Shown piece by piece: positions 1 through 32,339 of a stretch of DNA of 32,339 nt (its first letter is position 1; each line of letters begins with the position of its first letter). The notes beneath the pieces are model-generated. The model saw only the letters and a program-made list of their open reading frames with translations. It was not told the DNA's origin and searched no databases. This DNA is from Syntrophobacterales bacterium. GTDB lineage: Bacteria > Desulfobacterota > Syntrophorhabdia > Syntrophorhabdales > WCHB1-27. The DNA lies in the NCBI GenBank assembly GCA_017881765.1, contig JADGQN010000004.1, positions 1-32,339 on the forward strand. Reading direction: 5' to 3'. Both the position numbers and the translations under genes were made by a program.

Positions 1-1578
1 CGCACGGAGGGCTCCCGTTCCGGGATCGTCAAGAAGGATTCCGATATCTCCGTTGAAGAGCTTCAACCGGTAATCGTTTGCGATCACCAGCAGAGGCTGC
101 CCCCGGTACCATCTGCCTTCTCGCTTGATGAGCCCTCGCTTTGCGCAGAAGTTCTGTATCATCTGGTTGATAGCGACCACGCCGTAGGGCCCTTCGCGTA
201 GCGCGCAGAGCATATGGAACCTGTTAAAGAGCGTAAAGGCATCGGCGGGCTCGCCGGCCCTCAGGTAATCACTATGATAGCTAAGTGAGTCCCGTTCCAA
301 TACTCCCGCAAGCGCGCCCGCCGAAGGGACATCTTGCCATGAAATGTCGCTGAACACGCCGCTTTCAAGAAGCTCGAGGGCTTCCCTGCCCTTTCCCTCC
401 TTGACGAGCCTGGCCAATCTGCCGATGCCGCTTTGGCTGCCAAAGCGATAATTCTTCTCGAGTACTACCGTCGAATCTATCAGGACTGACCGGTCTTTCT
501 CGGTCTCAGGTGGCTCATGGCCCGTTACCATTTCAATCTGCCGCACGAGAGCTGACGAGAACCTGTTTGCGTCGCCGGACTCACAGATGTCACCGAACAC
601 CGCCCCGGGCTCCACGGATGCGAGTTGGTCCTTGTCACCCAGAAGAATAAGCTGCGCCTCTTCCTTAAGCGCGCTCGCCAGCTTGCTCATAAGGGGAAGG
701 TCGCTCATCGAGGTCTCGTCGATCACTACGACGTCATAGGGCAAGGGATTGTCTCTGTTGAATCGAAAGCCTGCACCGCGGGTCGGCCCGAGCAGACGGT
801 GAATGGTCGATGCCTCTTCCGGGATCAGCGCCTTTACGTCGGATGAACAGTTCAAGGTCGCCTTACTCTCCTTTATGACTTCTTTCAGTCTGGCAGCGGC
901 CTTCCCGGTAGGGGCCGCCAGAGCGATGGCGAGGCTTCGACCTCGTGCCTGCTCCACCATGAGTGCAAGGATCTTTGCCATGGTAAAGGTCTTGCCTGTC
1001 CCGGGACCACCGGAAATAATGGTCAAGCCGTTCAGGACCGCAACCAGGGCCGCAACCTCTTGCCAGTTTACCTCGTCTTGTTTATCATGGGGAAAGAGCC
1101 TTTGAATGCCGTCTTTCAGGAGTTGCTCGTCAACGGGCCTCCGCGGACTTCGCGCTTTTCCAGTAAGCACCTGTGCAAGCTGCGCTTCATACGCCCAGTA
1201 ACGCTGTAAGTAAAGTCGATACTTTTCGTCAAGGATCAATGGCCTGAATTCGCCGGGTGCGCCGACAACCGGGGTTGCCTTCAGCTTGTCTATCCACTGC
1301 GGAAGATCAGGATATCTCTCGGGCGGTACGTCGTGCTCGCTAAATAGATTTCCACGGAGCTGCGCGTGAAAAGTTATCGGTCCGTCCGCCCAGTCGGCCA
1401 GAAGCGCGCAGATATCTCCCTTGCCCACAGCGTTGCTCGCAAGTGCCGCCGCAAACCAGAGGGCTTCGAGTACATCGCCGGATGCACCGGAAGACAATTT
1501 GACCATCCAGTTCGCAAAGTGGCGATCGATCTCGGTAAAGGCTTCGATGTCCGGGGTCTGTCGTGCTGCCTCTGACAT
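1..1578 (-). CDS. recD: Exodeoxyribonuclease V subunit alpha (RecD), 3' end truncated by window edge
   Basis: Read by hand; absent from the ORF track because it is open at the left edge. ATG at 1578-1576, frame open to base 1. Contains ISGGPGTGKTFTMAKILALM (Walker A), VVIDETSMSDLPLM (Walker B) and LILLGDKDQLASVEPGAVFGDI. Immediately downstream of recB. Confidence 0.95.
   Translation of the reverse strand, partial: MSEAARQTPDIEAFTEIDRHFANWMVKLSSGASGDVLEALWFAAALASNAVGKGDICALLADWADGPITFHAQLRGNLFSEHDVPPERYPDLPQWIDKLKATPVVGAPGEFRPLILDEKYRLYLQRYWAYEAQLAQVLTGKARSPRRPVDEQLLKDGIQRLFPHDKQDEVNWQEVAALVAVLNGLTIISGGPGTGKTFTMAKILALMVEQARGRSLAIALAAPTGKAAARLKEVIKESKATLNCSSDVKALIPEEASTIHRLLGPTRGAGFRFNRDNPLPYDVVVIDETSMSDLPLMSKLASALKEEAQLILLGDKDQLASVEPGAVFGDICESGDANRFSSALVRQIEMVTGHEPPETEKDRSVLIDSTVVLEKNYRFGSQSGIGRLARLVKEGKGREALELLESGVFSDISWQDVPSAGALAGVLERDSLSYHSDYLRAGEPADAFTLFNRFHMLCALREGPYGVVAINQMIQNFCAKRGLIKREGRWYRGQPLLVIANDYRLKLFNGDIGILLDDPGTGALRA
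1329..1378 (-). repeat. Intragenic palindromic repeat, recD copy (partial/degenerate)
   Basis: Minus strand CGTGGAAATCTATTTAGCGAGCACG matches the recB copies; degraded upstream inverted arm GATAACTTTTCACG. Translated in recD frame as RGNLFSEHD. Confidence 0.6.
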
Positions 1579-1579
1579 G

Positions 1580-4500
1580 TTATCTGCCTGTCAAATAGTG
1601 TGCAAGCGCGCTGATGCGCTCGGGGGCAGGCCGGTCAAAGAAAACGCCGTATTCGCCTGTAGGACCCATGCCCCTGAGGAAGAGATAGTATACCCCTCCA
1701 AAGTGCTTCTCATTGTCGTAATCGGGTAGACGCAGTTCCAAGAAGCGGTGCAACGCAACTGCGTACACGTGATATTGGAGCGTGTAGAACTCGCGTTCCA
1801 TCACCGTCATTAGTCTCTCTCTGGCGTAGTCTTCCGGGCTCGCGCCCAGGTAGTTTGATTTCCAATCGACGATGTAGTACCTGTGGTCACGGCGGAACAC
1901 GAGGTCAATATAGCCTTTGAGCATCCCTCTGACAGGCTTGAATCCGAGCCTCTTGATCAGGCCTCCAAGCGACGGATCGGCACGGCCCTCACTAGAGGCA
2001 AAAAAGCTGCCCAACCCCTCCGGCGTGATCAGTTCCAGAGGTACATGGAACTCAACCTCACGGAGACGATCATCCGGTCCAAGTGCGGAAAGGGTGGAGG
2101 AACGCTCGTCGTCTAAAGGAGCGGTAAGCACGTTCTTAATGAGCAGACAGACCGTGTCGACCCAGTCAGCAGCGAAGCCGTAACGGGCAAGTTTTTCTGT
2201 TACCAGCCCGCGTACTTCCTCCGACTCGAAGCGGGCAAAGTCGAGATACTGGAAGATCTCGTGTAAACAGCTCCCTGCCTTTGCGCCTGCCGGAAACGTG
2301 AAAATCGAGAGGCCGGGAGAAACTTCCACCTGCGCAACCAATCCGGTGGCTGGAGGCTCTTCCTGCGCCTGGCTGTCGCGGTCCGGCAACTCCGCCGGCT
2401 CATCTTTCCCTGACGTAAGGGCTGAGAAGCTGGACACCCGCCAATCCCGCTCGATCTGTCCGGTAAAGGGCCTGAGTCGCAGGAGGCCTATCTCCGGGGC
2501 TCGCGTCGCCTCCTCCGCCGGGGAACCCCCATCCGCACGCGGGTACCCGGCCTCCCCCTCTCGCTCGCCGTGCTCGCTAGATAGATTTCCACAGGCTCGT
2601 CCATAGGAATCTATCGGCCGGCAACCGAAGTAATACGGAGTTGTCTGCTCCGGCACCGGCAGCAGTTCGATGGCCCCCTGAGACCTCTCGGCCAGAGACC
2701 TAAGCTCGCCCGTTAACGCGTCGTCCGAGAGGCTCTTCATGTGTGTTTCCAGGGCCGCAAGGTCACACCGGCTCAAGGTTCGGCCATGAAGCAAATAAGC
2801 AAGCGCCGACGTTTCAGAATTGTTGATATAGCCCCAGGCCGCGTAGCACCGGTACTTTGCGCGCGTCAGCGCCACGTACGTCAGTCTGATGTTCTCCGCT
2901 AACTGCTCAGTCTCAGCGCACTCTATGGTTGTCTCGTCCGGGGTCATCGACACATCTACCACGGACTGATAGTTCTCCTCTTTATCATGATAGGTGATGA
3001 CTGATTGAGTGATTCTGGAATCACCCCATAGAAAGGGACAGAAGGTGATCGGGTATTCCAGGCCTTTGCTTTTGTGGATGGTAACGATCTTGACCGCCAG
3101 TTCGTCGGTCTCGAGCCTGATCTGGTGCTCTTCCTCTGCCGTGTCCTGGACCAGGTGGCGCCTTTCGTTCAGCCATTTAAGAAGTCCCTCCACGCCCATC
3201 TTCTCCTGGGTCGCTACCCGGTGCAGCAATTCAAGGAGATGGAGCAGGTTGGTCAAGCGACGCTCTCCGTCAGGAAGTGCGCCGAGCCGGGGTTTGATCT
3301 GCTCACGTGAAACCAGTTTGCGTGCCATGCTGATGAATCCCGAGCGCAGCCAGAGGAGACGATACTCCTCGAACCGCGTAAGCCACTTCTCCCACTCAGT
3401 CTCATCCGCTATCACTGGGGCTCGCGTCGCCCCCTCCACCAGCAAAGCTGGCGGAGCCTCCCCCTCTCGCTCGCCGTGCTCGCTAGACAGATTTCCACGG
3501 GCGACTACGGCACCAGTGGCTTGCCCGTGTAAATCTGTCATACATGCCAGCGCATCCCCCGATATGCCCAGCATCCTCGTCACAAGCGCAACCTTGACCC
3601 TTCCTTCGTCCGTGGGATCGCTGACAGCCTGGAATATCTGTTCCAGTTCCAGAGCCTCATCACTGCCGAAAACAGATTCCCCGGTGTAAACAACGCTGGG
3701 GATGTTCACCTGCCTCAATACGGATTGCACCTCGCGGGCTTCCCTGTTCGTACGCACGATAACAGCAAGATCGCTTGCACCCACAGGCCGGCTGCCGATT
3801 AAGGCCTTGCCGCGGCCTCCCAATTCCAGAAGCCTTCCGATCTCAAAGCAGACAGCCTTGTAGAGCACCTCCCGGGCCGAACCTCTCGTAAGAGGCTTGC
3901 CCTCCATCTTGCGCGCGAGCAGCCATAGCTTGAAGGGCGAAGGATCGGGCCGGCCATCAAAAGTGAGCTCTTCCGGCGCGGTTCTTCTTCCCATGACCGG
4001 GAGATACTCCAGCGCATCGAGCAGAAAGGGAGCATCGGGTCTGTCAAAGATGGCGTTGACGGCCCTGATGAGCGGCCCTGAAGAGCGCCAGTTTGTGTCC
4101 AGGGTAAAGTGCTGCGCGACATCGCCTGAAGCCCTGATGTACGCGAACACATCCGCTCCGCGGAAGCCAAAAATAGCCTGTTTCGGGTCGCCTATGAGAA
4201 AGAGTGTGGCGTTTTCATAGCCGTATATTTTCTTGAATATCGCGTACTGTAAGGGATCCGTGTCCTGAAACTCATCGATGAGCGCCGCCTTGTACCGCCT
4301 TCTGAGCGAGGCCGCAAGCCCTGAGCCCCCCACTCCTTCGAGCGCCTCAAACAGATCGAGGAGAAGGTCGTTGAAGGTACGCACATTCCTGTCCAGCTTT
4401 CTCTTCGAAGATTCTCGTTTGACAAAATCGATCAGTTCGCTTCGCACGTCGGCGAGTTTTTCATCGTAGCACGTGATCGTATCCGCAAGCCTCTCGCGAA

Positions 4501-5440
4501 GCGCTTCGCACTTCTTAAAAAAGGGGTGTGCAGGAGGTTGGGCCTGTTTTTTCAGCGCTGTTCGTTTCACCGGCGGATCAAAGCAGACATAAGGCAGGGC
4601 ATCAGAAGACGGCAAGAAGTAGCCTGACGAGAAATAGGTGTCAAGCTGCTCAATCAATCGCTCCACGGCTTTCGGGGTATATATAGACCTGTTGAGGCCC
4701 GCGTCCTGCGTGAGGATATCCAATATTTCCCGGCGCGAAGCGGGCCATGAGCCGGCAGTATCGGAGAAAGCAGCCAGACACGCCTGTTCGGCTGCATCAG
4801 GCATTATCTCTTTCTGCGCACGTCCTCCCCCCTTCACGCGCAGAAAGGGATTTCTCCCACAGAGACGTATAAGCTTCAAAAGCTCTTCCGGATTCACCCA
4901 GGTGCGAATGCAGCTGAAGAACTGACTCGAACCCCCGGAAAAATTTATCCTCCAGAAATCATGGACCATCTCTTTGATCATGTCTGTTTCATCTTCCAAC
5001 AGTTCCGTATCGAAGAGTGACCCGCTCTCAAACGCATGGTTATGCAAAGCCCGCAAACAGAAACCGTGGATGGTGAAAATGGCCGCTTCATCAAAGCTGC
5101 GTAAAGCGTCGGTCAGGAATCGCCTTGCCCGATCATGATCTGTCGCCCTCGATACCAGTCCCGCGAGAAAGTCGTCTGTGCCCGCTCCATACGTGAAGGC
5201 TAGAAGCGCCTCCTTGATCCTCGTGCGTATCCTGCCTTTCAGCTCGTCCGTTGCGGCTTTCGTGAAGGTAACCACAAGGATCTCTTTAGTCGAAAGGCCT
5301 CTTTCAACGAGTAACCTCACGTAGAGGCCGGCAAGGGCATAGGTCTTGCCTGTGCCTGCACTTGCTTCCACAAGAGTCCATCCCGTGAGAGGGACCTCGT
5401 GCGGGTCAAAGTTGGCCGGAGCCATCCGTGGGTCCATCAC
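1580..5440 (-). CDS. recB: Exodeoxyribonuclease V subunit beta (RecB), UvrD/REP helicase plus C-terminal nuclease
   Basis: VEASAGTGKTYALAGLYVRLL, ALIDEFQDTDPLQYAIF, LIGDPKQAIFGFRGAD, TIHKSKGLEYPI, and nuclease motif GYIDLVFRRDHRYYIVDWKSN. ATGA overlap with recC. Confidence 0.97.
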   Translation of the reverse strand: MMDPRMAPANFDPHEVPLTGWTLVEASAGTGKTYALAGLYVRLLVERGLSTKEILVVTFTKAATDELKGRIRTRIKEALLAFTYGAGTDDFLAGLVSRATDHDRARRFLTDALRSFDEAAIFTIHGFCLRALHNHAFESGSLFDTELLEDETDMIKEMVHDFWRINFSGGSSQFFSCIRTWVNPEELLKLIRLCGRNPFLRVKGGGRAQKEIMPDAAEQACLAAFSDTAGSWPASRREILDILTQDAGLNRSIYTPKAVERLIEQLDTYFSSGYFLPSSDALPYVCFDPPVKRTALKKQAQPPAHPFFKKCEALRERLADTITCYDEKLADVRSELIDFVKRESSKRKLDRNVRTFNDLLLDLFEALEGVGGSGLAASLRRRYKAALIDEFQDTDPLQYAIFKKIYGYENATLFLIGDPKQAIFGFRGADVFAYIRASGDVAQHFTLDTNWRSSGPLIRAVNAIFDRPDAPFLLDALEYLPVMGRRTAPEELTFDGRPDPSPFKLWLLARKMEGKPLTRGSAREVLYKAVCFEIGRLLELGGRGKALIGSRPVGASDLAVIVRTNREAREVQSVLRQVNIPSVVYTGESVFGSDEALELEQIFQAVSDPTDEGRVKVALVTRMLGISGDALACMTDLHGQATGAVVARGNLSSEHGEREGEAPPALLVEGATRAPVIADETEWEKWLTRFEEYRLLWLRSGFISMARKLVSREQIKPRLGALPDGERRLTNLLHLLELLHRVATQEKMGVEGLLKWLNERRHLVQDTAEEEHQIRLETDELAVKIVTIHKSKGLEYPITFCPFLWGDSRITQSVITYHDKEENYQSVVDVSMTPDETTIECAETEQLAENIRLTYVALTRAKYRCYAAWGYINNSETSALAYLLHGRTLSRCDLAALETHMKSLSDDALTGELRSLAERSQGAIELLPVPEQTTPYYFGCRPIDSYGRACGNLSSEHGEREGEAGYPRADGGSPAEEATRAPEIGLLRLRPFTGQIERDWRVSSFSALTSGKDEPAELPDRDSQAQEEPPATGLVAQVEVSPGLSIFTFPAGAKAGSCLHEIFQYLDFARFESEEVRGLVTEKLARYGFAADWVDTVCLLIKNVLTAPLDDERSSTLSALGPDDRLREVEFHVPLELITPEGLGSFFASSEGRADPSLGGLIKRLGFKPVRGMLKGYIDLVFRRDHRYYIVDWKSNYLGASPEDYARERLMTVMEREFYTLQYHVYAVALHRFLELRLPDYDNEKHFGGVYYLFLRGMGPTGEYGVFFDRPAPERISALAHYLTGR
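2496..2615 (-). repeat. Intragenic palindromic repeat, recB copy 1
   Basis: Minus strand GATAGATTCC-N15-GGAAATCTATC inverted repeat, then TAGCGAGCACGGCGAGCGAGAGGGGGAGGC, a variable hairpin (GCCGGG...CCCGGC), then GGCGACGCGAGCCCC. Encodes GNLSSEHGEREGEAGYPRADGGSPAEEATRAP. Confidence 0.85.
3417..3539 (-). repeat. Intragenic palindromic repeat, recB copy 2
   Basis: 17-bp inverted repeat GACAGATTTCCACGGGC (3486-3502) / GCCCGTGTAAATCTGTC (3523-3539) with one mismatch; same 31-nt core as copy 1 apart from one base; internal hairpin CTCCACCAGC-AAA-GCTGGCGGAG (3434-3456). Encodes GNLSSEHGEREGEAPPALLVEGATRAP. Confidence 0.88.
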
Positions 5441-8400
5441 GCCCTCTCCTGATGTTCCATCAGCGGATCAAAAACCAATTGGGCAATCTCTTTGAACGGA
5501 TCGGCAAACGGATCAAGCTCTCCAAAGCAGAGACTGAGGTAGGGGTCAGCACCTTCCGACGGGCGCCCGGGGGCAAACTCCGAACCCTCCCACGCGGTCT
5601 GTGCTGCCCTCAGAGCCTCACTCACTGCTGCGCCCTTGCTCAGGCGTTCCGCAAAAGCCAGCGAGGTTTCCGGGAAAAACCTGAGGGGCTCCTTGACTCC
5701 TTGCCAGTAAAGATGAAGCAGCATCTCGATTATTGCGCCCGCACCTTCGATAGGCTGGAGAGCCCAGGTCTTGTCCATGGTGATCAAACGGGTCGTAAGG
5801 GGGTATCCCTCCTTCCTTACCAGGTTGAGCAGCAAATGATCCATCCAGCACGCAAGATGATAACTGGCCTTGTCCTTGGCAAAATGATAGGTGACCAGGG
5901 CTGATGGCCAGACGTTATCGATACGCCCCGATATCCTGAATCCTGCTATCATAGCATCGACCTCGACCGGCGGTAGGGCGCGATCGGTTACGTGCGGCCG
6001 GATATCTTTAGAAAAAGCTTCGACTTCATTAATCAACCCAGTGAACGCGAGGTCCCCGGGCGTCCCGGGAGGGAGAATGCCTTGCGCACGCGCCACAGCT
6101 TTGTAAGAGTTCAGTTCCTTATCCGCTAAAGCCTTTCTGATCAGCCCATTGCCCAAGGCGTAGCGGTCGAGGATGTCCAACGAAAAAGGTTCCTCTCCCT
6201 TGAGGGTGAGGTCACGCTCTTCCAGATAAATGCCCAACCTGTGCCGGAGAAGATAACGGGCCGGGTTTTGATAAAATCTCTTCAGATCCTGGACGGAGAC
6301 GTACTTCCATTCAGGGGCCGGCTCGCTCAAGGGCTTTGATATGAATGGAGCCTGCTTGAGCCGTGCGTTTGATCGGGCATGTGCAGTATCGAAATCCTCT
6401 TCCGAATAACTGAAGAGCCGCCCGTCGCCCGCGAAATAGGCAGGGCTGAAGGCCTGGAGGCGATGGCTCGTCACGAGAAGATTCGCGACTGTGGAGGAAT
6501 CCGGCACCGAGAAACCCTGGTCGCAGTAATCGAGTAGCTCGCTCACCAGCACCGAGGGTGGAATAACGCTATTATCCCGGACGTTCTGGCCTATGTAACT
6601 TATATAGAAGAGATCCCTGGCAGAGAGCACGGCCTCCAGAAACAGGTACCGGTCCTCGTCGCGAAGCGAGCGGTCTCCTGCTTGCGGATCCTGGCTGATA
6701 AGGTCAAAGCTCACGGGACGCTCCTCCCGCGGATACGCATCATTGTTCATACCGATGAGAGCCACTACCCGGAACGGGATGCTCCTCATGGGCAGCATCT
6801 CGCAAAAAGTGACACCGCCCGTAAGGAACCCTCGAGAAAGTTGCTCAGTCCCGAGACGCGTTGACAGGTAATAGCGAACCACCTCAATCTCCACCGGATC
6901 CGTAAATTCTGAAAGTTCCTGGAGACGCCGGAGCTCTCTGAGTTGACCCTTCAAAAGCTCCATATCATGGGCCGTTTCCTCATCTTCCGTAAGGAAGATC
7001 GATCTCAGTCGCTCAAAAAGATCACTCCATTCAGCAAGCGTTCGGGGCGTCTCGAGGGCCCGCACAGCGTCGAAGAGCTGCTCCAAGAACTCAAGAAGAC
7101 GCCCGAGTATCTCCGCTTCATCACCTTCTACATCACGGTAAGGAAGCCGGTCCATGAAAAGTTTTTCTTCATCAACCTGCAGCGCATATCCAAGGATGAG
7201 ACGCTCGATACCGGCCTTCCAGCTGTTCTCCTCGAAGGCAGGCAAACCGAAGCCTGCCCGGTGCTCTCCATCGATCCCCCAGCGTATGCGCGTGTCAACC
7301 ACCCACCGAAGAATCACGTCGACGTCCTCATCCGGAAGGCCAAACTTGTTCCTCACAGCCGGCGAGCTGAGCACATCCATGATTTGCGAGGCCTGGAGAC
7401 GGCTTTTACACAGACCTATGATCTTGAGAAAGAGATCAATGACGTAGCTCTCGGCGGGTGCCCGCCTGTCGGCTATGGAATAAGGGATCCGCATCCCTTC
7501 ATCCCGGGGAGCGTCAAACACAGCCGTTATATAAGGCGCGTACGTCTCTATATTGGGAGTCATCACGAGTACGTCCCGGGGAGCAAGGCCCTGGTGCGTT
7601 TCAAAAAGAGTGAGCAGCGTATCGTACAAGACCTCGACCTCGCGCCACGGACCGTGACAGGAATGGACCTGAATAGACGTATCATCAGGGTTGATGATCG
7701 TCTTCGGACCGCTCTCCCCTCTGTTCCGGAGGTTGAGAACGTCAGACTGAATAGCGCAAAGCAACGACTCCTCTCCCGGATCAATGAAATCAGAAACAGG
7801 CTCCGAATCCAGGTCGAGAATGGCGCGGAAGAAATCGCGCCCCAGTTTGCCGAGAGATGCGAGAAGCGGATTTCCTATCTCAAAATGAAGCTCGGCCGGA
7901 AAAGATGATTTCTCTCCCTCTGCCCGTTCGACACTGACAATCTTTCTTTCCGGTACAATGTCTGCCCAGTATTCCCTGGAGGGATTGAGAAGAAACAGGT
8001 GTACCGGGATGCGATTCGCAAGGGCTTTTAAAACTTCAAGGTGGTAGCGTGGCAACGCCGGTATACCGAAAACAGAGATGCGCTCGGGCAGACCATGGAG
8101 GTCATGGGGGGCGCCACTGCCATGCACGTCGGAAAGAATCGTGGTCGTCTCTCTCCAGACCCTGGCCCGGTGCGTGTACCCCTCTTTCCGGTAAAGAAGA
8201 CGCCAGAGTTGGGCCTGCCAGTGGTGTTCAATACCCCGATCCCATCCGAGTACCTGTTCCGGCCGATAGACAGCATACGTGTCGAAGACGTCCGCAATGC
8301 GCTCTGCCAGTTGGAGCTTTTTCAAGCTGAGCTGGGTGTTACCAAAGTACAGGCGTAAGGCTTCAAAGCCTTCCTTTTCGAGACAATCGGGCAAGGCCTT

Positions 8401-8691
8401 TACGATACGCCACGCGTTTACCTCCGTGCTCAGGCGGTCAAAATCGGGTACCTTCTCAGAGACCGCTTTGAATACCTCCCACGTAAACCTGTTGGGAAAA
8501 GGGAAGCTGCAGTTTGCCCAGACACCCACCCTTGACGCAAGCTCCATGGAGAGCCAGCGCTCCATGCCTTTGCTCTGGACGATGATCACTTCACCCACAA
8601 ACGGCGAAGAGAGGGGCTTGGCAACTACTGCGGCCAGCCGCTCTGCAAGTGTTTCAAGACGGTTACTTGTGTAAATGTTCAACCCTGACAT
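5437..8691 (-). CDS. recC: Exodeoxyribonuclease V subunit gamma (RecC)
   Basis: N-terminus MSGLNIYTSNRLETLAERLA, IIVQSKGMERWLSMELA, GGVTFCEMLPMRSIPFRVVALIGMNNDAYPREERPVSFDL; operon position. Confidence 0.95.
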   Translation of the reverse strand: MSGLNIYTSNRLETLAERLAAVVAKPLSSPFVGEVIIVQSKGMERWLSMELASRVGVWANCSFPFPNRFTWEVFKAVSEKVPDFDRLSTEVNAWRIVKALPDCLEKEGFEALRLYFGNTQLSLKKLQLAERIADVFDTYAVYRPEQVLGWDRGIEHHWQAQLWRLLYRKEGYTHRARVWRETTTILSDVHGSGAPHDLHGLPERISVFGIPALPRYHLEVLKALANRIPVHLFLLNPSREYWADIVPERKIVSVERAEGEKSSFPAELHFEIGNPLLASLGKLGRDFFRAILDLDSEPVSDFIDPGEESLLCAIQSDVLNLRNRGESGPKTIINPDDTSIQVHSCHGPWREVEVLYDTLLTLFETHQGLAPRDVLVMTPNIETYAPYITAVFDAPRDEGMRIPYSIADRRAPAESYVIDLFLKIIGLCKSRLQASQIMDVLSSPAVRNKFGLPDEDVDVILRWVVDTRIRWGIDGEHRAGFGLPAFEENSWKAGIERLILGYALQVDEEKLFMDRLPYRDVEGDEAEILGRLLEFLEQLFDAVRALETPRTLAEWSDLFERLRSIFLTEDEETAHDMELLKGQLRELRRLQELSEFTDPVEIEVVRYYLSTRLGTEQLSRGFLTGGVTFCEMLPMRSIPFRVVALIGMNNDAYPREERPVSFDLISQDPQAGDRSLRDEDRYLFLEAVLSARDLFYISYIGQNVRDNSVIPPSVLVSELLDYCDQGFSVPDSSTVANLLVTSHRLQAFSPAYFAGDGRLFSYSEEDFDTAHARSNARLKQAPFISKPLSEPAPEWKYVSVQDLKRFYQNPARYLLRHRLGIYLEERDLTLKGEEPFSLDILDRYALGNGLIRKALADKELNSYKAVARAQGILPPGTPGDLAFTGLINEVEAFSKDIRPHVTDRALPPVEVDAMIAGFRISGRIDNVWPSALVTYHFAKDKASYHLACWMDHLLLNLVRKEGYPLTTRLITMDKTWALQPIEGAGAIIEMLLHLYWQGVKEPLRFFPETSLAFAERLSKGAAVSEALRAAQTAWEGSEFAPGRPSEGADPYLSLCFGELDPFADPFKEIAQLVFDPLMEHQERA

Positions 8692-8731
8692 CAGTGCACG
8701 ACCGTGCGAATATCATAGCAGAGTTGCAATG

Positions 8732-8938
8732 CGACCGCTACGCTTAAGGACCGCCACCTGCGATGGCTTGAGGACCACTGCGTTCGAGGAGCTGCCTTCG
8801 GCCTTGAGGTAGTTGCCTCAAGTCGCCGCAGGCGACGCTCCTTAAGGGAACTAAGTTTCCGGTCCTTGAGCCTCGCCACAGGCGGGGCGGTCCTCGAAGC
8901 ACGCCCGAGGGGGTGCTGGTCCTTAAGCGTAGCGGTCG
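8732..8938. repeat. 207-bp nested palindromic element in the recC / CxxC-protein intergenic region
   Basis: Terminal 21-bp inverted repeat CGACCGCTACGCTTAAGGACC (8732-8752) / GGTCCTTAAGCGTAGCGGTCG (8918-8938), enclosing several short hairpins (TTGAGG-TAGTTG-CCTCAA; GTCGCC-GCA-GGCGAC; GCCTCGCC-ACA-GGCGGGGC) separated by GGTCCTYRA-type spacers. Confidence 0.85.
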
Positions 8939-8949
8939 TCACCGCCCGC

Positions 8950-8977
8950 TTGTTTTTGACGGCAGGTGTGCTATAGT
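8950..8977 (+). promoter_or_regulatory. Putative sigma70-like promoter for the 9020 CDS
   Basis: TTGTTT, 16-nt spacer, TATAGT with extended -10 (TGCTATAGT); AAGGAG Shine-Dalgarno before ATG 9020. Confidence 0.4.
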
Positions 8978-9019
8978 TAGAAAGCAAGGCTCAGCCATAA
9001 CTCAAGGAGTCGAACCGAT

Positions 9020-9448
9020 ATGAAAAGAAACGGGAAGAAAAGCGCGAAGAAGACAAAGGCGACCAAAGAGACGCAGGAACTGGAGAAATTCTGGGAGACT
9101 ATGCCCGAAGAAGCACGAGATGAGTTGATGCAGATTGCCCAAGACGCCGGTTCCGAAGACGAGTTCGTCAGGGCCGTCTTTGTTGGGGACTGCCCCAGCT
9201 GTGCCAGCGATAAGACAGCTATGCCGGCGGGGCCTGACGGCGAGGAGGACCTGACGGTAGGTGTGTGCAAGGCGTGCGGCTACGTCTGGTGCCTCGAGTG
9301 CGATCATGAGCTGGCTCCCGGCACGGCCTGCGGCCATTGGGACATTTGCGAGAGCTGCGAAGAGTTGGATGAGGAGTCAGGCATCTGCACCACGTCACCG
9401 GACCAATGCGACGTGATCCAGACGTGGCTTTCACACAAAGGGTCCTAG
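9020..9448 (+). CDS. CxxC-rich putative zinc-ribbon protein of unknown function
   Basis: Lysine-rich N-terminus, then CPSC, CKAC, CLEC, CESC motifs; good Shine-Dalgarno. Confidence 0.85.
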   Translation: MKRNGKKSAKKTKATKETQELEKFWETMPEEARDELMQIAQDAGSEDEFVRAVFVGDCPSCASDKTAMPAGPDGEEDLTVGVCKACGYVWCLECDHELAPGTACGHWDICESCEELDEESGICTTSPDQCDVIQTWLSHKGS

Positions 9449-9648
9449 CCCGGGCGCGGTCGGTCTTTTTTCGGAAAGTCTATCTTGATTGCGTTCGCAG
9501 GGCATTCAGCACCGCAAAAGCCGCACTCTTCGCAGAATTCTTCCTCTAAGAAGACCTTTTCGCTCCTCATGACGAGAGCCCTTGGCGGGCAGACTTCTAC
9601 GCAAGCCCCACATTCCGTGCATACCGTTTTATCGATAACAGGTATCAT
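9445..9648 (-). CDS. 2x[4Fe-4S] ferredoxin
   Basis: CTECGACVEVCPP and CEECGFCGAECP cluster motifs; start overlaps the stop region of the upstream oxidoreductase. Confidence 0.93.
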   Translation of the reverse strand: MIPVIDKTVCTECGACVEVCPPRALVMRSEKVFLEEEFCEECGFCGAECPANAIKIDFPKKDRPRPG

Positions 9649-11588
9649 CAGATCGCCATCCCCACACGATAACCATCATGTATGGCGTTGTTGAGACGCC
9701 TTGGTCTTTTGGCATCACCAACAAAATGCATCTCGTGACCTGAACCTTCAAGTGCCAACTTCCACGAACCGGCAGACTGCCGTTGTGTCATAATTATAGC
9801 GTCAATTTCGATAACCTGTTCCCCGTGCGTACCGGCTACGCGAGCCATTCTTCCGTCAACCCCGAGAAGTCGACTCGACCGCAGCAGGGTAGCCTTTTTC
9901 TCCTTCAGTATTCTCATGTACCCCCAGAGATAGAACGGGTTAACGTCCCTCCCGAGCTTTGCTCCCTCTTCAATGATGGTGAGATCGTACGCTCCCTGAC
10001 TGGAAAGAAAAACGGCGACTCCCAGTCCCACGCCCTCTCCGCCGAGAATGAGCACCCTGCCCGAGGGCCTCGTGCCTTTGCCGATAATATCTTCGGGCGA
10101 GAAAACGGGAGGGCCGTTGATGGACGGCGGAACACTCACGGACGCACCCGTGGCAATCACGATAACGTCTGCTTGCTGCTCTGAGATGGCCTCAGGTGTG
10201 GCATCGACGCTCATCTTCAACTCAACGCCCGCCATCCTGCACGAGTGTTCAAGATAGCGTATCGGGCGCAAAAGTTCCTTCGCACCTTCATCCACACGGG
10301 AGGCAAGCAGGACGGCCCCGCCCAATTGCCCATTCTTCTCCCAGAGCGTTACCTTGTGTCCTCTGCTTGCGGCCACCGTCGCACACTGGAGACCGGCCGG
10401 TCCTCCGCCGACGACGGTCACTCTCTTCTTCTTGTGGGTTGTCGCAAAGCCACGATATCCCCATTCACTTTCTCCTTCGTGACCAAGAGTCGGCCGGACC
10501 GAACACATGATCGGCTGGTGAAAATAAAGACGGGAGAAGCAGAGATTGCACGCGATGCAGGGGATGATCTCATCTTCCCTGTTTTCGGCAACTTTGCGCG
10601 GGATCTCAGGGTCTGCGATCATGGGCCTGCAGGCCTCCCAAAAATCGATCGATCCTGAGGCAATAGCCTGCTCCGGCACGTTCGGGGTGAACTGACGGAA
10701 TGCCATCATGACCGGAACTGTCACAGCTTCCTTCACCTTCTTTGCCACCCAGAGCCAATGGCCCATCGGCACGTCTCGCGTGATGACGGAAACAGAGGAT
10801 TCGTGCCAGCCTATCGTGACACTCAGATAGTCAGCGCCGGCCGCCTCCGCGATACGAAAGCTCTCCACGCTCTCTTCCAGCGTGTTGCCTCCGCGGTCAT
10901 CGAGCAGCTCCAGACCGCACAGCCGGATGCCGACCGGAACACCCTTCCCCACCTCTGCCTTGACCGCCTGCAGCACCTCTGTCATCAGCCTGCACCTGTT
11001 TCTGATATCACCCCCGTACTCGTCCTGCCTCCTATTCGTGTATCGCGAGATGAAAGTTGAGAGGAGATAGCCGACGATGCCGGAGATCTCCACCATGTCA
11101 AAGCCGGCCTCCACAGCGCGGCGCGCGGCATTTGCATGGTCAGTAATCGATTCCTTTATCTGGGCAGCACCTATCTGGCGGGGTGGCTTGAAATAGGAGA
11201 GCTTCTGCGGCACAACCGACGGCATCAAGCAGTAGTCGAGCTCAACTCCCCCTTCCCTGCCGCAGTGCAGGATCTGAAGACAGGAGAGCGCACCATTGCG
11301 CCTTATCACATTCGCTATGCGTGCAAGTCCGGGAATGAACCGATCATCGTATATGCCCATCATGCCCTTAAAACCCTTGCCTTCGCCTCGCTTATCCGTG
11401 TATGCACCCTGGGTGGTCACTATGGCTGCCCCGCCCCTGGCCTGAGCCTCCATGTATGCTACTTCCCTGTCACTCACAAATCCGTCGCCAAAGGGAAAGT
11501 TCGTCTCGGTAGCAGCGTATTTAATGCGGTTCTTCGTCGCGAGAGGTCCTATACGACCGGGAGCGAATATATGGGGATAATTGGCCAT
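9648..11588 (-). CDS. NADH:flavin oxidoreductase / 2,4-dienoyl-CoA reductase-like (OYE barrel, FeS, FAD/NAD-binding)
   Basis: PHIFAPGRIGPLATKNRIKYAATETN, HCGREGGVELDY, GFDMVEISGIVGYLLSTFISRYTNRRQDEYGGDIRNRCRL, CIACNLCFSRLYFHQPIMCSVRP, VVGGGPAGLQCA. Confidence 0.93.
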   Translation of the reverse strand: MANYPHIFAPGRIGPLATKNRIKYAATETNFPFGDGFVSDREVAYMEAQARGGAAIVTTQGAYTDKRGEGKGFKGMMGIYDDRFIPGLARIANVIRRNGALSCLQILHCGREGGVELDYCLMPSVVPQKLSYFKPPRQIGAAQIKESITDHANAARRAVEAGFDMVEISGIVGYLLSTFISRYTNRRQDEYGGDIRNRCRLMTEVLQAVKAEVGKGVPVGIRLCGLELLDDRGGNTLEESVESFRIAEAAGADYLSVTIGWHESSVSVITRDVPMGHWLWVAKKVKEAVTVPVMMAFRQFTPNVPEQAIASGSIDFWEACRPMIADPEIPRKVAENREDEIIPCIACNLCFSRLYFHQPIMCSVRPTLGHEGESEWGYRGFATTHKKKRVTVVGGGPAGLQCATVAASRGHKVTLWEKNGQLGGAVLLASRVDEGAKELLRPIRYLEHSCRMAGVELKMSVDATPEAISEQQADVIVIATGASVSVPPSINGPPVFSPEDIIGKGTRPSGRVLILGGEGVGLGVAVFLSSQGAYDLTIIEEGAKLGRDVNPFYLWGYMRILKEKKATLLRSSRLLGVDGRMARVAGTHGEQVIEIDAIIMTQRQSAGSWKLALEGSGHEMHFVGDAKRPRRLNNAIHDGYRVGMAI

Positions 11589-11715
11589 GCGCTCATTCCT
11601 TTTTTGCTGGCTTTCGGTCTATGGGGCGTTGTCGGTAACGCCGGAAAGTAGGTACCACACGGCGCATTAGTAAGTCAAGCTGACACCCGTTGACTCTGCC
11701 ACTCGACCGTGCCAG

Positions 11716-12342
11716 CTACTTTGAGGCTGTTATGATGGCGGGGGAGCCGCTTTCCGGCAGAGCCCTTACGCGGCCCCCACCGATGAACCTCGCGTTATAG
11801 AAATCAGCGGAGAGGGAGTCAATCCTCACGCCTCCCTTGTTCAGGGCTGATGCGTGAATGAATTGGCCGTTCCCCATATAAATACCTACGTGGGTCGGGT
11901 ACTGTTCATGCTGCTTGGTTCTGAAAAAAACGAGATCGCCCATCGTCAATTCTTCTCTGGAGATTCTCCTGCCCGCGTCATACTGCTCCCTAGCCGTCCT
12001 CGGCAGGGCAACGTCAACTGAAGAAAACATCCTCCTGACAAAAGCCGAGCAGTCGATCCCGGTCAGTCCGTCGCCCCCAAGCCTGTAAGGAACCCCTAAA
12101 AGGGTTTTTGCCTGCTTGATCAGGCCATACCTCTCCTCATCATCACGCCAAGGGCGGACAGAATGCTGCCCATGTGCGCGTGGGGGATCTTTCGTTTCAA
12201 TAACGGTACTATACTGTTTATTCGCGGGCCTGATGTTGGTGAAATGGTAAGCCCCGGCATCATCCACATACCCGTAAATACTGGCGTAAAGAGTGGCGGG
12301 AGCGGTGCATAAGCACAAAAGGAGGATTATGGTAAAGTGCAT
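11716..12342 (-). CDS. Secreted NlpC/P60 family cysteine peptidase with N-terminal DUF4124-like region
   Basis: Signal peptide; YGYVDDAGAYHFTN; catalytic GIDCSAFVRRMF, HVGIYMGNGQFIHAS. Confidence 0.9.
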   Translation of the reverse strand: MHFTIILLLCLCTAPATLYASIYGYVDDAGAYHFTNIRPANKQYSTVIETKDPPRAHGQHSVRPWRDDEERYGLIKQAKTLLGVPYRLGGDGLTGIDCSAFVRRMFSSVDVALPRTAREQYDAGRRISREELTMGDLVFFRTKQHEQYPTHVGIYMGNGQFIHASALNKGGVRIDSLSADFYNARFIGGGRVRALPESGSPAIITASK

Positions 12343-12443
12343 CGGCCTGTTTCCGAAATCTTTCCCTTATCTATTCTATGCAATAATGCTGCCCAAGACA
12401 ACTCCGACATTGTCAAGTCCAGGCCAGGCCACCACTTGGGGTC

Positions 12444-13046
12444 CTACAGATCGATCTCTTCCAGTCTCAACTTGCCGGCGGGCTTCGAGGGTTCAGCGTT
12501 AATACGGTACCGGTTGCTCACCTCGATGCGGTCTGGTTTCAGGTGCGCTCTTGGCGGACTGAACTTCAGCGGCTCCGCATGGCCTCCAGTTGCGTCGGGA
12601 AACCTTCTAAAAAGATCGTCCCTCACGTTATCGATAATACTGCCCCGTTCTATATTCGTCCAGTCAGGATAACGAAAGTTGATCACGTTAAGGACTGCGC
12701 CCTGCTTGTCACACACAATGAGATGCTGGTCTCGAAACGCGTCTTTGGCAAAATCTATCTCAATGACTTGCTTCACGTGACCAGGCTTGCTGGAGTTCTT
12801 CTTTGCAGCCTTGACGATCTCGATCAGTTCCGCATAGGTCCTGCTTCCTTCCGGGGGGACATGCATTACGCAAACTTTAAAGAGCGTGGCCGGCTCGATG
12901 TCACGGACTATGCTGCCTGCGTCCAGATAGGCCTGGGTCCCATCGTCGTCGACACCGACGGCTACCCACTCTTGCATATCTGGCCCTGAGCGTTCCATGC
13001 CTCTGACTCCTTTATCGGCCTTTTTTCTGTTCATCTTAAGCAACAC
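12444..13046 (-). CDS. Surface-adhesin protein E-like protein
   Basis: WVAVGVDDDGTQAYLDAGSIV...EIDFAKDAFRDQHLIVCDKQGAVL; organisation similar to the 27718-28248 protein. Start uncertain (in-frame ATG downstream at MERSGPD). Confidence 0.6.
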   Translation of the reverse strand: MLLKMNRKKADKGVRGMERSGPDMQEWVAVGVDDDGTQAYLDAGSIVRDIEPATLFKVCVMHVPPEGSRTYAELIEIVKAAKKNSSKPGHVKQVIEIDFAKDAFRDQHLIVCDKQGAVLNVINFRYPDWTNIERGSIIDNVRDDLFRRFPDATGGHAEPLKFSPPRAHLKPDRIEVSNRYRINAEPSKPAGKLRLEEIDL

Positions 13047-13114
13047 TAAAGGTTGGACCGCACAGGAGATCCTCGATGATCAGCTTCGCCTGTCACACCT
13101 CATACGCGCAACGG

Positions 13115-13142
13115 CGATACAAACGTAACGATACAAACGTAA
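13115..13142 (+). repeat. Two tandem 14-bp repeats (CGATACAAACGTAA x2) upstream of a putative promoter
   Basis: Exact tandem duplication seen at 13115-13128 and 13129-13142. Confidence 0.8.
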
Positions 13143-13145
13143 TGG

Positions 13146-13174
13146 TTGACAAGTAGTCTACTCAGTGCTATTTC
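13146..13174 (+). promoter_or_regulatory. Putative sigma70-like promoter for the DUF362 fusion gene
   Basis: Consensus -35 TTGACA (13146-13151), 17-nt spacer, weak -10 TATTTC with TGC extended -10 context. Confidence 0.45.
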
Positions 13175-13217
13175 TGTACCATCGGAACTTTGCCTGCCGC
13201 ACCTATTGGAGGTCTCT

Positions 13218-16214
13218 ATGAGCCCCACAAACGGACATAGCAGCGAGCTTCACTTCACGGAAAGAATGTGGGGGTACATCTCTGAGGGAGCAGCGTCTTT
13301 CGAACAAGGTTACATCGAGGGTAAGGAGGCCGACAACAGGCTGGAATATCGGGTCACCATCAGCATAAAGGACCTGGATGCGCTCATGGCAGAGCCGGAG
13401 GATACGGGCGGTGATGCGACGGCACGTCATGTACCGATGGACGGGTGGGCTTCATGCGGAAAGCTCTTTGGTGAGACGCGTCCACTGCAAAGGGGAGCAA
13501 CTTTCGGCCTCTACTGGAAAGACCCTCAGAGTGGCGAACGCCGCATGTCATACGACTTTCAGGTGGTAGGACGGGACAACACCGTCTACGCGTTTTCCGG
13601 ATATAAGCGCATCGTTCATGACCCGGGCACCTTCGATATCCTCCAGGATCACACGACGCTTTACGCGACACTCCAGTGGACGGAAGGCGACGAGACAAAG
13701 ACGGCTCGCGGCATCATTTACTTTCACGTGCTTACGGACCTTGCCCCCATGCTCCTCTCCATGTTTCTTCCAAAGACTGAAAATCCCCTCGATCTGCTCA
13801 CCGGTCTTTTTGATTCGAGCTGGAAGGAGCGACTCGTAACGGTGGCGCGTTTCTTCCTGTTTGTGTCCGGAGAAGCCTCTGAGGAATACTTGGAAAGCCT
13901 TATCCCTCGAAGATATGAGACTCAATACCACAACTGGGTATGTAAAGGAACGTGCACGACAGAAGGCGTTGCACAGGAGTTCTTCCTCTTTTCCGGTATA
14001 CATGATAAAGGTTTTCCCTGGGGAGGCGATGAAACATTCTCAGACATAGGGCTCATCCTGAGGGACGCGCCAGGATCGACAAGGCGCTTCGCCTTCTCTG
14101 ACCGATCCATACAGAGTATGGAGTTGGACTTCAAGTTTCAGCGGCAGGGCTTTTACAGATACGAGGGCAGTCTCTTCGAAATTACTGACGGGTACCAAGT
14201 CTCCTTCACGGATATGCGCAAACAAGTCCTCCCTGAATACCTTCGTGAGATCCCCGCCTGCCTCAAGTTGACGTTCACACCGCAGTTTGTCGACAGCAAG
14301 AGTGTACCCTTAGAAATAAGCATGCAGAGGCTGAAGGAGTTTCTTGAAGGCGTCCAGGGCAAGTTAGAAGATAAGCAGGAAAAGCCGGTCGTTCCCCGGG
14401 GCTTTGATTGGATCTCACAGCTTCTGAAAGCAACGGAGAAATGGCTTAACGAACTGAACCCCCCGGATAACCCCTTGGGTTATTCGGCAGATATATATAA
14501 ACTGTCCAATATCGCCGGGAGCATCAATCTTGAGGGTACGGCGTATGAGGTCCTCTCTGATGAGACACTTGCTGAGGGCGAATACGGGAAGCTTGTCGCC
14601 TTTACCGTGCCTACCCTGTACTACAATTATTTCTGCGCTGTTGAAGCCGCCCGGAGCGCATCCACAGACGATGCCTTCCGGGTGCAGATACGCTCGGGTA
14701 CCCTGCGTTCCGTCGCCCGTGGCTCTGTCACACATTGGGCTGAAGAACTACTCGGAAAGATCATCAGCGATCTTGCATATATGGATCTTCAGGTCGTAAG
14801 CAATCCGGCCGGCACACTTCAGCAGAGTGAGATAACGCCGAGAGAGAAGGCTGACGCCTTGATTCTCCCCACGGCAGATCTCCTTGAGATCAACAACAAC
14901 CACTATCCAAATCACAGATTCTTTCAGCGGCGCATCGTTGTCTTGCCCGGTACACAGCAGAAGGAAACCCTGGCCATGGAAGAGGACATGGGTGTACTCG
15001 ACCTCACGCCTCTGGGCACCGAGCGGACCACGCGCGTTGCCGCTATCAAAAACACCGATCGATTTTCCGCCCTCGATCAAGCTATGCAGGTCACAGGCTT
15101 CTTTGATGCGCTGGAGCGTGCGTTTCAAAAGGCCAGAGAGGAGAAACAAAAAACAAGAGAGACCTTCTCCATAGTCATAAAGCCAAGTTTCAGCTTCATG
15201 TACTCCCTCACGGACGTCTCCAGCTATACTGATCCGGCCCTGGTGAAATACCTCATAGATAAGGTCTGCGACAAGGGTTTCAAAAACATCACCGTGGTCG
15301 AGGCCCAGAGCACGTACGCTACGTTCTTCACGAACCGGGATGTGAAAACGTTAGCGCGGTATGTGGGATACCTTGGGGAAAACTACGCGGTTGCAGACCT
15401 CTCCGAAGACTATGTCACCTATATGTCGCCCGCGGCTTCAGCCGCGGCAGGCAAGCCCACACAGCGCGATGTTCATCCAGTGTGGAGAGATGCCGACTTC
15501 AGGATATCATTCGCAAAAAACAAAACGCACTCGTACGCCTTTTATACTTTGACCATCAAGAATATCTACGGTGCCCTTCCCAGACAAAATAAATTCAAAG
15601 AATACCATTGCAACAGAGCAGAGTTCGGTGATGAGCCCATCTACACACCGGCTATCGAACTAATACAGGACTTTCCCGTGCACTTCGGATTCATCGACGC
15701 GTACTTCAGTGCCGACGGGGTCTTTGGCGTATTTGCTGACCCGAAACCTGAGTTTACGGGCACCATCATCGGGGGCGAGGACTTGGTGGCCGTTGACTGG
15801 ATCGGTGCATCCAAAATGGGGCTCGACCCTCTGCTCTCCACGTACATGCAACTTGCTATCAAGGTCTTCGGCAAACCGGAGATCACGCTGATCGGCGACC
15901 ACTCTCTTTATGAGAACTGGCAGAATGTACCCCTCTTCTTGCCGGAAGCAACAACCCTGCTGATGGACCGCAACTACTCATGGGGACTGATCATCTATGC
16001 AGCCTTCTCCATGATGGATCCCTTCTTTGCGTTCAAGATGGAAGGAAAAGGCCTTGAACTGATCCGCCTCTATTCTCTCCCCCTCCGAGGAGCACTCCTG
16101 GAAGCTGTCGCAATAGGGGAGCGTAGCTGGGAAGCAGTGGCCAACCTGATAAACCCAGCGTCCCTGAAACAGTTGCAAGAACTGCTTGAGCTGCTGGCCG
16201 GCGACATCGGGTAA
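13218..16214 (+). CDS. Large protein: N-terminal domain resembling the non-catalytic region of GMC/cholesterol-oxidase-type proteins, C-terminal DUF362
   Basis: TATTGGAGG Shine-Dalgarno before ATG 13218 (ORF track start is an upstream TTG). N-term GYIEGKEADNRLEYRVTISIKDLDALM...RRMSYDFQVVGRDNTVYAFSGYKRIVHDPGTFDILQDHTTLYATL; C-term DUF362-like IVIKPSFSFM...WRDADFRISFAKNKTHSYAFYTLTIKNIYGALPRQNK...DLVAVDWIGASKMGLDP. Confidence 0.8.
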   Translation: MSPTNGHSSELHFTERMWGYISEGAASFEQGYIEGKEADNRLEYRVTISIKDLDALMAEPEDTGGDATARHVPMDGWASCGKLFGETRPLQRGATFGLYWKDPQSGERRMSYDFQVVGRDNTVYAFSGYKRIVHDPGTFDILQDHTTLYATLQWTEGDETKTARGIIYFHVLTDLAPMLLSMFLPKTENPLDLLTGLFDSSWKERLVTVARFFLFVSGEASEEYLESLIPRRYETQYHNWVCKGTCTTEGVAQEFFLFSGIHDKGFPWGGDETFSDIGLILRDAPGSTRRFAFSDRSIQSMELDFKFQRQGFYRYEGSLFEITDGYQVSFTDMRKQVLPEYLREIPACLKLTFTPQFVDSKSVPLEISMQRLKEFLEGVQGKLEDKQEKPVVPRGFDWISQLLKATEKWLNELNPPDNPLGYSADIYKLSNIAGSINLEGTAYEVLSDETLAEGEYGKLVAFTVPTLYYNYFCAVEAARSASTDDAFRVQIRSGTLRSVARGSVTHWAEELLGKIISDLAYMDLQVVSNPAGTLQQSEITPREKADALILPTADLLEINNNHYPNHRFFQRRIVVLPGTQQKETLAMEEDMGVLDLTPLGTERTTRVAAIKNTDRFSALDQAMQVTGFFDALERAFQKAREEKQKTRETFSIVIKPSFSFMYSLTDVSSYTDPALVKYLIDKVCDKGFKNITVVEAQSTYATFFTNRDVKTLARYVGYLGENYAVADLSEDYVTYMSPAASAAAGKPTQRDVHPVWRDADFRISFAKNKTHSYAFYTLTIKNIYGALPRQNKFKEYHCNRAEFGDEPIYTPAIELIQDFPVHFGFIDAYFSADGVFGVFADPKPEFTGTIIGGEDLVAVDWIGASKMGLDPLLSTYMQLAIKVFGKPEITLIGDHSLYENWQNVPLFLPEATTLLMDRNYSWGLIIYAAFSMMDPFFAFKMEGKGLELIRLYSLPLRGALLEAVAIGERSWEAVANLINPASLKQLQELLELLAGDIG
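15430..15447. repeat. Small perfect hairpin inside the DUF362 fusion CDS
   Basis: CCGCGGC-TTCA-GCCGCGG, encoding part of SPAASAAAGKPTQ. Confidence 0.6.
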
Positions 16215-16326
16215 TACCCGTCTAAACTTTTCCGCCGCATGGCCGATCATGAAGCAATAGGTAAAATTCCAACTCTCGCCGGGATGGTGCCTACAATGTA
16301 CCCTAAAATTCTGAGGTCTCCTGTCT

Positions 16327-16551
16327 TTAGTAGGAACTGCCGCTTTCCAAAATTGCGTCTAATTGCTTTACCACAGAAAACTCTGCTGCATCCTCCACCA
16401 GTGGACGAGCCTCCTCTTCGAGAGGTTTGAGCGCAACATCGACGTGCTCGGGAACTAAACGATACCCTCCCCCGGAGACCACATCAAGTGCCCAACAGAC
16501 TACCCCGCCCGTGAGTCCGACGTCTGACCGCCGTATGGCAATCAAGACCAT
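16327..16551 (-). CDS. Hypothetical protein, possibly translationally coupled to 16542-16880
   Basis: 74-aa ORF overlapping the upstream gene by 10 nt; no family recognised. Confidence 0.35.
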   Translation of the reverse strand: MVLIAIRRSDVGLTGGVVCWALDVVSGGGYRLVPEHVDVALKPLEEEARPLVEDAAEFSVVKQLDAILESGSSY

Positions 16552-16880
16552 GGAACACCGTCTCCGGGGAAAGTGCCGAGCGGCCGGGTGAACGTGAATT
16601 TAAAGGGCTCTGCTATCAGTTTCCGGGCAACGGTACCCACGCTGCCACTCGGAACCGAAATGGGAAGTGTGGCCACTGTTCCCACAACACCGATGGCTGT
16701 GGCAATCACCGCAAAGGGACGGATGAATACGAAGTCCCCGATTATTGCACCCGCCGGAGGTGATTCCTGTTGTTGCGCGCTAGGATTCTGGGGGGCTTCG
16801 GAACTAGTCTGGCTCTGTACGGTCAAGGCAGGCACAACCAAAAGAGCCAGGAACAACCAAAATAAGATCGCCTTTTTCAT
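16542..16880 (-). CDS. Small secreted/membrane hypothetical protein
   Basis: N-terminal signal MKKAILFWLFLALLVVPALTVQSQ, hydrophobic segment FAVIATAIGVVGTVATLPIS; Shine-Dalgarno GGAGG upstream. Confidence 0.75.
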   Translation of the reverse strand: MKKAILFWLFLALLVVPALTVQSQTSSEAPQNPSAQQQESPPAGAIIGDFVFIRPFAVIATAIGVVGTVATLPISVPSGSVGTVARKLIAEPFKFTFTRPLGTFPGDGVPWS

Positions 16881-17244
16881 GGCTTCCTCCTTTCTAAGAT
16901 ATTAATCACGCCGGCACGAAGCATGCGCTTACGCCGGCTTCTACTAACAAAGTTATTCATCGCACGGGCATCTGTCAATCGAGCTGACGTTAGTTCTGCA
17001 TGGCCCGCAATCCGGAAACAGGCCTAGGCCTTCCTCTTTTCAACGAGCACGCAATTTCACATTTTGCTTGATATACATGATGGCGTTACGCTATTATCCA
17101 GCTGGAAGAGCCGAAGAGCAGATCGACAAATTATGTGCCGGGGACTGAGCTCGAAATGCCAAGCCAAGACTTGGTCGCTCTCGCAAGCGCTATCTAAAAA
17201 AAACAACAGACACAATCAAGAAAACATGACTAAGGAGGATCACA

Positions 17245-18300
17245 ATGAAATTGGGGCGATTCATCGTTGACACACATGTTCATGCTCAGAGGCACGCGGC
17301 CGGGCCGGAGCTAAAAAAAGAGGGCGGGGTCCAGCAGAGCCAGAAAAAGATACCCTACAGAGATCTCGCCAAGATTATGCCTAAACTTCAGACGTACGAC
17401 AATTCTGAGCGGCTTCTCTATGACATGGAATGCTATGACGTCGATATGTGTATCCTTTGTTCGGCATTCGGAATGAACAACGAGATAAACGTGCAGCTCG
17501 TGGAAAAATATCCGGATAAGTTCCGGGCCCTGTGCCGCGCTAAGGAGACTGCGGATAAGGCACAAGCAGGCGAAATCGAATGGACGATGGAAGCCGCATG
17601 CGAGGAAATTGACAGGCTTCTCGCCACCGGTAAGTTCGTGGGAATCGGCGAGGGCATGCCCGCAAACTCGGATAATGCAAGAACGAAAAAGACATACAGC
17701 CACAGTCAGCGCATGGATGAACTCAGGCTCGTTATGAACGTGGCCCGCAAGCACCAGGTGCCCGTGCGGGTCCATACCGGGTCCCCCGGAGGATATCCCA
17801 TCAACTATACCTTCTGGCCGGAAAACTGGCATCCATACTGGATCCATGACCTTGCCACCGAATATCCTGATGTGACGATTGTCTTTGATCACGGAGGCAT
17901 GCAAGGGGGCAACATGGAAAACCTGGTAGATGAGTGTATCCAGGTGGCGGCCAATCACGACAATGTATATCTGGAAACGGGCCTCTACTGGACGGAACTC
18001 TACTATAAGGCCCTCCTCAACCCGAATGTGGGGCCCGAGAAATTGATTTGGGGCACGGATTGGGGCGCGAGTCAGCCGACCTATACCCATATCGGCGCCC
18101 ACCCCCAGACTTACACCTTCCAGGTCCGCAGCGAAGGGATCGTCACACATCAGGTAGATATCATGGGATGGAGTCTGAAACAGGTAAGCCGCCTTGATAT
18201 CTCACAGGACGACCTGAATCTGATCCTCGGAGGTAACGCGCTCAGGATCTATAAGATTAATTTTCCATTGACCCGGATGTTCAAACCGGTTTCACTCTAG
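17245..18300 (+). CDS. Amidohydrolase-2 family metal-dependent hydrolase
   Basis: VDTHVHAQ, VRVHTGSPGG, IVFDHGGMQGGN, LIWGTDWG, NALRIYKI; AAGGAGG Shine-Dalgarno. Confidence 0.88.
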   Translation: MKLGRFIVDTHVHAQRHAAGPELKKEGGVQQSQKKIPYRDLAKIMPKLQTYDNSERLLYDMECYDVDMCILCSAFGMNNEINVQLVEKYPDKFRALCRAKETADKAQAGEIEWTMEAACEEIDRLLATGKFVGIGEGMPANSDNARTKKTYSHSQRMDELRLVMNVARKHQVPVRVHTGSPGGYPINYTFWPENWHPYWIHDLATEYPDVTIVFDHGGMQGGNMENLVDECIQVAANHDNVYLETGLYWTELYYKALLNPNVGPEKLIWGTDWGASQPTYTHIGAHPQTYTFQVRSEGIVTHQVDIMGWSLKQVSRLDISQDDLNLILGGNALRIYKINFPLTRMFKPVSL

Positions 18301-18325
18301 CTTCCTCGCATAGCACCGGTTGATT

Positions 18326-18360
18326 GATTACCGGTTGGCCGCCTGAGCCAACCGGTAATC
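18326..18360. repeat. Perfect 14-bp-stem hairpin downstream of the amidohydrolase
   Basis: GATTACCGGTTGGC-CGCCTGA-GCCAACCGGTAATC. Confidence 0.85.
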
Positions 18361-18412
18361 AGCGATTAGTCAATCGGTCAACCCGTCATCAGTAATCGTT
18401 CAACGACTAATC

Positions 18413-18443
18413 AATCTCCCCGTTAAGCAGGGAGATTGTTTTT
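18413..18443 (+). terminator. Rho-independent terminator
   Basis: AATCTCCC-CGTTAAGCA-GGGAGATT followed by GTTTTT. Confidence 0.8.
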
Positions 18444-18586
18444 CCAGGATGCCTGGGCTACCCTTTAAGAAGTCTGACTAAAGAACAGGTTAAGGTTAAG
18501 CTTGAAAAACCTGAACCTAAGATGCGGGAATAGAATTTGCAGAGCTACAGGTTTAGGCGTTTAAGTTTACTCATCACCAGGAAGAC

Positions 18587-20212
18587 ATGTACAAAGAACA
18601 TTTCGGCCTGAAGGAAAAGCCTTTTTCGATATCACCGAACCCGCACTATTTCTATATGAGCGAGGGGCATCGGGAGGCCATGGCTCATTTGTTGTACGGT
18701 ATCAAGGGTGAGGGCGGCTTTGTGCTGCTCACCGGAGAGGTCGGAACCGGCAAGACAACCGTCTGCCGTGCTTTGCTGCAGCTCGTGCCCCAAGACCTGG
18801 AGATTGCCTTCCTCCTCAATCCGCCCATGACCGTTGGGGAATTGCTGGCGACTCTCTGCGACGAGTTCGGGATCAGCTACCCCTCCGATACGACGAGCGT
18901 AAAGGACTTTGTGAGACTGATCCAGGCCTATCTTCTCGACACACATGCCAGGGGTCACAGGGCTGTTCTCGTGGTCGAGGAGGCCCAGAACCTCAGCACA
19001 GAGGTGCTCGAGCAGATACGGTTGCTGACCAACCTCGAGACGAATGAGTACAAACTTCTCCAGATCATTATGATCGGACAGCCGGAACTGAGAGACAAAC
19101 TGCGGCAACCCGAACTGCGCCAGCTCTCGCAAAGGATCACAGCACGATACCACCTCGGCCCTCTCTCAAGGAAGGATATCCCCGAATACGTCAGCTTCCG
19201 CTTATTGACGGGAGGTCTGCGACGTGGTCGCCAATTGTTCCCTGCGCACACGCTGAAAAAGCTTTACCGACTGAGCGGAGGGGTACCGAGACTGATGAAT
19301 GCGATTTGTGACAGGGCATTACTCGGAGCCTATGTCCAGCGAAAAGAGCGGGTCGACACAAAGACGCTTTTGACAGCAGCATCCGAGGTATTCGGCGATG
19401 GGAGTTATCGGAGGCAGAGCCGGAAGATGTATCAGGGGATGGCTGCAGGTTTGGCCCTGCTCCTCTGTACTGCTGTCGCGGCAACATATTTGCAGAGAAC
19501 TGGACCATGGACTGGAGCGGGCGACAGGACACTTGCGGAGGAACACCGCGTCAAGGCAGATCCAGCCGTTGCGGTGGGGATTCCCATGGAGAAGTCGGTC
19601 GATCTTACCCTCCTTGGTACAAAGGAGGCGGCCTATCAAGCGCTCTTCAGGGCATGGCAGATCCAGTACAAGCCAGAGGAGGGACAGACGGTATGTGAAC
19701 AGGCCCGGGAGCAAGGTTTACGATGTCTTGAAGACGGCAAGGGCGATATGAGTAACCTCCGGGAAGGCAACAGGCCGGCTGTGCTGCGCCTGCATGATGA
19801 AAGAGGCGGCGAGTACTATGTGACGTTGACCGGCGTCGAGGGAGAGACCACGACCTGTGTGATCGGTAACGTAACGGAGATCTTCGATGTCACAAAAATT
19901 ATTGAGCAGTGGTCCGGCGACTACCTCCTTCTCTGGCGGGTGGCCTCGGACTATAAGGAGAAACTGAGGCCGGGGAGACGTGGCCCTCTCGTGGCCTGGC
20001 TTACCAGGGAACTGGCGCTGGCCCAGGGACGGACGGCACGGCCCGGATTCGGGCAGGTATATGACGAGGAGATCGTGAGACAGGTGAAGGAATTTCAGCG
20101 TGCCAAGGGGCTGACACCCGACGGCGTAGCCGGTCTGGGGACAATACTGAAGCTGACTGCGGCGGCGGGTAGTGGCGAGCCCGCACTCAATGAAGCAAAG
20201 GCGGCCAATTAG
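18587..20212 (+). CDS. GspA/ExeA-type AAA ATPase with C-terminal peptidoglycan-binding domain
   Basis: MYKEHFGLKEKPFSISPNPHYFYMSEGHREAMAHLLYGI, LLTGEVGTGKTTVCRALL, VVEEAQNLS; C-term QVKEFQRAKGLTPDGVAGLGTILKL. Confidence 0.93.
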   Translation: MYKEHFGLKEKPFSISPNPHYFYMSEGHREAMAHLLYGIKGEGGFVLLTGEVGTGKTTVCRALLQLVPQDLEIAFLLNPPMTVGELLATLCDEFGISYPSDTTSVKDFVRLIQAYLLDTHARGHRAVLVVEEAQNLSTEVLEQIRLLTNLETNEYKLLQIIMIGQPELRDKLRQPELRQLSQRITARYHLGPLSRKDIPEYVSFRLLTGGLRRGRQLFPAHTLKKLYRLSGGVPRLMNAICDRALLGAYVQRKERVDTKTLLTAASEVFGDGSYRRQSRKMYQGMAAGLALLLCTAVAATYLQRTGPWTGAGDRTLAEEHRVKADPAVAVGIPMEKSVDLTLLGTKEAAYQALFRAWQIQYKPEEGQTVCEQAREQGLRCLEDGKGDMSNLREGNRPAVLRLHDERGGEYYVTLTGVEGETTTCVIGNVTEIFDVTKIIEQWSGDYLLLWRVASDYKEKLRPGRRGPLVAWLTRELALAQGRTARPGFGQVYDEEIVRQVKEFQRAKGLTPDGVAGLGTILKLTAAAGSGEPALNEAKAAN

Positions 20213-20214
20213 GC

Positions 20215-20910
20215 ATGTCTTATATTCTTGAGGCCCTTAAGAGAGCGGAGCAAAGAAGCGAGGAAGGGGAAGTACCGCATCTCCTCTCGTGTCAGGACGT
20301 CACTGAGCGCAAGAGAGGCCCTCTGTGGGCTTATCTGCTCGTTGCAGCCCTGCTCCTGAATGCCGGCATGATCTTCTGGTGGGCACATTCCTGGTGGTCG
20401 GAAGAACGACAGACCGTCGTGCAGCCGCCGGCCATTCACCCACAGCTGCCGGTGGCGCTCGCAGAGCCCCCAGTCAAAACAATAGGACCAAACCGGCCCA
20501 CCGCCATGCAGGAGGTCCCCGGGGAAGCCCCCTTCAATAAGCCCCGGGTAAACGCTCTCCGTAAGGTAGGGCGAGACGATGCCCCGTCATCCGACAGTCG
20601 AAAGACGAGACCTATTGCCAGCGCGTCGGCCAAGCCGGAAACGCGCACGGAAAACAGGGTAGCACCGCACGCACGGATGGTCAGCCTGTCTGAACTTCCG
20701 TCTGCTGTCAGAAGCAGCTTGCCGGGCTTCAGGGTCTCTGGCCACGCGTATAGTCCCGACCCGGGCTCCCGCGTCGTACGGATCAATGAACAGATCCTCC
20801 AGGAAGGGCAGAGCCTGGCTCCGGGGCTGAAGGTAGAGGAGATTACGCCCAATGGCATTGTGCTCGGTTATCAGGGTTACCGCTTTCAGATTGACATTAA
20901 CGCGAACTGA
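20215..20910 (+). CDS. GspB/ExeB-like type II secretion assembly protein
   Basis: MSYILEALKRAEQRS N-terminus, TM segment, C-term FRVSGHAYSPDPGSRVVRINEQILQEGQSLAPGLKVEEITPNGIVLGYQGYRFQI. Confidence 0.9.
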   Translation: MSYILEALKRAEQRSEEGEVPHLLSCQDVTERKRGPLWAYLLVAALLLNAGMIFWWAHSWWSEERQTVVQPPAIHPQLPVALAEPPVKTIGPNRPTAMQEVPGEAPFNKPRVNALRKVGRDDAPSSDSRKTRPIASASAKPETRTENRVAPHARMVSLSELPSAVRSSLPGFRVSGHAYSPDPGSRVVRINEQILQEGQSLAPGLKVEEITPNGIVLGYQGYRFQIDINAN

Positions 20911-21041
20911 TCTGTGAGACCGGTTCGCTGGTTTCTTTGGTTTTTCTCGTTTCTTTGGTTTCTCCGGTTAAACGAGAAATTGAGGCTGCCGCGGGCGGCA
21001 TGGTGGTTACTGCGTTCCTGATATGTAATTGAGAGCGGTTG

Positions 21042-22301
21042 ATGCAGGACGAGCACACCAAAGAGGTCCTGGAAAAACTCCAGTCCGGGTACGGACTTCC
21101 CTCGCTCTCCCCGGTCGCCATAAAACTCATTGAACTCGCCTCAAACGACGCCAGTTCAGCACGTGACCTTGCGGGGCTGATCGAAAAGGACCCATCGCTC
21201 ACGGTTCGCGTACTCAAGCTGGCCAACAGCGCATTCTTCAGATCCGCCTATCCGTCTACAACGGTCCAGCAAGCGATCATGAGGATCGGTTTTCACCAGT
21301 TGAGAGTGCTTGCCTTGTCGCTCTCTCTGAGGGAGACGTTCCCGATGGGCAAGACCGGACAGATGGATTATGAACTGTTCTGGCGCTCTTCTCTCTACCG
21401 GGGCCTCCTGGCAAGGTCCCTCGCCCGCCAGCTCAAGGCGTGCGACCCGGAGGAAGCTTTTGTGGCAGGGCTTACCCTGGAGATAGGCTTTCTGATTTTC
21501 CTTGAACTCTACATGAAGCGAAACGAACAGGTTTCGGACAGATCTTTTTACCCCGTAGAGCTCCTCCTCTCGTGGGAGACGCAAAGCTTCGGGATCAACC
21601 ACAGGGAGATCGGCGAAATAGCCTTGAGGTACTGGAAGTTCCCTGAAAAGATTGTTGCATGCCAGGGCTTTTCGTCGCTTGAGGGACAAGTCGAGCCGGC
21701 AGGTCTTTCTCGCATATGCCGCATGGCGCAAGACCTTTCGGCCCTCATCTGCCAGCCTGACGCTGACTTTCACAACATTTATCAGGCGGCGGCGTCACAC
21801 CTCGGCGTGGGCCAGGAAATCATCAACGAGGCGGTGATCACGACCCTGAAGGAGGTGAACGAGACCGCGGACGCCCTCAAGCTGCAGGTTGAGACCGAAA
21901 AGGATACATTTTTGCTACTGGAGAAAGCTCGCGACACTCTGGGTCGCCTCTCCGAGCAGATCTTGCAGCAACAGCGCAACATTCCGAGAGATTTCCACGG
22001 GAATCTATCCAGCGAGCTCGGCGATTCCTTGCCCTCCTTCGAGACCCTCAGGGATCGAGAGGATCAGAAACAGACGATTGCGTATACGCTGGAAGCGGTC
22101 GCCCACGAGATTCGCAACCCTCTTACCGCGGTGGGTGGATTTGCGCGCAGGCTTGCAAAGACCATGGACCCTTCTTCTAATAACTGGAGGTATGTGGAAG
22201 CCATCCTTGAGGAGGCAAAGAAGCTGGAGCAGTCGCTCAACGAGATGGGTAACGACTTAGGCAGAGCCGGAGATACAGGTAAAAACAAAAACGAAGGTTG
22301 A
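21042..22301 (+). CDS. HDOD-domain protein with C-terminal HisKA-like domain but no HATPase domain
   Basis: LQSGYGLPSLSPVAIKLIELASNDASSARDLAGLIEKDPSLTVRVLKLANSAFF (HDOD); AYTLEAVAHEIRNPLTAVGGFARRL (H-box); stop follows about 60 aa later. Confidence 0.88.
   Translation: MQDEHTKEVLEKLQSGYGLPSLSPVAIKLIELASNDASSARDLAGLIEKDPSLTVRVLKLANSAFFRSAYPSTTVQQAIMRIGFHQLRVLALSLSLRETFPMGKTGQMDYELFWRSSLYRGLLARSLARQLKACDPEEAFVAGLTLEIGFLIFLELYMKRNEQVSDRSFYPVELLLSWETQSFGINHREIGEIALRYWKFPEKIVACQGFSSLEGQVEPAGLSRICRMAQDLSALICQPDADFHNIYQAAASHLGVGQEIINEAVITTLKEVNETADALKLQVETEKDTFLLLEKARDTLGRLSEQILQQQRNIPRDFHGNLSSELGDSLPSFETLRDREDQKQTIAYTLEAVAHEIRNPLTAVGGFARRLAKTMDPSSNNWRYVEAILEEAKKLEQSLNEMGNDLGRAGDTGKNKNEG
21986..22026 (+). 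repeat. Intragenic palindromic repeat, HDOD-gene copy
   Basis: GAGAGATTTCC-ACG-GGGAATCTATC inverted repeat followed by CAGCGAGCTCGGCGA; 23 of 26 bases match recB copy 1 over GGAAATCTATCTAGCGAGCACGGCGA; same reading frame (GNLSSELGD). Confidence 0.7.
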
Positions 22302-22358
22302 GGAAAAAAAGCAAAGGACAGGTTAAGAAAGGGTCCTTGTTTTTGCCTGGTTCTCTAA

Positions 22359-23879
22359 TTATCGCGCAGATTCGAACTGAGCCAGGGCCTTTTCCGCCTC
22401 CACCAATACGCGCCAGAGGTTTTCACCGTCGCCCAGACCCACTTTAATCAGAAACGAGGCAATACTCAAATCGGTACGTGCCCGAAACAGTTCCACCTGG
22501 TTCAGGAAATCTTTGCTCGTCTGCGTTGCGGCTGAGAGATAAGTATCCAGGAAAACGTCTTCAGGAATTTCCTGCAGGATGTCAGGGTAATCGAGCAGTT
22601 GATTGCTGAATTGGGCAAGAAAAGTGCCCACATCGAACGCCGGCGGAAGAGAGAATGAGCTGCTGAAATCAATCGCGGCTATGTAAAGCGTCTCACGCCT
22701 ATTCATATTATCCTGCCCGACATAAATGTTCTTAAGATGGTAATCCCCGTGGCCCTGAACCAGCTGTTCGGGGTGGCTCTCGTACAAGGACATCTCCGCT
22801 TTACGCACCGCCTCCATGGTCTCCCGCGCCCGCCGTGTGTGTGGGTGCTGGATCTTTTCGAAACGCTCGACATACCTGACCAGGCGCTTCTGCTCTATTT
22901 CGATGAATTCCTCGGGGGGGCTGATCGTGAGTCTCTGATTGTGGAGGCGGGCCAGCCACTGTGCCGAAAGCTGAACAAATAGTTTCGCGTCTTCGATGCC
23001 GGACCGGATCAGCTTTTCAAAGAGCGAATTGCCGCGCAGACCCTGTTCGATCAGGACCATCTCTTCATTGTCGTGTTCAATCGTCCTCGGGACACGGTAC
23101 ATACCCCGGTCGAAGCCATGGCGGGCGATCTCTTCCATTATGTAAAACGCCCTCTCCGCAGACTGCCATTTCTCGCCGGCATCGAACTTTCTGATGATGA
23201 TTCTCTCCCTGGCCTCGTCATCCCCCTTTGTGCCTATGGTTATCTCATCGACACGGACGTTGGAACCCGCCCGTGGGATCTCCTTGAAAAAGGGTCGGCA
23301 GCGGCCTTTCTTGAGTTCCTCGGCCAAATCCGTCATGGTTTCCGCCGGATGGTCGAAGAGGGTCGGATAGACGCCTGCATAGGTCGCGCCGTGTGTATCC
23401 GTTCCAGCAATCGCATTGAACCTGTATCGATGCCAGTCCCTCAAGCCCCTCGTGTTTTCAGCAACCGAATGGTTTGAACTGAAGATCTCCACCCCGTCAA
23501 GAAGAGGATTCAATAGTGTTTCCGGCCCAGGCTTTTTCCCGTGCCTGTACGGATGCGCCAGGACCAACGCTGCTTGCGGCCACTTTGTCCGGATAGTGGC
23601 AACAGGCGTTCCTCTGGGAATGACCTCGTCGGCTCCATACACGAGCAGATCACCCATATCAGCGGTAGAGACCTCCTGACCGGACAGAATCAGGAAATAG
23701 TCGGCCATTTGCGCCTTTCTCCTGAGCACCTTCAATTCGCTCTCAGGCCACAAAAAGTGATGATCGGTTATGACAACCCCCTGCAGACCTTTCCTGTAAG
23801 TCTGCCTGAGCAGATCTTCAGCGCTGACGTTGCTGCATGAAGAATGCTCAGCGGTGTGGCAATGCATCTCCAGTAACAT
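22359..23879 (-). CDS. PHP-domain phosphoesterase fused to an aminoglycoside-phosphotransferase-like kinase domain
   Basis: PHP motifs MHCHTAEHSSCS, VVITDHHF, LVLAHPYRHG, AIAGTDTHG; kinase-like VQGHGDYHLKNIYV and AAIDFSSSF. Confidence 0.88.
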   Translation of the reverse strand: MLLEMHCHTAEHSSCSNVSAEDLLRQTYRKGLQGVVITDHHFLWPESELKVLRRKAQMADYFLILSGQEVSTADMGDLLVYGADEVIPRGTPVATIRTKWPQAALVLAHPYRHGKKPGPETLLNPLLDGVEIFSSNHSVAENTRGLRDWHRYRFNAIAGTDTHGATYAGVYPTLFDHPAETMTDLAEELKKGRCRPFFKEIPRAGSNVRVDEITIGTKGDDEARERIIIRKFDAGEKWQSAERAFYIMEEIARHGFDRGMYRVPRTIEHDNEEMVLIEQGLRGNSLFEKLIRSGIEDAKLFVQLSAQWLARLHNQRLTISPPEEFIEIEQKRLVRYVERFEKIQHPHTRRARETMEAVRKAEMSLYESHPEQLVQGHGDYHLKNIYVGQDNMNRRETLYIAAIDFSSSFSLPPAFDVGTFLAQFSNQLLDYPDILQEIPEDVFLDTYLSAATQTSKDFLNQVELFRARTDLSIASFLIKVGLGDGENLWRVLVEAEKALAQFESAR

Positions 23880-23909
23880 TGGACCTCTGGAACAAGGACG
23901 CTACGGTAC

Positions 23910-24176
23910 TTAATTTAATATCGTATCGATATGGGCGCAACCAAGCGCATCAAAAGGCATTACGCTTTTCAGGAAGTTGAGCTTTCCGCGCGCTTGCCCC
24001 GATCCTGATGTTTCCCGGAAGGCTCTTACACGTTGCAGAAGAGGCTCGCTCGCCAGGCCCATCTCCTTCAGGACGTCGACAAACTCATTCCCCGTGGCCC
24101 TGCAGACTGCGGTTGCCTTATCGAGAGAAGCTTGATCGAGGTACCCGCCCTTCAGCAGAATCTCTTCCAGGCTGAT
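23910..24176 (-). CDS. Possible orphan MshEN/GspE-N-like domain protein, start unclear (or eroded gene)
   Basis: Hand translation of 23910-24176 minus: ISLEEILLKGGYLDQASLDKATAVCRATGNEFVDVLKEMGLASEPLLQRVRAFRETSG...DTILN*. Shine-Dalgarno-like GGAGG at 24183-24187 but no ATG/GTG/TTG at suitable spacing in this frame. Confidence 0.4.
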   Translation of the reverse strand: MSLEEILLKGGYLDQASLDKATAVCRATGNEFVDVLKEMGLASEPLLQRVRAFRETSGSGQARGKLNFLKSVMPFDALGCAHIDTILN

Positions 24177-24305
24177 AAAGCACCTCCGTCAGAGTTGTAC
24201 GGCGGCTATGGAATACCCGCGGTTAGCTGCCTGCGAAATAAGCTGATCCGTTCAATCCTGTGTGCAGGGGAGCGCCCGGAATAAGGGGGACAAACTCCAC
24301 TCCTG

Positions 24306-24782
24306 TCACCAGTAATTGATGCCGGATTTCCTTTTCCAATCAGGATCGAACTGGTCCTCAAAATAATTCTCCAGTTTTTCGAGAAGCCGCTTCCACCCCT
24401 TCTTGTATTCTTGGGTAAGGATATCTTCGAGAAAGGGAAGTATCTCCCCCAGCTTGTCTTTCGGAAGATAGGCACGCGCACCCAGGTCGTGAGACTTTTT
24501 CAAGGCCTCAGGGCTGAGCGCGTGGGCTGTGAGCATGCCCACCTTAAGATCCCGTTTCACAGCCAGCTCAAGGAGGTCGAAGCCTCGCACGCCCATGATA
24601 TCAAGGATTACGATATCGTACGGGTTAGCGTTTATCAGCTCAACCCCTTTCTCGTAGGTGGTCGCCTTATCGACCTGACAGTTCGGGCAAGAGTCCTTTA
24701 TCTCTCCCTCCAATACGGCCAGCACATCAGGTTCGTCATCCACGGCTAGAATTCTTTTACCATCCAAAACCGATGCTGTCAT
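24306..24782 (-). CDS. Response regulator receiver protein
   Basis: ILAVDDEPDVLAVL, DIVILDIMGVRGFDLL, AYLPKDKL. Confidence 0.9.
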   Translation of the reverse strand: MTASVLDGKRILAVDDEPDVLAVLEGEIKDSCPNCQVDKATTYEKGVELINANPYDIVILDIMGVRGFDLLELAVKRDLKVGMLTAHALSPEALKKSHDLGARAYLPKDKLGEILPFLEDILTQEYKKGWKRLLEKLENYFEDQFDPDWKRKSGINYW

Positions 24783-25546
24783 AACATGTCCTCCTCTTGG
24801 GTCAATTCTAAGAAAGGGACCCTCACGGTAAAGCAGGTGCTGAATCCCTTACGGCTCGTGACTGAAATTTCACCACGCATCCGCTCCACGAGAGCTTTCA
24901 CACAGAACAATCCGAGCCCGAGCCCCGGTACGTCCTTCGCATCGTTTGTCTCTAGTCTGACAAACCGCTTGTACACGGCCTCACGGTCTTGCTCGGAAAT
25001 GGCTGCACCATCGTTCGACACGGTTATAACGAGGTCGACGTCGCCGCTCACGGCCAGATCCATCTGTTCTTTGCGATATTTGAGAGCGTTGCTCACGAGG
25101 TTGCGCACGATATGCAATACCTTTTTCCGATCGTGATAGAAGGGCGTATGCGCGTACCTGCCCGATACAGCCACCGAAATGGAATGATGCGCGAGGATTT
25201 TCTCTATCTCCGCATCGCTCCCGGCCCTGGCAAGCTCATCACCTGCCCCGGGGTTTACAGACTCCAGCCCCTCTAAGAGTGCTTCCTTGATCAGGTCCTG
25301 AACCGTGAACCGCTCTGGGTGGAACAGGTTTTCTTCGGAGCGGGCAACCTCGAGTATATCCTGCACTAAGCCCCGGGCTTTCTGCGTATTCCTTCTAATC
25401 CGTTCAAGGGAGTCTCGCTGGGGCCCCGTTAAGTCACCGTATCTTTCTGTTTTGCCGAGAAGGCTGTTTACCGTCGTTGCGACCACTGCGAGTGGCCCGA
25501 CAAGGTCATGGACCAGAAGATCATAAAGATAATCCTTTTCGTTCAT
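24779..25546 (-). CDS. Soluble sensor histidine kinase (HisKA + HATPase_c)
   Basis: YDLLVHDLVGPLAVVATTVNSLL H-box, VRNLVSNALKYR N-box, GLGLGLFCVKALVERMRGEI G-box; ATGA overlap with the response regulator. Confidence 0.9.
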   Translation of the reverse strand: MNEKDYLYDLLVHDLVGPLAVVATTVNSLLGKTERYGDLTGPQRDSLERIRRNTQKARGLVQDILEVARSEENLFHPERFTVQDLIKEALLEGLESVNPGAGDELARAGSDAEIEKILAHHSISVAVSGRYAHTPFYHDRKKVLHIVRNLVSNALKYRKEQMDLAVSGDVDLVITVSNDGAAISEQDREAVYKRFVRLETNDAKDVPGLGLGLFCVKALVERMRGEISVTSRKGFSTCFTVRVPFLELTQEEDML

Positions 25547-25569
25547 CGATCTACCTCATCGCGCTCGCA

Positions 25570-25620
25570 GCCCGGCGTTCGCCGGGCCTACCCTCAATCG
25601 GGAAGGCGCACCAAAGGTGC
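25570..25620. repeat. Pair of REP-like hairpins upstream of the histidine kinase
   Basis: GCCCGGCG-TT-CGCCGGGC (25570-25587) and GCACC-AAA-GGTGC (25608-25620). Confidence 0.65.
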
Positions 25621-25803
25621 TTTCACCGGATGCGGCGCAGTCATCAACGGCTTTGTAATGTCTGCATAATATGATCTCTCTCGGGCATCTATTTCTCTCC
25701 GTAATACCTATACCATAGTCCCTCACGTGTATGTAAACTTCTATTTCGACCATCAAGCCCTATCTTAAAAAAAACCGGCTCGTGGGTCAAGTGAAATGAA
25801 CCC

Positions 25804-27396
25804 CTACAGCTCTTTCACGTACTCCGCGATGTTCTGACAGTGGTCAGATATCCGCTCCAGATTAATCAGCATCTCCAGAAAAACAGGGCCTGCCTCTGCA
25901 CGGCAGACACGCCTGTGAAAGCGGTCCAGGTGTCTCTCCCGTGCCTCGCGCACTTTCACATCGACAGCTTCCTCGCGCCTAAAAACGTTCAGTATCTTGG
26001 CATCATCTCTTTTGTCCAACAGCAGAACAGCATCGTCGACATTGGCCATGACCAGTGCATCAATCTCGTCAAGCTCCGCCATTCCCTTCTCGGAAAACTC
26101 GATGCCTCGCTCTTCTTGCTCAGCGGCCAGCTTAGCAAGGATCATGGCGTGGTCTGCAAGCCTTTCTATATCATCCACCATAGCAGTATATGTAAAGAGC
26201 TGCTTTGATAGCTCCGGCGAAAATTCTCTGTCAGATATCTTCCACAGATACGCTGCTATTTCGTTCCGTAGGTTATCGACGACCGCCTCCACGTAAACCA
26301 TGTCTCGCCTCTTCGCCTTCCGGAACGTTTTTAAAAGGTCGATGCTGTCGCGAACCATGGTCTGTGCGAGAAGCATCTGCCTTTGCAGTTCTCGTTTCAC
26401 ACAGAGAAGCGCCTCCTCGGTTTGCGCCAGGCAAGCCTCATTGAGGAACTCAGGCCAGACCGGAAGCGTCTGTGCCTTACCGGGAACCAATCTCTCCAAC
26501 ATCACCGAAACCGGCTTGAGCAAAAAGATAAATAGAGCAGCGATGATCAGGTTAAACAGGAAGTGGCCGAGTGCAATCTGCTGCGACAGACTCGCCGAGA
26601 GACTCTTTAGAACCACGGTCAGTATGGGTAAGAGGGGAAGGCAGATACATGTCCCGGCGCATTTGAAGAAAAGATGCGCAAAGGCCGTTCTCTTCCCGTT
26701 AACATTTGAGACGAGCCCGGCAAGCAGAGCTGTCACGGTCGTTCCCACATTTGCTCCGAAGACGACCGGCAGCGCACTATCGAGGCTGATGAGACCTTGC
26801 TGCGCCAGAATGGCAACCATGCTGATCGGTATCACGGATGCATGTACCAGGGCGGTGAAAATGACGCCGGCGGCCAAACCCAACAGAGGATGTGCGGCCC
26901 GTCTGAGAAAAGCGGAAACCTCCGGACTCGCCTTGAGTGGTGCCGTTACCTCACTGATAAGGTAAAGCGCGAACAGCACGAGACCAAAGTAAAGGACTAC
27001 CTCTCCGACAATCTTTCGTTTTCCGTCAGCTGTGAACCAGACAAGAGCCCCGCCCGTTACGCAGATGGGGAAAAGCGCCGTGACTTTCCAGACGACGAGC
27101 TGTACCGTAAACGTAGTACCGATGTCTGTACCGAGAACCATAGCAAGGCCATGGTAAAGACTGAGTAGCCCGGCGCTCACCATACTGACGATGAGGGCGG
27201 TGGTTGTTGAACTGCTCTGAAACAGGATCGTTGAGAGCATGCCCGTTGCCAAACCGGACAGAGGGGTGCGCGCTGAATACCTGATATACTGACGGACACG
27301 GTCGGTGAAAAGTTTCTGTACTTCGGTGCTCAGCTTAGCGATCGCGTAGAGAAAAATGAGAAGGGCCGTAATGAAGAGAGACAACCCCTGGAGCAT
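25804..27396 (-). CDS. Na+/phosphate cotransporter family protein with C-terminal PhoU-like region
   Basis: TGMLSTILFQSSSTTTALIVSMVSAGLL, VLGTDIGTTFTVQLV, VVFGANVGTTVTALLAG; helical C-terminus. Confidence 0.92.
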   Translation of the reverse strand: MLQGLSLFITALLIFLYAIAKLSTEVQKLFTDRVRQYIRYSARTPLSGLATGMLSTILFQSSSTTTALIVSMVSAGLLSLYHGLAMVLGTDIGTTFTVQLVVWKVTALFPICVTGGALVWFTADGKRKIVGEVVLYFGLVLFALYLISEVTAPLKASPEVSAFLRRAAHPLLGLAAGVIFTALVHASVIPISMVAILAQQGLISLDSALPVVFGANVGTTVTALLAGLVSNVNGKRTAFAHLFFKCAGTCICLPLLPILTVVLKSLSASLSQQIALGHFLFNLIIAALFIFLLKPVSVMLERLVPGKAQTLPVWPEFLNEACLAQTEEALLCVKRELQRQMLLAQTMVRDSIDLLKTFRKAKRRDMVYVEAVVDNLRNEIAAYLWKISDREFSPELSKQLFTYTAMVDDIERLADHAMILAKLAAEQEERGIEFSEKGMAELDEIDALVMANVDDAVLLLDKRDDAKILNVFRREEAVDVKVREARERHLDRFHRRVCRAEAGPVFLEMLINLERISDHCQNIAEYVKEL

Positions 27397-27459
27397 GCTT
27401 TATCATACCACGATCATTTAGCGCTTCAAATCCTGACTAAAGGTGTTTGAGACTCAGCG

Positions 27460-27637
27460 CGCTAAATTCCAAATCCAAATTTCTAAATCCTAAACAAATT
27501 CCAATGTTCACGGCAATCAAATCAAAATCTCCGTGGTGCAATAGACACTGTGATTGGAACATTTGGTATTTGATAATTTGACATTGTTTCCGGGTACCCG
27601 CTTGCGGGTGGTGGTGCTTGGAATTTGAGATTTGGAG
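27460..27637. repeat. Degenerate AT-rich inverted-repeat (MITE-like) element
   Basis: Left AATTCCAAATCCAAATTTC...ATTCCAATGTTC; right GGAACATTTGGTATTTG...GCTTGGAATTTGAGATTTGG; internal ACCCGC-TT-GCGGGT hairpin. Confidence 0.5.
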
Positions 27638-27717
27638 AGATACAGCCATCGACCACAGCCCTTCTTGTGAGCACGCGATAGATGAATCTTCAGAGATCGG
27701 GGCGGAATCTGCTGATT

Positions 27718-28248
27718 CTATTTCTTCGGCTGTAACTCCGCGCAAACAAGGTCGCGCAGTACCTTCGTACTGGGCGCCTTATCCAGCGGGGTCCAGGATG
27801 CGTGAGGATACTCGTAAGATGCGATTTTCGAGCCCTTTTTGAAGTGGGACAGGGTGACACATCTCCCCTCCGGTTTTGCGCAGTTGAATTCCCATATCGA
27901 CACGGTATACTCCTGACCTATGTCCTGAACTTCAGTCCCGAATTCCCTTGACAGTTCCTGAAGACTTACCAGAAATTTACCCATCGTGGGTGCGTATTTG
28001 ACAGGGACCCTCACGATCTCGGCCGACACACGCTGGACGGCGCTTCGATCTATGAAGTAGAGTTCATTGTTTTGCCCTTCCACGATGCGATCCCAGTGCA
28101 TACCTGTAGGAGATGTGTTTCGATCCTTGCACCCGGGAACCATCATAGCCATCAAACAGACCGTCATCAACATAACGACACGCCAGACTGACCCTCTGCA
28201 GTCGAAGTGGGACAGTAACCGGGGAGGCAGACACGGGAAAGAGTTCAC
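27718..28248 (-). CDS. Lipoprotein, surface-adhesin protein E-like
   Basis: Lipobox-like MMVPGCKD; HWDRIVEGQNNELYFIDRSAVQRVSAEIVRVPVKY; C-terminal DLVCAE. Confidence 0.7.
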   Translation of the reverse strand: MNSFPCLPPRLLSHFDCRGSVWRVVMLMTVCLMAMMVPGCKDRNTSPTGMHWDRIVEGQNNELYFIDRSAVQRVSAEIVRVPVKYAPTMGKFLVSLQELSREFGTEVQDIGQEYTVSIWEFNCAKPEGRCVTLSHFKKGSKIASYEYPHASWTPLDKAPSTKVLRDLVCAELQPKK

Positions 28249-28299
28249 GTGAGAAAGTCCTCTACTGCGGACAGATCAATCACCACAGGTCGGGTTTTA

Positions 28300-28458
28300 T
28301 CAATCGAGAAGCTTGCTTTCTTTGATCGCATAGTAAATCACATACGCCCACGAGAGGATACCATGCAGGATCGCGAGAGAAACCGTTTTGTGAATACTCC
28401 ACGAAATACATATGGCTAAACTGCTTCCAAAAACGTACGCTGCCCTTATTAAGCCCAT
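28300..28458 (-). CDS. 52-aa small membrane protein
   Basis: Hand translation MGLIRAAYVFGSSLAICISWSIHKTVSLAILHGILSWAYVIYYAIKESKLLD*; Shine-Dalgarno AAAGGAG about 6 nt before ATG; two hydrophobic segments. Missing from the ORF track, whose shortest ORF is 60 aa. Confidence 0.75.
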   Translation of the reverse strand: MGLIRAAYVFGSSLAICISWSIHKTVSLAILHGILSWAYVIYYAIKESKLLD

Positions 28459-28626
28459 GTGATCACTCCTTTCTTAGAGGTCAGCAGCCGGCTGGCTGGT
28501 GCCTCACTTAGCCGTTCTTCGATAGTTGTACCACACGTAGCAGGCAACGAAAATCCTTTTCAGAGAGACTTTTTTTCGCAGAAAGATCTCTTTTCTCTCC
28601 CGGGCACACATGATATACTTAGATCA

Positions 28627-29136
28627 ATGTTCCTAACAATGTTCCTCACACGTGTATGGAGATTAGCATTTCCCGTGCCACTGTTCAGCACTATTATGAT
28701 CCATCTGGTCGTCTTCCTCGCTCTCACCGGTTGCTCGCTGGGAGAAAATGGAGAGAGTAAGACTCGACAGGTGACATTCTTACCTGCGAACGCTTTGCTT
28801 AGAGCAGAGGTCGCGGACACGGAACCTGCGCGCGAAAAGGGGCTCATGTTTCGCACATCCATGGGCGAGAACGAGGGAATGATATTTTACTTCGACCAGA
28901 CAGGCTATCATGCCTTTTACATGTACAACACGCGTATCCCGCTAAGTGTCATTTTTTTGAATGAGAGTCTTAAAATTGTCGACATACAGGATATGGCTCC
29001 CTGCAAGGAACAGAACCCTTCCGCCTGCCCTATCTATGCGCCTAAGGCGGCATGTAGCTACGCAATCGAAGTAAATCAGCAATTCGTACGAAAATACGGA
29101 ATAAAGACAGGAGACCTTGTAAGGATTAAGAAGTAA
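28627..29136 (+). CDS. DUF192 family lipoprotein
   Basis: LALTGCSLGENG lipobox; RAEVADTEPAREKGLMFRTSMGENEGMIFYF...FYMYNTRIPLSVIFLNESLKIVDIQDMAPC. Confidence 0.88.
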   Translation: MFLTMFLTRVWRLAFPVPLFSTIMIHLVVFLALTGCSLGENGESKTRQVTFLPANALLRAEVADTEPAREKGLMFRTSMGENEGMIFYFDQTGYHAFYMYNTRIPLSVIFLNESLKIVDIQDMAPCKEQNPSACPIYAPKAACSYAIEVNQQFVRKYGIKTGDLVRIKK

Positions 29137-29151
29137 CTGAGCGCCTGCGTC

Positions 29152-29502
29152 CTATAAGGTTTGTTGCATGGGTCCCAGCGCTCGCCTTCTGCAGTCCTTC
29201 GAGTGGAACATCTGCGTGGGGCTCTTTCTCACAAAGACGGTGCCGCACTTGCAGACTGATTCACCGTAAGTACGCCCCTTCAGGCGGCCCATATGAATGT
29301 TGAGGAGTTTCAGGCAGCTGTCGCAATAGCCCAACTCGTTCTCCTCATTCATGTCATTGCCGCATCGCGCACACACCAGAGAACCCCAGCGCCTCGGGTA
29401 ATCGACGTAGCGTCGGTTACCGCATACCCAGCATTTGTACACCTTGATGTCAAAATAACTGTCATCAATCATTTGCCCGAACCCACACTTTTCACATACC
29501 AT
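29152..29502 (-). CDS. Zinc-ribbon protein with several CxxC pairs
   Basis: MVCEKCGFGQM, CWVCGNRR, CARCGNDM, CDSCLKLL, CKCGTVF; GGAGG Shine-Dalgarno supports the start at 29502 rather than 29715. Confidence 0.8.
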   Translation of the reverse strand: MVCEKCGFGQMIDDSYFDIKVYKCWVCGNRRYVDYPRRWGSLVCARCGNDMNEENELGYCDSCLKLLNIHMGRLKGRTYGESVCKCGTVFVRKSPTQMFHSKDCRRRALGPMQQTL

Positions 29503-29770
29503 AGGACCCTCCTTTCGCTCGTTTTCCATTATCGGACGCGTACTTACATAGTTTAGGGTCTCTTCTCCGCGTCTCATTCCAGCGATTATCCGGACCAATT
29601 TCATGCAAATCGCGCGCCAAATAATCAGGATTGACCCGCCCCGGCCAGGGATCTGCGGGGAAAACAATAAGACGCAATTGAGGCAAGGACCAATACCGTG
29701 CCCTCGTTGCGCCATATGTTCTGCTTAAGTTTACGAGAAAAAGGCCGAAGAACTAGAGTAAGCCCAGCGA

Positions 29771-30355
29771 ATGCGTATTTTAATCCATATAGGCAACACA
29801 CTGATGTGTGAGGCCATCAAGCAGTTACTTACCAAGAATGGTTATGGTGATGTCGCGGTGCACGAACAGGGCAACACCAACGGCTTTGAGCCTGAAGTGG
29901 TGCTCACGGATATTTCTACCATCAATGAAAAACTGATGGCCGGCTATCCGAATGCAAAGATTCTATTGATGGATACTGGTGTGGATAAGGAAAAGATAAT
30001 CACCACACTCCTCTCGTATAAGATCCACGGCATCCTTTCCTGCGACACTGAATTCCCTCTCCTCAAAAAGGCCCTTCTCGTGGTGAGCCAGGGACAGATA
30101 TGGATCGACAACAGCACCGTAAAAACGTTTCTCCACGAGTCAGGTATCGTGTCAAAGGCCGGCAAGATAAACGGCATAACCTCCAGGGAGAAAGAGATCA
30201 TCGAATATGTTTGTCAGGGCTACACGAACAAGGAAATTGCGAACAAGCTCACCCTGAGCGAGCATACGGTCAAAGCCCACCTCAACAGGATCTTCAAAAA
30301 GTTCAATGCCACTAGCCGTTCCAAGCTCATCACTCTCGTGATGAATAGCAAATAA
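29771..30355 (+). CDS. LuxR/NarL-type response regulator
   Basis: C-terminal HTH GITSREKEIIEYVCQGYTNKEIANKLTLSEHTVKAHLNRIFKKFNATSRSKLI; receiver-like N-terminus. Confidence 0.9.
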   Translation: MRILIHIGNTLMCEAIKQLLTKNGYGDVAVHEQGNTNGFEPEVVLTDISTINEKLMAGYPNAKILLMDTGVDKEKIITTLLSYKIHGILSCDTEFPLLKKALLVVSQGQIWIDNSTVKTFLHESGIVSKAGKINGITSREKEIIEYVCQGYTNKEIANKLTLSEHTVKAHLNRIFKKFNATSRSKLITLVMNSK

Positions 30356-30551
30356 CGCACCATTTCCCTTGAATCAACTCCGATTGGACAACGGTGACAT
30401 ATTTACCCATTCTGTCCTTCCTCTTCCCATCTCTGGCAGGCTTATTGCATTTCCCCTGCTAGCCTTGAGCTTTGCGCTGAAAATGCGCCAGGGGTATTAT
30501 TTGATCTTTTTAGGAAAAAGGTATCGGCAATATAGGCCGGAAGCAGCTCAC

Positions 30552-31151
30552 ATGCAACGCAAGAGTCACGGATTTACGCTCATCGAGATGCTCCTTGCCA
30601 TCGCATTGTCTGCCCTCCTCTTGGTTATTGTTTATTCGACCTATTTTTCGATAGCGCGATCTATTGACACCACGCTGGAGACGCAGGAACTCCTCGATAC
30701 CGGGCGAGTATTGCTCGAAATGCTAAAGCGGGATATCAGGGGCATCGGCGGGAGCCGTTTCCCCCTCATCAGTACAGTACAGGAGATCGATGGCAAACTT
30801 GTTACCAACATAGTCTTTGTCACGTCGGCACCGAGCTCAACCAACCCATTCAGGTGGAGCAAGGTGGGCTATGCCTTGACACGAGACGACCAGGGCCGAT
30901 GGATATTTGTCAAGAAAGAAGCCAAGAACCCGGACGATGATATCGATCAGCTTGGAAAGGTTTTTGAGATATCGAGACTGGTCAGCTCCTTCCGGCTGAC
31001 TTTCTTCGATGGCACGGAGTGGGTGGAACAGTGGGACTCGCGGTCCACGGGCAAGCTGCCGAAACAGGTGAGAATAACAGTAGAGATATCGGATGAAAAG
31101 AGAAACGTGCAAACTTTTACGGCGGAAGAGGGTATTTCCGGTGCCGTCTAA
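30552..31151 (+). CDS. Type II secretion minor pseudopilin GspJ-like
   Basis: Prepilin motif HGFTLIEMLLAIALSALLLVIVYSTYFS; internal start at 30552 gives a normal short leader. Confidence 0.85.
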   Translation: MQRKSHGFTLIEMLLAIALSALLLVIVYSTYFSIARSIDTTLETQELLDTGRVLLEMLKRDIRGIGGSRFPLISTVQEIDGKLVTNIVFVTSAPSSTNPFRWSKVGYALTRDDQGRWIFVKKEAKNPDDDIDQLGKVFEISRLVSSFRLTFFDGTEWVEQWDSRSTGKLPKQVRITVEISDEKRNVQTFTAEEGISGAV

Positions 31152-32085
31152 CGAACACGGTTTTGTACTTGTCACGGTGCTTCTCGTGATTGCGATACTC
31201 TTCCCTCTGGTGCTGGCCTTCAGCTCGAGGGTACAGATAAACCTTCTCCAAGCAGACAATTTCCGAAATTCTGTCCAGGCGGTGCGCCTTGCCAGGTCGG
31301 GGGTTGAAGGCGCAATCGGCATTTTGAAAGCAGACGACGCAAGCTACGACACTTTGAAAGACATGTGGGCGCTCGACTTTCCTACCCTCGGTGTAGGGGA
31401 AGGAAAAGTGGAAGTAAAGATCCAGGATGAAGACGGCAAAATTCCGATAAATCAGCTCGTGCTGCCCAACGGGGCCGACATAAACAAGGATGTGGAAGAA
31501 AGGCTCCGTAAGCTCATAACCCGGCTGGGGGGGCGCCCGGAGGTTGTTGATGCCCTGATTGACTGGATGGACGCAGATAACACTATAACGGGCCCGGAGG
31601 GTGCGGAAGACGCCTATTACAAAGAACATGGATACAACTGCAAAAACGCACCAATCGACTCCCTCGACGAGTTATCCATGGTGAAAGGTTTCGACAAGGA
31701 ACTGTTAGTGGACAAGCAGCTCTTGCATTACGTGACGGCGGCGCAGACCGATGGCAAGATTAACGTTAACACCGCCCCCGCGGAGGTCTTGTACGCTGTC
31801 CTTGGTGCGCAGACGACCGCCCTGGCACAACCCCTCAATGACAGTGATGTAGATGACCTTGTCCGCTATCGGGATGAACATGAATTCAAGAACATCCAGG
31901 ACGTCAACGCCGTGGTAAAAATCTCAACAACGCAGGCAGGGAATATCGCCAGTCTCATCAAGGTCAATTCAGCCTTCTTCACGGTTTTCAGCAAGTGCTC
32001 ACTCGGTAAGGTCGTCTACAACTCGGAAGCGCTCTTGCAGCGGGACGGAAATAACATAACGACAGTATACTGGAGAGAGTTTTGA
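31093..32085 (+). CDS. gspK: Type II secretion minor pseudopilin GspK
   Basis: NEHGFVLVTVLLVIAILFPLVLAFSSRVQINLLQADNF; DEDGKIPINQLV; DALIDWMDADNTITGPEGAEDAYY; KINVNTAPAEVLYAVLG. Confidence 0.92.
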   Translation: MKRETCKLLRRKRVFPVPSNEHGFVLVTVLLVIAILFPLVLAFSSRVQINLLQADNFRNSVQAVRLARSGVEGAIGILKADDASYDTLKDMWALDFPTLGVGEGKVEVKIQDEDGKIPINQLVLPNGADINKDVEERLRKLITRLGGRPEVVDALIDWMDADNTITGPEGAEDAYYKEHGYNCKNAPIDSLDELSMVKGFDKELLVDKQLLHYVTAAQTDGKINVNTAPAEVLYAVLGAQTTALAQPLNDSDVDDLVRYRDEHEFKNIQDVNAVVKISTTQAGNIASLIKVNSAFFTVFSKCSLGKVVYNSEALLQRDGNNITTVYWREF

Positions 32086-32339
32086 GAAAGACAGCCGCGG
32101 CAATTGTGCAAGATAAGGGGGGCTGGTACGGTCTCACCTTGGCTGCCACGGACCGGGAAATTAGTGATGTCAAGGTTTATTCCGGCTACAGCCTGGATGA
32201 ATTGAGGAACATGTTCGGCGATCAGCCCTGCGCCGTCGCTCTCGATGATACAGCCGGTTATCTCTTTACTCTTACCTTCCCCTTCAAGGGGAGGAGGAAG
32301 ATCAGTCTTGTTATGGGCGGCCAACTGGAGGAGATGCTT
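32082..32339 (+). CDS. GspL-like type II secretion protein, truncated at the right edge
   Basis: TTG start overlapping gspK stop; MRKTAAAIVQDKGGWYGLTLAATDREISDVKVYSGYSLDELRNMFG...; open to the window end; follows gspK. Confidence 0.6.
   Translation, partial: MRKTAAAIVQDKGGWYGLTLAATDREISDVKVYSGYSLDELRNMFGDQPCAVALDDTAGYLFTLTFPFKGRRKISLVMGGQLEEML

Follow-up and report, generated by a model that had tools for sequence, protein, structure and literature searches.

What is the 207-nt nested palindrome that lies beside recC in the 32,339-nt stretch of DNA analysed here (the window), and how did it come to be there? The element occupies the 329-nt spacer between recC (assigned by NCBIfam TIGR01450, E 2.5e-284) and an ORF on the opposite strand. 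The earlier note had described several independent hairpins and their spacers within a perfect 21-bp terminal inverted repeat, all of which were confirmed (Table 1) except for the independence: the inner hairpins belong to a single regular series around a centre. From left to right, the outer bases CGACC are followed by four hairpins with 9-nt TYRAGGANC linkers, the centre TTGAGGTAGTTGCCTCAA, five hairpins with the reverse complement of that linker (GNTCCTYRA) and the closing GGTCG, which places nine short hairpins inside a terminal repeat that continues to 27 nt at the 93% identity level. Folded as DNA, positions 8722-8948 reach -73.5 kcal/mol against -44.5 +/- 3.6 kcal/mol for 200 dinucleotide shuffles (z = -8.1; 0/200 as good); the palindrome is genuine and chance is excluded. 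As had been claimed, no credible ORF explains the element, and the ORFs of about 300 nt called across some of its copies are present in few copies only. Elsewhere in the window, a 9-nt repeat, TTCTCTGGT, occurs five times in imperfect form at positions 20924-20969, and a lone TTTGAGGACC match without an array (24353-24362, minus strand) is likely due to chance.

Table 1. Parts of the element beside recC and its neighbouring genes, in window positions; linkers on the + strand have the left orientation, those on the - strand the right
Feature	Position	Strand	Remark
Whole element, nested modular palindrome	8732..8938	.	missing from the orthologous spacer of the same-genus genome G001
Left terminal inverted repeat, 21 bp, perfect	8732..8752	+	CGACCGCTACGCTTAAGGACC
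Right terminal inverted repeat, 21 bp, perfect	8918..8938	-	exact reverse complement of the left repeat
Hairpin 1	8737..8743	.	GC-TAC-GC
Linker	8744..8752	+	TTAAGGACC
Hairpin 2	8753..8767	.	GCCACC-TGC-GATGGC, one mismatch
Linker	8768..8776	+	TTGAGGACC
Hairpin 3	8777..8783	.	AC-TGC-GT
Linker	8784..8792	+	TCGAGGAGC
Hairpin 4	8793..8803	.	TGCC-TTC-GGCC, one mismatch at foot
Centre	8804..8821	.	TTGAGGTAGTTGCCTCAA, point of unit-orientation reversal
Hairpin 5	8822..8836	.	GTCGCC-GCA-GGCGAC, shared core hairpin
Linker	8837..8845	-	GCTCCTTAA on + strand
Hairpin 6	8846..8860	.	GGGAAC-TAA-GTTTCC, core hairpin; stem covaries between copies
Linker	8861..8869	-	GGTCCTTGA on + strand
Hairpin 7	8870..8888	.	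GCCTCGCC-ACA-GGCGGGGC
Linker	8889..8897	-	GGTCCTCGA on + strand
Hairpin 8	8898..8917	.	AGCACGCCCGAGGGGGTGCT
Linker	8918..8926	-	GGTCCTTAA on + strand
Hairpin 9	8927..8933	.	GC-GTA-GC, GNA loop on + strand
recC	5437..8691	-	start at 8691, 40 bp from element; context only
Divergent ORF, 142 aa	9020..9448	+	no Pfam match; start region conserved in G001; context only

The genome search that the earlier note had proposed returned 42 BLAST matches to the element in its own 4.6-Mb draft genome, with stems that covary between copies, and the locus is not a one-off. Since several contigs end inside copies, the true copy number is probably higher than counted (this assembly is 79% complete, and most of the genomes compared are drafts). 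About 25 copies inspected side by side share a common grammar and differ in their hairpins. Adjacent linker-hairpin-linker pairs number 93, against 1 with the reversed pattern that served as control in the same genome, and of 130 segments between linkers 93% are hairpins with no more than one mismatch (after shuffling, 10%), chiefly of the discrete lengths 7, 11, 15 and 19, with the feet GGANC and TYRA throughout the parsed copies. Many copies have in common a core of about five units, found in both orientations, that reads ATCAGGCC hairpin, GCTTCGC, GGCC hairpin, centre, GTCGCC hairpin and GGGAGC or GGAAAC hairpin. The hairpins of the family are interchangeable, and stems of the core covary, GGGAGC/GCTCCC standing against GGAAAC/GTTTCC and others, so that the third and fifth pairs of this stem alternate between G-C and A-T. 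The outer hairpins vary, and only about five outer bases (CGACC/GGTCG) are commonly shared. A second dispersed palindromic family (GGCTCGCGTCGCCCCC..., as at L005:1270-1370 on contig C491 of the same genome) has 43 matches in this genome, adjoins some of the elements and has many short matches in genomes of the same family.

BLAST of the whole element found no match in 59 relatives; copies differ in their hairpins, so that this search misses relatives and pattern searches are required. The one-unit pattern was positive in 15 of 396 genomes of the phylum, in several families (reversed control, 0), and when 85,462 species were searched all 17 named matches outside the element's own genome fell in Desulfobacterota, Deltaproteobacteria or groups within them; the family occurs patchily within one phylum. 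Plasmids and phages gave no DNA match to the element, and seven pattern matches on viral contigs, representing one related phage sequence without an array, were taken as chance. In the same-genus genome G001 (97% complete), unit pairs are at background (3 vs 1 in the control). Its recC spacer measures 143 nt without the element, compared to 329 nt with it here, and the element is also missing at three other orthologous sites (L008, L010 and L012), with flanks that align on both sides at all four; at L007 the joined flanks match continuously in G001 by one comparison, a separate alignment there being uninformative. This absence at the compared sites indicates that copies were gained (or lost) after the species split, and loss in G001 could in principle replace insertion here as the explanation. 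No target-site duplication was seen at the orthologous empty sites, where the flanks are 20-25% diverged and the junctions blurred, and this absence is not firm.

The loops of the hairpins point to the form in which the element may act. On the strand reading TYRA-hairpin-GGTCC, GNA loops, usually closed by C-G, cap 14 of the 23 distinct triloop stems and TNC loops none (binomial p 7e-12 against an assumed background of 1/16, the stems being kin by descent and not fully independent), and loop polarity is locked to linker orientation. A GNA or GNNA loop on a G-C stem makes an extra-stable DNA mini-hairpin of the kind known from Hirao and colleagues; for GCGAAGC the Tm is 78 C (PMC4686876). G.T and A.C mismatches have no clear strand bias (7 vs 12 in the source genome, 4 vs 6 in others), as expected for DNA and not for one RNA strand. 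Taken together, loop polarity and unbiased mismatches favour single-stranded DNA as the probable working form, although the polarity could have been inherited from one ancestral hairpin instead of selected.

Our data suggest, with a probability that we put at about one half, that the element belongs to a dispersed family of non-autonomous intergenic repeats, copied via single-stranded hairpin DNA by a putative enzyme and then remodelled unit by unit. Each copy is a mirror-symmetric array, with several units (GGANC foot, short hairpin, TYRAGG) running inwards on the left, an inverted centre and like units running outwards on the right. Both the origin and the movement of copies would pass through single-stranded DNA, probably at times when the lagging-strand template lies exposed; on the exposed strand the units would fold as GNA-capped mini-hairpins and the opposed linkers would pair, giving a branched ladder. 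The putative enzyme, recognising hairpin plus linker, would insert the element between genes without visible target duplication, after which outer units may be gained, lost and swapped and the core of about five units kept. The intergenic position most likely reflects tolerance.

Orthologous spacers within one genus bear on how such arrays are made. Nine sites at which genome G181 has an element were compared with the corresponding spacers of up to six sister genomes; some of these spacers hold the same element with whole units exchanged, and others hold mirror-symmetric arrays of unrelated sequence, for example of GGCGTAAG-, GAGTTCGG- and CCAATAACC-type. Intergenic slots with mirror-symmetric arrays of 7-nt units, in many unrelated sequences, were recorded at L292-L331 in G253, G333, G274, G089 and G369. 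Spacers were scored by fold and lag-7 periodicity (a local-alignment inverted-repeat score was dropped, having missed even known copies), and the threshold for one or the other was passed by 20 of 32 orthologous spacers outside G052 against 30 of 98 random spacers from G089, G253, G333 and G274 (Fisher p 0.0017), a difference that we treat as a lead and not as a measured effect because the sites were chosen for the element in G181, thresholds were chosen manually and there is no random sample for G369 (4 of the 32). The best lag was 7 in 24 of the 32. In G052 the spacers are short or plain (2 nt from stop to start codon at L209), and none passed the same threshold (orthologous 0/8, random 0/18). 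A telomerase-like origin of the G-rich arms was not adopted, as some arrays run from C-rich to G-rich.

These slots lend weight to a rather unlikely alternative, in which errors of replication or repair (strand slippage, fold-back, template switching at breaks) built the arrays where they stand, repeated breakage at tolerated spacers making and replacing them with no transposition enzyme. Sister species hold different palindromic arrays at orthologous slots, many with 7-nt periodicity whatever the sequence, no mobilising enzyme was found among the Y1 transposase loci described below, and fold-back synthesis typically yields hairpins and mirror arms. However, the same hairpin words and five-unit core stand at many unlinked loci of one genome, which requires copying between loci, and the family in the source genome has little 7-nt tandem structure, its linker spacings being mainly 16, 20, 24 and 28 with a spacing of 7 only once. 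Some spacings of 7 do occur in the relatives' copies.

The earlier note had proposed both a composite REP/MITE-type element and a site bound by a REP-associated transposase. The part of the first proposal that stands is a dispersed, modular, BIME-like palindromic repeat, with the high-copy intergenic inverted hairpins and the layout of BIMEs and REPINs; the REP tag and the constant ends of a MITE are missing, and none of the Y1 genes examined is flanked by units. The transposase search did recover a REP-type tyrosine transposase gene in the source genome (L037:1188-2262; best family REP_Tyr_transpos), but the match is below the curated cut-off, no units lie near the gene, and the 26-nt terminal repeat on its two sides (TAGGGACGTTGTTGCG...) is unrelated to the element. 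Unit clusters lay within about 1.5 kb of 0/32 Y1 loci from element-positive and element-negative genomes, no mobilising enzyme for the family was found among the Y1 loci examined, and Y1 genes with clear terminal repeats carry other sequences, several of GGGGTCAGGC-type; the proposed binding site is not supported. Inverted repeats of GGGGTCAGRC-type border the Y1 genes at L166, L170, L171, L178, L184 and L187, which form a separate mobile family. A true REP/BIME family, whose transposase gene is missing from the 79% complete assembly or is too diverged to be linked, is unlikely on this evidence and on the absence of a GTAG or CGTC tag at the hairpin foot in the parsed copies. Counts of Y1 genes are higher in element-positive genomes (n = 12) than in element-negative ones (n = 7; Mann-Whitney p 0.0025), with none in G001 or G052, but this difference may reflect general mobile-element load.

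The hairpin-ladder family and the unrelated 7-nt mirror arrays at the same slots could also be products of one process, an enzyme writing convergent arrays of short units into intergenic DNA, such as a repeat-synthesising polymerase, a reverse transcriptase or an HUH nuclease whose guide changes; we consider this reading improbable. We hold similarly low expectations of a structured RNA or leader (attenuator or mRNA stabiliser) that would control recC or the divergent gene, as the earlier note had proposed for recC. The element does lie 40 bp upstream of recC, it folds very stably as RNA (-131 kcal/mol over 207 nt), and 12 of the 18 copies in the source genome with both flanking ORFs called (simple longest-ORF calls) sit between divergent genes. 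Copies nevertheless stand beside unrelated genes in all orientations, the same-genus recC has none, the window matches no Rfam model at gathering thresholds, and the mismatches without clear strand bias also speak against RNA; identity as a recC leader is not supported. A miniature inverted-repeat element of a DDE transposase would share the terminal inverted repeat, the intergenic position and the absence at orthologous sites but is very improbable, as the ends differ between copies because the outer hairpins vary, and no target-site duplication was seen at the diverged empty sites. An integron attC site was considered and provisionally set aside, given the core sites generally described for attC.

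Of the closest known systems, BIMEs and REPINs with their REP-associated tyrosine transposases (PMC2817692; PMC3116915) are likewise short inverted hairpin units, intergenic, dispersed and mosaic. The hairpin-ladder family is BIME/REPIN-like in layout and lacks two features that define REP families, the GTAG/CGTC tag and units at the examined Y1 loci; it differs further in a 9-nt linker between interchangeable hairpins of different sequence and in often having four or five units in each arm. GTAG- and CGTC-tagged palindromic repeats (PMC3733652) are also intergenic and form dimers with structured spacers, whereas the element has no tag; Deltaproteobacteria, Desulf-, Geobacter and Syntroph- do not occur in the main text of that study. 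The multicopy nucleotide sequences of Geobacter metallireducens and G. bemidjiensis, as presented in the passages compared here (PMC2700814; PMC2996986), comprise many intergenic families, some palindromic, some of tandem 6-42 nt repeats and one with four heptanucleotides; they resemble the element in their hosts (former Deltaproteobacteria), intergenic position and partly palindromic nature, but those passages describe neither a convergent ladder of hairpins nor the TYRAGGANC linker. A literature search for the linker strings returned only unrelated matches among those listed. The TAACTGA heptamer repeats of Beggiatoaceae and cyanobacteria (PMC4679880) are similar in being intergenic, patchily distributed 7-nt units, but they are direct repeats without hairpin modules, whereas the element is mirror-symmetric and hairpin-built. 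Beside these systems it stands for mirror-symmetric hairpin DNA that related genomes have acquired between their genes, each copy one to three hundred bases long, with a GNA-loop polarity that points to a single-stranded DNA substrate and with presence/absence sites across sister species that offer a direct test of how palindromic repeats spread and are remodelled in bacteria.
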